Source: Cupriavidus oxalaticus (GTDB lineage: Bacteria > Pseudomonadota > Gammaproteobacteria > Burkholderiales > Burkholderiaceae). Taken from it: a stretch of DNA of 64,000 nucleotides. Positions 1 through 64,000 of this stretch are shown here, piece by piece. The DNA lies in NCBI RefSeq assembly GCF_016894385.1, contig NZ_CP069811.1, forward strand, positions 96,001-160,000. Reading direction: 5' to 3'. Numbering within the stretch: the stretch's first letter is position 1; every line of letters begins with the position of its first letter. The position numbers and the translations under genes were made by a program. The notes under the pieces are model-generated. The model made no database searches and had not been told where the DNA came from. It worked only from the letters and a program-made list of their open reading frames with translations.

Positions 1-189
1 CCCGGCATCCCGCTGCGGCCGCTGCCCGTGCCGCCGCGCCAGATTCCGTTCAACGCCGGGCAGGTCTACTTCGAGTTGTCCCAGGACCATCCGCTGTGGG
101 AGCAGGTCCAGCGTTACGGCGGCCTGGCGTTGCATGTGGCCGGCCATTTTCCGGAAATTCGCCTTGAGTTGTGGGGAGTGCGCAGCTGA
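1..189 (+). CDS. tssK: Type VI secretion baseplate protein TssK, C-terminal fragment
   Basis: Only the last 62 codons are present; the rest lies before the window. The visible residues end in ELWGVRS and include FNAGQVYFEL and HPLWEQV, which fit the C-terminal domain of TssK. TssK is the baseplate subunit that links the sheath baseplate to the TssL/TssM membrane complex. The stop TGA overlaps the next ATG by one base (TGATG), as expected for translational coupling inside a T6SS operon. The identification rests on the short tail plus the directly following tssL and tssM genes. Confidence 0.8.
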   Translation, partial: PGIPLRPLPVPPRQIPFNAGQVYFELSQDHPLWEQVQRYGGLALHVAGHFPEIRLELWGVRS

Positions 190-1511
190 TGTCAGACGCA
201 GTCGAAAACACCGATCCCGGCGTGCCGGACGACGGCACCGTGCCGTTGTCGGCCATCGCGGACGCAGTCAACGGCGCCGCCTCGGCATCCGCGGACACCA
301 CCGCGCCAGGGCGGGCCGCATGGCGCTGGAACACACTCGAAACGCCGGAGCAGCGCGCCGCGCGCATCGCGGCCAGCGCCAATCCCGTGCTTGCCGCGGC
401 GCAACCGCTGCTGCGCGCGCTGGCCGACATGCCGGCGGACTTGCCCGCAGACTTGGCCGGTGTCGGCGCGGCGCAAGCGCTGAAGCAGATGCTGATGCAC
501 GAGATCCAGCAGTTCCAGGCGGTCTGCGAGCGCGCCAACCTGCGCCGCGAGCACGTGCTCGCCGCGCGCTACACGCTCTGCACCGCGCTGGACGAGGCCG
601 CCAACGCGACCCGCTGGGGCGAAGCCGGCGACTGGGCCACGCACAGCCTGCTGATCCAGTGCCACCAGGAGGGAGACGGCGGCGAGAAAGTGTTCCAGCT
701 GCTGGGCCGGCTGGTGGCCTCGCCGCAGGAGCACATGCACGTCATCGAGCTGGTCTACCAGGTGCTGTCGCTGGGCTTTCGCGGCCGCTACGGCAAGCGT
801 GCCGAAGGACCGCGCGAACTCGACGCGATCCGCCAGCAGCTGTTGAACCTGATCGCCGGCGCGCGCGAAAGCGTGCCGCGCGAGCTGTCGCCGCACGGAC
901 TCGGCGCGGCGCCCGGCAAGCTGCGGCGGCTGCGTTCGGTGCCGGTGTGGATCACGGCCTGCGTGCTGTCGCTCGGCGTTGCGGCATTGTTCGGCTGGTA
1001 CAAATATCAGCTGCTTGCCGGCGCCCATGCGCTGGCGCAGCAGATCGTCGCCATTGGCCACGCCGCGCCGCCGGATCCGCCCAAGGCGCTGCGGCTGGCG
1101 GCGCTGCTGCAGGCGGAGATCGCCCGCGGCGTGGTGAGCGTCAGCGAGGACGACAAGCGCAGTGCAGTCACGTTCCGCGGCGACGACATGTTCGCCGCCG
1201 GCCAGGTGGATGTCGGCAACAAGGTCCTGCCGGTGCTCGACAAGGTGGCCGCAGAGATCGGCAAGGTCGCGGGACAGGTTACGGTGATCGGCCATACCGA
1301 CAACGTTCCGATCAGGACCGCACGTTTTCCTTCCAACCAGGTGTTGTCCGAAGAGCGCGCGGCCGTCGTCGCGGAATACCTCGCCGGCAAGGGGGTTGCC
1401 AGGGGACGGCTCCTGGCGGTGGGCAAGGGCGACAGCGAACCGGTTGCGGGCAATGCATCGGCCGCGGCGCGCGCGCAGAACCGCCGCGTGGAAATCGTGG
1501 TGACGCATTGA
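189..1511 (+). CDS. tssL: Type VI secretion protein TssL (DotU/IcmH) with C-terminal OmpA domain
   Basis: A 440-residue inner-membrane protein of the T6SS membrane complex that partners TssM and docks the baseplate. The N-terminal cytoplasmic DotU domain spans roughly residues 70-240. One membrane helix (around 252-272, VPVWITACVLSLGVAALFGW) is followed by a periplasmic OmpA-like peptidoglycan-binding domain (about 320-440) with GHTDNVPI and the closing NRRVEIVV. This is the long, 'evolved' TssL form. A start 18 bases upstream is possible, but the ATG at 189 overlaps the tssK stop and is preferred. TssM follows after 13 bases. A second DotU/OmpA protein is encoded just after tssM, which is unusual. 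Confidence 0.92.
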   Translation: MSDAVENTDPGVPDDGTVPLSAIADAVNGAASASADTTAPGRAAWRWNTLETPEQRAARIAASANPVLAAAQPLLRALADMPADLPADLAGVGAAQALKQMLMHEIQQFQAVCERANLRREHVLAARYTLCTALDEAANATRWGEAGDWATHSLLIQCHQEGDGGEKVFQLLGRLVASPQEHMHVIELVYQVLSLGFRGRYGKRAEGPRELDAIRQQLLNLIAGARESVPRELSPHGLGAAPGKLRRLRSVPVWITACVLSLGVAALFGWYKYQLLAGAHALAQQIVAIGHAAPPDPPKALRLAALLQAEIARGVVSVSEDDKRSAVTFRGDDMFAAGQVDVGNKVLPVLDKVAAEIGKVAGQVTVIGHTDNVPIRTARFPSNQVLSEERAAVVAEYLAGKGVARGRLLAVGKGDSEPVAGNASAAARAQNRRVEIVVTH

Positions 1512-1524
1512 GAGAGAGTGCTGT

Positions 1525-4500
1525 ATGGAATTCCTGAGACGTTGCCTGGCCGTGCTGTGCTCGCGCCAGATGCTGGTGTACGTGGCGCTGGCGCTGGCAG
1601 CGGCCGCGATCTGGTTCATCGGCCCGCTGCTGGCGTTCAATGGTTTGCGGCCATTGGCGGGAATCGGCATGCGGGTGACTGCGATCGTGCTGCTGCTGGC
1701 GCTGGCATTGCTGCTGGTGCTGCGCTGGTCGGTGGCGGTGATCGGCGTTGCCGTGCTGTGCCTGGCGATCTGGCATGCCGGGCCGCTGCTTGCTGTCGGC
1801 GCCGCGCATCCGCTTGCTTCGGATGTCGTGCGGGTCGTGGTCATCGCCGTGCTCGTCCTTCTCCTCGCGGCCTATGAAGTGTTTTGTTTCCTGCGCCGCT
1901 CGCAGGCGAACGATTCATTGCTGCAGAAGCTGCTGAACCTTGGCGGCAGGCGTCCGGAGGTCGTTGCCAGGGACGAGCTCGCCATCGTGCACGAAACGCT
2001 GCAGACGGCGCTGAGGCAGCTCAAGGGGATGCGGCGCGGCGGTGGGATCGGGCGCGTCCTTCGCGTCCTGGAAGGCCGGCGCTACCTGTACGAACTGCCG
2101 TGGTACATGGTGGTCGGCGTCGCGGGCGCGGGCAAGACCACCGCGCTGCTCAATGCCGGCCTGCAGTTCCCGTTGCCGGAGCAGATGGGCGCCGCCGCGA
2201 TGGCCGGCACGGAACGGGGCACCGGCAAGGCCAGCTGGTGGCTCGCGAATGAGGCTGTGCTGATCGACACGGCCGGCCGCTATACCAGCCATGGCCAGAA
2301 CCCGAGGGTCGACCAGGCCGAGTGGACCGGCATGCTCGCGATGCTGCGCAGGTATCGCAGCCGGGCCCCGATCAATGGCGCGGTGCTTGCCATCAGCGTC
2401 GAGGACCTGCTGACGCAGTCGCCCGAAGCACGCGTGCGCCAGGCGGCCAGCCTGCGTGCCCGGCTGGCCGACCTGCGCACGGACCTCGGCATCCGGTTCC
2501 CGGTCTATGTGATCGTCACCAAGCTCGACCAGCTGGCGGGCTTCGGCGCGTTCTTCCAGTACCTGAGCAGCGAGGGCCGTGCGCAGCCCTGGGGCTTTAC
2601 CTTCCCGCATGACGCTCGCAAGGCCGGGCGCGCCGAAGCGCCGGACGCCTTCGCGCAACGCTGCCGCGCGGAGATGGCGCTGCTGGTCGACCGGCTGCAG
2701 GCGGGGCTCGATGCGCGGCTCTATGAAGAGTACGACCCGCAGCGCCGCAAGGACCTGTTCGCGCTGCCGCAGGAGTTTGCCGGCCTGGCCGAGCCGATCG
2801 TCGACATGCTGGCGCAGGTGTTCCTCGGTTCCCGCTTTGACGATACCGAGAGCACCCACATGCTGCGTGGCGTGTATTTCACCAGCGCGGCCCAGACGTC
2901 GTCGACCGTGGTGGCGGACCATGAAACCGTGCTCAGGCGTCTCGAGCGAAATCAGGCCGACACCATGGAAACGGTCCAGGGCGTTGCCGATTCCGCGGCG
3001 GCGCAACTGACAGGCCATCGCAGCTATTTCCTGCAGGACGTATTCAAGCGCGTGATCGTGCCCGAAGCCCATCTGGTGCAGCCGAACCTGCGCTGGGAAT
3101 TCCGCTTCCGCCTGCTGCGGCTGCTCGGCCACACGCTGGCGGTGGTGATCTTCCTGTGGCTGGCCGGTGCGCTCCATGCCAGCGATGGCCACAATCGCGC
3201 TTACCTGCAGGCGGTGCGGCAGAAGGCCGGGGCGCTGGCCGCTACCGTCACCGCTTTCTACAAGGCGCCGCAGCCGGGCGCGATGTCCGAGGTGCTGTCG
3301 GCCGCGCGCGACCTGCCTGCCTATGCCGGCCTGGCGCTGGCCGATCCGCCGCTGGAATGGCGCTATGGCCTCTACAGCGCGCCACCGGTCCTCGATGCCG
3401 CGACCCAGACCCACGTCAGGCTGCAGGACAACTTGCTGGTGCCGTACCTGGTGCGCCGGGTCGAGGCGGTGCTCGAAAGCGCGATCGCCGCGCGCGATGC
3501 CAGGCAGGCCTACGACACGCTGCGCGTCTACCTGATGCTGCACGAGAAGGGCAGGTTCAGCGCGCCGGAGCTACGGGCATGGGTGCAGAGCGACTGGGCC
3601 ACCGGCAACGGCTCGGTCGCCTTTGGCGGCAGGGTCGCCGTGCTGGAACACCTGGATGGCCTGCTGGACGGCAGCCGGCCGTTGCAGTCGCCCTATGCCA
3701 GAAACGAAGCGCTGATCCGCTCGGCGCGGGATTTCCTCGACGGCAACACCTCGATCGAGCGGCTCTACGACCGCGCCAGGGCGGCCATGCTGGAAGCTGC
3801 GCCACAGGACTTCACGCTGGTGCGGGCGGTCGGGCCGCAGGCCGGAACGGTATTTGCGCGGGCCAGCGGCGAGCCGCTGGAGCGGGGCATCCCCGGGCTC
3901 TTTACCTATGCCGGTTATCACGATGTCTTCAATGCGCGCTTGCCGGAATTCGTGGGCAAGGCACAGGCGGTCGACGCCTGGGTGATGGTGCGCACGGGCC
4001 ACGATGGCGGGGCGCAAAAAAAAACGCTTGAGGCGGCTGCCGGCAAGCCGAGCGATAACGATTCGCTGACGCGCGAGATCCGTCGCCTGTACCTGGAGGA
4101 ATACGCGCGCCGCTGGAGCGCGTTCCTTGGCGACATTCGCCCGGTGACCGGCAACAACCTTGCCTTCGACCTGGAGGTCCTGCGCAATTTCGCCGCGCCG
4201 GACTCGCCGCTGGCCCGGCTCGGCCGCGCCGCGGTGCAGGAGACCACGCTTTCCATGCCCTCCCGGCTGCTCGCGCCCCAGGATCCGTCGCTGGCGCAGA
4301 AGGCGCTGTCCGTGCTCGACAAGATACCCCGACCGGTACAGGCGCTGAGTGCGCGCGCCGAAGCGCTCCAGGAGCGCGAACTGGTCGACAACCGCTTTGC
4401 CGCGCTGCGCGAGGTCGTGACCGGACAGGCCGATGCCACGGCGCCCGACGCGCAGGCAGCAGGCGCCAAGCCGCGGCTGGATGCGCTTGCCGGCATGGTC

Positions 4501-5391
4501 AACGCCTACTACACCACCCTGGTGGTGGCCCATAACGCCCTGAATACCCGCAACCTGCCGCCGCCAGCGGACACCGGCGCGCAATTGCGCATGGAAGCGG
4601 CCAGGCTGCCCGCGCCGTTCGCCGCAGTGCTGGCCGACCTGGTGGTGCAGGGCACGCGCGATGTCAACAAGGGAATCGGCGAGATCCTGGTGGCGCAGAT
4701 GGATGCGGTGATCGGCGAAGGGTGCCGCAGCGGCATCGAGGGCAAGTACCCTTTCGCGCCCGCGTCGGCACAGGACGTCGATCCGGAAGACTTCGCGCGG
4801 ATCTTTGCTGCCGGCGGCGTGCTCGATGATTTTTTCCAGAAGGTGCTGGCGCCGCACGTCGATACCACCATCTCCCCCTGGCGCTACAAGCTGACCGCGC
4901 CGGACGTGCCGCCGGTGGCCGGGCCGAGCCTGGTGCCGTTCCAGCGCGCAAGGGACATCCGCGAGGTGTTCTTCCGCGATCCGGGCGCGAAGACGATGGC
5001 GTGGAAGGTCGACCTGAAGGTCGTCGGGCTCGATCCGGAGATCGTCGAGCTGAACCTGGACTTCGACGGGCAAGGGCAGCGCTACATGCATGGCCCGGTG
5101 GTGCCGCTGAAGATCACCTGGCCCGGTCCGCGCGGCGGCCAGGGCGCGCAGATCAGCGCCAGCCCGCGCATCCGCCCGGAGACTTCGACGCTGGCCGCCA
5201 GCGGCCCGTGGGCGCTGATGCGGGTAGTCGCCCGGGGCAAGCTGGCCGGATCGGCCAGCGCCAGCCATTTCGTGGCGGAGTACGACTTCGACGGCCGCAA
5301 GGCGCGACTGGATATCAATACCGGCAGCCTCGCCAATCCGTGGACGACGGGCTTGCTGCAGGGCTTTGAATGCCCGGGGCGTTCGGGATGA
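1525..5391 (+). CDS. tssM: Type VI secretion membrane protein TssM (IcmF)
   Basis: A 1,288-residue IcmF-family protein, normal for TssM, which spans the periplasm between TssL and the outer-membrane lipoprotein TssJ. Hydrophobic segments near residues 16-36, 45-68 and 95-118 anchor the N-terminus. A cytoplasmic NTPase-like domain follows, with an intact Walker A (GVAGAGKTT, residues 198-206). Another membrane helix lies near 532-550 (GHTLAVVIFLWLAGALHA), and the remainder is the large periplasmic region ending in an Ig-like C-terminal domain. An SD-like GAGAGAG lies just upstream. The stop overlaps possible starts of the next gene (ATGATG at 5388-5393), so the genes are co-translated. Confidence 0.95.
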   Translation: MEFLRRCLAVLCSRQMLVYVALALAAAAIWFIGPLLAFNGLRPLAGIGMRVTAIVLLLALALLLVLRWSVAVIGVAVLCLAIWHAGPLLAVGAAHPLASDVVRVVVIAVLVLLLAAYEVFCFLRRSQANDSLLQKLLNLGGRRPEVVARDELAIVHETLQTALRQLKGMRRGGGIGRVLRVLEGRRYLYELPWYMVVGVAGAGKTTALLNAGLQFPLPEQMGAAAMAGTERGTGKASWWLANEAVLIDTAGRYTSHGQNPRVDQAEWTGMLAMLRRYRSRAPINGAVLAISVEDLLTQSPEARVRQAASLRARLADLRTDLGIRFPVYVIVTKLDQLAGFGAFFQYLSSEGRAQPWGFTFPHDARKAGRAEAPDAFAQRCRAEMALLVDRLQAGLDARLYEEYDPQRRKDLFALPQEFAGLAEPIVDMLAQVFLGSRFDDTESTHMLRGVYFTSAAQTSSTVVADHETVLRRLERNQADTMETVQGVADSAAAQLTGHRSYFLQDVFKRVIVPEAHLVQPNLRWEFRFRLLRLLGHTLAVVIFLWLAGALHASDGHNRAYLQAVRQKAGALAATVTAFYKAPQPGAMSEVLSAARDLPAYAGLALADPPLEWRYGLYSAPPVLDAATQTHVRLQDNLLVPYLVRRVEAVLESAIAARDARQAYDTLRVYLMLHEKGRFSAPELRAWVQSDWATGNGSVAFGGRVAVLEHLDGLLDGSRPLQSPYARNEALIRSARDFLDGNTSIERLYDRARAAMLEAAPQDFTLVRAVGPQAGTVFARASGEPLERGIPGLFTYAGYHDVFNARLPEFVGKAQAVDAWVMVRTGHDGGAQKKTLEAAAGKPSDNDSLTREIRRLYLEEYARRWSAFLGDIRPVTGNNLAFDLEVLRNFAAPDSPLARLGRAAVQETTLSMPSRLLAPQDPSLAQKALSVLDKIPRPVQALSARAEALQERELVDNRFAALREVVTGQADATAPDAQAAGAKPRLDALAGMVNAYYTTLVVAHNALNTRNLPPPADTGAQLRMEAARLPAPFAAVLADLVVQGTRDVNKGIGEILVAQMDAVIGEGCRSGIEGKYPFAPASAQDVDPEDFARIFAAGGVLDDFFQKVLAPHVDTTISPWRYKLTAPDVPPVAGPSLVPFQRARDIREVFFRDPGAKTMAWKVDLKVVGLDPEIVELNLDFDGQGQRYMHGPVVPLKITWPGPRGGQGAQISASPRIRPETSTLAASGPWALMRVVARGKLAGSASASHFVAEYDFDGRKARLDINTGSLANPWTTGLLQGFECPGRSG

Positions 5392-6578
5392 TGACGCACG
5401 CCGCGATGGGTCATGGCAACCACCTGCTCCGGCTGGCGCAGCCGGTGATCTGGGTGCTCGACGAGCTGACGCCGGAGCTCGATTCCGCGGCGCGCCTGGA
5501 GACGCTGCAGCAAGCCGCGCACACGCGCCTGGCGAACTTCCGGCAGGCCTGTCGCGCGGCGGCGTTGCCGGCGGAGGATGTGGAGGCGGTCCACTATTGC
5601 CTGTGCGCGGCGCTGGATCAGGCGGGCCGCCGCGTGCGCGGACGCTCCGGTGCCTGCCGCGGGGCCTGGCTGCGCCGTGGCCTGCTTGCGGCGCACTACG
5701 GCGAGGCGGATCGCGGCAGCCGCAGCCGCGCACTGGTCGCCCGGCTGCAGCAGCGAGCCGGCGCTCATGCTGACGCGCTGGAAGTCATTGCATACCTGGT
5801 CGGACGCGGGCTCGCGGATGGGAACGGGCGGCCACCGGCCGAACTGGTGCCCCGGCTTCGATCGGCTGCCCGCGAAATCATGGCGCTGCAAGCGGCATCG
5901 CGCCGGGAAGTGCAGCCCGAAGTGCAGCTAGAAGTGCCGCCCGAAGTGCCGCCGCGAGTGACTGCACCCGCAGGCGCCTGGCCACTGCTGCTTGCCGCCA
6001 TGGCAGCGGTCCTTGCCATCGTTGGCATCGCTGCGATGGTGCTGGCGGCGCGCCGCGACGCCGCGGCCGATGCGCTGGCAAGGCAGGTAGAGCGGGTAGC
6101 GAGGGTAGAGCGGCTGGCACAAGCCCTCTTTCCGGCGGCGGACTCGCTGGCGCGCGACATCGAACTGGCTTTTGCACAGCAGCTCGCCAGCGCATCCGTC
6201 CATGCCGATGTGCGCGGCGGCCGCCTGCACCTCGTCTTCCGGGACGGCCTGTCGTTTCCGCCCGGGCAGGCGAACCTGCCGCCGGCGCTGGCCGAGCAGC
6301 TCGACAAGCTGGCTGACCTGCTGGACGGCCGGGCCGACTGGATCACGGTGGTGGGGCACGCCGACGATTCGCCGGTGGCCCGCGGCGCGTACCGGTCGAA
6401 CCAGGCCTTGTCGGAAGCGCGTGCCGAGGCGGTGGCCAGCTACCTGCGGTCAATCAGTCCGGCGCAGGTGCGGGCCGAAGCCGTTGGGCGGGGTGCCGCG
6501 CAACCGGTGGCGGACAACCGGACTGCCGAGGGCCGGATGCGGAACCGCCGGGTAGAGGTCTTCGCCGGCATCCGCTAG
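5370..6578 (+). CDS. Second DotU/TssL-like protein with OmpA domain
   Basis: A 402-residue protein with the same architecture as the upstream TssL. It has an N-terminal DotU-like region (about 1-150, with HYCLCAALDQAG where TssL has YTLCTALDEAA), a Lys/Glu/Pro-rich linker with repeated EVQ/EVP units (about 180-200), one membrane helix (205-228) and a C-terminal OmpA domain (GHADDSPVARG, NRRVEVFAG). It is more divergent from the family than the first TssL. The start is uncertain: ATG at 5370, 5388 or 5391 are all in frame, and the last two overlap the tssM stop. It is the last gene of the T6SS segment. It could be an alternative TssL, an accessory anchoring protein, or a peptidoglycan-binding partner of the first TssL. 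Confidence 0.8.
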   Translation: MPGAFGMMTHAAMGHGNHLLRLAQPVIWVLDELTPELDSAARLETLQQAAHTRLANFRQACRAAALPAEDVEAVHYCLCAALDQAGRRVRGRSGACRGAWLRRGLLAAHYGEADRGSRSRALVARLQQRAGAHADALEVIAYLVGRGLADGNGRPPAELVPRLRSAAREIMALQAASRREVQPEVQLEVPPEVPPRVTAPAGAWPLLLAAMAAVLAIVGIAAMVLAARRDAAADALARQVERVARVERLAQALFPAADSLARDIELAFAQQLASASVHADVRGGRLHLVFRDGLSFPPGQANLPPALAEQLDKLADLLDGRADWITVVGHADDSPVARGAYRSNQALSEARAEAVASYLRSISPAQVRAEAVGRGAAQPVADNRTAEGRMRNRRVEVFAGIR

Positions 6579-6585
6579 GCGCGAC

Positions 6586-6606
6586 GCCGGCTGCCCGCCA
6601 GCCGGC
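6586..6606 (+). terminator. Hairpin after the T6SS segment
   Basis: Perfect 8-bp arms GCCGGCTG / CAGCCGGC with a 5-base loop start 8 bases after the stop of the last T6SS gene. No T-run follows, so this may be a weak or Rho-assisted terminator, or only an mRNA 3' end structure. Confidence 0.4.
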
Positions 6607-6704
6607 AGGGGCATTGCAGCGCTTCTTGAATCGCCACGCCAGCCAGGTGCTCCAACGGTGACTATATTAGGGGCATCGGCCTCGATATCGGAACGGCAAT
6701 CCCC

Positions 6705-8087
6705 ATGGCATATACCCACACCATCGGCAGCCAGCGCCATGTCTTCGACGACCTGCGCACGCTGCTGGCCAAGGCCAGCCCGGCGCGCACCGGCGATGCC
6801 CTGGCCGGCGTCGCCGCCGCCAGCGAGCAGGAACGGATGGCCGCGCGCCTGGCGCTGGCCGACGTGCCGCTGGCCCGGTTCCTCCACGAGGCGCTGGTGC
6901 CCTATGAAGAGGATGAGGTCACGCGCCTGATCGTCGACCGGCACGATGCCGCCGCGTTTGCCGCGATCGCCGCCACGACGGTCGGCGACCTGCGCAACTG
7001 GCTGCTGCGGCACGAGACCGACACCGCCACGCTGGCGCGCGTGGCGCCCGGCATCACCCCCGAGATCGCGGCCGCGGTCAGCAAGCTGATGCGCAACCAG
7101 GACCTGGTGGCGGTGGCGCGCAAATGCCGGGTGGTGACGCGCTTTCGCAATACGGTCGGCCTGCCGGGGCGGCTGGCGGTGCGGCTGCAGCCGAACCATC
7201 CGACCGACGATCCCAAGGGCATCGCCGCTTCCGTCATCGATGGCCTGCTGTATGGCTGCGGTGACGCCACCATCGGCATCAATCCGGCCTCGGACAACCT
7301 GGGCGCCATTGTCTCGCTGCTGCATATGCTCGATGCGCTGCGCAGCCGCTTCGAGATCCCGACGCAGTCGTGCGTGCTGACCCACGTCACCAACACGCTG
7401 CGCGCGATCGCGCAGGGCGCGCCGGTCGACCTGGTGTTCCAGTCGGTCGCGGGCAGCGAACGCGCCAATACGGCCTTCGGCATCAGCCTGGCGCTGCTGG
7501 CCGAGGCCCACGACGCCGCGCAGGGCCTGGCGCGCGGCACGGTCGGCAGCAACCTCATGTATTTCGAAACCGGGCAGGGCAGCGCGCTGTCGGCCAACGC
7601 CCACCATGGCGTCGACCAGCAGACCATGGAGGCGCGCGCCTACGCCGTGGCGCGCGCGTTCTCCCCGCTGCTGGTCAATACCGTGGTGGGCTTTATCGGA
7701 CCGGAATACCTGTACGACGGCAAGCAGATCATCCGCGCCGGGCTCGAGGACCACTTCTGCGGCAAGCTGATGGGCGTGCCGATGGGCTGCGACGTCTGCT
7801 ACACCAACCATGCCGAGGCCGACCAGGACGACATGGATACGCTGCTGACACTGTTCGGCGTGGCCGGCATCAACTTCATCATGGGCGTGCCCGGTGCCGA
7901 CGACATCATGCTGAACTACCAGAGCACGTCGTTCCACGATGCGCTGTACCTGCGCGAAGTGCTGGGCCTGCGCCCCGCGCCGGAGTTCGAGCAATGGCTG
8001 CAGCGCATGGGCATCGCCGATGGCGCCGGCCGGTTGCTGGAGCCGTCCGGGCGCCAGCCGCTGCTGCAGATGGCGGACAGCCTGTAA
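6705..8087 (+). CDS. eutB: Ethanolamine ammonia-lyase large subunit EutB
   Basis: A 460-residue catalytic subunit of adenosylcobalamin-dependent ethanolamine ammonia-lyase, which converts ethanolamine to acetaldehyde and ammonia. Family landmarks include NPASDNLGAIVSLLHMLD, QSVAGSERANTAFGIS, FETGQGSALSANAHHG and MGCDVCYTNHAEADQDDMD, all matching EutB; length is normal (E. coli about 453). The small subunit follows after 31 bases. No cobalamin riboswitch and no microcompartment genes lie nearby, consistent with the simple eutBC layout of beta-proteobacteria, where the permease is encoded elsewhere. Confidence 0.97.
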   Translation: MAYTHTIGSQRHVFDDLRTLLAKASPARTGDALAGVAAASEQERMAARLALADVPLARFLHEALVPYEEDEVTRLIVDRHDAAAFAAIAATTVGDLRNWLLRHETDTATLARVAPGITPEIAAAVSKLMRNQDLVAVARKCRVVTRFRNTVGLPGRLAVRLQPNHPTDDPKGIAASVIDGLLYGCGDATIGINPASDNLGAIVSLLHMLDALRSRFEIPTQSCVLTHVTNTLRAIAQGAPVDLVFQSVAGSERANTAFGISLALLAEAHDAAQGLARGTVGSNLMYFETGQGSALSANAHHGVDQQTMEARAYAVARAFSPLLVNTVVGFIGPEYLYDGKQIIRAGLEDHFCGKLMGVPMGCDVCYTNHAEADQDDMDTLLTLFGVAGINFIMGVPGADDIMLNYQSTSFHDALYLREVLGLRPAPEFEQWLQRMGIADGAGRLLEPSGRQPLLQMADSL

Positions 8088-8118
8088 GCCAGTCCCGAAG
8101 CATTCGTCACGACACGCC

Positions 8119-8940
8119 ATGTCCGAGCCTCCTTCACCCTCCGCCCATGCCTCCGATACGCGCGACGCCGATCCATGGCAGCGCCTGCGCCAGTTCACGC
8201 GCGCGCGCATCGCGCTGGGCCGCACCGGCCACAGCCAGACCACCGATGCCGTGCTGGCGTTCGGGCTGGCCCATGCCCAGGCGCGTGATGCCGTGCACCT
8301 GCCGCTGGACACCGATGCCGTCGCCGGCGCACTGCGGCAGGCCGGGCTCGGCCACGTGGTGGTCCACAGTGCAGCGCCCGACCGCATCCATTACCTGCGG
8401 CGCCCCGACCTCGGCCGGGGCCTGGATGACGCGAGCAGGGAGCGCCTGGCCGCGGCGCGACCGCAGCAGGCACCCGATGTCGTGTTCGTGATCGCCGACG
8501 GACTTTCGGCCCTGGCCGCGCAAACGCATGCGGTGGCGGTGCTGGAAGCGACGCGCCAGCGGTTGCCGCAGGCATGGCGTATCGGACCGGTGGTGGTGGC
8601 GGAACAATCGCGCGTCGCGCTCGGCGACGACATTGGCGCCGCGCTGGGCGCGCGCCAGGTGGTGATGCTGATCGGCGAACGGCCCGGGCTGAGTTCGCCC
8701 GACAGCCTCGGCATCTACCTGACCTACGCTCCGCAACCCGGCCGTACCGATGCCGAGCGCAACTGCATCTCCAATGTGCGGCCCGAAGGACTGTCCTATG
8801 AGCAGGCCGCGCAACGGCTCGCGTTCCTGCTGCGTGGCGCCGTGGCGCTTGGGCGCTCGGGCGTGGACCTGAAGGACGACAGCGAGCATGCATTGACCGC
8901 AGGGACGCCGCAGGCCGCACCATTGCAGAACCGTCCATGA
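8119..8940 (+). CDS. eutC: Ethanolamine ammonia-lyase small subunit EutC
   Basis: A 273-residue partner of EutB that helps bind adenosylcobalamin. The conserved C-terminal half is recognisable (VIADGLSALA, IGERPGLSSPDSLGIYLTY and ERNCISNVRPEGLSY). The ATG at 8119 starts 31 bases after eutB. A longer in-frame reading upstream lies inside eutB and is not used. The stop is followed at once by a strong hairpin shared with the convergent ybaK gene. Confidence 0.96.
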   Translation: MSEPPSPSAHASDTRDADPWQRLRQFTRARIALGRTGHSQTTDAVLAFGLAHAQARDAVHLPLDTDAVAGALRQAGLGHVVVHSAAPDRIHYLRRPDLGRGLDDASRERLAAARPQQAPDVVFVIADGLSALAAQTHAVAVLEATRQRLPQAWRIGPVVVAEQSRVALGDDIGAALGARQVVMLIGERPGLSSPDSLGIYLTYAPQPGRTDAERNCISNVRPEGLSYEQAAQRLAFLLRGAVALGRSGVDLKDDSEHALTAGTPQAAPLQNRP

Positions 8941-8974
8941 AAAACGGCCACCGGGGACGAATCCGCGGTGGCCG
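8941..8974 (-). terminator. Intrinsic terminator between eutC and ybaK
   Basis: Nine-base perfect arms CGGCCACCG / CGGTGGCCG with an inner GGA/TCC extension around a CGAA loop. Read on the minus strand it ends in TTTT, so it terminates ybaK; as a hairpin it also closes the eutC message. Confidence 0.75.
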
Positions 8975-8992
8975 CAGCGCAACGTAGCCGCG

Positions 8993-9466
8993 CTACATCA
9001 TGCGGCGTGAGAAGTGCCCGGGCATGGCATCCGACATCAGGTCCATGAACTGGTCCCGTGTCATGTGCACCAGCTCCTGGTGGTCGCCGCCCTCGAAATA
9101 CACTTCGGGCTGCTGCATCAGGCTGTCGTCGACATAGGTTTGCATGCCATACGCCATGGCGACCGGCGGGATCGCGCCAAGGTCGCAATCCTTGAAGATC
9201 TCGCGGATTTCGTCCTCATGCGCGAGCACCAGGTCGCGGCCGGTCTGTTCGCAGATGGCAGCCAGCTGCAGGTGATGGCTCGAAGGGATCACGGCGGCAA
9301 CATAGCCGCGCTCGTCTTCGAGCAACAGGGTCTTGGCCAGACGGTCTCCGGGAACGTGCGCCGCCTCGGCAGTGGCCATGCTGCTGAGGGTGTAGGGGTG
9401 GCGGATAATGTCGTACTGGGTATTCTTGCTGCTCAGGCAGTTTGCGAGCGTGCTAGACAGGGCCAT
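8993..9466 (-). CDS. YbaK/ProX-type aminoacyl-tRNA deacylase domain protein
   Basis: A 157-residue single-domain protein of the YbaK/EbsC superfamily, whose members hydrolyse mischarged tRNAs (Cys-tRNA-Pro, Ala-tRNA-Pro and others). Family features are the N-terminal helix with IIRHPYTLSS, the strand VAAVIPSSHHLQLAAI, and the region DCDLGAIPPVAMAYGM, which corresponds to the GSISPFG-like substrate loop. Substrate specificity cannot be assigned. A clear GAGGAG ribosome site precedes the ATG. It runs convergent to eutC with a shared terminator. Confidence 0.85.
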   Translation of the reverse strand: MALSSTLANCLSSKNTQYDIIRHPYTLSSMATAEAAHVPGDRLAKTLLLEDERGYVAAVIPSSHHLQLAAICEQTGRDLVLAHEDEIREIFKDCDLGAIPPVAMAYGMQTYVDDSLMQQPEVYFEGGDHQELVHMTRDQFMDLMSDAMPGHFSRRMM

Positions 9467-9564
9467 GGTTGCTCCTCAGGACAGGGATACGCCTACGGTT
9501 ATCCTTGTGCTCTTAATATAGTGCCTGGCGCCGTGCCCAACGGCCCCCGCTCCGCCTTGCAGCG

Positions 9565-10488
9565 CTAGCGGTGCAGCCGCGGCCACACCGCCTGCAGCTC
9601 CGTCTTCAGGAAGTTCAGCAGGTAGCGCGTCGCCAGCGTCTGGTAGCGGTTTGGCATGGTCAGCATGTACAGCCGGCTGCCGAACACGCTGATGCGGTAA
9701 TCCGGCAGCAGCTGCACCAGCCCGCCGCTTGCCAGTTCCTCGCCGATCGCATAGATCGGCGTGATGCCGATGCCCAGGCCGGCTACCACCGCTTCCTTCA
9801 GGAAGCCGAAGTTATCGGAACTGAGCGTCGGCTCCAGCACTACCTGTTCGCGGGTTTCCTGCGCGTCGCTGCCGGGGCGCGTTCCCGCGACCTTCAGCTT
9901 TTGCCCCACCGGCGAGGCGCATACGATCGCCTGCCCCTGCAAATCGGCGAGCGCCTGGGGCGCGGGGTGGTTTGCCAGGTAAGCGGGCGAGGCGCAGATG
10001 ACCCAGTCCACCGCGCCGATCTCGGTGGCGATGACCGAATCGGGCGGCGTGGAAATGATGCGCAGCGCCACGTCCACATCCTCGGACACCAGGTTGTGCA
10101 CGCGGTTGTCGAAGACGACATCGAGCGTGATGTCGGGATAGCGCTGCTTGAACTGCACCAGCAGCGGCGACAGCAGCGTATGGCCGAGGCCGGTAGGGAC
10201 CGAAAGCCGCACATGGCCCTGCAGGCTCTTGCCCATGTTGCTGATCAGCGCATTCGCGGCCGCCACCTCGCCGAGGATATTGCGCCCGTGCTCGTACAGC
10301 CCGGCACCCACCGGCGTGGGCTCGACATGGCGGGTGGTCCGCCGCAGCAGCTGCACGCCCAGCTCTTCTTCCAGCGCCTTCAGCCGGTAGCTGACATTGG
10401 CGCGCGTCATCTTGAGCTTGCGGGCGGCTGCGCTCAGGTTGCCGGCATCGACGATGTCGACGAACAGGCGCAAGGCGTTGAGGTCCAT
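9565..10488 (-). CDS. LysR-family transcriptional regulator
   Basis: A 307-residue LTTR. It begins MDLNALRLFVDIVDAGNLSA, giving the winged helix-turn-helix in residues 1-60, then the effector-binding domain (about 90-300). The reading frame continues 35 codons upstream, but that stretch does not resemble the family, so the internal ATG at 10488 is chosen. No strong ribosome site is visible. The upstream neighbour on the other strand is a small secreted protein; its stop is not clearly linked to any catabolic operon, so the target is unknown. Confidence 0.9.
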   Translation of the reverse strand: MDLNALRLFVDIVDAGNLSAAARKLKMTRANVSYRLKALEEELGVQLLRRTTRHVEPTPVGAGLYEHGRNILGEVAAANALISNMGKSLQGHVRLSVPTGLGHTLLSPLLVQFKQRYPDITLDVVFDNRVHNLVSEDVDVALRIISTPPDSVIATEIGAVDWVICASPAYLANHPAPQALADLQGQAIVCASPVGQKLKVAGTRPGSDAQETREQVVLEPTLSSDNFGFLKEAVVAGLGIGITPIYAIGEELASGGLVQLLPDYRISVFGSRLYMLTMPNRYQTLATRYLLNFLKTELQAVWPRLHR

Positions 10489-10657
10489 GGCGGGAAGGAA
10501 AGAAAAAGGGCCGGCCGTATATTGCCATGCCGGGCGGTGTGCCCCCCATTTCGACCGCCTGCGACGGCTGTCCACGCTGCGCATCGCTTGCACTGAACGC
10601 GGCTCTGGGCAATGATGCGATCCACACTATCAACCGGCCCCATGCGCCCCGTTTTCC

Positions 10658-10993
10658 ATGCACCGCTTGATGCGCCGCTGGCTGTGCCTGCTTTTGTTCG
10701 TTGCCGGCGCCAGCGCCTCCGCCCAGGACCTGGTCGAATGCAAGCGGATCGAGCATGACCAGCTGATTGCCGCCACCCAGGAAACGCTGCTGTTCCTGCG
10801 CTGCCGCGCGCGCCAGGTGGCCTACGAAGCGCCACGCCTCAAAGGCGTATCGCAGCGCTTCAAGGATGACCTGATGTTCGCTTGCCTGGACCAGGCGGAC
10901 GCGGTCGAACACCAGTTGCGCGTACGCCATGGCTATTCGCGCGAGGCGCTGGCGCGCCAGCGCTGCCTTGCGCCGGCCGGTGCGCCTGGCTGA
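10658..10993 (+). CDS. Small secreted protein, function unknown
   Basis: A 111-residue protein with a typical signal peptide (basic MHRLMRRW, hydrophobic LCLLLFVAGA, cleavage probably after ASASA). The mature part is about 88 residues with four cysteines (ECK, RCR, ACL, RCL), which could form two disulfides in the periplasm. An alternative start lies at 10670. It is divergent from the LysR gene with 169 bases between them. No family is recognised. Confidence 0.55.
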   Translation: MHRLMRRWLCLLLFVAGASASAQDLVECKRIEHDQLIAATQETLLFLRCRARQVAYEAPRLKGVSQRFKDDLMFACLDQADAVEHQLRVRHGYSREALARQRCLAPAGAPG

Positions 10994-11042
10994 GCCACGC
11001 AGCAGCCATCAACACGCCGCTGCGCCGTCGCCCTGACGCGGC

Positions 11043-12449
11043 TCACACTTCCCGCGTCATGCCGGCCAGGTCGATCCACTCGCGGAACTGCTCCTCGGTC
11101 ACATGTCCGGACGCGATCGCGGCTTCCCGCAGCGACAGGTTGCGCTGCACCGCCAGCTTGGCGATCTCGGCGGCCTTGTCGTAGCCGATATGCGGGTTGA
11201 GCGCCGTGACCGGCATCAGCGAGCGTTCCAGCAGCTCGGCAATGCGCTCGCGGTCGGCCTCGACGCCCTCGACCATATGCTCGGCAAAGCTCGACGCTGC
11301 CCCCGCCAGCAGGCTGACCGACTGCAGCAGGCTGTAGATGATCACCGGCTTGTACGCATTCAGCTCGAGCGTGCCCAGGCCGTTAGCGAGCGTCACCGTG
11401 GTGTGGTTGCCGATCACGCGGCAGCACACCATGGCCAGCGCCTCCGCCTGGGTCGGATTGACCTTGCCCGGCATGATCGACGAGCCCGGCTCGTTGGCCG
11501 GCAGGATCAGCTCGGCGAAGCCGGCGCGCGGCCCCGAGCCCAGTAGCATGAAATCGCGCGCGATCTTCAGGAATGACGAGGCGGTGGTGTTGAGCGCGCC
11601 CGACAGGTCGGCCAGCGCGTCATGCGAGGCCTGCAGCGCGTAGCGGTTGGGCGCGGGTTCGAACGGCAGGCCGGTGTAGTCGGCCAGCGCGCGCGCAAAG
11701 GCCGCGGCAAAGCCGTGTGGCGCGTTCAGCCCGGTGCCGACCGCGGTGCCGCCCTGCGCCACCGGCATGGCACGCAGCATGGCCTGCTGCAGCCGCGATT
11801 GCGCATCCGCGACCTGCGTCATGTAGCCCGAGAACTCCTGGCCCAGCGTCAGCGGCACCGCGTCCTGCAGGTGCGTGCGGCCCACCTTGACGATCTCGGC
11901 AAAGGCTTCCACCTTGCGCGCGAAGGTCTGCTGCAACTGCTCCAGCGCGGGCAGCAGCTGTTGCTGGATCGCGCGCGTGGCGGCGATGTGCATCGCGGTC
12001 GGGAAGCTGTCGTTGCTTGACTGGCTGGCATTGACATGGTCGTTCGGATGCACCGGCTTCTTGCTGCCGACTTCGCCGCCGAGCAGCTGGATCGCGCGAT
12101 TGGCGATGACCTCGTTGAGGTTCATGTTGGTCTGCGTGCCCGATCCGGTCTGCCAGACCGACAGCGGGAATTCCTGCGGCCAGCGGCCTTCGATCACTTC
12201 CGTGGCCGCCTGTTCGATGGCGTGCGCCAGCTCGGGCTCGAGCACGCCCAGTTCGCGGTTGGCGCGGGCCGCGCACAGCTTCAGGATGGCAAAGGCCTCG
12301 ACCAGCGCCGGCGGCATCTTCTCGTCGCCGATGCGGAAGTTCTGGCGCGAGCGTTCGGTCTGCGCACCCCAAAGGTGGTCGGCGGGCACCGGCACATCGC
12401 CCAGGCTGTCTTTCTCGATGCGGGTGTTGCTGGCGGAAGGCTTGGACAT
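11043..12449 (-). CDS. fumC: Class II fumarate hydratase FumC
   Basis: A 468-residue oxygen-stable fumarase that interconverts fumarate and malate in the TCA cycle. It contains the superfamily signature GSSIMPGKVNP (near residue 321), the substrate motifs TGSGTQTNMN and SSNDSFPT, and GRTHLQDAVPLTLGQE with the catalytic-region His. The length matches bacterial FumC. It stands alone, with 242 bases to the upstream gene on the same strand. Confidence 0.97.
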   Translation of the reverse strand: MSKPSASNTRIEKDSLGDVPVPADHLWGAQTERSRQNFRIGDEKMPPALVEAFAILKLCAARANRELGVLEPELAHAIEQAATEVIEGRWPQEFPLSVWQTGSGTQTNMNLNEVIANRAIQLLGGEVGSKKPVHPNDHVNASQSSNDSFPTAMHIAATRAIQQQLLPALEQLQQTFARKVEAFAEIVKVGRTHLQDAVPLTLGQEFSGYMTQVADAQSRLQQAMLRAMPVAQGGTAVGTGLNAPHGFAAAFARALADYTGLPFEPAPNRYALQASHDALADLSGALNTTASSFLKIARDFMLLGSGPRAGFAELILPANEPGSSIMPGKVNPTQAEALAMVCCRVIGNHTTVTLANGLGTLELNAYKPVIIYSLLQSVSLLAGAASSFAEHMVEGVEADRERIAELLERSLMPVTALNPHIGYDKAAEIAKLAVQRNLSLREAAIASGHVTEEQFREWIDLAGMTREV

Positions 12450-12691
12450 GGACAGACTCCTTTGCAGGGCAAGGGACGCCGCTGCGGGCGCCCGTATTGC
12501 CGGATGGAAGGAACGTGGCGAAGCGCGGGCGCCGGCAAGTCACGCTGTCTGAAGCCAGGCCCGCGCACCGACCGTGCGTGCAGTCCGCCAGATTACGCCG
12601 CAGGCGCGCAGCGCGCGGGCAAGTCCATGCTGTCCGCCGGGATAGCCGCAATGAGCGCAATGCGGCCGGCGCGGCGGGCCGGGGGGCGCGG

Positions 12692-13042
12692 CTATGCCGT
12701 CATCTTGAGGCACTGCTCCATGCAGACCGCGCAGGCCCGCGCGCACTCCTGGCAGTGCTCGGCGTCATGGCGCTCGCATTCTTCCTTGCACCACTTGCAG
12801 ACTTCGGCGCAGTCCTCGCAGACCAGCGGCGCGAACTCGCTGTTGCGCAGCATGTAGGAGGCGGCAAGCTGCGCGATGCCGGCGACGTCCATGTCCAGCG
12901 CGATGCAGCGCGCCATCTTGCGCACCTCCTGCTCTTCCAGGCAGGCCGCGGCGCATTTCAGCGCAGCGGCGGCACAGGCGTTGCACGCGGCGATACAGTC
13001 GGCGTAGCGGGCGGCGTTTTCCTGCACGGTGGGTCGGATCAT
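12692..13042 (-). CDS. Cys-rich four-helix-bundle protein, copper-storage (Csp)-like
   Basis: A 116-residue protein with 16 cysteines, many in CxxC and CxxxC spacing (DCIAACNACAAAALKCAAAC; CEDCAEVCKWCKEEC; CQECARACAVCMEQC). This matches the Csp/DUF326 family, in which Cys-lined helical bundles bind many Cu(I) ions. No signal peptide is present, so a cytosolic Csp3-like form is likely. The ATG at 13042 is chosen because AGGAGG precedes it; the frame extends 44 codons further upstream without family similarity. The metal preference is inferred from the family. Confidence 0.82.
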   Translation of the reverse strand: MIRPTVQENAARYADCIAACNACAAAALKCAAACLEEQEVRKMARCIALDMDVAGIAQLAASYMLRNSEFAPLVCEDCAEVCKWCKEECERHDAEHCQECARACAVCMEQCLKMTA

Positions 13043-13479
13043 CGAGCATCCTCCTTCGGGGGTAGGTGGATGGAACCGTGAATGCCGGCGTGTGGCCGGC
13101 GGGCGCGGTCCCGTGCATGCCCGCGGTGATGCGGGCGCCGCAAAGGCGCCGTCACGGGGCATCGTTATCCACAATAGCAGGCGAAAGTCGATCCTGCGGG
13201 CCCGGTACTTGCAGCGCCGTGCTGGTTACAATGCCGCCTGCGCGAGGCGTTCCGGATGAGAGGGCGCGGGTATCGTGCCCGGCACCCGGTGCGGTCGTCG
13301 GGCACCACCGTCCCCCGAACCGCATCTAACAGGAAACCGCAGAAAAAATGCCGCGCGCCCAGGCTCCGGCCGGGCATGCGACAGGCCGCCAGGCGGCCAC
13401 CCAATAACACACCGCACCCGCGCGGCCGCCGTGGCCGCGCCGGGGCAAGCACACCGGCAGCAAGGGAAGGAAGGACATC
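13043..13479. other. Intergenic region between csp-like and zinc-ribbon genes
   Basis: 437 bases, very GC-rich, with no convincing gene. It contains two compact palindromes: GGCCGCC-A-GGCGGCC (13384-13398) and GCGCGGCC-gccgt-GGCCGCGC (13420-13440). Neither is followed by a T-run. They lie 80-95 bases before the zinc-ribbon gene and could be operators or leader structure. Confidence 0.4.
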
Positions 13480-13866
13480 ATGGGCGAGGCAAAGAGACGG
13501 GGCACCCCCGAAGAGCGTGCGGCACAGGCGCGCGCGAAGATCGAGGCCTTGCGCCCCGCGCAGCTGGTCTGCGGGCACTGCAAGACTGCGTTCAAGCAGT
13601 TCGACACCCTCGACGTGCCGGGCCTGCCCGGCATCGACGCCGTGTTCGGCGGGGAATGCCCCAGCTGCGGCAACGACGTGGTGGTGTTCAAGGGCGCGCC
13701 GGAAGCCGTGGCGCAGGCCATGATCGCCTGGGAAAAAATGCTGGGCGCCGACGCCCAGCTTGGCTACCAGTCCAGCGACGGGCGCCATGTCCCGTTCGAG
13801 CCGGAGGGCAGCGCTGCGGAAACTGCCGGCGCCGTGCCCGGCAAGCCCGGCGGCACGCTGCATTGA
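13480..13866 (+). CDS. Small zinc-ribbon protein, function unknown
   Basis: A 128-residue soluble protein with a basic N-terminus (MGEAKRRGTPEERAAQARAK). It has a four-Cys zinc ribbon made of CGHC (near residue 31) and CPSC (near 60), spaced by a loop with DVPGLPGIDAVFGG. A GGAAGGAAGGA ribosome site lies just upstream. The MGEAKRR start resembles other small proteins with SEC-C-type or nucleic-acid-related tails, but no specific function can be assigned. Confidence 0.65.
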   Translation: MGEAKRRGTPEERAAQARAKIEALRPAQLVCGHCKTAFKQFDTLDVPGLPGIDAVFGGECPSCGNDVVVFKGAPEAVAQAMIAWEKMLGADAQLGYQSSDGRHVPFEPEGSAAETAGAVPGKPGGTLH

Positions 13867-13947
13867 CGGACCGCCGGCCCGCGTGGTCGCCCCCGCAGAA
13901 ACGGGTACGCTCAGTCTCGGTTGGGGCGCAGGGAGCGTGCGGACCGA

Positions 13948-14280
13948 TCAGGCTTCGCGCGGCGTGTCGGGGGTGGGCAGCTCGGCGTGCAGGCGGCGGT
14001 GCAGTTCGTCGATGTGCTGGCGGCTGGCCGCCAGTTCCTCGCGGCCACGCTCGGTCAGCTGGTAGACCCGGCCGATGCCGTCGCGCAACACGCTTTCGAG
14101 ATAGCCCTCCATCTGAAGGGTGCGCAGCAGGGGGCGCACGGTGCCGATGTCGACCTGGAAGCCATACTGCAGCAGCATGTCGGCGAGCATGGCCACCGTG
14201 GCGGGGACTTCCAGGGCAAATTGCAGGACGTAGACGCGGGCAAGCAGGCCCAGGAACTGTCGTTTCATGAAATCTGGCAA
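13948..14280 (-). CDS. PadR-family transcriptional regulator
   Basis: A 110-residue small winged-helix regulator. The pattern GTVRPLLRTLQMEGYLES..GIGRVYQLTERGREEL matches the wHTH and beta-wing of PadR proteins, followed by a short dimerisation helix (ASRQHIDELHRRL). Starts at 14280 or 14268 (MKRQFLGLL) are both possible. Family members usually sense small aromatic or toxic compounds. Its target is not evident: the zinc-ribbon gene is convergent with it and a DMT exporter begins 520 bases upstream. Confidence 0.8.
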   Translation of the reverse strand: MPDFMKRQFLGLLARVYVLQFALEVPATVAMLADMLLQYGFQVDIGTVRPLLRTLQMEGYLESVLRDGIGRVYQLTERGREELAASRQHIDELHRRLHAELPTPDTPREA

Positions 14281-14424
14281 CGCGGCAGCCGTCCCGGCGG
14301 TTGACGCGGTGGCGTGCTGGATGTTCGGGTTTGCAGACGTTGTGCCGGCAAACGCAGCAGCGGTGCCGGTGCCGGGATTTTATCGCGTCAGATACGACTG
14401 ATCGTCCGCTTTATCGGCGCGAGC

Positions 14425-14458
14425 AAAAAAAAGAAGCCGCCAGGGTTCCTGGCGGCTT
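14425..14458 (-). terminator. Orphan intrinsic terminator
   Basis: An 11-bp perfect stem AAGCCGCCAGG / CCTGGCGGCTT with a 3-base loop. On the minus strand it is followed by C and eight T residues, a textbook intrinsic terminator. No minus-strand protein gene is recognised upstream of it, so it either ends an unannotated transcript from the 14460-14800 region or shields the PadR gene from antisense readthrough. Confidence 0.8.
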
Positions 14459-14480
14459 GTCGGGAATGCGTCGGAGGGGT

Positions 14481-14519
14481 CAATTAACTCTGGCGCAGAC
14501 CAGAGTTTAATTTAATTGA
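14481..14519. repeat. REP-like palindromic element
   Basis: Core arms AACTCTGG / CCAGAGTT (14486-14493 and 14500-14507) around a cgcaga loop. Flanks CAATTAA and TTAATTG (14512-14518) extend the symmetry with one small asymmetric insert. The sequence GGGGTCAATTAACTCTGG resembles the palindromes around REP-associated (RAYT) transposases in beta-proteobacteria. No transposase gene is present; the link to RAYT elements is from memory of the family. Confidence 0.5.
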
Positions 14520-14800
14520 ATACTGATTGTCATCTGTCTGTTTCAGCCCCCCTCCTACGGTGGGGTATGGGTGCAGGCAGTTCGAAAGGAACGCGGGGAA
14601 ATTGTTCGTCATTGTGCCCAAAATGGCGTATCAAGGTGAGGTAGATCCGTCAACTGCAGCGAAAAAGCGACGACGCAGGTGTGGCATGCATCGCATATGA
14701 AAAAATGCAGACGTCCGGATCCGGCTTGCATCCGTCCTGCCACCGACGTCCAATCGCGATACCCCATCTTGCTGCAGTGACGCAGCACGCCACGCCTTCC

Positions 14801-15727
14801 ATGAAACCCGCCGATCTTGTACGCCTGCTTGCGCTGGCCGCCATCTGGGGCGCCAGCTTCCTGTTTATCCGTATCGGCGCGCCGGTGCTCGGTCCGATGC
14901 CGGCGGCCTTCCTGCGCGTGCTCATCGCCGCCGTCACGCTGGCTGCGTGCCTGCCTTTGCTGGGCCTGCGCTGGGACATGCGCGGCAAATGGCCGGCGGT
15001 CCTTATGCTGGGCGTCATCAATTCGGGCATTCCGTTCACCATGTACGCGGTGGCGGCGCTGTGGCTGCCGGCGGGCTATTCAGCGGTGTTCAATGCCATA
15101 ACGCCGCTGATGGGCGTCGTGATTGGCGCGCTGGCCTTTTCCGAACGGCTCACCCTCGCCAAGGTGCTGGGCGTGATGCTGGGGGTGGCCGGCGTGGCGG
15201 TGCTGACGCGTACCGGCCCGGTCACGTTCTCGACCGAGTTGCTGCTAGGCGCGCTGGCTTGCCTGGCGGCGACCGCCTGCTACGGCCTGTCCGGCTTCCT
15301 GGCGCGGCGCTGGATCACCGAGCGCGGCGGCCTGGACAGCCGCCTGGTCGCGGCCGGCAGCATGGTCGGCGCGACGCTGTTCCTGCTGCCGTTTTGCGCG
15401 GCTGCGCTGTGGCGCCATAACACGCTGCCCGATGCCGGCGCCGGGGTGTGGTGGGCCATGGCGGGCGTTGGCGTGCTCTGCACGGCGCTGGCCTACATCC
15501 TCTACTACCGGCTGATTGCCGACCTTGGCCCGGTGCGCTCGCTGACCGTGACCTTCCTGATTCCGCCGTTCGGCATTGTCTGGGGCGCGCTGTTCCTGAG
15601 CGAAGCGCTGTCGTGGGCCCACGCCGTGGGCGGCGCGCTGATCGGCCTGGCGGTGTGGCTGGTGTTGCGGCCAGTGGCGGCCGACGTGCCAGCGGCTGCG
15701 GCGGCGCGGGCGGCCGCGAAGCGCTGA
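14801..15727 (+). CDS. EamA/DMT-family inner-membrane exporter
   Basis: A 308-residue membrane protein with ten hydrophobic segments arranged as two EamA repeats of five helices. The first repeat starts LVRLLALAAIWGASFLFIRI, and the second starts near GALACLAATACYGLSGFLARRW. The closing helix GGALIGLAVWLVL fits the drug/metabolite transporter superfamily. The ATG at 14801 is used; a 40-codon in-frame extension upstream lacks family similarity. Members export amino acids, metabolites or drugs; the substrate is unknown. It ends four bases before a convergent small gene. Confidence 0.88.
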   Translation: MKPADLVRLLALAAIWGASFLFIRIGAPVLGPMPAAFLRVLIAAVTLAACLPLLGLRWDMRGKWPAVLMLGVINSGIPFTMYAVAALWLPAGYSAVFNAITPLMGVVIGALAFSERLTLAKVLGVMLGVAGVAVLTRTGPVTFSTELLLGALACLAATACYGLSGFLARRWITERGGLDSRLVAAGSMVGATLFLLPFCAAALWRHNTLPDAGAGVWWAMAGVGVLCTALAYILYYRLIADLGPVRSLTVTFLIPPFGIVWGALFLSEALSWAHAVGGALIGLAVWLVLRPVAADVPAAAAARAAAKR

Positions 15728-15731
15728 GCGG

Positions 15732-16019
15732 TCAGCAAGCCGCCCTTGAGGGCGCCGCCGCTCCGGCTCCCGCTCCCGCGGCGACGTTGTACTGCTCCCG
15801 CACCATCATCACGACGCGGCGCGCCTGGCGCCAATGACGGATGGCGTCGGCTTCGGTGCGTTCGGGGAAATCGACCTCGGCACTCCAGTTGCAGCCGGTG
15901 TGGTCGGGCCGGTGCACGCATACCGCCCGCAGCTGGCAGTCATGGCAGCCGGGTTCCTGTCTCAGGTACACGCTGAGCAGGCGTTTCAGTTCGGATAGCG
16001 GCTTGGTCAGGCGCTCCAT
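15732..16019 (-). CDS. Small Cys-motif protein downstream of fur
   Basis: A 95-residue protein with a central cluster CHDCQLRAVCVHRPDHTGC, four Cys and two His spaced like a metal site, followed by FPERTEADAIRHWRQARRVV and an Ala/Gly-rich tail. No family is recognised. It starts 55 bases after the fur stop on the same strand, so the two genes may form one transcript. That context suggests, without proving, a link to metal homeostasis. The ATG at 16019 is chosen over a longer in-frame version that would overlap fur. Confidence 0.55.
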   Translation of the reverse strand: MERLTKPLSELKRLLSVYLRQEPGCHDCQLRAVCVHRPDHTGCNWSAEVDFPERTEADAIRHWRQARRVVMMVREQYNVAAGAGAGAAAPSRAAC

Positions 16020-16074
16020 GAATGGCTCCGTCAGGGCGCGGCATCGATGCTCCAAATGCGGACCTCGGGCGTGC

Positions 16075-16560
16075 TCAGGCTTGCGTGGGCCGAGCCGCGG
16101 ACATGAGCGTCTCGTCCGGTTCACTGGCACGGCACCCGGGGCAGACGCCGTACAGCACCAGCATGTGCTCGCGCAATATAAAGGCGTTGTCGGCGGCTAC
16201 CTGGCGCTGGCGCTGCTCGATGCTTTCGTCGCGGAACTCTTCCACGCGGCCGCAGGCAACGCAGATCAGGTGATCATGGTGGCCGCCTTCGTTGAGTTCG
16301 AACACGGCATGGTCGGACTCGAAGGTGTGGCGCAGCAGGATGTCGGCCTGCACCAGCTGGTTAAGCACCCGGTACACGGTCGACAAACCCGCATCCTCGT
16401 CCTGGGTCAGCAGGATGCGATAGACATCTTCCGCACTGAGATGGCGCTGTGCGCTGGTGCGGAACACTTCAAGGATCCGCATTCGCGGCGAGGTGGCCTT
16501 CAGGCCGGCGCGTTTGAGGTGGATCGGGCTGGACCGTTCGGATGACATGGCGGATGACAT
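16075..16560 (-). CDS. fur: Fur-family ferric uptake regulator
   Basis: A 161-residue metal-sensing repressor close to classical Fur. It has the N-terminal wHTH with LKRAGLKATSPRMRILEVF and GLSTVYRVLNQLVQADIL, then the metal-binding HHDHLICVACGRVEEF, then a second CxxC (CPGC) at the C-terminus that supports a structural zinc. Starts at 16560 (MSSAMSSERS) or 16548 are possible; the former is used. It is not next to bamE, the usual neighbour of the main fur gene in this group, so it might be a second Fur. A Fur-box promoter pointing at it lies at 17002-17030. Confidence 0.88.
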   Translation of the reverse strand: MSSAMSSERSSPIHLKRAGLKATSPRMRILEVFRTSAQRHLSAEDVYRILLTQDEDAGLSTVYRVLNQLVQADILLRHTFESDHAVFELNEGGHHDHLICVACGRVEEFRDESIEQRQRQVAADNAFILREHMLVLYGVCPGCRASEPDETLMSAARPTQA

Positions 16561-16748
16561 TGGGATGCTGCTGTTGCCCCGCGTCGGGCAGGACGGCACC
16601 GTGCCCGGCGCCGCGCACGGGCGGCGTCGATGGCTTGGCGGATAGTCAGGCTGGAGCGCCAGGACCCGGCCGCGCGCAGCGCCGGCATTCCTGGCGGCGC
16701 GCCGTGCCTGCACGACGCGCTGAATAAAAAGGCGGCCTGGCTTGCCTC

Positions 16749-16798
16749 CGGAAGACGCGATCGGGAAAGCGGGGTCTGGTTGCTTTCCCGATCTTCCG
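16749..16798. repeat. Long imperfect hairpin upstream of fur
   Basis: A 12-bp perfect stem GATCGGGAAAGC / GCTTTCCCGATC (16759-16770, 16782-16793) with an 11-base loop. After a 4-base bulge on one side it is extended by CGGAAG / CTTCCG (16749-16754, 16793-16798). It lies in the proposed fur leader. No T-run follows directly; the nearest minus-strand T-run is about 16 bases further on. Confidence 0.6.
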
Positions 16799-17001
16799 AA
16801 GACTGGCTACTGCCAAACGCTCCGCGTGACGGAGCGGTCCCCACAAAAGTCGGTGTCGGATGCCGCGTGGGATGGCCACGTTGCGGCGTCCGGAAATTTC
16901 TGTGCCTGCCAGTATTTCGGGGCACTGCCGCCTGCCGCGGCGGCCTCGGTGCTGGCCGGGCTGCCTGGCTGGTGAAGCACCGTGCGTCAGGCAGTGATCG
17001 A

Positions 17002-17030
17002 ATGTTAAATGGGAATCGATCTCATTACAA
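17002..17030 (-). promoter_or_regulatory. Fur-box sigma-70 promoter facing fur
   Basis: On the minus strand TTGTAA (17030-17025) and TAACAT (17007-17002) are separated by exactly 17 bases. The spacer and -35 are covered by AATGGGAATCGATCTCATT (17008-17026, plus strand), which matches 16 of 19 positions of the common Fur box AATGAGAATCATTCTCATT. A start site near 16995 is predicted, about 435 bases before the fur ATG. Confidence 0.5.
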
Positions 17031-17092
17031 GGAAAATTTTAGCAGGCGGATGTATTTTTTTTGGATTGCGGTTGCCTAGGCATCGAAGCGGC

Positions 17093-20000
17093 CTATCGCC
17101 CCGGGCTTCCGGGGCCGGCGCCTTGCAGCAGATCCAGCAGCGCCTGCGGCGCATACGGCTTGCGCAGCACCGCCGCGTCGCCCAGTGCCTGGTGCTGGGC
17201 CGGTGTCAGCGCCAGCGGATAGCCGGTGGCAAACACCACCCGCAGCCGCGGCTGGCGCTGGCGTGCGGCCAGCGCCAGGTCCACACCCGAGCCGCCGGCG
17301 CCGCCGTGCAGCGCGACATCGGTCAGCAGCAGGTCGAACCTGCCGGCGGCAAGCAGGGCCAGCGCCTCGATGTCGCTCTGCGCCTCGGTCACCTCGGCGC
17401 CGCAGGCGCGCAGCAGTTCCGCCGTGCTGGCGCGCACCAGCGCGTCGTCGTCGACGCACAGCACGCGCGTGCCCTGATCACTCGGCGCACGGCGGGCGGC
17501 CGCCACACCCGCCGCCGCCGCGGCACGCTGTTCCCGGTTGGCCAGCACATGGCGGACCTTGCGCGCCAGCGCTTCATGCCTATAGGGCTTGCTGAGCAGT
17601 TCCACGCCGGGATCCAGCCTGCCGCCATGCACGATGATGCTGTCGGTGTAGCCCGAGGTGAACAGCACCGCGATGCCCGGCAGCAGCTCGCGCACCTTGT
17701 CGGCCAGTTCGGTGCTGCGCAACGGCCCTGGCATCACCACGTCGCTGAACAGCAGGTCGATGTGCACGCCCCGCTCGACAATGGCCAGCGCACCCTGCGC
17801 ATCGCGCGCGCGCAGCACGTGGTAGCCCAGGCTGGCCAGCATCTCGACCACCGTGGCGCGCACGTCCTCGTCGTCTTCGACCACCAGCACCGTTTCGCCG
17901 CCGCCGCGCGCGCGGTCCGTATCGGGTTCGGCATCGGGATCCTCGGCCATGTTCACGCGCGGCAGGTAGAGCTTCACCGTGGTGCCGCGGCCGGGCTTGC
18001 TCACGATCTTCACATGGCCGTCCGACTGGCGGATAAAGCCATACACCATGCTCAGGCCCAGGCCCGTGCCCTGGCCTTCGGGCTTGGTGGTGAAGAACGG
18101 CTCGAACACATGTTCCTGCACCTCGGGTGTCATGCCGGTGCCGGTGTCGGTGACCGCCAGCAGCACATACTGCGCCGCCGGCCGCGGCGCGCGTCCGTGC
18201 GGCGGCTCTTCCAGCGCCTCGTCGAGCCACGTGTTGCGCGCCTCGATGGTCAGGCGGCCCTGGCCATGCATGGCGTCGCGCGCGTTGATCGCCAGGTTCA
18301 GCAGCGCGTTCTCGACCTGGAACGGATCGACCAGCGTGTTCCACAGGCCGTCGGCGACCACGGTCTCGATCTCGATGCCGTCGCCCAGCGCGCGCCGCAG
18401 CATGTCGTCCAGCGTGCGCGCCAGCCGGCCCAGGTTGACCACGCGCGGGGCCAGCGGCTGGCGCCGCCCGAATGCCAGCAGCTGCGACGACAGCTTGGCG
18501 CCGCGGGCCACGCCGGCCAGCGCATTGCGCAGCCGGGGCGCGGCGTCGGTGTTGCCGGACAGGTCGCGCGCCAGCAGCTGCAGGTTGCCGCCGATCACCT
18601 GCAGCAGGTTGTTGAAGTCATGGGCGACGCCGCCGGTCAGCTTGCCGATGGCTTCCATCTTCTGCGCCGTGCGCAGGGCCTCTTCGGCATGGCGCAGTGC
18701 CGCCTGGACCTCGCGGTCGCCGGTCACGTCACGGCCGATGCCGTGAAGATGGCCGTTGGACGGGTCCACCGTCAACGTCCAGGCCAGCCAGCGCAGCGTG
18801 CCGTCGGCGCGCGGCTGGCGGCATTCGAAACGCACCGGCGTGCCGTCGTGGCGCAGCGCCGCGAGCCGCGCGGTTACCAGCACCAGGTCGTCCGGATAGA
18901 TGAACGACAGGTAAGGCCGGCCCAGCGCCTCGTGCGGGGCATGGCCAAGCGTGCGGGTCCAGGCCGGGCTGACGCGCTGCAACGTGCCATCGAAGCCGGC
19001 CACGATCAGCAGGTCTTCGCTCAGTTCCCAGAGCCGGTCATGGTCGGTCACGGCCTGCGCGATGCGCCGCTCGAGCGAAGCATTGAGGTCCTGCAGGCGG
19101 CGCTCGGTGGCACGCCGCAGCTCCGACAGCCGCAGGTTGCTGGCCACGCGCGCCAGCAATTCGCGGGCCGAGAAAGGCTTGACCAGGTAATCGTCGGCGC
19201 CCGAGCCCAGGCCGCTCACGCGCGCTTCCTCGCCGGCGCGCGCCGACAGCAGCAGCACCGGCGTGTCGCGCAGCACCGGGTCCGCGCGCACGGCCTGCAC
19301 CAGGCCGAAGCCGTCGAGCCGGGGCATCATCACGTCCGACACGATCAGCGCGGGCTGCTGGCGGCGCGCCACCTCGAGCGCGGCTTCGCCGTCGGGCGCC
19401 ACCTCGACGCGATGGCCGGCGGCGTTCAGCAGCCGGCGCATGTAGTCGCGCACGTCGTCGTTGTCGTCCACCACCAGCACGGTGGCGGCCACAGCCGCTT
19501 CGCCGTCGGGCGCCGGCGGCTGGCGGTCGTGCCAGTCCTGCCGGCTGTATTGCCCGTCCTCTGCGGCCAGGGCCATCGCCGGCGCCTCGGCATATGGCCA
19601 GCGCAGCGCCGCGTCCACGTAGGCGCGGGCCTGCGCACTGCTGGCCGCGGGCGCCGCCGCGGGATCCGCCTGCTCGTCGTCGGCGCCTACCCTTGGCAGC
19701 GTGACGGTGAAGCAGGCACCCTGGCCCTGCACGCTGTCGACCTCGACGGTGCCGCCATGCAGGCGCACCAGTTCCTGCACCAGCGCCAGGCCGATGCCGC
19801 TGCCTTCGATCGAACGGCCCTGCGCGCCTTCGACGCGATGGAAGCGCTCGAAGATGCGCGGCAACTCGCCGGCCGGAATGCCGATGCCGGTGTCGCGCAC
19901 GCGCAGCACCGCGTTGTCCCCCTGCGCCGCGACGCTGACGGTGATGCCGCCGGCAAACGTGAACTTGAACGCATTGGAGACCAGGTTCAGCACGATGGTC

Positions 20001-21457
20001 TCCCACATGTCGCGGTCCACCGCCACCGGCTGCGGCAGCGCTTCGCATTCCACCTGCAGCGACATGCCGGCGCTCTCGACACTGGCACGGAACAGCGAGG
20101 CGAGATCGGCGGTGAAGGCCGCGAGGTCGGTGGGCCGGCGCCGCATGCGGATGCGGCCGGCCTCGATGCGCGAGAAGTCGAGCAGCGCATTGACCAGCTT
20201 GAGCAGGCGCATGCCGCTGCGGTGGGTCATCTCCAGCAGCGAGCGTTGTTCGTCGCCGGCGCTGCCGCCGCCGGCGCCGGCGCGCCGCAGCAGTTCTTCG
20301 AGCGGCCCCAGCATCAGCGTCAGCGGGGTGCGGAACTCATGGCTGATGTTGGAGAAGAAGGTGGTCTTGGCGCGGTCGATCTCGGCCAGCGCCTCGGCAC
20401 GCTTGCGTGCTTCCTCGTAGGCCTGGGCCGAATGCATGGCCGCGCCGATCTGGCCGGCCACGAGGTTCAGGAAGCTGCGGTAGCGCTCGCCGAACAGCCG
20501 GTACGGGTTCAGTCCGACCACCAGCACGCCGCGGTGCGAGGCGCTGCCAGAGGGGACCACCGGGATCACCGCGGCCGCGTCCGTGGGCACGCTCCATGCG
20601 CCGGCGGGCAGCGGCGCGGCAAAGCGCGTCGCCAAATGCTCGATCAGTGCCGGCTGTTGCTGTTGCAGGACCTCGGCCACCGGCCACGGCGTTACACCTT
20701 CGAGCGGGATGGCGGGCGGTGCGGCGGGGTGGGCAGCATCGATGCCGCTCGCGACCACGCGCTGCAGCTCGGCGGCGCCAGGCTCGGCGATGTAGAGCAG
20801 CGCGAAGACGATGTCGCGCGGGTCCGATGCCAGCGCGCCCATGGTGCGCTCGCACGCCTCGCGCCACGAGCGCGCGTCGGTGGCCGCTGCGGCCACGTCG
20901 CGCAGCACGTTCAGTTGCCGCTCGGCCAGCACGCGCTCCGTATCGTCGCTGTTGGCGCAGATGATGCCGCCGGTGCCGCCGTGGTCGTTCGGCACGGGGC
21001 TGTACGAAAAGGTGTAGTAGGTCTCTTCCGGATACCCGTTGCGCTCCATGATCAGCAGCTTCTGCTCGACGAAGCTTCCCTCGGCGCGGGTCATCGCGGT
21101 GTCGAGCAGGGGGCTGATTTCCGGCCAGAGTTCGCGCCAGACGACCGCGGTCGGCTGGCCCAGCGCGCCGGGGTGCTTGCCGCCGATGATCGATTGGTAG
21201 GCGTCGTTGTAGAAGAAATGCAGCGCCTCGCCCCAGCCGATCCAGATCGGCTGGCGCGAGGTCAGCATGATGCGCATGGCCGTCTTCAGGCTGTGCGGCC
21301 ATGCCTGGGGCGGCCCCAGCGGCGTAGCGGCCCATTCGTGCGCGCGGATCAGCGCGCCCATCTCGCCGCCCCCGGCCAGGAAGCCAGGCATGTCTGGGCA
21401 GGCACTGCCGCTGGCCGCGTCGGACGCTTGCGGCGCGGTGCCGTCGGGTTTGCTCAT
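17093..21457 (-). CDS. Double-core hybrid sensor histidine kinase
   Basis: A 1,454-residue, apparently cytoplasmic hybrid kinase. Domain order: PAS (about 40-160), GAF (about 180-320), first HisKA with SHEFRTPLTLM (His near 372) and first HATPase (NAFKF, GIGIPAGELPRIFERF), REC1 (VVDDNDD, phospho-Asp in SDVMMPRLDG near 706), second PAS (about 800-925), second HisKA of the GGVAHDFNNLLQ type (near 945) with its HATPase (FEPFFTTKPEGQGTGLGLS), then REC2 (VVEDDED; SDVVMP near 1238) and REC3 (CVDDDAL; LTDVALH near 1376). GGGAGA precedes the ATG at 21457; the frame extends 24 codons upstream without similarity. No membrane helix is seen, so the ligand is probably cytosolic. No output regulator lies next to it. 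Confidence 0.92.
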   Translation of the reverse strand: MSKPDGTAPQASDAASGSACPDMPGFLAGGGEMGALIRAHEWAATPLGPPQAWPHSLKTAMRIMLTSRQPIWIGWGEALHFFYNDAYQSIIGGKHPGALGQPTAVVWRELWPEISPLLDTAMTRAEGSFVEQKLLIMERNGYPEETYYTFSYSPVPNDHGGTGGIICANSDDTERVLAERQLNVLRDVAAAATDARSWREACERTMGALASDPRDIVFALLYIAEPGAAELQRVVASGIDAAHPAAPPAIPLEGVTPWPVAEVLQQQQPALIEHLATRFAAPLPAGAWSVPTDAAAVIPVVPSGSASHRGVLVVGLNPYRLFGERYRSFLNLVAGQIGAAMHSAQAYEEARKRAEALAEIDRAKTTFFSNISHEFRTPLTLMLGPLEELLRRAGAGGGSAGDEQRSLLEMTHRSGMRLLKLVNALLDFSRIEAGRIRMRRRPTDLAAFTADLASLFRASVESAGMSLQVECEALPQPVAVDRDMWETIVLNLVSNAFKFTFAGGITVSVAAQGDNAVLRVRDTGIGIPAGELPRIFERFHRVEGAQGRSIEGSGIGLALVQELVRLHGGTVEVDSVQGQGACFTVTLPRVGADDEQADPAAAPAASSAQARAYVDAALRWPYAEAPAMALAAEDGQYSRQDWHDRQPPAPDGEAAVAATVLVVDDNDDVRDYMRRLLNAAGHRVEVAPDGEAALEVARRQQPALIVSDVMMPRLDGFGLVQAVRADPVLRDTPVLLLSARAGEEARVSGLGSGADDYLVKPFSARELLARVASNLRLSELRRATERRLQDLNASLERRIAQAVTDHDRLWELSEDLLIVAGFDGTLQRVSPAWTRTLGHAPHEALGRPYLSFIYPDDLVLVTARLAALRHDGTPVRFECRQPRADGTLRWLAWTLTVDPSNGHLHGIGRDVTGDREVQAALRHAEEALRTAQKMEAIGKLTGGVAHDFNNLLQVIGGNLQLLARDLSGNTDAAPRLRNALAGVARGAKLSSQLLAFGRRQPLAPRVVNLGRLARTLDDMLRRALGDGIEIETVVADGLWNTLVDPFQVENALLNLAINARDAMHGQGRLTIEARNTWLDEALEEPPHGRAPRPAAQYVLLAVTDTGTGMTPEVQEHVFEPFFTTKPEGQGTGLGLSMVYGFIRQSDGHVKIVSKPGRGTTVKLYLPRVNMAEDPDAEPDTDRARGGGETVLVVEDDEDVRATVVEMLASLGYHVLRARDAQGALAIVERGVHIDLLFSDVVMPGPLRSTELADKVRELLPGIAVLFTSGYTDSIIVHGGRLDPGVELLSKPYRHEALARKVRHVLANREQRAAAAAGVAAARRAPSDQGTRVLCVDDDALVRASTAELLRACGAEVTEAQSDIEALALLAAGRFDLLLTDVALHGGAGGSGVDLALAARQRQPRLRVVFATGYPLALTPAQHQALGDAAVLRKPYAPQALLDLLQGAGPGSPGR

Positions 21458-21548
21458 GGTGGTCTCCCGAGCCGCGCCGGCATTGCACCGCGCGCGTCTC
21501 GCAAGACTTTGCCCAGCCTGGTGGCGCAATGCAAGCCTGCGCCGGGGA

Positions 21549-21974
21549 CTACAGCGGCGGGCTCACCCAGTACGGGTCGCGCCCGTAGTACTCGTGCAGC
21601 GACCTGCCCCACTGCGGATCGGCCATGGCCGGCCAGCTGTCCTTGTTGAAGCCGGGCGCGGACTTGATGCGATCCGCTGTCACACCGATCCGGAAGCACT
21701 TCTCGTCGGTGTCCATCACCAGGGCGTTCCACGGGATGGCGTGCAGCGTATCGCCGATGCCGAGAAAGCCGCCGGCTTTCAGCACCGCGTAGGCGATGCG
21801 GCCGTGCGGCACGTCCAGCATGATCTCGGAGATCGTGCCGACGTGTTCGCCGTCCGACGAGTACGCCTTGGTGCCGTCCAGGCTGGATGCCGCCATGACT
21901 TCCGGGCCGGGGCCTTCGCCCACGCCCGAACCGACGATGGCCGCGCCTTGACTGCTGGGAGTTTGGGTTTGCAT
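21549..21974 (-). CDS. PRC-barrel domain protein
   Basis: A 141-residue soluble protein. The central part, SSDGEHVGTISEIMLDVPHG..AYAVLKAGGFLGIG..AIPWNAL, is a PRC-barrel beta-fold, a domain of the photosynthetic reaction centre H subunit and RimM that also occurs in small stress-type proteins. The first 30 residues are low-complexity. AAGGAG precedes the ATG at 21974. A longer in-frame version was rejected. It sits 91 bases upstream of the hybrid kinase on the same strand, so co-transcription is possible. Confidence 0.8.
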   Translation of the reverse strand: MQTQTPSSQGAAIVGSGVGEGPGPEVMAASSLDGTKAYSSDGEHVGTISEIMLDVPHGRIAYAVLKAGGFLGIGDTLHAIPWNALVMDTDEKCFRIGVTADRIKSAPGFNKDSWPAMADPQWGRSLHEYYGRDPYWVSPPL

Positions 21975-22146
21975 GTTGGGCTCCTTGTTCCAGTGAATGC
22001 AGGAACATGGGTCGTGCGCAATGACCATGCCTGCAACGCAAGCGGCGCCGCGCCAAGCCATCCAGGGCCGTCCCGCAGCGCAGGGCGCGTGGCAAGGTAA
22101 TTCTTTCGCGCCGGCTTTGCAAAAATGCGCGCCGGGACGGCCGCGC

Positions 22147-23232
22147 TCAGAACTGGTGGCGCATCCCCAGCATGACGCCCACGCGCGTGCTGCTGTCCAC
22201 GCCGGCGGCCGGGGTGCCGGCCCAGTATTCGGTCTCGCGGCCGACCGCGCCGCCGCGGGCATGCACGGCGTCCGCCTCCACGTACACGCTGGTGCGTCTG
22301 GACAGCGCGTAGTCGGCGACCACGGCAATGCTGTCGGCGTTGCCGCTGCCGAGCAGCGCCGGCACGTCCTGGAATTGCGTGGTCACGTTGCCGCCCTGCC
22401 AGTAGCGGTAGTAGGCCCCCGACAGGTGCAGCGCCGGCGTGAGCTGGTAGCCCAGCCCGGCAAAGGCGATATTGAAGCGCGCGTCGCCGGCCGACTCACG
22501 CCGGCCCATATGGCCGAGGTAGGCGGTGGCCTTGCCGAATGCGTACGAACCGCCGACCGAGTAGTTGCGCACGGTATTGCCGCCGTCGTCGCTCTTGCGC
22601 TGGTCATAGGCCGCGCCCAGCGCGAGCGCACCCTGCTGGTACATCACCCCGCCGCCCAGGGTGGTGCCGCGGGCCAGGCTGCCGCGCTGCTCGCCCACGC
22701 CGTAGTCCAGCTGCACGGTCAGCGGGCCGATGGCGCGCTTGTAGACCACGCTGTTGTCGATGCGGTAGTCCTGGAAGAAGATGTCGCCGCCGATATACAG
22801 CGGATCGGACCAGAAATTGCCCCAGCCCTGCGCCAGCGGGTCGAAGGCCCAGCCGATATTGTTCAGCGCGTTGTACTGGCGCCCGACGGTCAGGCTGCCC
22901 CAGGCGCCGCTCAGGCCGACGAAGGCCTGGCGGCCGAACAGCGCGTTGTAGCTCGCGCGGCCGTCGTCGCTGCCGATGCCGGCCTCGAACTGGAACAGCG
23001 CGCGGTTGCCGCCTCCCAGGTCCTCGTCGCCCTTCAGGCCGAAGCGGCTGCCGACCAGGCCGCCGGAGACCAGCGCGGCCTGGTCGTTGTGGTGTCCGTC
23101 CAGGTTGGACGTATAGCGCACGGCGGAGCTGACGATGCCGTACAGGGTCACGCCTGGCTCGGCGTGGGCAGATGGGGCGGCGGCGGACAACAGTCCGGCC
23201 GCCAGCAGCCAGGAGCTGGCTGTCTTGCGCAT
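22147..23232 (-). CDS. Outer-membrane porin (Gram-negative porin, Burkholderiales type)
   Basis: A 361-residue trimeric-type porin. The signal peptide is MRKTASSWLLAAGLLSAAAPSAHA. The mature start EPGVTLYGIVSSAVRY, the loop-strand motif SRFGLKGDEDLGGGNRALFQFEAG, FGRQAFVGLSG..LTVGRQYN, and the closing MLGMRHQF with the C-terminal Phe required by the BAM machinery are all typical. GGAGGAAATCC precedes the ATG at 23232. Substrate selectivity cannot be read from sequence. It is followed 172 bases later by the PRC-barrel gene. Confidence 0.95.
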   Translation of the reverse strand: MRKTASSWLLAAGLLSAAAPSAHAEPGVTLYGIVSSAVRYTSNLDGHHNDQAALVSGGLVGSRFGLKGDEDLGGGNRALFQFEAGIGSDDGRASYNALFGRQAFVGLSGAWGSLTVGRQYNALNNIGWAFDPLAQGWGNFWSDPLYIGGDIFFQDYRIDNSVVYKRAIGPLTVQLDYGVGEQRGSLARGTTLGGGVMYQQGALALGAAYDQRKSDDGGNTVRNYSVGGSYAFGKATAYLGHMGRRESAGDARFNIAFAGLGYQLTPALHLSGAYYRYWQGGNVTTQFQDVPALLGSGNADSIAVVADYALSRRTSVYVEADAVHARGGAVGRETEYWAGTPAAGVDSSTRVGVMLGMRHQF

Positions 23233-23655
23233 GGATTTCCTCCGGAAGGCGGATTCCGGCCGGGCGCGGCGGCACCGGCATGGATCCGGGCAGGCCTGCG
23301 AGCCTGTGGGTTCCAGTCGCGCGCGGGGGAACGCGCGGGTCGTCATCGGGCGTGCGCATGGGTACGCACGGCCCGGGCGAAGGGCGAAGCGGGCGGCGAA
23401 GCCAGGAGGCGGCGAATGCCGGCAGCGGGGCCGGGCAAGCCAGGTGCGGCACTGTCGGCAGTACACGCGGGGGCGGCCCGAAGGCCATGGGGCAGGTTCG
23501 CCGGCGCCCGCTTCGCGGTCGCGCCGGCATTTGCCGGCGTGATGTATCAGGCTGGTCCCGGGTCGGCCCCGGGGCGGCGAACAGGCGCTAGTTTACCTTG
23601 TCCGCGCGGCCACCCCGAAAAAGTGATTTATCTGGCGCCGCGCTGGAGGGTTGCG
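23233..23655. other. 423-base GC-rich gap between porin and LysR
   Basis: No gene is supported. It serves as the 5' region of the porin and the 3' region of the LysR gene, both minus-strand. A small perfect hairpin CGCCGGC-attt-GCCGGCG lies at 23522-23539. No promoter match good enough to report was found. Confidence 0.45.
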
Positions 23656-24591
23656 TCAGCCTTCGGAAGAGGCGGCCGGCATGTCGCGCGACAGGCCCAG
23701 GATCCAGCCACGGAACGCCGCCAGTGCCTCCGATTCCGGCCGGCCCTCGGGATAGGCGAAGTAGTAGCCCTGGTGCTCGTCCAGCATGCCGGCCAGCGGC
23801 GTCACCAGCTGCCCGGTCTGCAGCTCGCGCTCGATCAGCAGCCGCGGCGCCAGGCCGATGCCGAGCCCCGCGGCGGCGGCGGCCGTCATCATCGTGAACA
23901 GCTCATAGCGCGGCCCGCGCGAGGCCGCCAGGCTGAAGTCCCAGCCCTGCGCCGCGTACCAGTCGCGCCAGGCGTTGGCGCGCGTGCTCAGGTGCAGGTG
24001 GCGGCAGCGTGCCAGGCCGGCGGCATCGGTGACGGGATGGCCGGCATGGTCGGCATGATCGGCAAGGAAGGCCGGGCTGCACACCGGCACCATGCCGCCC
24101 TCGCGGAAGATCATGCCGCCGCGCGTGCCGGGCCAGAACTGGTCGCCGAAATAGATGGCGGCGTCGTAGGCGCACTCCTGGAACGAAAACGGCTGCGAGC
24201 GCGCCGACAGGTTGACGGTGACGTTGGGATGGCGCCGCGCAAAATCCGGCAGCCGCGGGATCAGCCACTGCGTGGCGAAGGTGGGGACCACCGCGAGTTC
24301 CAGCGTGTAGCCCATGGCGCGGCCGGTGCTGATTTCCAGCGTGTCGCGCTGCAGGTGGTCCAGGTGCCGGCGGATGCGCGCGGCGTACTCGCGCCCGGTC
24401 TCGGTCAGTTCCAGGCGCCGCCGCACGCGGGTGAACAGCGCCACGCCCAGGCGTTGCTCGAGCTGCGCCACCTGCCGCCCCACCGCGCTGTGCGTCAGCG
24501 CCAGCTCGGCCGCGGCGCGGGTAAAGCTGCCCAGCCGTGCCGAGGCCTCGAAGGCCTGCAGCGCGCCCAGGTTGGGGATGTCGTTTCTCAT
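23656..24591 (-). CDS. LysR-family regulator divergent from the DUF1338 enzyme
   Basis: A 311-residue LTTR beginning MRNDIPNLGALQAFEASARL, with the HTH FTRAAAELALTHSAVGRQVAQLEQRLGVALF split here as residues 22-53. The effector domain is of the GcvA/ampR-like subgroup (PNVTVNLSARSQPFSFQ, AAIYFGD, GLGIGLAPRLLIERELQ). The internal ATG at 24591 fits the family; the 28-codon extension does not. It is transcribed away from the DUF1338 gene with 187 bases between the starts, the usual LTTR-target arrangement, so it probably regulates that gene. Confidence 0.9.
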   Translation of the reverse strand: MRNDIPNLGALQAFEASARLGSFTRAAAELALTHSAVGRQVAQLEQRLGVALFTRVRRRLELTETGREYAARIRRHLDHLQRDTLEISTGRAMGYTLELAVVPTFATQWLIPRLPDFARRHPNVTVNLSARSQPFSFQECAYDAAIYFGDQFWPGTRGGMIFREGGMVPVCSPAFLADHADHAGHPVTDAAGLARCRHLHLSTRANAWRDWYAAQGWDFSLAASRGPRYELFTMMTAAAAAGLGIGLAPRLLIERELQTGQLVTPLAGMLDEHQGYYFAYPEGRPESEALAAFRGWILGLSRDMPAASSEG

Positions 24592-24778
24592 GGGACGGCG
24601 GGGAAGGAAGTCCGACAGTATAAACAGCGGCGCGGCACCGGAGGTCGTGCGCCGCGCGCACAACGTTGTGCGCAATGCGCGCTTGTGCGCGGGCGGCGCG
24701 GGCCACTATCCTGCCCCGCGGATCGTTGCCGTATCGCCCGCCGGGGCGGAAGCCGGTCCAGCCCACTTCCACGCGCCC

Positions 24779-25801
24779 ATGTCATCCAATATCTCCTCGC
24801 TCCTCACCGCCAACGTCGGCGCCACCCGCGCCGCGCAATTGATGTCGCTGGTCACGCTGCCGGCCAGCCTGCCCCAGGACCCACACGGTCGCGCCACCCG
24901 CGCCGAGATCGCCCAGGCGCTGAACATGGTGCTGTTCGGCGGCATCCTGGAACGCGTGCCGACCGGCCGCGCCTACACCGACGACGTCGCCGCCGCCGGC
25001 GGCAAGGTCACCTTCGACCACGGCGCGCTGCGCACGGTCAAGTGGCGCGACAACGGCGCGCTGCCCGAAGGCGAGGCCGCCTTTACCCGCATCCTGCGGC
25101 CGCTGGGCTACGTGCTCAACGGCACCTATCCGCTCGACCGCATCGGCATGACCGGGCGCTCGTACGCGCACGCCGACGCACCCGAGGACATTGCCCAGTT
25201 CTTCGTCAGCGAATTCCATCCCGAGCGCTTCAGCGAAGATTTCCGCGCCGCGGTCAGCCGCGTGACCGGCAGCTCCGCCGATCCGCTGACGCCGCGCGCG
25301 CAGACGCTGCTGTGGCAACTGGAGCGCGACGGCGCGCTGGCAGTGGCCGACGGCGCCGAACTGGTCGGCCTGCTGGTGCCTTGCTTCGAGCGCCAGCACG
25401 CCGCGCCGCGGCTGGCTGACTACGAAGCGCTGCTGCGTGAATCGGCCGAGATGGCGTGGATCGCCACCGAAGGCAATGCCTTCAACCACGCCACCGACCG
25501 CGTCGACGACGTGTTCGCGCTGGCCGAGCAGCAGAAGCGGCTGGGCCGGCCGATGAAGGACAAGGTCGAGGTGTCGGGCAGCGGGCGCGTCAGGCAGACG
25601 GCGTTCCGCGCCGATACCGTGCGCCGCACGTTCGTCGGTGCGCAGGGCGAGGCCGTCGAGCGCGAGGTGCCGGGATCGTTCTACGAGTTCATCACGCGCG
25701 AGCGCTTCGCCGAAGCGCAAGCGGCGCCGCAGCGCTATGACCTCGGGTTTGACGCGGGCAATGCGCAGGGGATTTTCAGGATGACTGCGGCGGCGTGCTG
25801 A
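24779..25801 (+). CDS. DUF1338 non-heme iron enzyme, 2-oxoadipate dioxygenase/decarboxylase-like
   Basis: A 340-residue member of the DUF1338 (HglS/YdcJ) family. The characterised Pseudomonas member converts 2-oxoadipate to D-2-hydroxyglutarate in D-lysine catabolism using Fe(II). Here FDHGALRTV supplies the His-x3-Arg pair (H81, R85) that matches the metal/substrate residues of the family. A second His occurs in NAFNHATDRVDD and a Glu in YEFITRERF. A long in-frame upstream extension is antisense to the LysR gene and is rejected in favour of the ATG at 24779. Substrate specificity is inferred from the family; no lysine-catabolic genes are adjacent. Confidence 0.85.
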   Translation: MSSNISSLLTANVGATRAAQLMSLVTLPASLPQDPHGRATRAEIAQALNMVLFGGILERVPTGRAYTDDVAAAGGKVTFDHGALRTVKWRDNGALPEGEAAFTRILRPLGYVLNGTYPLDRIGMTGRSYAHADAPEDIAQFFVSEFHPERFSEDFRAAVSRVTGSSADPLTPRAQTLLWQLERDGALAVADGAELVGLLVPCFERQHAAPRLADYEALLRESAEMAWIATEGNAFNHATDRVDDVFALAEQQKRLGRPMKDKVEVSGSGRVRQTAFRADTVRRTFVGAQGEAVEREVPGSFYEFITRERFAEAQAAPQRYDLGFDAGNAQGIFRMTAAAC

Positions 25802-25840
25802 GCGCGGACCAGCGGACAGCTTCGGTTCCGCAGACTGTGT

Positions 25841-25877
25841 GCTCCCTCACCCTCTCCCGCAAGCGGAAGAGGGGAGC
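25841..25877. repeat. Short palindromic repeat at convergent gene ends
   Basis: An imperfect stem-loop with outer GCTCCC / GGGAGC (25841-25846, 25872-25877) and inner CTCTCCCGC-aa-GCGGaAGAG. It lies between the convergent DUF1338 and fusA2 genes. A related unit, GCTCCCCTCTCCCGC with GCGGGAGAG, occurs at 39961-39986, also just after a gene end. It may act as a bidirectional terminator or RNA stabiliser. Confidence 0.55.
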
Positions 25878-25886
25878 GAACCATCG

Positions 25887-27995
25887 CTAGCCCAGCTTCT
25901 TCGCCGAAATCACCGCTTCGGCGACGTTGGCCGGTGCCTCGGCATAGTGCTTGAACTCCATGGTGAACGTCGCACGGCCCTGCGTCAGCGAGCGCAGCGT
26001 GGTCGAGTAGCCGAACATCGTCGCCAGCGGCACTTCGGCGCGCACGATCTTGCCGCCGCCACCGGCAATGTCGTCCATGCCGTGCACCATGCCGCGGCGT
26101 GACGACAGGTCGCCCATCACGTTGCCGGTGAACTCCTCAGGCGTTTCGACCTCGACCGCCATCATCGGCTCCAGCAGCGCCGGCCGGGCCCGGCGCATGC
26201 CTTCCTTGAACGCCATCGAGCCCGCCATGCGGAAGGCATTCTCGTTCGAGTCGACGTCGTGGTACGAGCCGAACACCAGCGTGGCCTTGATGTCCACCAC
26301 CGGATAGCCGGCCAGCACGCCCGCCTGCAAGGTCTCGCGGATGCCCTTGTCCACCGCCGGGATAAACTCGCGCGGCACCACGCCGCCCTTGATCGCGTCG
26401 ACGAATTCGTACCCGGCACCGTGCGGCATCGGCTCGAGGTTCAGCACCACGTGGCCGTACTGGCCGCGGCCGCCGGACTGCTTGATGAACTTGCCTTCCA
26501 CGTCCTTGACCGGCTGGCGGATGGTCTCGCGGTAAGCCACCTGCGGCTTGCCCACCGACGCTTCCACGTTGAACTCGCGGCGCATGCGCTCGACCAGGAT
26601 TTCCAGGTGCAGCTCGCCCATGCCCGAGATGATGGTCTGGCCGGATTCCTCGTCGGTGTTCACGCGGAACGACGGGTCCTCCTGCGCCAGGCGGTTCAGC
26701 GCCATGCCCATCTTTTCCTGGTCGGCCTTGGTCCTGGGCTCCACCGCCTGCGAGATCACGGGTTCGGGGAAGCTCATGCGCTCCAGGATGATGACCTTGT
26801 CCGGGTCGCACAGCGTATCGCCGGTGGTTGCCTCCTTCAGTCCGACCGCCGCGGCGATGTCGCCGGCGCGCACTTCCTTGATCTCCTGGCGCACGTTGGC
26901 ATGCATCTGCAGGATGCGGCCGAGCCGCTCGCGCTTGGCCTTGAGCGGGTTGTAGACGGTGTCACCGGAATTGACCACGCCCGAATACACGCGGAAGAAG
27001 ATCAGCTGGCCGACGAAGGGGTCGGTCATGATCTTGAACGCCAGCGCCGAGAACGGCTCGTCGTCGCTCGGATGGCGCTCGGCCTCGCGGTCGTCCTCGG
27101 TGTGGCCGAGGATGGCCGGCACGTCCGCGGGCGAGGGCAGGTAGTCGATGACCGCATCGAGCATGCTCTGCACGCCCTTGTTCTTGAAGGCGCTGCCGCA
27201 CAGCATCGGCACGATCTCGTTGGCGATGGTGCGCTTGCGCAGGCCTCGCTTGATCTGCTCTTCGGTCAGCGCTTCACCCGACAGGTAGCGCTCGAGCAGC
27301 GCCTCGTCGGCCTCGGCGGCGGCTTCGACCATCTTGTCGCGCCAGGCCTGCGCGGTCGGCAGCAGCTCGGCAGGGATCTCCCGGTACTCGAAGCGAACGC
27401 CCTGGCTGGCATCGTCCCAGACGATGGCCTTCATCTTGACCAGGTCGATCACGCCCAGGAAATGGTCTTCGGCGCCGAGCGGGATCTGGATCGGCACGGC
27501 GCGCCCCTTGAGGCGGTCGGCGATCTGCGCCTGCACGCGGAAGAAGTCCGCGCCGACGCGGTCCATCTTGTTGACGAAGGCGATGCGCGGCACCGCGTAC
27601 TTGTTGGCCTGGCGCCAGACCGTCTCGGATTGCGGCTGCACGCCGCCGACCGCATCGTAGACCATGCAGGCGCCGTCGAGCACGCGCATCGAGCGCTCGA
27701 CTTCGATGGTGAAGTCGACGTGTCCCGGCGTATCGATGATGTTGATACGGTGTTCGGGGTAATTGCCGGCCATGCCTTTCCAGAAGGCGGTGGTGGCAGC
27801 CGACGTGATGGTGATGCCACGCTCCTGCTCCTGCTCCATCCAGTCCATGGTGGCAGCGCCATCGTGCACTTCGCCCAGCTTGTGGTTGACGCCCGTGTAG
27901 AACAGGATGCGTTCGGTCGTCGTGGTCTTGCCGGCGTCGATATGCGCGCTGATGCCGATGTTGCGGTAGCGCTCGATGGGGGTCTTGCGGGGCAC
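25887..27995 (-). CDS. fusA2: Translation elongation factor G (second copy)
   Basis: A 702-residue ribosomal translocase GTPase. The family start [19 protein letters not shown] is present with Val from a GTG start at 27995, preceded by AGGAGA; an in-frame upstream extension of 57 codons is therefore discarded. The GTPase motifs are G1 AHIDAGKTT (17-25), DTPGHVD and NKMDRVGAD. Domains II-V follow, with the C-terminal [21 protein letters not shown]. It is not in a str operon (no rpsL, rpsG or tuf nearby), so it should be the additional EF-G found in this group. Whether it is specialised for translocation or recycling is unknown. Confidence 0.95.
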
Positions 27996-28249
27996 AGTGT
28001 TCTCCTGGGTGACACCTCCGGAATAGAGTAGCACCACTGGACCCTTGCCGTTGTCCCTGCCTCCCGCAGGGGCGCGCGCGCGGCGCGCGGTCGTGCATGC
28101 AACCCGGTGCGCGGCGTCTGAGGCGAGCCTAGGGACGAGCTGCAATGTCTTGCGGAATCCTCCCATCCTGCGCGCCGCCGTGCATCCCTATACTGGGGCT
28201 GCATCGCGCCGGCCGATGCGCCGACATACCCATTCACGCGAACCGACGC

Positions 28250-28879
28250 ATGACCACCATCCTGATCGTTGACGACCACCCGGCGATGCGGCTGATTCTC
28301 AAGACCCACCTGCTGCAGCTGCTCGGCGTCGATGAAGTGCTCGAGGCCGACAACGGGCAAAGCGCGCTCGATCTGGTGCGCGCGCGCATGCCCGACCTCG
28401 TGCTGCTCGATCTCGACATTCCGCGCTCGAGCGGCCTCGACGTGGCGCCGCGCCTGCGGGCGATCCATCCGCAGGTGCGCCTGCTGGTGGTGACGGCGCT
28501 CGACCCGGCGGTGTTCGTCAGCCGCGCGTGGCAGGTCGGCGCGCAGGGCTTTGTCAGCAAGACGCAGGACCTGAAGGAAATCCTGCGCGCGGTCGAGTCT
28601 GTGCTGGCCGGCTACACGGTGTTCCCCGCGATGGGGCGGGATGGCGGCTCGCGCCATGCCGTTTCCGCCGACGACGAGATGCTGCGCCGGCTTTCCGACA
28701 AGGAACTGGTGGTGCTGCAGATGCTGGCGCGCGGCATGTCGTACAAGGCCATCAGTGCCAGCCTGTTTATCAGCAACAAGACCGTCAGCAGCTACAAGGC
28801 GCGCATCATGGCCAAGCTGCAGGTGTCGTCGCTGGTGGAACTGGTCGACTTCGCGCGCCGCTGCCACCTCGCCTTGTAG
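28250..28879 (+). CDS. Orphan NarL/FixJ response regulator, BvgA/EvgA-like
   Basis: A 209-residue two-domain regulator. The receiver starts MTTILIVDDHPAMRLIL with acidic pocket DD, phospho-Asp in LVLLDLDIPRSSGLD and Lys in FVSKTQDLKE. The LuxR-type HTH is LSDKELVVLQMLARGMSY and ISNKTVSSYKARIMAKLQV. The order and wording of the output domain resemble BvgA of Bordetella. No cognate kinase gene is adjacent; the hybrid kinase at 17-21 kb is the only one in the window. The ATG at 28250 is the family start. Confidence 0.92.
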   Translation: MTTILIVDDHPAMRLILKTHLLQLLGVDEVLEADNGQSALDLVRARMPDLVLLDLDIPRSSGLDVAPRLRAIHPQVRLLVVTALDPAVFVSRAWQVGAQGFVSKTQDLKEILRAVESVLAGYTVFPAMGRDGGSRHAVSADDEMLRRLSDKELVVLQMLARGMSYKAISASLFISNKTVSSYKARIMAKLQVSSLVELVDFARRCHLAL

Positions 28880-28930
28880 ACGCTGGCAACGGCAGTTGTT
28901 CGGACATCGTATGACTGGGGGCGCCCCACA

Positions 28931-28948
28931 GACGCCCCGCGGGGCGTC
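28931..28948. terminator. Palindrome between convergent regulator genes
   Basis: A perfect 18-base palindrome GACGCCCCG/CGGGGCGTC lies between the stop of the response regulator and the stop of the GntR regulator, preceded by a near-repeat GGGGGCGCCCC. There is no T-run on either side, so terminator function is only suggested by position. Confidence 0.4.
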
Positions 28949-28962
28949 CGCGCGTCCGGGCC

Positions 28963-29763
28963 TCAGGCCGGCTGCGCGCTGCCGGAGCCCGACGCCTTGC
29001 GCAGCCGCTCGCGGCTGTTGGTCAGGTGCATGCGCATCGCCGCCTTGGCCGCGTCCGGGTCGCGGCGCTCGATCGCGTCGTAGATGTTCTCGTGCTCGAA
29101 CTGGACCCGCTCCAAATACTGCTCGCGTTCCGGCGTATTGACCTGCAGCCGGCTGCGCGGGATCAGCATGGTGCCCAGGTGGCCCATGATATCGGTGAAG
29201 TAGCGGTTGCCGGTGGCGCGGGCGATGGCCAGGTGGAAGGCAAAATCGCTGTCCACCGCGTCGCTGCCGGCCCCGGTATTGCGCTTGAGCTCGTCCAGCG
29301 CCTGGCGCATGGCGGCCAGTTGGGCGTTGCTGTGGCGCGCGGCGGCCAGTCCGGCAGCCTCTGCCTCCAGGCTGACGCGGAATTCCAGCATCGCCATCAC
29401 ATCGATCGCGGTGCCCAGCGTATCCGGGCCGATGCGGAACGGCGACGGCGCTTCCGCGGCGCGCGCCAGCACGAACGTGCCGATGCCGTGGCGGGTCTCG
29501 ACCAGGCCGCTGGCCTGCAGCCGCGACAAGGCCTCGCGCACCACGGTGCGGCTGACGCCCTGTGTCGCCATGATTTCCGATTCGGTCGGCAGCTTGTCGC
29601 CGGGCTTGAGCTGGCCCTGGCGGATCTCTTCGGAGAGCGCCTGCACCACTTCCTCGGCCAGGGTGCGGCCGCGGCGGCGTAACGGCACGGCCGCAGCGGC
29701 GTTGGGCGCGCCGCCGGCAGCGGCAAGCGGGTCGGACAGGGCAGGGTTGCGTGCGGTAGGCAT
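28963..29763 (-). CDS. FadR-type GntR regulator of the glucarate genes
   Basis: A 266-residue regulator. Residues about 33-100 form the GntR winged helix (LAEEVVQALSEEIRQGQL, GDKLPTESEIM, VSRTVVREALSRLQASGLVE, HGIGTFV). The C-terminal FCD domain (about 120-250) carries the metal/ligand residues typical of the group (DSDFAFHLAIARATGN and FEHENIYDAIERRD). It is divergent from gudD, and palindromic operators lie over both glucarate promoters. It is therefore the likely repressor, with glucarate or a pathway intermediate as inducer. The assignment of target is inferred from position and shared sites. Confidence 0.9.
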   Translation of the reverse strand: MPTARNPALSDPLAAAGGAPNAAAAVPLRRRGRTLAEEVVQALSEEIRQGQLKPGDKLPTESEIMATQGVSRTVVREALSRLQASGLVETRHGIGTFVLARAAEAPSPFRIGPDTLGTAIDVMAMLEFRVSLEAEAAGLAAARHSNAQLAAMRQALDELKRNTGAGSDAVDSDFAFHLAIARATGNRYFTDIMGHLGTMLIPRSRLQVNTPEREQYLERVQFEHENIYDAIERRDPDAAKAAMRMHLTNSRERLRKASGSGSAQPA

Positions 29764-29790
29764 GGCGGATACGGGCGGGGTTTCCCGGAC

Positions 29791-29848
29791 TTGACCGGTT
29801 CAAGATACCCTCATTATACTGGGTTATCAGTCATACGATGACCGATAA
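29791..29848. promoter_or_regulatory. Divergent promoter and GntR operator upstream of gudD
   Basis: Plus strand: TTGACC (29791-29796), 18-base spacer, TATACT (29815-29820), with the predicted start inside a palindrome, TTATCAGTCAT-acg-ATGACCGATAA (29824-29848; 10 of 11 arm positions match). Minus strand: a perfect TATAAT (29818-29813) serves the regulator gene, with the operator at its -35. Binding would repress both directions. Confidence 0.75.
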
Positions 29849-29875
29849 CATAGTAATGCCGGAGACCAGACCCGA

Positions 29876-31249
29876 ATGACCCATCCCGCCACTTCCGCCG
29901 CCCCCGCCACATACGCCGGTGCCGGCCAGACCCCCGTGGTGACCGAACTCACCGTGGTGCCCGTGGCCGGGCACGACAGCATGCTGATGAACCTGTCCGG
30001 CGCCCATGGCCCGTACTTCACGCGCAATATCGTGATCCTGCGCGACAGCGCCGGCCACACCGGCGTGGGCGAAGTGCCGGGCGGAGAAGGCATCCGCCAG
30101 ACGCTGGAAGACGCCCGCCCGCTGCTGGTCGGGCAGCCCATCGGCCAATACCAGGCCATCCTGAACCGCGTGCGCGCCACCTTCGCCAGCCGCGACGCCG
30201 GCGGCCGCGGCCTGCAGACCTTCGACCTGCGCATCACCATCCACGCCGTCACCGCACTGGAAGCGGCGCTGCTCGACCTGCTCGGCCAGCACCTGGAGGT
30301 GCCGGTGGCGGCACTGCTGGGCGAAGGCCAGCAGCGCGACGCCGTCGAGATGCTGGGCTACCTGTTCTATGTCGGCGACCGCCAGCGCACCACGCTGGAC
30401 TACCGCACCGAAGCCGATGCCGACAACGCCTGGTTCCGCCTGCGCAACGAAGTGGCGATGACGCCGGAGGCGGTCGTCCGCCTGGCCGAGGCCGCGTACG
30501 AGCGCTATGGCTTCAACGACTTCAAGCTCAAGGGCGGCGTGCTGCGCGGCGAAGAAGAAATGCAGGCGATCCTGGCACTGGCCGAGCGCTTCCCGAAGGC
30601 GCGCATCACGCTCGACCCCAACGGCGCCTGGTCGCTGGCCGAGGCCGTGCGCCTGTGCCGCGACAAACGCGGCGTGCTGGCCTACGCCGAAGACCCGTGC
30701 GGCGCCGAGGACGGCTATTCCGGCCGCGAAGTGATGGCCGAGTTCCGTACTGCCACCGGCCTGCCCACGGCGACCAACATGATTGCCACCGACTGGCGCC
30801 AGATGGGCCACGCGGTGCGCCTGCAGTCGGTCGACATCCCGCTGGCCGACCCGCACTTCTGGACCATGCAGGGTTCGGTGCGCGTGGCGCAGATGTGCGC
30901 CGAATGGGGCCTGACCTGGGGCTCGCACTCGAACAACCACTTCGATATCTCGCTGGCGATGTTCACCCACGTGGCCGCCGCCGCGCCGGGCCGCGTCACC
31001 GCTATCGACACGCACTGGATCTGGCAGGACGGCGAGAACCTGACCAGGGCGCCGCTGAAGATCGAGAACGGCCTGGTGCAGGTGCCGAAGACGCCGGGGC
31101 TGGGCGTGGAGCTCGACATGGACGCGCTGGGCCGCGCCCATGCGCTGTACCGGAGCAAGGGCCTGGGCGCGCGCGACGACGCCATCGCCATGCAGTTCCT
31201 GATCCCCGGCTGGCAGTTCAACAACAAGGCGCCCTGCATGGTGCGCTAA
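29876..31249 (+). CDS. gudD: D-glucarate dehydratase
   Basis: A 457-residue enolase-superfamily enzyme that dehydrates D-glucarate (and usually L-idarate) to 5-dehydro-4-deoxy-D-glucarate. The catalytic KxK is FKLKGG (K217, K219). The metal ligands are in LDPNGAW, AEDPCG and TNMIATDW, and the His general base region is [15 protein letters not shown]. The family-specific tail [15 protein letters not shown] is present. Length matches GudD. It opens an operon with two Bug receptors (gaps of 45 and 104 bases) and is controlled by the adjacent GntR protein. Confidence 0.97.
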
Positions 31250-31294
31250 ACCGGACGGCAGTCCGATATCGACAAGACAGAGCAGGAGACAACG

Positions 31295-32320
31295 ATGTAT
31301 CCCTTCCAACGCACGGGCGCGCTGCGCCTGCAAGACTGGCTGCGCGCGGTTGCAGCCGGCTCGGTGCTGACGGTCGCGGCGCTGGCCGCGCTGGCGGCCG
31401 GCAACGCCCGCGCCGCGCAGGACTGGCCGCAGCGCCCGGTTTCGGTGGTGGTGCCATTCCCCGCGGGCGGCTCCACCGACACCATCGCGCGCATGCTGAC
31501 GGCGCCGCTCAACGAGAAGCTGGGCCAGCCCTTCGTGGTCGACAACAAGCCCGGCGCGACCGGCGCCATCGGTGCGACCTTCGTCAAGCGCGCGCCGGCG
31601 GACGGCTACACCATGCTGGTGGCGTCGATCGGCGTCTTCGCCGTCAACCCGTTCCTGCAGAAGAACCTGGGCTACGACCCGGTCAAGGACTTCGACCTGC
31701 TGACGGTGGCGGTGCGCGCGCCCAACGTGCTGGTGGTCAATCCGCAGTTCCCGGCAAACAACGTGCAGGAACTGGTGGCGCACATGAAGAAGAACCCGGG
31801 CAAGGTCAGCTTTGCCTCGTCCGGCGCGGGCTCGTCCGACCACCTGACCGCGGCGCTGTTCTGGCAGAAGACCGGCACCGACGGCCTGCACGTGCCGTAC
31901 AAGGGCGGTGCGCCGGCCATCTCCGACCTGCTCGCCGGCCAGGTGGACGTGTCGTTCCAGAATATCAACGCGGTGCTGCAGCACATCCGCACCGGCAAGC
32001 TCAAGGCGCTGGCGGTGACGGCGGACAAGCGCCCGGCCGTGCTGCCCGACGTGCCGACCATGGCGGAGGCCGGCGTCAAGGAAGTCGAGGTCTATTCCTG
32101 GCAGGGCGTGGCCGCGCCGCGCGGGCTGCCCGCCGACGTGAAGACGCGCCTGCACGGCGCGCTGGTCGGCGCGCTGAACGATCCGAAGATGCGCCAGAAG
32201 CTGTCGGAGAACGGCTTCGAGGTGGTGGCGAATACGCCCGAGCAATTCAGCCAGTTTGAAGCGCAGGAACTGCAACGCTGGAAGACCGTGATCGAGAAGG
32301 GCCGCATCGTGCTCGACTGA
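31295..32320 (+). CDS. Bug-family periplasmic solute receptor (first)
   Basis: A 341-residue extracytoplasmic binding protein of the tripartite tricarboxylate (Bug/TctC) family. The long signal peptide ends near AALAAGNARA|AQ. The conserved sugar/carboxylate-binding loops are VVVPFPAGGSTDTIAR, VVDNKPGATGAIG and HVPYKGGAPAISDLLAGQVD. GCAGGAGACAACG precedes the ATG. Its location behind gudD points to glucarate or a related aldarate as ligand. The TctA and TctB membrane partners are not encoded here. Confidence 0.93.
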   Translation: MYPFQRTGALRLQDWLRAVAAGSVLTVAALAALAAGNARAAQDWPQRPVSVVVPFPAGGSTDTIARMLTAPLNEKLGQPFVVDNKPGATGAIGATFVKRAPADGYTMLVASIGVFAVNPFLQKNLGYDPVKDFDLLTVAVRAPNVLVVNPQFPANNVQELVAHMKKNPGKVSFASSGAGSSDHLTAALFWQKTGTDGLHVPYKGGAPAISDLLAGQVDVSFQNINAVLQHIRTGKLKALAVTADKRPAVLPDVPTMAEAGVKEVEVYSWQGVAAPRGLPADVKTRLHGALVGALNDPKMRQKLSENGFEVVANTPEQFSQFEAQELQRWKTVIEKGRIVLD

Positions 32321-32424
32321 GCGCAACAAGCATCGACCGCACCTGACCAATACACCGACAGCGCCGGCCGCCGCACGACCACCGTGCCGCGCCGGCGCAC
32401 CTGCAACAACAACGGAGACATAGC

Positions 32425-33435
32425 ATGACCCAGGGACGCCGCATCTTCCTCAAGCAGACTTCCGCGCTGGCCGCGGGCATCGCCGCCGGCCCGCTGGCCG
32501 GGCTGGCCACCGGCACCAACGTTGCCCATGCCGCCCAACAGGCGTGGCCGACGCGCCCGATCCGCCTGGTGGTGCCGTACACCGCCGGCGGTTCGTCCGA
32601 CATCATCGCGCGGCTGATCAGCAAGCAACTGGGCGAAGCGCTGGGCCAGTCCGTGGTGGTCGACAACAAGCCGGGCGCCAACGGCAACGTCGGCGCGGCC
32701 ATGGTTGCGCAGGCGACCGACAACCACACGCTGATGCTGTGCGATATCGGCGCGCTGGCGATCAGCCCGTCGGTCTATACCAAGCTCAGCTTCAATATCG
32801 CCAAGGACCTGAAGCCGGTGACGATGCTGGCTTACTCGCCGCACCTGCTGGTGGTGCATCCGTCGGTGCAGGTCAGCAGCGTGAAGGAACTGGTCGAGCT
32901 GTCCAGGCGCAGCCAGCTGAACTTTGCCGTGACCGCGATCGGCAGCGCGCCGCACCTGGCCGGCGTGGCGGTGGAACAGGCCACTGGCGCAAAGTGGCAA
33001 TACGTGCCGTACAAGGGTGGCTCGCAGGCGATTGCGGACACCGTGGGCGGCAGCGCGCAGGTGCTGATGAACGGCATGCTGGCCACGCTGCCGCATGTGC
33101 AGTCGGGCAAGCTCAAGCTGATCGCCCAATCCAAGCGCACGCGCATGCCGCTGCTGCAGAACGTGCCGACCATTGCCGAGCAGGGCGTGCCCAACTTCGA
33201 GTCGGGCACGTGGCAGGGCGTGATGGCGCCGGCCAGCATGCCGGATGCGCTGGTGACGCGGCTGAACGCCGAGCTGATCAAGATCATCCGCGCGCCGGAG
33301 CTGCGTTCGCAACTGGTGGCGCAGGGGGCTGAAGTGGTGACGATGACGCCGGCCGAGACCGGCAAGTTCTTCGTGGCCGAACAGGCGCGCTGGGCGGGGG
33401 TGGTGAAGCAGGCGGGGATCAAGCTGGAGGCTTGA
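32425..33435 (+). CDS. Bug-family periplasmic solute receptor (second)
   Basis: A 336-residue paralogue of the preceding receptor. Unlike it, the signal peptide carries a twin-arginine motif (GRRIFLKQTSALAAGIAAG), suggesting Tat export of a folded protein; cleavage is probably after AHA. Conserved Bug motifs include VVPYTAGGSSDIIARLI, VVDNKPGANGNVGAAMV and VPYKGGSQAIADTVGG. The two receptors are clearly diverged, so they may bind different aldarates. It ends in a very strong terminator 49 bases after the stop. Confidence 0.93.
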   Translation: MTQGRRIFLKQTSALAAGIAAGPLAGLATGTNVAHAAQQAWPTRPIRLVVPYTAGGSSDIIARLISKQLGEALGQSVVVDNKPGANGNVGAAMVAQATDNHTLMLCDIGALAISPSVYTKLSFNIAKDLKPVTMLAYSPHLLVVHPSVQVSSVKELVELSRRSQLNFAVTAIGSAPHLAGVAVEQATGAKWQYVPYKGGSQAIADTVGGSAQVLMNGMLATLPHVQSGKLKLIAQSKRTRMPLLQNVPTIAEQGVPNFESGTWQGVMAPASMPDALVTRLNAELIKIIRAPELRSQLVAQGAEVVTMTPAETGKFFVAEQARWAGVVKQAGIKLEA

Positions 33436-33483
33436 CCAGGCAGGGATCGGAGCGCCCAGGCAGGGCGCTTCGACGCGATGAGC

Positions 33484-33525
33484 GAGAAGCGGCCCGCGTG
33501 AGAACGCGGGCCGCTTCTCTTTTTT
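33484..33525 (+). terminator. Intrinsic terminator of the gudD operon
   Basis: A 15-bp perfect stem GAGAAGCGGCCCGCG / CGCGGGCCGCTTCTC (33484-33498, 33505-33519) with a 6-base loop, followed by TTTTTT. It is one of the strongest terminators in the window. Confidence 0.93.
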
Positions 33526-33549
33526 GCGCTGGCTTCTCAAAACAAAAAA

Positions 33550-33735
33550 CCCCGCACAAGGCGGTAATGCCGTTCAGTTAACCACCGTCGTTCCCGCGTA
33601 GGCGGGAACCCAGTGACTTCGTCCCCGAAGGGGACGTGATCCCCAAGGGGACGTGAAGACGCTGGATTCCCGCCTTCGCGGGAATGACGGTAGTGTTTGA
33701 TGCCTTAACTGAACGGCATTACGCACAAGGCGGGG
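33550..33735 (-). terminator. Intrinsic terminator split by an insertion
   Basis: CCCCGC (33550-33555), acaag and GCGGGG (33730-33735) would form a 6-bp stem followed on the minus strand by TTTTTTGTTTT, the natural end of the downstream dehydrogenase gene. A 157-bp element now separates the two arms. Because the target was duplicated, the left copy keeps only a 4-bp stem (CCGC/GCGG) next to the T-run. Confidence 0.75.
33565..33721. mobile_element. 157-bp MITE-like insertion
   Basis: Ends are perfect 17-base inverted repeats TAATGCCGTTCAGTTAA / TTAACTGAACGGCATTA. The element is flanked by an exact 12-base direct repeat CGCACAAGGCGG (33553-33564 and 33722-33733), a target-site duplication. Inside, two 30-base modules lie inverted (33584-33613 and 33662-33691), each with a TTCCCGC/GCGGGAA hairpin of the kind seen in Neisseria dRS3-type repeats. 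Between them are CGTCCCC-gaa-GGGGACG and a partial copy. It has no coding capacity and must be mobilised in trans. Confidence 0.85.
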
Positions 33736-33757
33736 CTCATCACTGCAGGTGTTGCGC

Positions 33758-35284
33758 TTATCCCCGCAGCGCCGCCGGCAGCAACCCCTGCGGCAGGTTC
33801 TGGTAGCAGACCGGCCGCAGGAAGCGATCGATCGCCGTGGCCCCAACCGAGGTCGAACGCACGTCCGACGTGGCTGGGAACGGGCCGCCATGCACCATGG
33901 CATAAGCCACCTCCACCCCGGTCGGATAGCCGTTGCACAGCACGCGCCCGGACTTGCGCTCCAGCACCGGCAGCAGTCGGCGTGCGGCCTCGTGGTCGGC
34001 ATCGTCGAGCTGCATCGTAGCGGTCAGTTGGCCTTCGAGCTGGTTGGCCAGCGCCAGCACCTCTTCCAGGTCGCGGCACACCACCAGCACGGTCGACGGG
34101 CCGAACACCTCGGCCTGCATGCGGTGGTCGGCCACGAACTGCGCGGCGGTGGTTTCGAACATCACCGGTCGGGCCTGGTTGACACCCGTGGCGGCAACGC
34201 CGTCGCCAATGCGCTGCAGGCCATCCAGCGACGACAGCTGCGCCACGCCCTTTTCATAGGCGGCATGGATGCCCGGCGTCAGCATGGTCGCGGCCGGCTT
34301 GCCGCCCAGCGCGTCGAGCGCCGCGGCACGGAACTGGTCCAGCGCCGGGCCTTCGATGCCGATCACCAGGCCGGGGTTGGTGCAGAACTGGCCCACGCCC
34401 AGCACCAGCGAATCGACCAGCTGGCGGCCGATCTCGGCGCCGCGCGCCTGCAGTGCCGCAGGCAGCAGGAACACCGGGTTGATGCTGCTCATCTCGGCAT
34501 ACACGGGAATCGGCTGCGGGCGTGCGTTGGCCGCCTGCATCAGGGCCATGCCACCCGAACGCGAGCCGGTAAAGCCGACCGCCTGGATCGCGGGATGCGA
34601 CACCAGCGCCGTGCCGACAATATTGCCCGCGCCCACCAGCAGCGAGAACACGCCTTCCGGCAGGCCGGCGTCCTGCACGGCCTTCTGGATCACGCGGCCG
34701 ACCAGTTCGGACGTACCCAGGTGCGCGGAGTGCGCCTTGACCACCACCGGGCAACCGGCGGCCAGCGCCGAGGCCGTGTCGCCGCCGGCCACGGAGAAGG
34801 CCAGCGGAAAGTTGCTCGCGCCAAACACGGCCACCGGCCCAATGGCGATGCGCTGCATGCGCAGGTCGGGGCGCGGCGGGGTGCGCTCGGGCAGCGCGGC
34901 GTCGAAGGTGGCGCCTTGCCAGCGGCCCTCGCGCAGTACGGTGGCGAATAGGCGCAGCTGGCCGGCGGTGCGGCCGCGCTCGCCCTGCAGGCGCGCGACC
35001 GGCAGGCCGCTTTCCTGGTGCGCGCGCTCGATCAGCGTGTCGCCCAGCGCCTCGATGCCGGCGGCGATCGCTTCCAGGAACGCCGCGCGCTGCTCGGACG
35101 AGGTATGGCGATAGGTATCGAAGGCCGCTTCGGCCAGCGCGCAGGCGCGCTCGACGTCGGCCTGGCCGCCGCCGTGGAAGTCGGGGCCCAGGACTTCACC
35201 CGTGGAGGGGTTGATAGCCTGCAGCGTCGATTGCGCGCCGCGCACGGCTTGCGCGCCAATCAGCATGTCGCCGGTGATGTGCAT
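33758..35284 (-). CDS. 2-oxoglutarate semialdehyde dehydrogenase (aldehyde dehydrogenase)
   Basis: A 508-residue NAD(P)-dependent aldehyde dehydrogenase of the alpha-ketoglutaric semialdehyde dehydrogenase subgroup. It would oxidise 2,5-dioxopentanoate, the KdgD product, to 2-oxoglutarate, completing glucarate catabolism. Visible motifs: [20 protein letters not shown], the Rossmann GFTGSRSGG, the Glu in [10 protein letters not shown] and the catalytic Cys in [12 protein letters not shown] at 35284 with AAGGA upstream; a 20-codon in-frame extension is rejected. It follows kdgD by 103 bases, which contain a very stable stem-loop. Its original terminator is interrupted by the MITE. Confidence 0.93.
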
Positions 35285-35323
35285 GGAAGGATTCCTTGTC
35301 AGCGTGTGAATGTGGCAGAAGAG

Positions 35324-35366
35324 GACAGGCCGGCCGGGGGGCAAAGTGCCCCGCGGCCGGCCTGTC
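35324..35366 (-). repeat. Very stable intercistronic stem-loop between kdgD and the dehydrogenase
   Basis: A 13-bp perfect stem GACAGGCCGGCCG / CGGCCGGCCTGTC encloses a further GGGGC-aaagt-GCCCC. No T-run follows on the minus strand, so it is not a typical terminator. In an operon it could stabilise the upstream kdgD message or lower downstream expression. Confidence 0.75.
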
Positions 35367-35387
35367 GCGATGCAATGGCAGGACGGA

Positions 35388-36302
35388 TTACTGCGGGCCG
35401 AGCTTGTTGATCAGCGTGCCCAGCATTTCCATCTCTTCGCCGGTCAGGTCGGTCAGCGGCGCGCGCACCGGGCCGCCGTCGCGGCCGACGATGCGGGCGC
35501 CGGCCTTGACGATGCTCACGGCATAGCCGGCCTTGCGGTTGCGGATGGCCAGGTACGGCAGGAAGAAGTTGTCGATCAGGCGGCCCACCGTCTCCTGGTC
35601 GTCCGCGGCGATAGCGCGGTAGAAGTCCATCGCGGTCTTCGGGATGAAGTTGAACACCGCCGACGAGTACACCGGCACGCCCAGCGCCTTGTAGGCGGCG
35701 GCGTAGACCTCGGCCGTGGGCAGGCCGCCCAGGTACGAGAAGCGGTCGCCCAGCTTGCGGCGGATGCTGACCATGGCTTCGATGTCGCCCACGCCGTCCT
35801 TGAAGCCGATCAGGTTGGGGCAACGGTCGGCCAGGCGGGACAGCTGCTCGGCGTTCAGTTTGGAGTTGGCGCGGTTGTAGACGATCACGCCGATGTCGAC
35901 CGACTTGCAGACCTCTTCCACGTGGGCGGCGATGCCGTCCTGGCTGGCTTCGGTCAGGTAGTGCGGCAGCAGCAGCACGCCGGCCGCGCCCAGGCGCTGG
36001 GCTTCCTGCGCATAGGCGATGGCGGTGCGGGTCGGGCCGCCTGCGCCGGCCAGGATGGGCACCTTGCCGGCGCAGGTCCTGACCGCGGTGTCGACCACGG
36101 CGGTGTAGTCGGCCGGGGTCAGCGAGAAGAACTCGCCGGTGCCGCCGGCGGCGAACAGTGCGGTGGCACCGTACGGCGCCAGCCATTCCAGGCGGGCGGC
36201 ATAGGACTTCGCGTTGAAGTCGCCCTTGGCGTCGAAGTCGGTGATGGGAAAGGACAGCAGGCCTTCGGAGACGATCTGCTTGAGTTCGTTGGGTGCGAGC
36301 AT
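35388..36302 (-). CDS. kdgD: 5-dehydro-4-deoxyglucarate dehydratase
   Basis: A 304-residue class I aldolase-like enzyme (DapA/NAL superfamily). It dehydrates and decarboxylates 5-dehydro-4-deoxyglucarate to 2,5-dioxopentanoate, CO2 and water. The Schiff-base Lys is K168 in [19 protein letters not shown] supplies the GTxGE-type carboxylate loop, and the Tyr is in VIVYNRANS. The ATG at 36302, preceded by AGGA, matches the family start ([19 protein letters not shown]); 23 upstream in-frame codons are rejected. A promoter and GntR operator lie 75-110 bases upstream. Confidence 0.96.
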
Positions 36303-36649
36303 TGCGAAATCCTGATCGGGCCGGCGGGGCCCAGGGTGGTGACGGCGGCGACCTGCCTGGCGGCAGGTCATCCGAGTTATCAGTCATCGTACGACAATGA
36401 CCCGGCAAAGGCAATAGGGTAGAACTGGCCCCGGGTTTACCGGGAGGCGGAGACGGCGCGCGTGGGCCGCAGTAAGCGCGTTGGAAGAAGACGGATCCAC
36501 ACTGCGCCATGACAACTGAGTGTTATCGGGTTGTAGGACAACGTAGGTGACGGATAGTCAATAATTTTGATACGTCCATGCAAAGCCACCCCGTGCATTG
36601 GCCGCGGCCGGCTGGCACACTGGCACCCTGAACCAAGGGAGAGAACACG
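36303..36649. other. 347-base divergent region between kdgD and the dedA-type gene
   Basis: It holds the kdgD promoter/operator (36377-36414) and, nearer the plus-strand gene, a second palindrome GTTGT-agg-ACAAC (36530-36542). That palindrome resembles FadR/GntR half-site spacing and could control the DedA-rhodanese gene. No gene is seen. Confidence 0.5.
36377..36414 (-). promoter_or_regulatory. kdgD promoter with GntR operator
   Basis: Minus strand: TTGCCT (36414-36409), 17-base spacer, TACGAT (36391-36386). Covering the -10 is TTATCAGTCAT (36377-36387, plus strand), identical over 11 bases to the left arm of the gudD operator, with ATGAC completing a looser palindrome at 36397-36401. This ties kdgD and the dehydrogenase to the same regulator as gudD. 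Confidence 0.75.
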
Positions 36650-37630
36650 GTGGGAGAGTTGCAAGCCTTGCTGGAAAACCACGGGCTGATGCTGGTATTC
36701 CTGAACGTGCTGGTTGAACAGGCGGGGCTGCCGGTGCCGGCGTACCCGATGCTGTTCGTCGCCGGCGCGCTCGGCATGCAGGAAACCGGTCCGTCGATCG
36801 GCGCGGTGCTGGCCGCGGTGATCGTCGCCTGCCTGATCGCCGATACCGGCTGGTACTTCGCCGGCCGCCGGCTGGGGCAGCCGATGCTGCGCACCATCTG
36901 CAAGGTATCGATCTCGCCCGATACCTGCATCCGCCAGACCCAGTCGCTGTACCTGCGCGTGGGGCCGCGCTCGCTGGTGGTCGCGAAACTGCTGCCCGGT
37001 GCCGGCGCGCTGTCCACCGCGATGGCCGGCATGACCGGCACGCCGTTGCCGGTGTTCCTGTTCTATGACGCGATCGGCGCGCTAGTATGGGCGGGCAGCG
37101 GCCTGCTGATCGGCGTGGTGTTCAGCGACTTCATCGATGCCATCCTGGAAGGCTTCAGCACCTACGGCCATATGGCCGTGGTGGCGGTGGTGGGGGCATT
37201 CCTGGTGTTCCTGGCATGGCGCTCGTGGCGCCGCTTCCGGCTGCTGCGCATCACCAGGCGCGTACCGCGCATGAGCGTGGATGAACTGGAATCGCGCCGC
37301 GTGGCCGGCACGCTGCCCGTCGTGATCGACGTGAGGGCCCATGGCGACATGCCGATGGAGCGCATCCCCGGCTCGATGGTGCTCGACATGCAGGGCGCGC
37401 TCGACAGCCTCGACGCGCTGGGCGTGCCGCCCGCCGAGGCCGACATCGTGGTCTATTGCGCCTGCCCGCACGAGATGTCCGCGGCGCTGCTGGCCGAACG
37501 CCTGCGCGTTGCCGGCTACCCCAGGACCTGGGCGCTGGCCGGGGGCTTTGACGAATGGAAGCGGCGGCACGGCGAGACCGTGCCGCCTGCCGTCACGCAT
37601 CCCGATCCGGGCAAGGCGACGGCACGCTGA
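36650..37630 (+). CDS. DedA-family membrane protein fused to a rhodanese domain
   Basis: A 326-residue fusion. Residues about 1-190 are a DedA/SNARE-associated membrane domain (EQAGLPVPAYPMLFVAGALG, ADTGWYFAGRRLG, LVVAKLLPGAGALSTAMAG), the family of lipid scramblase-like proteins. After a basic linker (WRSWRRFRLLRITRR), residues 205-315 form a cytoplasmic rhodanese domain with active-site region VVYCACPHE (C270, C272) and the final AGGFDEWKRR. The start is GTG at 36650 preceded by AAGGGAGAG. The fusion suggests a sulfur-relay or redox sensor coupled to a membrane lipid/osmotic function; this is inference. Confidence 0.9.
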   Translation: MGELQALLENHGLMLVFLNVLVEQAGLPVPAYPMLFVAGALGMQETGPSIGAVLAAVIVACLIADTGWYFAGRRLGQPMLRTICKVSISPDTCIRQTQSLYLRVGPRSLVVAKLLPGAGALSTAMAGMTGTPLPVFLFYDAIGALVWAGSGLLIGVVFSDFIDAILEGFSTYGHMAVVAVVGAFLVFLAWRSWRRFRLLRITRRVPRMSVDELESRRVAGTLPVVIDVRAHGDMPMERIPGSMVLDMQGALDSLDALGVPPAEADIVVYCACPHEMSAALLAERLRVAGYPRTWALAGGFDEWKRRHGETVPPAVTHPDPGKATAR

Positions 37631-37640
37631 GCCGCAAGCC

Positions 37641-38597
37641 TCAGCGCTTGCCCGCGGTCTGGAATACCGACAGGTCCGGATAGATCGCGCGGATCTTCTC
37701 CCACTCGGCGGCATTGAAGAACTGGCACTTACCGGCGCCGAAGCGCTTGGCCACCTCCACGCAGAAGCGCACCGCCTCGGCGATATCGATCTCGTGGTTG
37801 GCCGAGGTGGCGCTGCCTGACACCACCGACTGCGCGGTCACGGCCACGCCCACCACCGGCGCCGCCGTGGCGACGTGCGGCTGCATGATGCTGTTGAAGT
37901 GGTACAGGCCGTTGTGGTACGGCGTGATGTCCTGCAGCGAGATCGGGAAGGTCACCGCCGGGCAGCCGGTGGTCGATTCCATCGTCGCCACCAGGTCCGG
38001 CGCCACGCGCAGGATATAGCCCTGCATCGCCGTCGGCGAGATGGCAAAGCCGCGGTGCTTGATGATGCTGTTGCCCTTGGACGCATCGATCGACAGGATC
38101 GCATCCATTTCCGGCAGCACCTGGTAGTCGTTCATGGTGTCGGAGGACACCGGCATGCCCATGAACGGCACCGGGTCGTGCGGCACCATCGAGACATCGG
38201 TCGACAGGTGCGTGGTCACGATCACGTCGCCTTGCAGGTGGTCGCCGCGCGCCTTCATCTGCGCCAGCTTCAGCGCCACCGCCAGGCAGCCGATCGGGCC
38301 GTCCGCATCGGACACCAGGCCAACCAGTTCCGGACGCGCGCCGATGGCGCCGTTGCGGCCGATCACGCCTAGCGTCGGCGCCTTGCCGCCGCCGCGCTTG
38401 CCGGCGCTGCCGGGGATCACGATGGTGATGAAGTCGGTGGTGTTGGCGGTGTTCTCGGGCGGCGCGTTGTTGACCGTGGTGACTTGCACGGTCACGCCGG
38501 CGCCGGCGTAGGGCGCGAACAGTTCGCTGACGACCGCACCGTTGGCGTGCGGGCTGTCCAGGGCTTCGTGAATGACCAGCGTCTGCTGCAGGGCCAT
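37641..38597 (-). CDS. DUF1177 family protein
   Basis: A 318-residue soluble protein assigned to DUF1177 from its overall pattern (VIHEALDSPHANG, GVIGRNGAIGARPELVGLVSDADGP, GDVIVTTHLSTDVSMVPHDPVPFMG, CPAVTFPISLQDITPYHNG). Conserved His and Asp residues in the TTHLSTD and PHDPVPFMG segments look like potential metal ligands, in the manner of amidohydrolases or peptidases, but no activity is established. It closes the IclR-OPT-aminotransferase-peptidase-porin run (59 bases after the porin), so a role in the same peptide or amide pathway is likely. Confidence 0.8.
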   Translation of the reverse strand: MALQQTLVIHEALDSPHANGAVVSELFAPYAGAGVTVQVTTVNNAPPENTANTTDFITIVIPGSAGKRGGGKAPTLGVIGRNGAIGARPELVGLVSDADGPIGCLAVALKLAQMKARGDHLQGDVIVTTHLSTDVSMVPHDPVPFMGMPVSSDTMNDYQVLPEMDAILSIDASKGNSIIKHRGFAISPTAMQGYILRVAPDLVATMESTTGCPAVTFPISLQDITPYHNGLYHFNSIMQPHVATAAPVVGVAVTAQSVVSGSATSANHEIDIAEAVRFCVEVAKRFGAGKCQFFNAAEWEKIRAIYPDLSVFQTAGKR

Positions 38598-38656
38598 GGC
38601 TTTCTCCAGATGATGTGCCCGGCCCGCGCGATGCGGGCGGGGCGTCGGTTGAATCG

Positions 38657-39817
38657 TTAGAACTGGTGGCGCAGGCCGACCATCACGGTGGTCTGGCTGT
38701 CGCGCCCGTCCAGCGGCGTGCCGCTGCCGCCGGTCCAGCTGGTGGTGTTGTTGCCGAACAGGCCCGACCAGTCGCCGTGCACGCGCTCGTAGGCCACTGC
38801 CAGGTAGGTGTCGGTGCGCTTGCTGAAGGCGTAGTCGGCCACGGCATACGCGGTGGTGCGGTTGCCGCTGAAGCTGTCGGCGCGGGTTCGGTTGTGCATC
38901 ACGCTGCCGGTCAGGGTGACGTTGCCGGTCACGGGGTAACTCGCGCCCAGCGTGAAGAAGTCATCGTGGCGGCCGCTGCCGAACACCGAGTTGATCGCCG
39001 CGCGGTTGGTCGGCGTGGCCGCGGTCGACATGCTGGTGATGGTGGCCGTATCGGTGCCGCCCCTGGAAGAGTCGAAGCCCGCGTCGCGGTCGCTGTGGAT
39101 GTAGTTGGCGAACAGGCTGGCGCGGCCGACCGCGGCTTTCAGGCCCGCCAGGTAGATGTTCGCGGTACGGCTCTGGCTGTCGCGGGTCTGCTGGAAGTCG
39201 CCGACGGCGGTGATCGGGCCGGCCGCGTACTTGACGCCGAACGACATCGACGACATCGCGCGGGTGTTGCCCGCGGTCTCGCCCAGCGCGTATTCGGCGA
39301 TCAGCGACACCGGGCCGAAGTTGCCGGTGTAGCTGACGGCATTGTCGTAGCGCTGGCCGGTCAGGTACACCATCCAGGAGTTCGACGGTGCCGCGCCCAC
39401 GCCGAGCGGATCGACGTAGTACAGCATGGTGTTGGCCGTGGTGTACTGCCGGCCCAGCGCCAGCTCGCCCCACTGGTTGCCGATCTTCACATACGCCTGG
39501 CGGCCGAACAGCTGGCCCTGCTGGTCGAACCTGCCGGTGTCGGCCAGGAACCCGTTCTCCAGCACGAAGCCGGCCTTGACCCCGCCGCCGAGGTCTTCGA
39601 CGCCCTTCAGGCCGAAGCGGCTGCCCGACAGAAAGCCTTCGCCGCCTTGCTGCAGGCCGACCTGTGCATCGCCGGCGGGGTTGGAATGGGTCTGGTACGT
39701 CAGCGCGGTATCGATGACGCCGTACAGCGTCACGCCGGACTGCGACATCGCGGCGGTGGGCAGGGCCAGCATCAGTGGGAAGGTCAGCCGGGCGGCGTGG
39801 CGAAGGGTTTGGCTCAT
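38657..39817 (-). CDS. Outer-membrane porin in the OPT/peptidase cluster
   Basis: A 386-residue porin. The signal peptide is MSQTLRHAARLTFPLMLALPTAAM|SQ, and the mature start SGVTLYGVIDTALTYQ is standard for the family. SRFGLKGVEDLGGGVKAGFVLENGF and FGRQAYVKIGNQWGELALGRQYTT are constriction-loop landmarks. The C-terminus VGLRHQF ends in Phe. GGAGGAGAAAACACA precedes the ATG at 39817. It lies downstream of pepE on the same strand, after a hairpin, so it may have its own promoter. Its position suggests it admits the substrate of the OPT transporter. Confidence 0.93.
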   Translation of the reverse strand: MSQTLRHAARLTFPLMLALPTAAMSQSGVTLYGVIDTALTYQTHSNPAGDAQVGLQQGGEGFLSGSRFGLKGVEDLGGGVKAGFVLENGFLADTGRFDQQGQLFGRQAYVKIGNQWGELALGRQYTTANTMLYYVDPLGVGAAPSNSWMVYLTGQRYDNAVSYTGNFGPVSLIAEYALGETAGNTRAMSSMSFGVKYAAGPITAVGDFQQTRDSQSRTANIYLAGLKAAVGRASLFANYIHSDRDAGFDSSRGGTDTATITSMSTAATPTNRAAINSVFGSGRHDDFFTLGASYPVTGNVTLTGSVMHNRTRADSFSGNRTTAYAVADYAFSKRTDTYLAVAYERVHGDWSGLFGNNTTSWTGGSGTPLDGRDSQTTVMVGLRHQF

Positions 39818-39840
39818 TGTGTTTTCTCCTCCAGAGGGCA

Positions 39841-39873
39841 AAAGGGGGCCGCGCGGGCGGCGCAGCGCGGCCC
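39841..39873 (-). terminator. Candidate terminator after the pepE segment
   Basis: Nine-base perfect arms GGGCCGCGC / GCGCGGCCC (39846-39854, 39865-39873) followed on the minus strand by CCTTTTG. It lies between pepE and the porin start; the U-tract is short, so partial readthrough is likely. Confidence 0.5.
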
Positions 39874-39960
39874 GCGGGGTGGTTATGTTTGTTTGTTGGT
39901 TGTGGTCGGGACTAGCCCGGACGTGTCTGATTGCTGATCAAATGCCTCTACCGCTGGTTT

Positions 39961-39986
39961 GCTCCCCTCTCCCGCTTGCGGGAGAG
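39961..39986. repeat. Second copy of the short palindromic repeat
   Basis: GCTCCC then CTCTCCCGC-tt-GCGGGAGAG, a perfect 9-base palindrome, begins 13 bases after the pepE stop. It shares GCTCCC and CTCTCCCGC with the unit at 25841-25877. Both sit directly behind a gene end. Confidence 0.6.
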
Positions 39987-39998
39987 CGGCGAAAACAA

Positions 39999-40754
39999 TC
40001 AGGCCGCAAATCCCAGCCAATCCTCCATCCCGGCAGGCCCGGTAATCCGCGACAGCGGAAAAGGCTCGCCCTCACGAATGGTCTCGACCTTGCCTTCGGC
40101 CGGGAACCACAGCGCATTGCGCTCGCCCAGCACGGTGCCGCTGGTGCCGTCCGAGTACAACGCCGAGCCTTCCGGCAGCGCGAACACCTGTTCCGGCGCA
40201 TTGATGTTCAGGAACTCCGCCAGGCGCTCTTCCCTGCTTTCACCGTTGTGCCCCGCAGGCTTGCCGCTGATGAAGTGCGGGTTGATCTGGAACGGCACCA
40301 GGCCCAGCGCGCGCAGCGACGGCGGCTGCACGATCGGCATGTCGTTGGTGGTGCGGATGGTCGGGCAGGCCACGTTGCTGCCGGCGCTCCAGCCGACGTA
40401 CGGCGTGCCCGCGCGCACCTTGGCGCGGATCGCTTCGACGATGCCGGCGTCGTACATGCGCTTGAGCAGCGCGAAGGTGTTGCCCCCGCCCACGGCGATG
40501 GCTTCGGCTTCCTGCACCGCGCGCAGCGGATCGGCGCTGTGGTGGATTGACTCGAGCGCGTAGCCGAGCTTTTCGAACACCGGCTTGACCATGCCTTCAT
40601 AGGTATCGAAGCTGAAGGTCACGCCCGCGAACGGCACGAACAGCACCTTGCGCGGCTCGCGCTGCAGCAGCGTGTGGATCTGCTCGCCGGCGTGCTCCAG
40701 GTAGCCGAGGTTGTCCTTGCGCGAACTGCTCATCAGGAGGATGCGTTGGGTCAT
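39999..40754 (-). CDS. pepE: Peptidase E (alpha-aspartyl dipeptidase)
   Basis: A 251-residue cytoplasmic serine peptidase of family S51. Peptidase E cleaves Asp-X dipeptides. The nucleophile lies in the elbow GWSAGSNVACP (S123), His in INPHF (H160), and an Asp at 138 (NDMPIVQP) completes the triad. AVGGGNTFALLKRMYD is the family substrate-pocket motif. The ATG at 40754 follows the class V aminotransferase gene by 29 bases. Length is close to E. coli PepE (229) with a short C-terminal extension. Its neighbours argue for hydrolysis of an imported aspartyl peptide. Confidence 0.93.
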   Translation of the reverse strand: MTQRILLMSSSRKDNLGYLEHAGEQIHTLLQREPRKVLFVPFAGVTFSFDTYEGMVKPVFEKLGYALESIHHSADPLRAVQEAEAIAVGGGNTFALLKRMYDAGIVEAIRAKVRAGTPYVGWSAGSNVACPTIRTTNDMPIVQPPSLRALGLVPFQINPHFISGKPAGHNGESREERLAEFLNINAPEQVFALPEGSALYSDGTSGTVLGERNALWFPAEGKVETIREGEPFPLSRITGPAGMEDWLGFAA

Positions 40755-40783
40755 GTCTTGGTTTCCGTTTTTCGGTGAGGAGT

Positions 40784-41968
40784 TCAGGCGATGGTGGCGC
40801 GGATCAGTGCGGCGACGCGGTCGATCTCTTCGTGCGTGTTGAAGTAGTGCAGCGACACGCGCGCCATGGTCGACACGCCATAGCGCGCCAGGATCGAATC
40901 GGCCATGAAGTTGCCCGCTTCGACGATGCATTGCTGCGCTTCCAGCGCGGCCACGATGCGCGCCGGGTCGACGCCGCGCACGTTGAACGGCACGATGCCG
41001 ATGCGCTGGGTCACGTCGGTGGGACCGTACAGCTCGAAACCCGGAATCGCGGCGAACTTCGCCACTGCGTACTCGGTCAGGTCGCGCACGCGCGCCTCGA
41101 TGGCGTCGATGCCGATGGCGGTGGCGTAGTCGATGGCGGTGCCCATGCCGAGGATGGCCGGCACAATCGGGCAGCCGGCCTCGAAACGCTTTGCGCCCGC
41201 CACCAGCGACAGCGCGCCGGTGCTGCGGTCGTACGCGCCGTTCCACCAGCCTACCAGCATCGGCTCGACCTGCCCGATCAGCGCGCGGCGCACATACAGG
41301 AAGCCCGAGCCCTCGGTCGCGCGCAGCGCCTTGCGCCCGCAGCCGGCAAGGAAGTCGCAGTCCAGCTGCGCCACGTCGGAGCGCAGCATGCCCACGCTCT
41401 GCGCGGCATTGACCAGCGACAGCACGCCATGCTTGCGCGCGACCGCGCAGATCTGCACAGCGGGCTGCACGGCGCCAGTGGAATTGGGCAGGTGCGAGAA
41501 CGTCAGCAGGCGTGTGCGCGGCGTGATCGCGGCCGCGAAGGCCTCGGGCGACAGCAGCCCTTCGGCATCGGCCGGCACCATCTTCACCACGATGCCGTGC
41601 GACTGCTCCAGCCGACGCCACGGCAGCAGGTTGCTCAGCATCTCGGTGTCGGCCACCAGCACTTCATCGCCGGCTTGCCAGGCGATGCCGCGCGCGGCGA
41701 TGGAAATGCTTTCGGTGGCGTTCTTGGTAAAGGCGATCTCGTCGGCCGCGCAGTTGAGCAGTCCGGCCAGCTTGCCGCGCACGGTTTCCACGCGTGCATA
41801 GGTCTCCTTGCGGAACGCCGGCAGGTAGATGCCGACGTGCCCGGTATCGAGCAGGTAGCTGCGCACGGTGTCGAGCACGGCGTCGGGCGGAATCGAGGCC
41901 GCGGCCGTGTCGAGATAAATGGTGGAGGCCGTCAGCGGCGTGTCGGCGCGGATTGCTTGGATATCCAT
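40784..41968 (-). CDS. Class V aminotransferase / cysteine-desulfurase-like PLP enzyme
   Basis: A 394-residue fold-type I PLP enzyme. The Schiff-base Lys is K213 in GCGRKALRATEGSGFLYV, aligned with SGHK..GP.G.G.LYV of SufS/CsdA. The residue that normally reads Asp in 'VDGAQ' is Asn here (N187 in LVNAAQSVG), and the His before the catalytic Lys is Arg. These changes set it apart from canonical cysteine desulfurases. It could be an epimerase, lyase or desulfurase acting on an amino acid released by peptidase E. It sits between pepE and the OPT transporter with 29- and 55-base gaps. Confidence 0.85.
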   Translation of the reverse strand: MDIQAIRADTPLTASTIYLDTAAASIPPDAVLDTVRSYLLDTGHVGIYLPAFRKETYARVETVRGKLAGLLNCAADEIAFTKNATESISIAARGIAWQAGDEVLVADTEMLSNLLPWRRLEQSHGIVVKMVPADAEGLLSPEAFAAAITPRTRLLTFSHLPNSTGAVQPAVQICAVARKHGVLSLVNAAQSVGMLRSDVAQLDCDFLAGCGRKALRATEGSGFLYVRRALIGQVEPMLVGWWNGAYDRSTGALSLVAGAKRFEAGCPIVPAILGMGTAIDYATAIGIDAIEARVRDLTEYAVAKFAAIPGFELYGPTDVTQRIGIVPFNVRGVDPARIVAALEAQQCIVEAGNFMADSILARYGVSTMARVSLHYFNTHEEIDRVAALIRATIA

Positions 41969-42023
41969 GGAATGTCTCGGGTAATGACAGGCGGGGCGCG
42001 GCGCAGGCGCCCCGAGGTATGGC

Positions 42024-43631
42024 TTACTTCTTCAGCTTGGTGACCGAGCCGAAGAAGCTGAACAGGGCGTCGCCGGCGATCACGCCGCCGGCAAAGGCGC
42101 TCATCTCGGCCAGGTGCTTGTCGCCGCGCAGGCGCTGCACCACGAAGCGGATCAGCAGGCCAGCCAGCACCGCCCAGCCGGCCAGCGGCGAGGCGATCAG
42201 CATGCCCGTGGAGAGCAGGATGCCGAGCTGGCGCCTGGAGCCTCCGAGCCACTGCAGCAGCGCGCCGGGGATGGCCCAGATCACCAGGTTGCGCGCGATC
42301 TCGGCGGACGAGCCGGCCTTGATCGACGCCGCATAGACCCGGTCCACCGGCGGGATCAGGCCCTGCGAGAAGAAGGTGCCGTGGAACACGATCACCACCA
42401 CCGCGGCCACGCCGAAGCCGACCATCGCCGCCAGGAACTGCTGCTTGCGGCCCGCGATCTCGGCCTCCATGTCGCGGCCCTCGCCGCGCAGCAGGTAGCC
42501 GGTCTTGAGGTCATAGCCCATGTCGGCGAAGGCCGGGCCGGTGGCGGCCGAGAAGCCCACCAGCACCGCCAGCGCCGTCGGCGGAAAGCCGATCAGGATG
42601 CCGATGGTCAGCGTGATCAGCGCCACCGCGAAGGCCGGGAACCAGCCCGAATGCATCGCCGCGATGCCGACGATCAGCTCGTGCACATACGCGGCAAAGG
42701 CTGCATACAGTACGAACACGACCAGCATGCCGAGCGACATGTCGGATACATGCCCGGCCAGCAGCGAGATCAGCAACGCGATCGCCAGGTAGATGACAAA
42801 GCCGCCCGACAGGATGCGGCTGGCGCGCGAGGCCGGGACTTCGATGGTGCGCGCGTCGGCGGCCGGCGCGTTGCGTGCACGGCGGATTTCCATGGCCACC
42901 TGGAACAGCGCGACGATGCCGGCGCCGATCATCAGGCCATGCGGGATATAGGCCTTGGCGATATCGATGCCGGTCACGGCCACCGAATAGCCGCGCACCA
43001 GCAGGCCGATGCCGAACATGGTCAGTGCCGCCAGGTTGCCCAGGAACGCCGCGCCGAACGCCGACATCGGCACGCCCAGCCACGCGCCGCCCACGCCCAC
43101 GGCAATGCCCAGCCCAAGGAACGCCGCCTTGCGGCCGCCGCGGTCGCCCGCCCAGATCGCCTCGGCGGTGGCGATGCCCGCCGGCCAGGTGCCGGTGGCG
43201 GGGAAGATCTTGCTGCCGAACAGGAAGTACAGCATCGCGCCGTCGACGAACATGGCGATCACCGCGCCGATCAGCATCGGCGTGGCCAGTTCGGGCATGC
43301 CCATCGCATACGGCACGCCGATCGGGATCATCAGCGAGTTGGCGGCGCCGAAGGTGGCCGACGAGATCGCGGTCTGCACCAGGTTCTGCCGCTCCAGCAC
43401 GCGGAAGCGCCGCGTGATCTCCAGCGGGATGCGAGAAAAGACGATCGCGATCAGCGCGCCGATGATCGAGGTATTGGCCGAGATTCCCAGCGACACGATC
43501 AGCTGCATGCCGATCATGGCGCCGAATACCGACAGCGCCACCGAGACCAGCAGCAGCAAAGGCTCCATGAAGCGCGACCGTGTCGCGGGCTGCGCCGCCA
43601 CCGGCGCGTTCAGTTGTGTTGGCATGGTCAT
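42024..43631 (-). CDS. OPT-family oligopeptide transporter
   Basis: About 535 residues with 14-16 hydrophobic segments, from LLLLVSVALSVFGAMIGMQL to VIAGDALFSFFG. The wording NTSIIGALIAIVFSRIPLE, GAANSLMIPIGVPYAMG and FPPTALAVLVGFSAATGPAFADMGYDLKTGYLLRG fits bacterial OPT proteins, which import small peptides or metal chelates using the proton gradient. The start may be ATG at 43631 (used), ATG at 43625 or GTG at 43640; GGGGAG lies about 11 bases before the chosen ATG. It is the first structural gene after the IclR regulator. Confidence 0.85.
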   Translation of the reverse strand: MTMPTQLNAPVAAQPATRSRFMEPLLLLVSVALSVFGAMIGMQLIVSLGISANTSIIGALIAIVFSRIPLEITRRFRVLERQNLVQTAISSATFGAANSLMIPIGVPYAMGMPELATPMLIGAVIAMFVDGAMLYFLFGSKIFPATGTWPAGIATAEAIWAGDRGGRKAAFLGLGIAVGVGGAWLGVPMSAFGAAFLGNLAALTMFGIGLLVRGYSVAVTGIDIAKAYIPHGLMIGAGIVALFQVAMEIRRARNAPAADARTIEVPASRASRILSGGFVIYLAIALLISLLAGHVSDMSLGMLVVFVLYAAFAAYVHELIVGIAAMHSGWFPAFAVALITLTIGILIGFPPTALAVLVGFSAATGPAFADMGYDLKTGYLLRGEGRDMEAEIAGRKQQFLAAMVGFGVAAVVVIVFHGTFFSQGLIPPVDRVYAASIKAGSSAEIARNLVIWAIPGALLQWLGGSRRQLGILLSTGMLIASPLAGWAVLAGLLIRFVVQRLRGDKHLAEMSAFAGGVIAGDALFSFFGSVTKLKK

Positions 43632-43713
43632 GTCTTCCACCGCTCCCCGTAGTGTTGTCTGGTTTTGTGTGTCGTGTGTGCGCGCGTTGCGCGGGCCGGC
43701 GATCCCGACCCGG

Positions 43714-44427
43714 CTATCGCATGAAGCCCGCCACCGGGCCGATCGTCTTCCTTGCCGCGCGCAGCGCTTCCAGCAGCCGCGGCACGGCCTCGCGCGTCAG
43801 CCGCTGCAGCGGGCCGGCGATGGCAAGGGATCCCACCACCGCCTGGGTCTCGCGGTGGTGCAGCGGCAAGGCCAGCCCGGCCACCGTGGCCGTGGATTCC
43901 TCGCAGGTATAGGCAAAGCCGTCGGCGCGGACCTGGGCCAGCTGCGCGGCCAGGTCAGGTGCATCGCCGATGACCCGTCGCCGCAATGCTTCGGGCTGGA
44001 ATGCCAGGATCGCCTTGGCATGCGCGCCGGCGTCCAGCGCGAAGCGCTGGCCCACCTCGATCGAAAAGCGCAGCTGGTGCTGGCTCTGGGCGATGTCCGT
44101 GCACAGGCCTTCGTGACCGTCCAGCCACGACAGGAAAACCGTTTCGCCGCTTTCCTGCGCCAGCGCCTCCAGCGCGGGCTGGACCACCTCCGCCGGCGAA
44201 AACGTCTTGCGCATCACTTGTCCCAGCTCGACCCAGCGCAAGCCCAGCCCATAGCGGCCGGCGGCGTCCTGCGTCAGGAAGCCATTGGCGGCAAAGGTGG
44301 CGAGCACGCGATGCACGACGGCGTGATGCACGCCGCTTTCGCGTGCCAGTTCGCGCACGCCCCAACTGGGCTGGCGGGCGGTGAAATGGGTGAGCAGCGC
44401 CAGGGCGCCGTCCAGGGTCTTGAGCAT
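43714..44427 (-). CDS. IclR-family regulator of the OPT/peptidase cluster
   Basis: A 237-residue regulator. The N-terminal wHTH begins MLKTLDGALALLTHFTARQPSWGVRELARESG, written here in part to mark residues 1-30. The GAF-like effector domain spans about 70-235 (ETVFLSWLDGHEGLC, GAHAKAILAFQP, VAGLALPLHHRETQAVVGSLAIAGP). It heads a minus-strand run of transporter and enzymes. Its own upstream region carries tandem operators, suggesting autoregulation plus control of the divergent patatin gene. It is a close paralogue of the IclR at 47415-48170. Confidence 0.93.
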   Translation of the reverse strand: MLKTLDGALALLTHFTARQPSWGVRELARESGVHHAVVHRVLATFAANGFLTQDAAGRYGLGLRWVELGQVMRKTFSPAEVVQPALEALAQESGETVFLSWLDGHEGLCTDIAQSQHQLRFSIEVGQRFALDAGAHAKAILAFQPEALRRRVIGDAPDLAAQLAQVRADGFAYTCEESTATVAGLALPLHHRETQAVVGSLAIAGPLQRLTREAVPRLLEALRAARKTIGPVAGFMR

Positions 44428-44441
44428 GACTGGCTGCTTTG

Positions 44442-44478
44442 TGTCTCTATTTAAGAGACAAAGTCTCTAATAAAGAGA
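44442..44478. promoter_or_regulatory. Tandem IclR-type operators
   Basis: Two palindromes in tandem: TGTCTCT-attta-AGAGACA (44442-44460, perfect 7-base arms) and TCTCT-aataa-AGAGA (44464-44478). Centre-to-centre spacing is about 20 bases, two helical turns. They begin 15 bases upstream of the IclR start codon, which places them over its promoter, and they lie 128 bases before the patatin start. Confidence 0.75.
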
Positions 44479-44605
44479 AATGCTAGGCCTCGCCCCGACG
44501 CGCAACAATCAGGGTTAACGCGCAATCGCAGCCGGTGCCTGGGCGAATATCGACCATGCGCCGTTGCCTATACTTGGCGCAGAGCGACTGCTACGGGAGG
44601 CGCCC

Positions 44606-47392
44606 ATGGCTGCGGAAGACCACGGTTTCGGCGACGAAGCGGCCCGCATCGCGCATCGGCGCCGCCAGCTCGGCATCGCGCCGCGCACGCACGAGGGCCA
44701 GCGCAACTGGGCGCTGGCGCTGTCCGGCGGCGGCATCCGCAGCGCCACGTTCTGCCTTGGCGTGACGCAGGCGATGGCCGGCACTGACATGCCGGCCACC
44801 ACCACCCTGGCCGCCACCGCGGACACCGAGGCGCCTCCAACTCCCGCAGCGGGCACCGCCGCCGCGGCGCAGACCGTGCCGGGGCTGGCCTCGCTGCTGG
44901 CGCAGTTCGACTACCTGTCCACCGTCAGCGGCGGTGGCTACCTGGGGGCCTTCTTCGTCAGCCTGTTCGTGCCGGGGCGCCTGCGCCGCGGCACCGGCCC
45001 GGTCCAGGCCGCGGCCGACGCCTACCACACGCTCCAATGCGAGCCGCCGGGGCGCATCCATACCTCGGTGTCCTATGCCGCCGATCCCGGCCGCGGCGCG
45101 CTCGCGTGGCTGCGCGAGAACGGCCGCTACCTGTCGCCCACGGGCGCCGGCGACAACCTCTATGCCGGCGCGCTGGTGGTGCGCAACTGGCTGGCCATGC
45201 ACTACGTGATCGGCAGCGCGCTGCTGGTGGTGCTGTCCCTGCTGGCGCTGCTGCTGCACGGCGCGGCGGGAGCGTGGTACGGGTTCGGTCGCTACGAGAT
45301 GGACTTGCTGCACGATGCGCGGCAGGCCTTCAACCAGGGCGAATGCGCGATCTGGTGGAGCCCCTGGCTGTGGCTGCCGCTGGCCACGGCGGTGATCGGC
45401 GCGGTGCCGCCCGGCCTGGCGTACTGGCTGGTCTATCCGCGCGCCAGCGACCCGGAGGCGCCGGGGCGTTTTTTCAGCCCCGCCCCGATGGTCGCCATGC
45501 TGCTGGGGCTGTTGTTGCTTGCCGCCGCGCGCTGGTCGGAGTGGCTTGGCGCGGAGCTGGTCCCGGCGCAGCTCTTTGCCGCGCTCGGCGTGCTGACGTG
45601 GCTGGGTGTGCTGAGCTGCCTGGTGATGCTGCAGGGCGAGCCGCGCACCGTGTCCGGCTACCGCGTGCGGGCCACGCGCGCGCTGCGCACGGCGGCCACG
45701 CTGACGCTGTGGCTGGCGGCATTGGGCCTGGCCGATACCGCCGCACGAACCACCTATCTGTATGCCCATGCCGCCGGCCAGCCGTGGGGCGTGGCGCTGC
45801 CGGCGAGCGTGCTGGGCGTGCTGGTCTGGCTGGTGCGCTACGGCGCGCGCTGCCTCGACGAAGGCCGCAAGGGCAGCGCCGGGACCGCCTGGCGCGCACT
45901 GTGGGCACGCCTGCCGGTCTCGCTGCTGGCCGGCGCGGCCGCGGCGGTGCTGGCGCTGCTGCTGTTCGTGTTGTGGTCGTGGCTGGTGCTGTGGGTGCGC
46001 TGGGATGGCCGCGAGCCGGTCGACTGGCTGGTGTACGGCACGGCCTACACCGGGCCGGCGCTGGCCACGCTGACGGTGGTGGCGCTGGTGCTGGCGCTGG
46101 CCGCCGGCCGCTTTACCGGATTCCTGAACCTTTCCACGCTGCAGCCTTTCTACGCGGCGCGGCTCACGCGTGCCTACCTGGGCGCGTCCAACGGCGAGCG
46201 CTTTGCCGCGCCCGATCCCGATCCGGTCGCGGACCGCCGCCGGCGCGCGCGCTTCAGCGTGGCGGAGCCCGTGCCCGGCGACCAGCTCAGCCTCAACGCC
46301 TATTACGATCCGCGCGTGCTGGCGCCGCTGCACCTGATCAACGTGACGCTGAACCTGACCGTCGATCCGGCCGAGCAACTGGTCCAGCGCGACCGCAAGG
46401 GCAAGCCGCTGTGCCTGGCACCCGGCGCCGGCGTGGCCCAGCAGGGTGCCGCGGCCACCATCGCGCCGGATGCCTATGCGCGCTTCACCATCGACGGCCG
46501 GCAGTGCTGCCCGGACGCATCATGGCCCGCATCGGGCAAGCTGGCGCAATCGCTCACGGTGGGGGACTGGATCGCCATCTCGGGCGCGGTGGTGTCAACG
46601 GGGCTGGGCCGGGCCACCACGCTCGGGACCTCGCTGCTGCTGGGCCTGGCCAACCTGCGGCTCGGCACGTGGTGGCCCTCGTATCCGGCCAGGTACGCGC
46701 GCCAGGGCGGGCGCGAGGGCGAGCAGCGGCGCCATCCCGAACGCGCCACGCATCCGTGGCTGGCCGCCGGCATGTTCCGCACGCAGTACTACCTGGGGTG
46801 CGAGCTGAGCGCCCGCTTCCATGGCACGCGGCGCGGCTGGCAATACCTGTCGGACGGCGGGCATTTCGACAACACCGGCGTCTACGAGCTGCTGCGTCCG
46901 GGCCGGGACGTCGCGCTGATCGTGCTGTGCGACTGCGGCGGCGATCCGGACTATCGCTTCGGCGACCTCGCCAACCTGATCCGGCTCGCGCGCATCGACC
47001 ATGGCCTGGAGATCGTCGTCGACACCGAGGCCGCCACCACGAACCCGGTGCTGAGCCGGGTCTTCGGCGTGCCGGATGATTTCCTGCCGGGCGCGGCGGC
47101 CAGCGGCCCTGCCGCCGACAAATGCGCGGTGCTGCTCAACGTGTACCGCACCGGCCCGGCATGCGCGGCGCCGCGCGCGCGGGTCTGCCGCATCGTGCTG
47201 CTCAAGCCACGGCTGGTGTCATGGGCGCCGGCCGACGTGCGGCACTATGGCGCCACGCACCCGGCCTTCCCGCAGGAAGGCACCGGCGATCAGTTCTTCG
47301 ACGAGGCGCAATGGGAAAGCTATCGGGCGCTGGGGCATGCGATCGGCCAGCGCGTGCTGGGCGGCGAAGTGGGAAAGGCGCTGCTTGCGTGA
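44606..47392 (+). CDS. Large membrane-bound patatin-like phospholipase
   Basis: A 928-residue protein. An N-terminal patatin part has the oxyanion loop ALALSGGGIRSATFCLG (residues 36-52) and the nucleophile Ser108 in STVSGGGYLGAFF. A long membrane region with about eight hydrophobic segments (about 195-520) interrupts the catalytic domain. The catalytic Asp750 lies in YLSDGGHFDNTGVYELL near the C-terminus. GGGAGG lies 5 bases before the ATG at 44606; a start at 44564 lacks a ribosome site. It probably hydrolyses membrane lipids at the cytoplasmic face; substrate and trigger are unknown. It is divergent from one IclR gene and convergent with its paralogue. Confidence 0.85.
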   Translation: MAAEDHGFGDEAARIAHRRRQLGIAPRTHEGQRNWALALSGGGIRSATFCLGVTQAMAGTDMPATTTLAATADTEAPPTPAAGTAAAAQTVPGLASLLAQFDYLSTVSGGGYLGAFFVSLFVPGRLRRGTGPVQAAADAYHTLQCEPPGRIHTSVSYAADPGRGALAWLRENGRYLSPTGAGDNLYAGALVVRNWLAMHYVIGSALLVVLSLLALLLHGAAGAWYGFGRYEMDLLHDARQAFNQGECAIWWSPWLWLPLATAVIGAVPPGLAYWLVYPRASDPEAPGRFFSPAPMVAMLLGLLLLAAARWSEWLGAELVPAQLFAALGVLTWLGVLSCLVMLQGEPRTVSGYRVRATRALRTAATLTLWLAALGLADTAARTTYLYAHAAGQPWGVALPASVLGVLVWLVRYGARCLDEGRKGSAGTAWRALWARLPVSLLAGAAAAVLALLLFVLWSWLVLWVRWDGREPVDWLVYGTAYTGPALATLTVVALVLALAAGRFTGFLNLSTLQPFYAARLTRAYLGASNGERFAAPDPDPVADRRRRARFSVAEPVPGDQLSLNAYYDPRVLAPLHLINVTLNLTVDPAEQLVQRDRKGKPLCLAPGAGVAQQGAAATIAPDAYARFTIDGRQCCPDASWPASGKLAQSLTVGDWIAISGAVVSTGLGRATTLGTSLLLGLANLRLGTWWPSYPARYARQGGREGEQRRHPERATHPWLAAGMFRTQYYLGCELSARFHGTRRGWQYLSDGGHFDNTGVYELLRPGRDVALIVLCDCGGDPDYRFGDLANLIRLARIDHGLEIVVDTEAATTNPVLSRVFGVPDDFLPGAAASGPAADKCAVLLNVYRTGPACAAPRARVCRIVLLKPRLVSWAPADVRHYGATHPAFPQEGTGDQFFDEAQWESYRALGHAIGQRVLGGEVGKALLA

Positions 47393-47414
47393 TCGGGCCG
47401 CCTGAACGCTGGCG

Positions 47415-48170
47415 TCAGCGCACGAAGCCGATCACGTCTTCCAGCCGGCCGCTGGCGTCGCGCAAGGCCTCCAGCAGGCGCGGCACGGCGGCCTCGTCCA
47501 GGCGCTGCTGCGGCCCGGCAATCGCCACCGAGCCCACCACCGCGCTGCGGTCGCGCGACCACAGCGGCAGCGCCAGCCCGGCCACGCTGGCCGCGGCCTC
47601 CTCGCGCGTATGGGCCCAGCCGCGTTCGCGCACCTCGGCCAGCTGCTGCTCGATGCGCTCGCGGTCCAGCGTGGTGTGCGGGCCCACGCGCGCCATGCCC
47701 TGGCGGTAGACTTCGTCGCGGAAGGCATCGTCCTGGAAGGCGAGCATCGCCTTGGCATGCGCCCCCGCGTACAGCGCAAAGCGCTCGCCCAGCTCGATCG
47801 AGAAACGCAGCTGGTGCTGGCTCTGCACCAGCCCCACGCACAGGCCTTCATGGCCGTCGAGCCACGACAGGAATACGGTCTCGCCGCTTTGCGCGGCCAG
47901 CTTCTCGAGTACCGGTCGCACGATCTCGTCCGGCGAGAAGCTCTTGCGTACCACCTGTCCCAGCTCGAACAGCCGCAGCCCCAGCGAATACTTTCCGGTG
48001 GCCGCGTCCTGCACCAGGAAGCCATTGGCGGCAAAGGTCGCCAGCACGCGGTGCACCACGGCGTAGTGCACGCCGCTGTGCTTGGCCAGTTCGCGCACGC
48101 CCCAGGTGGGCTGGCGCACGGTGAAGTGCGTCAGCAGGGCCAGCGCGCCGTCCAGTGTCTTGAGAGTCAT
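47415..48170 (-). CDS. IclR-family regulator, paralogue of the 43.7-kb gene
   Basis: A 251-residue regulator that repeats the other IclR almost word for word in places (KTLDGALALLTHFT, VLATFAANGFL, ETVFLSWLDGHEGLC, SQHQLRFSIE, GAHAKAMLAFQ). It has one longer stretch in the effector domain (RQGMARVGPHTTLDRERIEQQ). The ATG at 48170 is preceded by AAGGAACGATCG; a 49-codon in-frame extension is rejected. It is convergent with the patatin gene and divergent from the flavin monooxygenase gene with 212 bases between starts, so either could be its target. Confidence 0.93.
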   Translation of the reverse strand: MTLKTLDGALALLTHFTVRQPTWGVRELAKHSGVHYAVVHRVLATFAANGFLVQDAATGKYSLGLRLFELGQVVRKSFSPDEIVRPVLEKLAAQSGETVFLSWLDGHEGLCVGLVQSQHQLRFSIELGERFALYAGAHAKAMLAFQDDAFRDEVYRQGMARVGPHTTLDRERIEQQLAEVRERGWAHTREEAAASVAGLALPLWSRDRSAVVGSVAIAGPQQRLDEAAVPRLLEALRDASGRLEDVIGFVR

Positions 48171-48382
48171 CGATCGTTCCTTCGCATCGGGCTGAATGGT
48201 AAGGGCAAGCGGCGCCGCGCTCAATCCTTGCCGCCCGGAGCCCGCGCGGCCGATACCCACGCCGCCCGCAGGGCCGCAAATCCGTCGCCAGCACGTTCCG
48301 CGCAGGCTCACTAACATAGCGAACCATCCGCATTGCAGCCGGGCGGCGCCCGTGTGGCGTACCCCGCCCCTCAGACCACAAC

Positions 48383-49423
<1,041 letters not shown>

Positions 49424-49499
49424 GCCATCCGGTATGGCGCACGCCGCACATGCGGCATGCGCCTGCCGGCGTCTCGTGAGTCCTGCCTGCCATTCTGGT

Positions 49500-49529
49500 T
49501 TGCATCCCGCCGATGCGCTCGGATACATT
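49500..49529 (+). promoter_or_regulatory. Candidate acoR promoter
   Basis: TTGCAT (49500-49505), 18-base spacer, TACATT (49524-49529) in the 226-base gap before acoR. The predicted start is near 49536, giving a leader of about 115 bases. Assigned on sequence match only. Confidence 0.45.
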
Positions 49530-49649
49530 AGAAGGCCGAGACCAGACAGAGGCGCGGCCGCCCAGGCACGCGCCCGCACAGTCCGCCCGATCCACCGCCC
49601 CCTCAGAGACACTCCCGGGGCCCGCGGCAGCGACGACCAGGAGACAGCG

Positions 49650-51656
49650 ATGGACCTGCGGCAACGCGAGCACATCGAGACGGTGGTCCAGGCCACCACA
49701 TACCTAGCCCCGCCCGCCGTGCTGGCGGACCGGATCGCGCATGACGCCATCATCCAGAACTCATGGCGGCGCTGCGTGCACCAGTACGGGCTCGATCCCT
49801 CGCGCATGCAGGAAGCGCGCATCCTGCCGCAGCCGCGGCTGCGCGAACACCAGGAACGCATCGACGATTTCGCGCGCATCGCGCGCCACGGCCTGCAGAG
49901 CCTGTACGGCCAGGTGGCGGCGCTGGGCTACGTGGTGCTGCTGACCGATGCGCAGGGCGTGACGGTCGACTATATCGGCGATGCGCGCACCGATACCGCA
50001 CTGCGGCACGCCGGCCTCTACCTCGGCGCGGAATGGAGCGAGAGCGGCGCCGGCACCTGCGCGGTGGGAACGGCGCTGGTCACCGGCCAGGCGCTGACGG
50101 TGCACCAGGCCGACCATTTCGATGCGACCCATATCCCGCTGACCTGCACCGCCGCGCCGCTGTTCGACACGCACGGCAACCTGCACGCCATCCTCGACAT
50201 CTCCGCGCTGACCTCGCCGCACGCCAAGGACAGCCAGGGGCTGGCTTTGCAGCTGGTGCGCATCTATGCCGCGCATATCGAGAACGCCAACTTCCTGCGC
50301 GCGCACCGGCGCGACTGGATCCTGAAGCTGAACGTGGCGCCGGAGTTCGTCGACGTCAATCCCGAATACCTGCTGGCGCTGGACGAAGCCGGCCGCATCG
50401 TCGGCCACAACCACCGCGCCCGGCTGATGCTGGAGGGCGAGTTGGGAGGCGCGGGAGGCGCCACCGTGCTCGGCCAGCGCTTCGAGACGCTGTTCGGCGC
50501 CCGGCTGGAAGACCTTGGCAACTATGTCTACTCCCGGCCCAGCGAGCAGCGGCTGGTGGCGCTGAACCGCAGCGGCGGGCTGTTGTACCTGAGCGTGATG
50601 CCGCCCGCGCTGCGCTGGCAGGCACCGGCCAAGGAAGCGCCGGTGGCCATGCCCGAGGCGCTGGCCGCGCTGACCGGCGGCGACGCTGCGCTGCAGCAGC
50701 AATTGCAGCGCGCCGCGCGGCTGGTCGATTCGCCGATCAACCTGCTGATCCACGGCGAGACCGGCAGCGGCAAGGAGTTCTTCGCCAAGGCCCTGCACCA
50801 GGCCAGCGCGCGCCGCTGCGGCCCGTTCATCGCGGTGAACTGCGCGGCGATTCCGGAAACGCTGATCGAAAGCGAACTGTTCGGCCACCTGCCCAACAGC
50901 TTCTCCGGCGCCGGCCCGCGCGGCAAGCGCGGGCTGATCCAGGAAGCCGACGGCGGCACGCTGTTCCTGGACGAGATCGGCGACATGCCGCGCGAGCTGC
51001 AGTCGCGGCTGCTGCGCGTGCTGGCCGAGGGCGAGGTGCTGCCGGTCGGCGCCGCGCGGCCCGTGCCGGTGCGGCTGCGCGTCATTTCCGCGACGCACCA
51101 CGGGCTGGAGCAACTGGTCGCCGAAGGGCGCTTCCGCGAAGACCTCTTCTACCGCCTGAACGGCGCCCGTTTCGAGCTGCCGCCGCTGCGCGCACGCAAC
51201 GACCTCGACTGGCTGATGGCCAAGCTGCTGCAGGAAGGCGCCGGCCAGGCCACGACGCTGTCGCCGGCGGCACGCGAGCGGCTGCATCGCCATCGCTGGC
51301 CGGGCAACCTGCGCGAGCTGCGCAATGTGCTCGAATACGCGCGCGCCGTCTGCACCGGCGGCTATATCGATGAGCACGACCTGCCCGACGGCCTCGGGAC
51401 CGCGGCCATTCCCGCGGCGCCGCCGCGAGCTGCCGACATCATCGGCGGCAGCGCCGACGACAGCGCCGCCGCGCCGTTCGACCCGCACCAGTTGCCGCCG
51501 GAAGGCATGCTGCTGATGCAGTACCTGCGCGCTTCCGGCTGGAACCTGAGCGCGGTCGCGCGCCAGATCGGCATCAGCCGCATGACGCTGTACCGGCGCA
51601 TGGAGCGTTATGGCATCCAGTCGCCGAACCGGCGCGACGGCGGCGCGGGCAGCTAG
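49650..51656 (+). CDS. acoR: AcoR, sigma-54-dependent activator of acetoin catabolism
   Basis: A 668-residue enhancer-binding protein. An N-terminal GAF-type sensor region (about 75-230) holds GVTVDYIGDARTDTALRHAG and AEWSESGAGTCAVGTALVTG, typical of AcoR. The AAA+ domain follows with Walker A GETGSGKE (369-376) and Walker B GGTLFLDEIGD. A Fis-type HTH ends the protein (NLSAVARQIGISRMTLYRRM). The sigma-54 contact loop GAFTGA reads NSFSGA (416-421). CAGGAGACAGCG precedes the ATG at 49650. A -24/-12 promoter sits before acoX, but four inverted genes separate acoR from it. Confidence 0.93.
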   Translation: MDLRQREHIETVVQATTYLAPPAVLADRIAHDAIIQNSWRRCVHQYGLDPSRMQEARILPQPRLREHQERIDDFARIARHGLQSLYGQVAALGYVVLLTDAQGVTVDYIGDARTDTALRHAGLYLGAEWSESGAGTCAVGTALVTGQALTVHQADHFDATHIPLTCTAAPLFDTHGNLHAILDISALTSPHAKDSQGLALQLVRIYAAHIENANFLRAHRRDWILKLNVAPEFVDVNPEYLLALDEAGRIVGHNHRARLMLEGELGGAGGATVLGQRFETLFGARLEDLGNYVYSRPSEQRLVALNRSGGLLYLSVMPPALRWQAPAKEAPVAMPEALAALTGGDAALQQQLQRAARLVDSPINLLIHGETGSGKEFFAKALHQASARRCGPFIAVNCAAIPETLIESELFGHLPNSFSGAGPRGKRGLIQEADGGTLFLDEIGDMPRELQSRLLRVLAEGEVLPVGAARPVPVRLRVISATHHGLEQLVAEGRFREDLFYRLNGARFELPPLRARNDLDWLMAKLLQEGAGQATTLSPAARERLHRHRWPGNLRELRNVLEYARAVCTGGYIDEHDLPDGLGTAAIPAAPPRAADIIGGSADDSAAAPFDPHQLPPEGMLLMQYLRASGWNLSAVARQIGISRMTLYRRMERYGIQSPNRRDGGAGS

Positions 51657-52651
51657 CCGCGCCGCCCGATCCTGCTGACTGCGGTGGCAGCCGATGGCGG
51701 GCCGCCGGCCGTGCACGCCGCGCGCAGCGCATCGATCAGCAAGCGCACGCCGGGCGTGGCGGTACGGCGCTTGCGCGCCACGATGCCGTAGGGGACCAGC
51801 CGGCCCCGCATTGCCACCGGCAGGATTGCCAGCGCGCCCATCGCGGCGAAATAGCCGGCGATCGCGCTGGGTACCACGGCGATGCGGTCGCTGCCCGCCA
51901 GCAGCGGCAGCGTCGCCATGATGGATGAGGTTTCGATGACATCCTCCGGCAAGGGCACGCGCGCATCGCGAAAGGTCTGGTCGATGATCTGGCGCATCGG
52001 GCTGGCGGCGGGCTGGATGATCCATGGATAGCTCGACAGGCTCGCCAGCCGTACGCTGCGCTTGCGAGCCTGCGGATGCCCGGGGCGCGCTACGATCGAC
52101 AGGACCTCCTCGCACAGGGGCTCGAAAGCCAGGTCCTCGGCAAGCGAGCCGGCCGGGATACGGCCGACCACCACGTCCAGTGCATCCTGCCGCAGCGCCT
52201 GCACCAGCACGTCGCTGGTATCCACCTGGAGCGCAATGTGCAGCTGCGGGTGCCGTGCCTTGAGTCCGTTGATGGCGCCGGCCAGCAGGTCTGGCACCGG
52301 TGCCAGGATCGCACCGATGCGCACCTTGCCGATCTCGCCCGCGGCGATGGCGGCAAGCTCGTCGTGCAAGGCATCGAGATCGGACAGCGCCACGCGCGCA
52401 TAGCGGATCAGCGCCTCGCCGAACACGGTCGGCGTGATGCCGCGGGCGTGGCGCGTGAACAGCAGCGTTCCGACGGTGTCTTCCAGCTCGTGCAGTGCCT
52501 TGGTCGCCGCAGGCTGAGTCAGCGCCATCTCGCTGGCGGCGCCACGCAGCGAGCCGTGTTCGGCGAGTGCCAGCGCCAGGCGAAGATGGCGCATTTGCAG
52601 GCGCTTGCGCAGCGTGGCGGCGTTGCTGAGCTGGGTCAGGGATTCGGGCAT
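51653..52651 (-). CDS. LysR-family regulator of the amidohydrolase/MFS insert
   Basis: A 332-residue LTTR of the GbpR/CbI-like subgroup, with a longer N-terminus before RKRLQMRHLRLALALAEHGSL. Its HTH is LRGAASEMALTQPAATKALH, and its effector domain contains VRIGAILAPVPDLLAGAI and LVQALRQDALDVVVGRIP. The stop overlaps the acoR stop by four bases: CTAG at 51653-51656 supplies both stop codons. It is the last gene of a four-gene minus-strand unit and probably regulates it. Confidence 0.92.
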   Translation of the reverse strand: MPESLTQLSNAATLRKRLQMRHLRLALALAEHGSLRGAASEMALTQPAATKALHELEDTVGTLLFTRHARGITPTVFGEALIRYARVALSDLDALHDELAAIAAGEIGKVRIGAILAPVPDLLAGAINGLKARHPQLHIALQVDTSDVLVQALRQDALDVVVGRIPAGSLAEDLAFEPLCEEVLSIVARPGHPQARKRSVRLASLSSYPWIIQPAASPMRQIIDQTFRDARVPLPEDVIETSSIMATLPLLAGSDRIAVVPSAIAGYFAAMGALAILPVAMRGRLVPYGIVARKRRTATPGVRLLIDALRAACTAGGPPSAATAVSRIGRRG

Positions 52652-52711
52652 GGCAGTGTACGGTGGACGCCGGCTTTATAGCACGCATGGCGGACCACAC
52701 TGCGACCGGAA

Positions 52712-53680
52712 TCAACACATGGTGCTGTCCTGGGCTGGTGCCGGGGACATGTGCCTGGCGGCAATACGGTAGAAGCGCGCAGCATTGCCGGCCAATACCC
52801 GTTGCCTGGCGAGCGGGTCCGGCAGCGCCTCGGTCACCATGCGCAGCACCGTGCCGAACGCGGCGCTCAACGACGAAACCGGCAGGTTGCTGCCGAACAT
52901 GGCACGCTCGTGTCCGAAGATGGCCAGCGTCTCGCGCACAATGCGGCGATTCCCTGCCACATCCCAGCGGCCGCCCTGCAGTCCGAACTCGGACAACTTG
53001 ACCATCACGTTCGGGCAGGCGGCCAGCGCTTCCATGCCGCGCCGCCAGTGCGCCAGCCCGGCTTCGGACCGGTCAAGCGGCAGGCCGGCATGATTCAGTG
53101 CGATCGCCAGCTCGGGCAGGTCGGCGGCCACCTGCGCCGCCTCTTGCAGATGCCAGAACGGCACGCGCAGGTCCCACGACAGCCCGTGGCGCGGCAGCCG
53201 CGCCAGGTCTTCCAGCCAGGCGGGATCCTGCATCGATCCGGCCCGGCCCGCAACCGACTTGCCCGGAGCGGATGCCGTCAGCGGTTTGCAGCGGATACCG
53301 CGCACCCGCGCAAAACCCGCCTGGCGCGCAAGCAGTTCGGCGCAGTTTGCGGTGCCGAGCGGGGCGTAGGCGACCACGGAGGCGGCCATGCCCCGGGGCC
53401 AGCGGGGCTCATGCAGCCACGCCGTCTCGGCGATGGCTTCGCCCCGGTCCCGCTCGGCCTCGATGTGGACGGTTGCCAGCACCGATACGTCGGCCGTATC
53501 GCGCCGGTACTCAGCCGCCAGATAGTCATGGCGCAAGGCCTGGTAGTCGCCGAGAAAGAACGTTGCCGGCTGGTACCCCTCCTGCAGCCAGGGGTAGTGC
53601 CCGCCATCGAGCTGCCACAGATGATGGTGGGCATCGACGATCGCCAGGCGCTCGCCGGCAGGCAAGGCGTTGCGCGTCAT
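52712..53680 (-). CDS. Amidohydrolase-2 family hydrolase
   Basis: A 322-residue TIM-barrel metal hydrolase. The opening IVDAHHHLWQLDGGHYPWL has the HxH metal motif. FWHLQEAAQ and LNHAGLP carry further His residues, and MFGSNLPVSS, where most members have FGSDxP, carries Asn in place of the usual final Asp. The family includes lactonases and decarboxylases such as fuconolactone and dicarboxylic lactone hydrolases. The ATG overlaps the MFS stop (ATGA), so the two are translationally coupled. A sugar-acid lactonase role is plausible from the family but not shown. Confidence 0.87.
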   Translation of the reverse strand: MTRNALPAGERLAIVDAHHHLWQLDGGHYPWLQEGYQPATFFLGDYQALRHDYLAAEYRRDTADVSVLATVHIEAERDRGEAIAETAWLHEPRWPRGMAASVVAYAPLGTANCAELLARQAGFARVRGIRCKPLTASAPGKSVAGRAGSMQDPAWLEDLARLPRHGLSWDLRVPFWHLQEAAQVAADLPELAIALNHAGLPLDRSEAGLAHWRRGMEALAACPNVMVKLSEFGLQGGRWDVAGNRRIVRETLAIFGHERAMFGSNLPVSSLSAAFGTVLRMVTEALPDPLARQRVLAGNAARFYRIAARHMSPAPAQDSTMC

Positions 53681-55029
53681 CGGCAGGACTCCGGCAGGGT
53701 GGCGGTCAGCACGGCAGCCAGCACGAGCGCGCAAGCGAGCATGTAGACGCCCACGCCGGCATCGAAATACTGGATCAGCAGCCCAACTGCATACGGCCCG
53801 CAGAACCCGCCAAGATTGCCAAGTGCGTTGATCAGGCCGCGCGCCACGCCCGCATCGTCTGCGGCCAGCAGGCGCGGGGGCAGGGTCCAGAACACGCCCG
53901 CGGCGGCTTGCAGGAACACGCCGCAGCCGACCAGCAGACCGTAGGCCAGCCAGGTATTGCCATGAAACCATACCGATCCGGCCAGGCAGGCGGCAAAGCC
54001 CAGCAAGGGCCACATCACGAAGGCGCGGCGCTTCCCGCTACGGTCCGACCAGGCAGACACCACGAGGATGCCGGCCATGGTTCCCACGTACGGCACCATC
54101 GCCAGCAGGCCGACCTGGCCCATGCCGCCGTGGGTCAGGTCCTTGAGAATGGTGGGCAGCCACAACGTATAGCCGTAGATGCCAGCCTGGTAGAGGAAAT
54201 TCAGGCCGATCAGGCGACGGATCACGGTATCCGACAGCAGCCGCAAGATCACCGTGCGCGTAGTCGCATGGTTCGTTGGCGCAGCGGCAGCCGGCGCCGC
54301 CCGTTGCTGCTCGGCGCGCAGTTGCGCCAGTACGTAATCGCGCTCTGCCGTGGAAATCCAGCGCGCCTCCTGCGGCCGGTCGCAGGCCAATGCCAACCAG
54401 ACGCCGAGGCAGAGCGCCGAGATACCACCTTCGATGATAAACAGCCAGCGCCAGTCCAGCGCGGCGATGACCAGTCCCGACAGCGGCGCGGTAATCATGC
54501 CGGCAATCGGCACGAACAGGATCACCAGCGCATTGGCCCGGCCGCGCTCGTGGTCTGGAAACCAGTTGCCGACGATCGTCAGCACCACCGGCAGCATGCC
54601 GCCCTCGGCCACGCCGAGCGCAAAGCGCAGGACCAGCAATTCGGTCTCGTTGCGCACGAGGCCGGTCAGCACAGAGATCACGGCCCACGCCAGCATGGAC
54701 CAGCCGATGAACCTGCGTCCGCTGCCGCGTACGGCCAGCTTGCCGCCCGGAACCTGCAGCAACAGGTAGCCGGCGAAGAAGATGCCGCCGGCCAGGCCCG
54801 CCATGCCGGCACCGATGCCAAGCGCCTCGTTCATGCCGCCCGGCATGGCAAAGGCGATATTGACCCGGTCCATATATGACACGATGCACACCATCAGGAT
54901 GGGCGGGATGATGCGCCACCAGCGCTGCGCTGGGATTCGGGCGGTGGCCGTGGCGGTGCCGGGCGTCGTGCCGGCAGGAGTATCGAGGGCGTCGGCGCTG
55001 TCGGCTCGCGCTTGCTGCGGGATGGTCAT
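53677..55029 (-). CDS. MFS transporter, anion:cation symporter type
   Basis: A 450-residue, 12-helix carrier. It has MVCIVSYMDRVNIAFAMPGGM in the first helices, the loop motif GKLAVRGSGRRFIGW, RFALGVAEGGMLPVVLTIVGNWFP in helices 4-5, and a long cytoplasmic loop near residues 225-260. These fit the ACS family (hexuronate, phthalate and other organic-acid symporters). It is coupled by ATGA overlap to the amidohydrolase, so the carried compound is probably the hydrolase substrate. AAGGAGACCC precedes the ATG. Confidence 0.92.
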   Translation of the reverse strand: MTIPQQARADSADALDTPAGTTPGTATATARIPAQRWWRIIPPILMVCIVSYMDRVNIAFAMPGGMNEALGIGAGMAGLAGGIFFAGYLLLQVPGGKLAVRGSGRRFIGWSMLAWAVISVLTGLVRNETELLVLRFALGVAEGGMLPVVLTIVGNWFPDHERGRANALVILFVPIAGMITAPLSGLVIAALDWRWLFIIEGGISALCLGVWLALACDRPQEARWISTAERDYVLAQLRAEQQRAAPAAAAPTNHATTRTVILRLLSDTVIRRLIGLNFLYQAGIYGYTLWLPTILKDLTHGGMGQVGLLAMVPYVGTMAGILVVSAWSDRSGKRRAFVMWPLLGFAACLAGSVWFHGNTWLAYGLLVGCGVFLQAAAGVFWTLPPRLLAADDAGVARGLINALGNLGGFCGPYAVGLLIQYFDAGVGVYMLACALVLAAVLTATLPESCR

Positions 55030-55155
55030 GGGTCTCCTTCATGGGCGCCTTCGGCGGCTGCTTGGGCGGCTTCTTTAGCGTCTGAGTCTGTGCTGCGGCG
55101 AAATGGAATGAGTGCCGGCCGGCGGTGGCGGCGCCGGGTCTGTGGAACCCGACGC

Positions 55156-56100
55156 TTATCGGGACGGCAGCGCCAGGATGGCGAGGCCGTCCGGCTCCTT
55201 GCCGGTGGCAAAGGCATGGCGCAACGCCAGCGTGCGCAGGTCCAGTTCGCTGACGCTGTGGTCGTTGAGCGCAAGCCAGGCGCGGCCAGGGTCGGCGGGA
55301 TGGAATGCCAGTGCGATCGGCCTGGCGCCGGTATCGACCCGTCCCAGCTCGACCAGCGTGTGCGGGTCGAAGATGCGCAGGCTGCGCTCGCCATAGTTGA
55401 GCGCGAACAAGCGGTCGCAAGGCGACCAGTACAGTCGGGTGGGATCCTCGCCCGTGGCGACCGTGCCGAGCACTTCGAGCGTGTGGGCGTCGAGCCGCGC
55501 GATGGTATGGTCGTCGCGGCTTGAGACATAGAGCAGCGATTCGTCAGGACTCAGGCAGCAGCCTTCAGGCCGCCGGCCGGCGTGGGCAGCGCGCGGCGGC
55601 CGGCTTGCATCGTAGGGGTGGACCAGCGTTACCGTATGCGACAGCAGGTTGGTGACGTAGGCGCGTTGTCCGTCGCCCGTCAGTACGAACAGGTGGCTCT
55701 TGACGCCGCCGGACGGCACCGCGCGCGCAGGCGTGCGGCTCTCCCACGGCGCTTCGAACACCAGCAGCATGTTGTCGCGTTCGCTCAGGGCATAGACGCG
55801 GCCTCGCGCGTCGATCTGCAACCCATGGATGCGGTGATAAGGCGCGCATTCCAGGTCCCCTTCACGCCCCCCGCCGGCGATATCGACGCAGCACACGGCG
55901 GCGCCGCCATCGCCGGCATGCGCAAAGGTCTGCACGCCGTAGTGGCCGACATAGCCGCGCAGGCGTGCGCGGTCGACCACGAATTCATGTGGGTAGTCCG
56001 GCAGCGGCACGCTGAAGCGGCGCGCACCGCTTTCCAGGTCATAGCCGCTGAAGCTGTGGCCGAACTTCTCCACCAGCACTGCGATCCAGCGCGTATCCAT
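55156..56100 (-). CDS. Beta-propeller (YncE/lactonase-like) protein
   Basis: A 314-residue protein built from repeated WD/YVTN-like blades, for example LSPDESLLYVSSRDDHTIARL, DAHTLEVLGTVATGEDPTRLY and DPHTLVELGRVDTGARPIAL. The pattern resembles 6-phosphogluconolactonase and YncE-type propellers. No signal peptide is seen. It heads the minus-strand unit propeller-MFS-amidohydrolase-LysR with a 126-base gap to the MFS gene. A lactonase role would match the amidohydrolase; no catalytic residues can be asserted. Its start is divergent from acoX. Confidence 0.8.
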   Translation of the reverse strand: MDTRWIAVLVEKFGHSFSGYDLESGARRFSVPLPDYPHEFVVDRARLRGYVGHYGVQTFAHAGDGGAAVCCVDIAGGGREGDLECAPYHRIHGLQIDARGRVYALSERDNMLLVFEAPWESRTPARAVPSGGVKSHLFVLTGDGQRAYVTNLLSHTVTLVHPYDASRPPRAAHAGRRPEGCCLSPDESLLYVSSRDDHTIARLDAHTLEVLGTVATGEDPTRLYWSPCDRLFALNYGERSLRIFDPHTLVELGRVDTGARPIALAFHPADPGRAWLALNDHSVSELDLRTLALRHAFATGKEPDGLAILALPSR

Positions 56101-56414
56101 TCTGTCTCCTCATTGGCTTCGCGGCGGCATGGCGAAGCAGGTCGTTGTTTGAGGAGGAGAGTCTGGCGCAGGAAGCCGTCACCAACCATTGAATATTGCA
56201 CATCGAGGTATTCCCGGAAGTAATCGGCCGCACCTGCGGCCGCTGCTGCGCGATACGGTTGTCCAGTCTGTACAACTGCACTGTGACACCTGTCTCGCCG
56301 TGACCGTCGCGCTGGGCTGTTTGCCGCGCCGAGCATGGAAAATTTTGCGGGTTATCCCTTAAGTTGAACTGCGCCGGAGGGATGTTTTCCGATCTCGCGG
56401 CGGCTTCCGCGCGC
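56101..56414. other. Regulatory region upstream of acoX
   Basis: This is the divergent gap between the beta-propeller gene and acoX. About 150 bases upstream of the -24/-12 promoter lies GTTGT-N9-ACAAC (56258-56276), followed by ACTGTGACACCTGTCTCG (56279-56296). An inverted repeat at this distance is where AcoR enhancer sites would be expected. The assignment is positional. Confidence 0.45.
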
Positions 56415-56430
56415 TGGCACAGCCATTGCA
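56415..56430 (+). promoter_or_regulatory. Sigma-54 promoter of the acoXABC operon
   Basis: TGGCAC-N5-TTGCA matches the -24/-12 consensus (TGGCAC-N5-TTGCW) exactly. The predicted start is near 56441, 26 bases before the acoX ATG. It agrees with the sigma-54-dependent aco operon known from C. necator and with the AcoR gene in this window. Confidence 0.9.
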
Positions 56431-56466
56431 ATTTGCCTGTCACCACAATGACAACAGGAGCAGGCA

Positions 56467-57546
56467 ATGGGGCACGCAGCCAGCGCCGGCACGCCACTGG
56501 TCGGCATCATCGCCAACCCGATTTCCGCGCGCGATATCCGCCGCGTGATCGCCAACGCCAACAGCCTGCAACTGGCCGATCGCGTCAATATCGTGCTGCG
56601 CCTGTTGTCCGCGCTGGCGGCATGCGGCGTGGGCCGCGTGCTGATGATGCCGGACCGCGAAGGCCTGCGCGTCATGCTGTCGCGGCACCTGGCGCGCCGG
56701 CAAGGCCACGGCCCTGACTCCGGCCTGCCAGCCGTCGAATACCTCGACATGCCAGTGACCGCACGCGTCGACGACACGCTGCACGCCGCGCGCTGCATGG
56801 CCGATGCCGGCGTGGCCGCCATCATCGTGCTCGGCGGCGACGGCACCCATCGTGCGGTAGTGCGTGAATGCGGCGGCGTTCCCATTGCCGGCCTGTCGAC
56901 CGGCACCAACAACGCCTATCCGGAGATGCGCGAACCCACCATCACCGGCCTCGCCACCGGGCTCTACGCCACCGGACGCGTTCCCGACAAGCACGCGCTT
57001 GCCTCCAACAAGCGGCTCGACATCGTCATCCGCGACGGCGACGGCGGCTTTCGCCGCGACATCGCGCTGGTGGATGCGGTGATCTCGCACGAGCACTTCA
57101 TCGGCGCGCGGGCCTTGTGGAAGACCGACACGCTCGCCGCGGTCTATGTGTCGTTCGCCGATCCGCAGGCCATCGGCCTGTCGGCCATCGCCGGCCTGCT
57201 CGAACCGCTGGGCCGGCGCGATCCCGGCGGGCTGGCGATCGAACTGGCCGCGCCCGGAGAAGGCGAATTCGACCTGCGCGCACCGATCGCGCCAGGACTG
57301 CTGTGCACGGTGCCGGTCGCGGGCTGGGAACGTCTCGAACACGGGCGCCCGCACCGCGTGCGCCAGCGCAGCGGCATCGTCGCGCTCGACGGCGAGCGCG
57401 AGCTGGCCTTCGGCCCCGACGACGAAGTCACCGTGACCCTGCATGAACACGCTTTTCGCAGCATCGACGTGGCGGGCTGCATGCGCTATGCCGCGCAGCA
57501 TCGGCTGATGCGCAGCAGAAACCCGTTGCTTACCTGCCTTTCCTGA
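56467..57546 (+). CDS. acoX: AcoX, acetoin operon NAD-kinase-like protein
   Basis: A 359-residue first gene of the acetoin operon. It belongs to the ATP-NAD kinase-like superfamily: GIIANPISARDIRR at the start and IIVLGGDGTHRAV (near residue 120) correspond to the NPxSG and GGDGT nucleotide-binding motifs. GLSTGTNNAYPE is the third conserved block. Its biochemical role in acetoin use is still poorly defined. GGAGCAGGCA precedes the ATG. acoA follows after 33 bases. Confidence 0.93.
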   Translation: MGHAASAGTPLVGIIANPISARDIRRVIANANSLQLADRVNIVLRLLSALAACGVGRVLMMPDREGLRVMLSRHLARRQGHGPDSGLPAVEYLDMPVTARVDDTLHAARCMADAGVAAIIVLGGDGTHRAVVRECGGVPIAGLSTGTNNAYPEMREPTITGLATGLYATGRVPDKHALASNKRLDIVIRDGDGGFRRDIALVDAVISHEHFIGARALWKTDTLAAVYVSFADPQAIGLSAIAGLLEPLGRRDPGGLAIELAAPGEGEFDLRAPIAPGLLCTVPVAGWERLEHGRPHRVRQRSGIVALDGERELAFGPDDEVTVTLHEHAFRSIDVAGCMRYAAQHRLMRSRNPLLTCLS

Positions 57547-57579
57547 AGTGCAACCCTCGATAGAACGAAGGAGACAAAC

Positions 57580-58581
57580 ATGACAGCCAGAGCATCACAA
57601 GATTCCGCCGCGCTGCCGCTCGACAAGGAGACGCTGCTGACGGCGTACCGGAAGATGCGCACCATCCGCGATTTCGAGGAGCGCCTGCACGTGGACTTCG
57701 CGCGTGGCGACATCCCGGGCTTCGTCCACCTGTACGCGGGCGAGGAGGCCGCGGGCGTCGGCATCCTGCATCACCTGCACGATGGCGACCGCATCGCCAG
57801 CACGCACCGCGGCCATGGCCACTGCATTGCCAAGGGCGTGGATCCGGTGGCGATGATGATGGAGATCTATGGCAAGAAGGGCGGCTCGTGCAACGGCAAG
57901 GGCGGCTCGATGCATATCGCGGACCTGTCCAAGGGCATGATGGGGGCCAATGGCATCCTGGGCGCCGGCGCGCCGCTGATCTGCGGCGCCGCGCTGGCCG
58001 CCAAGTTTCGCGGCAAGGGCGAGGTCGGCATTACCTTCTGCGGCGACGGCGCTTCCAACCAGGGCACCTTCCTGGAAAGCCTGAACCTGGCCGCGGTGTG
58101 GAACCTGCCGGTGATCTTCGTGATCGAGAACAACGGCTATGCCGAGTCGACCTCGCGCGACTATGGCACGGCGGTGGACAGCTACGTCGACCGCGCCGCC
58201 GGCTTCGGCATTCCGGGCGTGACTGTCGATGGCACCGACTTCTTCGCCGTGCACGAGGCCGCCGGCGAAGTCATCCGCCGTGCGCGCGAAGGCGGCGGCC
58301 CGTCGCTGCTCGAATGCAAGATGGTCCGCTTCTATGGCCACTTCGAGGGCGATGCGCAGACCTACCGCGCCGCCGGCGAGCTCGACGATATTCGCGCCAA
58401 CAAGGACTGCCTGAAGCTGTTCGCCCGCACCGTGACGCAGGCCGGCGTAATCGCGCGCGAGGAGCTCGACACCATCGACCGTGAAGTCGCCGCGCTGATC
58501 GAGCACGCCGTGCAGCAAGCCAAGGCCGCGCCGCTGCCCGGCCCGGAAGACCTGCTCACCGACGTCTACGTCAGCTACTGA
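57580..58581 (+). CDS. acoA: Acetoin dehydrogenase E1 alpha subunit
   Basis: A 333-residue thiamine-diphosphate subunit of the acetoin cleaving complex, which splits acetoin to acetaldehyde and acetyl-CoA with the E1 beta and E2 subunits. The ThDP/Mg motif starts at GDGASNQG (155-162) and closes at ENNGYAES (N184, N185). STHRGHGHCIAKGVD and GGSMHIADLSKGMMGANGI are family landmarks. The site GAAGGAGACAAAC precedes the ATG; the same ribosome-site wording is repeated before acoB. Confidence 0.97.
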   Translation: MTARASQDSAALPLDKETLLTAYRKMRTIRDFEERLHVDFARGDIPGFVHLYAGEEAAGVGILHHLHDGDRIASTHRGHGHCIAKGVDPVAMMMEIYGKKGGSCNGKGGSMHIADLSKGMMGANGILGAGAPLICGAALAAKFRGKGEVGITFCGDGASNQGTFLESLNLAAVWNLPVIFVIENNGYAESTSRDYGTAVDSYVDRAAGFGIPGVTVDGTDFFAVHEAAGEVIRRAREGGGPSLLECKMVRFYGHFEGDAQTYRAAGELDDIRANKDCLKLFARTVTQAGVIAREELDTIDREVAALIEHAVQQAKAAPLPGPEDLLTDVYVSY

Positions 58582-58628
58582 TCGCCTCTCGCCAACCAGA
58601 CGGCTAACCGAACTATCAGGAGACAAAC

Positions 58629-59645
58629 ATGGCTCGCAAACTGAGCATCAAGCTGGCGATCAACGAGGCGATCGACCAGGAAATGACCCGCGACCCCAGC
58701 GTCATCATGCTGGGCGAAGACATCGTCGGCGGCGCCGGCGCGGACGGCGAGAAGGACGCCTGGGGCGGCGTGCTGGGCGTGACCAAGGGTCTGTACGCCA
58801 AGCATGGCGACCGTCTGCTGGATACGCCGTTGTCCGAGTCGGCCTACGTTGGCGCCGCCATCGGCGCCGCGGCCTGCGGCATGCGCCCGATCGCCGAGCT
58901 GATGTTCATCGACTTCATGGGCGTGTGCTTCGACCAGATCTTCAACCAGGCGGCCAAGTTCCGCTACATGTTCGGCGGCAAGGCCGAAACCCCGGTGGTG
59001 ATCCGCGCCATGGTCGGCGCCGGCTTCCGCGCCGCCGCGCAGCACAGCCAGATGCTGACGCCGCTGTTTACGCATATCCCCGGCCTCAAGGTGGTGTGCC
59101 CATCGACGCCGTACGACACCAAGGGCCTGCTGATCCAGGCGATCCGCGACAACGACCCGGTGATCTTCTGCGAGCACAAGAACCTGTACGGGCTCGAAGG
59201 CGAGGTGCCGGAGGGCGCGTACGCGATCCCGTTTGGCGAGGCCAATATCGTGCGCGACGGCAAGGACGTGTCGATCGTCAGCTACGGGCTGATGGTGCAC
59301 CGCGCGCTGGAAGCGGCGACGACGCTGGCGAAGGAAGGCATCGAGGCGGAAGTGATCGACCTGCGCACGCTGTCGCCGCTGGACATGGACACGGTGCTGG
59401 AGTCGGTCGAGACCACCGGCCGCCTGGTGGTGGTGGATGAAGCCAGCCCGCGCTGCAATATCGCCACCGATATCTCTGCGCAGGTCGCGCAGCAGGCCTT
59501 CGGCGCGCTCAGGGCCGGCATCGAGATGGTGTGCCCGCCGCATACGCCGGTGCCGTTCTCACCCACGCTGGAAGACCTGTACATCCCCAGCGCCGCGCAG
59601 ATCGCTGCCGCCGCGCGCAAGACGGTCAAGGGAGGCAAGCAGTGA
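58629..59645 (+). CDS. acoB: Acetoin dehydrogenase E1 beta subunit
   Basis: A 338-residue partner of AcoA in the E1 heterotetramer. It contains the transketolase-type pyrimidine domain (GEDIVGGAGADGEKDAWGG, DTPLSESAYVGAAIGAA, PIAELMFIDFMGVCFDQIFN) and the C-terminal domain (SYGLMVHRALEAA, LRTLSPLDMDTVLESV, TGRLVVVDEASPR). AGGAGACAAAC precedes the ATG. Its TGA overlaps the acoC ATG by one base (TGATG). Confidence 0.97.
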   Translation: MARKLSIKLAINEAIDQEMTRDPSVIMLGEDIVGGAGADGEKDAWGGVLGVTKGLYAKHGDRLLDTPLSESAYVGAAIGAAACGMRPIAELMFIDFMGVCFDQIFNQAAKFRYMFGGKAETPVVIRAMVGAGFRAAAQHSQMLTPLFTHIPGLKVVCPSTPYDTKGLLIQAIRDNDPVIFCEHKNLYGLEGEVPEGAYAIPFGEANIVRDGKDVSIVSYGLMVHRALEAATTLAKEGIEAEVIDLRTLSPLDMDTVLESVETTGRLVVVDEASPRCNIATDISAQVAQQAFGALRAGIEMVCPPHTPVPFSPTLEDLYIPSAAQIAAAARKTVKGGKQ

Positions 59646-60760
59646 TGGCAAGCGCAGCAATTACCCCGATCGTGATGCCCAAATGGGGCCTGTCGATGAA
59701 GGAAGGCACGGTCAATGCCTGGCTCGTCGACGAGGGCACCGAAATTAACGTGGGCATGCCGATCCTCGATGTGGAAACCGACAAGATTGCCAATGCGGTG
59801 GAGGCGCCGGACGCCGGCACGCTGCGCCGCAAGGTGGCGCAGGCCGGCGACGTGCTGCCGGTCAAGGCGCTGCTTGGCGTGCTGGCTCCGGCGGAGGTGA
59901 GCGATGCGGATATCGACGCGTATGTATCGGCTTATGAAGCGCCCGCGGAAGACGGTGACGAGGAAGACGCCGCCGCCGCGTACCAGTTCGCCGACGTGGA
60001 CGGCGTCCGCGTCCGCTACGCCCGCAAGGGCAGCGGCGCCGAGACCGTGCTCTTCCTCCACGGCTTTGGCGGTGACCTGGACAACTGGCTGTTCAACCTC
60101 GATCCCCTTGCCGACGCGTACACGGTCGTGGCACTGGACCTGCCCGGCCATGGACAGTCGTCGCCGCGGCTCGCGGGCACGACGCTGGCGCAGATGGCCG
60201 GCTTTGTAGCGCGCTTCATGGACGAGACCGGCATCGAAGCCGCGCACCTGGTCGGCCATTCGATGGGCGGCGGCGTGGCGGCGCAACTCGCCGTGGACGC
60301 GCCGCAGCGGGTGCTGTCGATGGCGCTGGTGTCGCCGGTGGGCTTCGGCGAAGCCATCAACAGCGGCTATACCGAGGGCTTTGTCAATGCGCAGTCGCGG
60401 CGCGAGCTGAAGCCGGTGATCGAACTGCTGTTCGCGGATGCCGGGCTGGTCAGCCGGCAGATGCTCGACGACCTGCTGCGCTACAAGCGGCTGGATGGCG
60501 TGACCGAAGCGCTGACCTCCCTGGGCCAGGGCCTGTTTGCCGGAGGCCGGCAGAAGGAGCAGCCCGGCCAGCGGCTGGCCGGCAGCGGCAAGCGCGTGCT
60601 GATGGTGTGGGGCGGCCAGGACCGCATCATCCCGGCTGAGCATGCCGAGGCGGCGCCGCCCGACGCTACCGTCAAGGTCTTTGCCGACGCCGGCCACATG
60701 AGCCAGATGGAGAAGGCCAACGACTTCAACGCGCTGCTCAGGCAGCACCTCGGCGGCTGA
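59645..60760 (+). CDS. acoC: Acetoin dehydrogenase E2, lipoyl domain plus alpha/beta hydrolase
   Basis: A 371-residue dihydrolipoamide acetyltransferase of the short aco type. Residues 1-80 are one lipoyl domain with the lipoylated Lys47 in VETDKIAN. After an acidic linker (EDGDEEDAAAA), an alpha/beta-hydrolase fold (about 110-370) replaces the usual catalytic core, with FLHGFGGD, nucleophile elbow GHSMGG (S206), late Asp in GGQDRIIP and His in DAGHMSQME. This domain structure is characteristic of AcoC in C. necator. No E3 gene follows, so a housekeeping lipoamide dehydrogenase must serve. Confidence 0.96.
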   Translation: MASAAITPIVMPKWGLSMKEGTVNAWLVDEGTEINVGMPILDVETDKIANAVEAPDAGTLRRKVAQAGDVLPVKALLGVLAPAEVSDADIDAYVSAYEAPAEDGDEEDAAAAYQFADVDGVRVRYARKGSGAETVLFLHGFGGDLDNWLFNLDPLADAYTVVALDLPGHGQSSPRLAGTTLAQMAGFVARFMDETGIEAAHLVGHSMGGGVAAQLAVDAPQRVLSMALVSPVGFGEAINSGYTEGFVNAQSRRELKPVIELLFADAGLVSRQMLDDLLRYKRLDGVTEALTSLGQGLFAGGRQKEQPGQRLAGSGKRVLMVWGGQDRIIPAEHAEAAPPDATVKVFADAGHMSQMEKANDFNALLRQHLGG

Positions 60761-60835
60761 GGCCGCGGCGCGGGCGGCGGCGTGCGCTGCCGCCCGCCTT
60801 TGTCTTCCATCCACCGAATCACGACAACGGTTCCT

Positions 60836-61177
60836 ATGAGCACAGAACTGAAGACCCGCCTCGCCCAGATCAACAAGCAGTTCGCCGCGCTCGCGCAGGC
60901 CCAGCCCGCGGCCATGAGCGCATTCCAGGGCCTGATGAAGGCCGCCACGCAGGAAGGCAGCCTGCCGGCCGCCGTCAAGGAGCTGGTCGCGGTCGCGCTG
61001 GCCGTGCAGAAGGGCTGCGACGACTGCGTGCTGTTCCACACGGCGCAGGCGCTGCGCCACGGCGCCACGCGCGCGCAACTGGCCGAAGTGCTGGCGCTCA
61101 ATATCGAGATGGGCGGCGGCCCGGGCGCGATGTATGCGTCGAAAGCGCTGGCCTACTTCGATGCGCTCAACGATTAG
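60836..61177 (+). CDS. AhpD/carboxymuconolactone decarboxylase-like protein
   Basis: A 113-residue all-helical protein of the CMD/AhpD family with an intact redox motif C61-DD-C64 and H68 (KGCDDCVLFHTAQAL). This fits a peroxidase-type thiol protein that can be reduced through lipoylated E2 proteins, as AhpD is in mycobacteria. It lies 75 bases behind acoC and 53 before the lipoate ligase, so reduction by lipoyl-AcoC is a reasonable idea, not shown. The ATG at 60836 is the family start; 18 in-frame codons upstream are rejected. Confidence 0.9.
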   Translation: MSTELKTRLAQINKQFAALAQAQPAAMSAFQGLMKAATQEGSLPAAVKELVAVALAVQKGCDDCVLFHTAQALRHGATRAQLAEVLALNIEMGGGPGAMYASKALAYFDALND

Positions 61178-61230
61178 CCTTGCTAGACTCGGCCTATCGT
61201 TACCCGACCGGCCAAGACCGCTGCCGCGCC

Positions 61231-62004
61231 ATGCCTTTTGAGTTCGTCGAGCCCGCGCCTGCCGGCCAGCCGCATGCGGATCCACTGCAGGACGAACTGG
61301 CCTTGCTCGAGCTCGCCGCGCAGGGCCGGCAGGTCGCCCAGCTGTGGGAGGCGCCGCTGTCGCTGGTGGTGCCGCGTACCTACCAGCGGCATGCCGGCTT
61401 CGAGGCCGCGCGCAGCGAGTTCGCGCGGCAGGGCTGCCCGGTGTTCCTGCGCATGTCGGGCGGGGGACTGGTGCCGCAAGGCCCGGGCATCCTCAACCTG
61501 AGCCTGGCCTATAGCGTTGGCCAGCCGCCGGGTGCGCTCAGCGATGCGGTCTACCTGCACCTGTGCGAGGTGATCGGCAAGGGGCTGCTGGCGCTCGGCG
61601 TGCCCACGCATTGGCAGGCGGTGGCCGGCTCGTTCTGCGACGGCCGCTTCAACCTGGCATGGGGGCCGCCGGAGGCGGCGCGCAAGATCGCCGGCACTGC
61701 GCAGTACTGGCGGCGGGCACCCGCGGCAATGCAGTCCGGCGACGGCCAGCGGCATCTGGTGCTGGCCCATGCGGTGCTGCTGGTAAGCGCGGATCCGGTT
61801 CAGATCAACGCACGCGCGAATGCGTTCGAGGCGGCGCTCGGCAGCGGCCGCCGCTATGATCCCGGCAAGGTGGTCAGCGTGCGCGAGGCGCTGCTGGCGC
61901 AGGGGCGTGCCGCCGCGGATGGTGCGGGGCTGATGGCGCAGGTATTGGAGACACTGCGGAAGACATTGCGGCATAGCGCCGCGCAGACGCCGCTGCCTGC
62001 CTAG
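61231..62004 (+). CDS. Lipoate-protein ligase A family protein
   Basis: A 257-residue member of the LplA/LipM (BPL_LplA_LipB) fold. FLRMSGGGLVPQGPGILNLS matches the RRxSGGGAVYHDxGNLN loop, and ARKIAGTAQYW supplies the conserved lipoyl-AMP Lys (K152). The C-terminal accessory domain of E. coli LplA is missing or short. At the end of the aco operon its likely target is Lys47 of AcoC. The ATG at 61231 is preferred over a TTG at 61180. The true cofactor (lipoate or octanoate) and donor are unknown. Confidence 0.85.
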   Translation: MPFEFVEPAPAGQPHADPLQDELALLELAAQGRQVAQLWEAPLSLVVPRTYQRHAGFEAARSEFARQGCPVFLRMSGGGLVPQGPGILNLSLAYSVGQPPGALSDAVYLHLCEVIGKGLLALGVPTHWQAVAGSFCDGRFNLAWGPPEAARKIAGTAQYWRRAPAAMQSGDGQRHLVLAHAVLLVSADPVQINARANAFEAALGSGRRYDPGKVVSVREALLAQGRAAADGAGLMAQVLETLRKTLRHSAAQTPLPA

Positions 62005-62066
62005 CTGACGCGCCGTGAGGCAAGGCTGTGTGCCCATCGCCGGGCCGCATCGCGGGCGGGTCGCAC

Positions 62067-62094
62067 AAAAAAATTGCGGCCCACGTGGGGCCGC
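62067..62094 (-). terminator. Intrinsic terminator of the 62.2-kb hypothetical gene
   Basis: GCGGCCC-acgtg-GGGCCGC (62076-62094), followed on the minus strand by AA and seven T residues. It lies about 118 bases after the stop at 62212. A smaller UUCG-loop hairpin, CCCCAC-ttcg-GTGGGG (62162-62177), precedes it in the same 3' region. Confidence 0.85.
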
Positions 62095-62211
62095 CAATCG
62101 GGAATGCGAGGAGGTCAGTTTCCTCAGGAGACGTTATCGACGCCAAATGGCCCTCGCAAGACCCCACTTCGGTGGGGCGCATGCGTCACAGTATGCCGGG
62201 CGAGCGATCGC

Positions 62212-63093
62212 CTACGCGATAAGGTAGGTGCCCTGCGGATCCGGTTCGGCCGCCGCCTTGACCTTGCGGACGTTGGCTTCCAGTTCGGCATGGGCGGCGT
62301 CCAGCCATCCCACGCGATGGCGCACGGGATCCTTCGGCGACAGGTCGCTGACAGACAGTTCACGCAGGAAATAGCGCACCATGCTGCCCGCTCGCGCGGG
62401 TACCGGCATCATGCCCAGCAACTGGTGGGGCGCGATCAGCCGCCGGCTGACAGCATGCCGGAGCCCGGCCCAGGCGGTGCGGCCCAGCGCGATATAGAAA
62501 GCGTCGGTGCGCATCTGCCGGATGGTGTCGAGAAACTGGTTTTCGAAGACTTCGCGAAGCATGGGCGCCGCCATCAAGTCTTCGAAGGGGCCGTCGAAGA
62601 CGAGCCCGCGCCGGGTGGTGGCATGCGGCAACAAGGCCAGTGGCTGCAGTTGCTCGAAGCCTTCGTTCCACAGCGCCGCGGCATGTGGCAGGCCGACCAG
62701 CTCGGGTACGCGGAAGTGGTCGAGCATGCGGATCAGGTTCGGGCGAACCAGCTTGCCGCCCAGTTCCACGCGCCGCTTGTTCTCGCGCTGGATCACGCGG
62801 CCCGCCGTGTGGCTGCGCATCAGTTCCTCGGTCACGGACGCTGCCAGCCGCACATGGGCATGGCCCGGGGTGGTGCTGACGAGCACCAGCCGCGCCTGTG
62901 TGTTCAGGTACTCGCACGGTACGTAGTGCATGGCGTACATGCCATCTTGCGCGACCAGGATTGGCCTGGCAATGACGCCGACGGCGCCGGCAAGCCGTAC
63001 CTGAGAGCAATACGCTTCAATGAAGTTGGTCAAGGACTCCCCCCGCTCGCGACGCTTCTGGTGCGTTTTTTTCTTGTTCTGCGTTTCGATCAT
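62212..63093 (-). CDS. Conserved-looking hypothetical protein
   Basis: A 293-residue soluble protein with a very basic start (MIETQNKKKTHQKRRERG). The strand ARLVLVSTTPGHAHVRLA after VPCEYLNTQ loosely recalls the phosphate/uracil-pocket strand of uracil-DNA-glycosylase-like folds, but the match is too weak to name a function. The rest is helical with many His, Arg and Trp residues. The ATG at 63093 is chosen because the 102 upstream in-frame codons cross a terminator and promoter. It has its own terminator and stands alone. Confidence 0.65.
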   Translation of the reverse strand: MIETQNKKKTHQKRRERGESLTNFIEAYCSQVRLAGAVGVIARPILVAQDGMYAMHYVPCEYLNTQARLVLVSTTPGHAHVRLAASVTEELMRSHTAGRVIQRENKRRVELGGKLVRPNLIRMLDHFRVPELVGLPHAAALWNEGFEQLQPLALLPHATTRRGLVFDGPFEDLMAAPMLREVFENQFLDTIRQMRTDAFYIALGRTAWAGLRHAVSRRLIAPHQLLGMMPVPARAGSMVRYFLRELSVSDLSPKDPVRHRVGWLDAAHAELEANVRKVKAAAEPDPQGTYLIA

Positions 63094-63327
63094 GGTAAGC
63101 CGGCGCTGAATCACAGACAAAGCGCGCGGTGCCGGATTAGCCTGAATACGACGCAACCTTCGTGGGACAGCCAACACATTGGTGGCTGCATCCCCCCGAT
63201 CGGGTGGGGCCTGGCGGCCGTCAGCCGCACGGTAGCCTTGGCTGGCGTCAGGACGATGACATGCCGTCAGGACGATGACATGCCAATGCGAGGCGAGCGC
63301 GCCAGGGATTGAGGCGCGGGCGGGAAG

Positions 63328-63355
63328 AAAAAACCGGACACGAAGCGTGTCCGGT
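63328..63355 (-). terminator. Intrinsic terminator of the small RNA and/or osmC
   Basis: CCGGACACG-aag-CGTGTCCGG, a perfect 9-bp stem (10 bp with the outer A:T pair), followed on the minus strand by TTTTTT. It lies about 90 bases after the osmC stop and about 40 after the proposed small-RNA start. Confidence 0.92.
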
Positions 63356-63395
63356 AACCCATTTGCTGACTCAGGCCGTGTCAGAACCCGAGAGT
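63328..63395 (-). ncRNA. Candidate Fur-repressed small RNA
   Basis: A promoter with a Fur box (63399-63428) would start transcription near 63395. An intrinsic terminator ends it at about 63328, giving an RNA near 68 nt. Inside is a small hairpin CTGAC-N9-GTCAG and a single-stranded stretch AGCAAATGGGTTA before the terminator stem. No reading frame of note is present. It has the design of RyhB/PrrF/NrrF-type iron-sparing RNAs. The alternative is that it is only an attenuated leader of the 62.2-kb gene. Confidence 0.55.
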
Positions 63396-63398
63396 ACA

Positions 63399-63428
63399 AA
63401 TAATAACGATTATCATTCTCGATAGCAA
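63399..63428 (-). promoter_or_regulatory. Sigma-70 promoter with Fur box
   Basis: Minus strand: TTGCTA (63428-63423), exactly 17 bases, TATTAT (63405-63400). The spacer and -10 are filled by GAGAATGATAATCGTTATT (63420-63402, minus), which matches 16 of 19 positions of the Fur consensus GATAATGATAATCATTATC. Binding would block RNA polymerase directly. Confidence 0.8.
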
Positions 63429-63445
63429 CAGGAATCCCTCGATTC

Positions 63446-63835
63446 TCAGCCGATCGATGTCTCGATAGCGATCTGCCCCGACAGCGTCTTGTGTACCGGG
63501 CAACGGTTGGCGACCCGCAGGAGATCGTCCAGGATCTGGGGCGTCAGTTCACCACTGACCTTGACCTCGCGCTTCAGCGTATAGGTGCCGTTGGCTTCTT
63601 CATGGGCCACCGACACGTCGATGCTGGCGATGGCGTAGCCTTTGCGCTTGGCATAGAGTTGCAGTGTCAGGGTCGTGCAGGCGGCCAGCGCGGAGTCGAG
63701 CAAGTCGTGAGGGCTGGGGTAGCTGGTATCGCCGCCCGCGGAGGCATCCAGGTCGGCCTGCCATTTGGCGGTGCCGTTGTTCAGGTGGCAGGTGGTGTTG
63801 CCCTGGCTCGGCTGCCAGGTCGCTTGGATAGTCAT
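63446..63835 (-). CDS. OsmC-family peroxiredoxin-like protein
   Basis: A 129-residue OsmC/Ohr-fold protein. The two redox cysteines are C53 (LAACTTLTLQLYAKRKG) and C112 (NRCPVHKTL), the usual pair that reduces organic hydroperoxides. SPHDLLDSALAAC is the family signature. CAGGGACG precedes the ATG. Members often use lipoylated proteins as reductant. It lies upstream of the Fur-box promoter and shares the terminator beyond it. Confidence 0.93.
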   Translation of the reverse strand: MTIQATWQPSQGNTTCHLNNGTAKWQADLDASAGGDTSYPSPHDLLDSALAACTTLTLQLYAKRKGYAIASIDVSVAHEEANGTYTLKREVKVSGELTPQILDDLLRVANRCPVHKTLSGQIAIETSIG

Positions 63836-64000
63836 CGGTCGTCCCTGTCTGATAAGAATGCGGCCCGGCGGGCCGGAGCAGTCATTCTATACAGGGTGCT
63901 GCCAACGATCGAAGGCGTCGTTTACTTCACTTTTTCGGTGATTTCGGCGTTTTCCGAAAAAGTGCTTGCCAACCCTGTCACGCTCCCTTAATATTCGCCC
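63836..64000. other. Window end, no gene identified
   Basis: 165 bases upstream of osmC. The last 70 bases are relatively AT-rich (TTTTTCGG, GAAAAAGTG, CTTAATATTCG) and probably hold promoters for osmC or for a gene beyond the window. No gene can be supported. Confidence 0.4.

Follow-up and report, generated by a model that had tools for sequence, protein, structure and literature searches.

A compact transcription unit on the minus strand of the window (the whole 64,000-nt stretch of Cupriavidus oxalaticus DNA that was analysed, part of a 2.8-Mb contig in a 6.69-Mb two-contig genome) is very probably a gene in its own right, encoding a trans-acting small RNA of about 65 nt that is repressed by Fur and restricted to Cupriavidus in the samples searched. 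The unit has a promoter, a Fur box and two hairpins, all conserved jointly, and a transcription start has been published for the homologous base in C. metallidurans CH34. Fur-controlled small RNAs are a known kind; this one founds a sequence family of its own, and Rfam gave no match in the window at the gathering score. Cupriavidus includes model metal-resistant and biotechnology strains, and the unit is a concrete, testable candidate for an iron-stress regulator.

In the proposed mechanism, Fur-Fe2+ would occupy the promoter box when iron is available and block RNA polymerase. Iron shortage, or an upset of iron homeostasis by copper, would open the promoter, so that the small RNA is apparently induced by iron shortage. 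The RNA would end in a hairpin and U tract of its own, a type of 3′ end to which Hfq binds, and a near-invariant segment, GUCAGCAAAUGGGUU, would be exposed between the two hairpins to pair with target mRNAs. We infer Fur repression, Hfq dependence and pairing via this segment; beyond the sequence features and the published start, the mechanism is modelled by analogy on RNAs of the RyhB type.

Promoter, start site and RNA body

The features of the unit and its two neighbours are as follows.

63423..63428, minus strand: −35 element TTGCTA (promoter comparison; TTG in 24 of 25 aligned copies)
63402..63420, minus strand: Fur box GAGAATGATAATCGTTATT, 16/19, within the promoter spacer and overlapping the −10 element
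63400..63405, minus strand: −10 element TATTAT (promoter comparison)
63392, minus strand: transcription start (+1), placed at the base homologous to the orphan start CHR2 147,562 published for CH34
63328..63392, minus strand: predicted 65-nt small RNA (homology, fold, alignment and covariance search)
63370..63392, minus strand: 5′ hairpin CUCGGGUU...GGCCUGAG (predicted fold; pair counts)
63356..63370, minus strand: unpaired conserved segment GUCAGCAAAUGGGUU, presumed seed (unchanged in 24 of 25 copies; identity 0.989)
63333..63355, minus strand: terminator hairpin ACCGGACACGCUUCGUGUCCGGU, 10 pairs (fold, pair counts)
63328..63333, minus strand: terminator U tract, six U (sequence)
63446..63835, minus strand: upstream neighbour, OsmC-family protein (PF02566, 58.2 bits), outside the unit
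62212..63093, minus strand: downstream neighbour, 293-aa open frame, outside the unit

As originally predicted from the letters of the DNA, there is a TTGCTA-N17-TATTAT promoter whose spacer contains a Fur box of 16/19. The two promoter elements (63428-63423 and 63405-63400) are 17 nt apart and give 9/12 promoter matches. The Fur box overlaps the −10 element of this dedicated promoter and is the sole site with at most 3 mismatches in the 64-kb window, against 0.00 expected (none in 100 shuffles). In a script scan it was likewise the only site of at least 14/19 in the window, besides its own reverse-strand reading. The GC content is 37% across 63380-63430 and 68.6% for the whole window.

The start site was placed by homology with CH34, whose copy of the unit lies at NC_007974.2:147499-147588 on the minus strand; that record holds one annotated feature in total and none at the unit. 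A tagRNA-seq study of CH34 reported an orphan start at CHR2 147,562 that was differentially expressed under copper and validated by RACE (PMC7563307). On the minus strand of NC_007974.2, base 147,562 is a C, the first base of hairpin 1; it lies seven bases past the −10 box and coincides with the predicted +1 of the unit. The position was compared on NC_007974.2, and the methods of the study name NC_007974.1. On the CH34 plus strand, reading by eye found no −10-like sequence at the right distance from 147,562. With +1 thereby at 63392, the predicted RNA is about 65 nt long (63392-63328), which refines the size of about 68 nt first proposed for this unit.

The CH34 orphan transcript shares its locus and starting base with the unit, but unlike the predicted unit it is reported as copper-responsive and as about 450 bp long by 3′ RACE (PMC7563307). 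The available text of that study gives neither the strand nor an iron response for this start; the term "fur box" is absent from its main text, and no conservation or iron link is given there. The product of about 450 bp is at odds with a 65-nt RNA and suggests read-through in CH34. Copper disturbs Fe-S clusters, and this effect is a plausible bridge from a copper response to iron. The unit offers an explanation for the copper-responsive orphan transcript of CH34.

The perfect 9- to 10-bp stem with TTTTTT, expected about 40 bases past the start, has 10 pairs and six U and begins about 37 nt after the start. The RNA from 63394 to 63328 folds at −26.2 kcal/mol (z = −2.76), with 3 of 200 shuffles equally good, into two hairpins with an unpaired stretch in between. 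GUCAGCAAAUGGGUU is unpaired in this predicted fold of the window RNA and partly paired in the single-sequence folds of some relatives. The terminator hairpin and U tract are kept in all 25 aligned copies; the published CH34 3′ RACE length disagrees with a short RNA.

The claim that the unit contains no reading frame stood for a closed frame only: an AUG at 63362-63360 opens a frame with no stop ahead of the terminator, and the frame of the downstream gene is open across the unit (62212-63399). When open frames were counted in a protein-anchored manner across loci, 5 of the 23 loci with the gene (of 25, the window's own included) had the downstream frame open through the unpaired segment. Because it is open in just these five, the open frame is not a conserved feature of the unit. 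A conserved peptide starting at the segment AUG was rejected, since indels vary the spacing downstream, the window has no stop ahead of the terminator, and the AUG is missing from one aligned copy.

Conservation and distribution in Cupriavidus

The genome set included 35 Cupriavidus genomes besides that of the window, and a DNA search matched the unit in 24 of them (E ≤ 1.4e-14). A 25th Cupriavidus genome gave a 19-base match to the Fur box only, and the matches outside the genus were three fragments of 22 to 34 bases. Among the 25 copies, mean pairwise identity peaked at 0.989 in the segment GUCAGCAAAUGGGUU; hairpin 1 had 0.856, the terminator 0.803 and the promoter/Fur box 0.716, and the flanks had 0.355 upstream and 0.333 downstream. 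The conserved block stands out against its surroundings. In the alignment the Fur box is palindromic and the segment is identical in 24 of the 25 copies. Across 39 distinct copies, some of them from named genomes outside the 60-genome set described below, the Fur box scored 12 to 17 of 19, with none under 12.

Support for the fold came from its stability: 92.4% of cells were paired in the 25 copies versus 10 to 46% when the structure was slid along the alignment. An A-U pair of the terminator is G-C in 3 of the 25 copies. Covariation over the whole structure of the 25 copies was not above that of shuffles, 101 of 500 of which reached the score; two pairs were changed on both sides, a number reached by 347 of 500 shuffles. 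The pair counts are lowered by at least three rows of alignment A1 (L009, L019 and L022) that have the 5′ arm of hairpin 1 in the wrong place.

The covariance search of related genomes proposed with the original prediction was run with model R1. At E ≤ 0.01 the model matched 43 of the 60 Cupriavidus genomes; 40 of these scored at least 65 bits, each with a single match. We count 40 carriers and not 43 because two of the discounted matches are remnants (G005, 27.4 bits; G011, 47.2 bits) and one is a deletion copy (G605, 52.7 bits). The deletion copy, in C. necator A5-1 (G605; L063, L199 and L224), keeps the Fur-box promoter and terminator with most of the segment lost, and is counted against the small-RNA gene. 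In the remnants, which follow osmC (L225 and L226), the terminator is recognisable, the segment is altered, and the stretch that was read shows no Fur box; apparently promoter and segment were lost together. Elsewhere in G011 a Fur-box-like site, AAATGATAATCGTTATTATT, occurs without the unit after it (C53:10648; L029 around 1501).

Beyond the genus, an even sample of the family yielded matches in 38 of 299 genomes, of which 28 were Cupriavidus (including G005) and 10 were weak matches in other genera, and a sample of the order yielded 7 of 300, two in Cupriavidus and five weak; both searches used stricter filters, by which weak matches may be lost. The 8 of 15 weak non-Cupriavidus matches that were inspected (3 of 10 from the family, 5 of 5 from the order) had no segment GUCAGCAAAUGGGUU and no upstream Fur-like site above 11/19. 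Judged from these searches, the unit is kept by most Cupriavidus species examined and is limited to the genus in the samples searched.

Neighbouring genes and competing explanations

In the window the stop codon of osmC lies 17 bases from the −35 element, and the same order is common. The 15 closest relatives of the OsmC protein are 71 to 95% identical and all from Cupriavidus, and the next is 54% identical. A relative of osmC (E ≤ 1e-20) was found in 43 of the 60 Cupriavidus genomes, and six genomes have osmC without a model match (G006, G016, G271, G316, G606 and G608). On the other side, the next gene begins 235 bases past the terminator as had been noted (first ATG at 63093, unit end at 63328); its true start may be further downstream because similarity to CH34 begins at residue 18. 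The 293-aa frame matched no Pfam or NCBIfam family, and it adjoins osmC in relatives both with and without the unit. Further along, at 57580-62004 on the plus strand, the window holds a gene run that, from its translations, resembles an acetoin- or 2-oxoacid-dehydrogenase cluster, with CMD-family and lipoyl-ligase-like proteins.

The neighbours change around the unit. Five named relatives without it (C. pinatubonensis, Cupriavidus sp. UYMMa02A, C. laharis, C. yeoncheonensis and C. numazuensis) keep osmC and the downstream gene, the latter at 73 to 75% identity, and their osmC stop runs directly into the DNA that follows the unit in the window. Conversely, five copies of the unit (L019, L022, L158, L159 and L160) lie in loci with neither osmC nor the downstream gene, four of them after a gene whose translation reads as a transporter-like product. 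The G238 copy retains the downstream gene, with osmC about 1.5 kb away. Promoter, segment and terminator therefore stay together as a module.

These arrangements bear on whether the site is instead an iron-regulated leader promoter of the 293-aa gene, with the hairpin as a leaky attenuator. In its favour, 23 of 25 loci, and G238 as well, have the gene after the unit; the frame of the gene is open across the unit in the window; and the CH34 RACE product, at the length reported, would extend into the gene. Yet the five named relatives without the module keep both the gene and its upstream DNA, five copies of the module have no such gene in their locus, a minority of loci have the frame open through the segment, and the hairpin and U tract are retained in every aligned copy. 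We consider a leader promoter unlikely. The covariance search, synteny and published start favour an independent Fur-box small-RNA gene over it, in agreement with the original prediction that the site is not a protein-gene promoter.

The short distance from the osmC stop to the −35 element and the common gene order would also fit a hairpin that merely terminates osmC, any small RNA then being a processed osmC 3′ end. This is very unlikely, given that the promoter and Fur box are conserved along with the hairpin, that copies are found away from osmC, and that a published start lies at the predicted +1. Just as unlikely is that the box serves another Fur-family regulator and the RNA responds to a metal other than iron. 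Fur paralogues can share a box shape, and the CH34 start is reported to change with copper; against this, the core AATGATAATCGTTATCATT resembles a Fur box, a box of similar type precedes hemP in the same genomes, and copper disturbs Fe-S clusters.

Known RNAs and candidate targets

RyhB, PrrF1/2 and NrrF are short noncoding RNAs with a Fur box over the promoter, a start of their own and a terminator of their own, and the layout predicted for the unit is the same. It differs from them in being confined to Cupriavidus in the samples searched and in lacking an Rfam match to them: at the unit, no RyhB, PrrF or NrrF appeared up to E 5. In sequence, the Fur-box promoter and predicted terminator agree with the architecture of these RNAs, to which the unit was originally likened. 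To BrrF, the Burkholderia low-iron RNA that was named along with them, any resemblance would be one of function: BrrF is a processed hemP 3′ end that lacks a Fur box of its own, and in this genome hemP is found on the other contig.

BrrF (ncS63) of B. cenocepacia is described as a 126-nt RNA that is processed out of the hemP mRNA at its 3′ end and has no Fur box of its own; the same study reports that Cupriavidus has a partial homologue after hemP (PMC7377471). BrrF is a Burkholderiaceae low-iron RNA under Fur control and a proposed iron-sparing regulator, like the proposed role of the unit; it derives from hemP, whereas the unit has its own Fur-box promoter after osmC. In the genome of the window the unit follows osmC on contig C1 and hemP is on contig C2, with a 14/19 Fur box of its own; after hemP comes a separate conserved block (L052 1706-1752 and equivalents elsewhere). 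This block is probably the Cupriavidus piece of BrrF, an identity drawn from its position. The best local match between the unit and the block (the block, not the BrrF sequence, was compared) was 5 bases, equalled by 84% of shuffles. Among the hemP loci compared, from 21 of the 35 genomes with hemP, 10 had the block and all 10 of these had the unit, four had the unit without the block, and seven had neither. This distribution suggests that some Cupriavidus carry two unrelated Fur-linked RNAs, the unit and the hemP-linked one, and others the unit alone or neither. The unit was rejected as BrrF, since BrrF is processed from hemP and a separate hemP-linked element is present in the same genome.

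The best weak Rfam match at the site was to ncS54 (RF02871), at 20.3 bits versus a gathering score of 43. The two share a two-hairpin layout and a weak full-length alignment; the unpaired segment is not shared. In B. cenocepacia, ncS54 is reported to show no significant response to low iron (PMC5688073). That the unit belongs to a described family (BrrF, ncS54, RyhB, PrrF or NrrF) is thus extremely improbable, despite the full-length ncS54 alignment and the precedent of BrrF as a low-iron RNA in Burkholderia: ncS54 falls short in score and in low-iron behaviour, BrrF sits at hemP and the hemP-linked block here is unlike the unit, and the others gave no match. Among the literature matches listed, which leave subscription papers largely outside, no Fur-box small RNA with its own promoter was recognised in Cupriavidus beyond the CH34 orphan start.

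For the small RNA encoded by the unit, we infer RyhB-like iron sparing through Fe-protein mRNAs. The prediction of segment targets among such mRNAs, suggested at the outset, did not bear this out: in the genomes scanned, no consistent conserved antisense site was found in sodB, sdhC or two aconitase-family genes. Duplex scans of these genes gave energies like the GC-rich background (no shuffled control), and a contiguous-pairing scan found a 10-nt match before sdhC in three of eight genomes that was not conserved in the alignment. In the genome of the window, the wobble complement of the 15-mer occurred at 3 sites, one of them the unit's own antisense, versus 3 for the backwards control, and so showed no excess.

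AACCCATTTGCTG, with at most one mismatch, occurred at 30 places in six genomes (6 being the unit itself) versus 6 in the backwards control, an excess that we do not read as targets because the control is unmatched for longer words and the matches fall on both strands. Among the 24 places outside the unit, three genome pairs share their context. Two of these contexts are antisense to coding genes, as read from translations, and the third falls near the beginning of the coding sequence of a response-regulator gene in two of the six genomes, the close relatives G000 and G018. This gene (L162 and L182, around 1500), with its near-complete complement of the segment, is a possible candidate target. 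Upstream of an ATG in five genomes, CCCATTTGC was found at 76 places versus 17 in the backwards control, a comparison limited to matched strings, and 30 were taken as loci.

The segment also shares a motif with sdhC in the same sense. GCAAATGGG occurs in the RNA segment and in the sdhC pre-start region of five of eight aligned Cupriavidus genomes, and the corresponding sdhC motif is GCTAATGGG in the genome of the window and two others. There is a slight chance that the RNA is a decoy that mimics the sdhC ribosome-binding region and titrates an RNA or protein that binds sdhC. Such a decoy would fit the failure to find antisense targets and, if real, its sponging would couple iron shortage to respiration. 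Just before the start codon, the sdhC leaders (L279-L286) read GCAAATGGGG in five of the eight genomes (G034, G009, G026, G030 and G022) and GCTAATGGGG in three (G000, G014 and G007).
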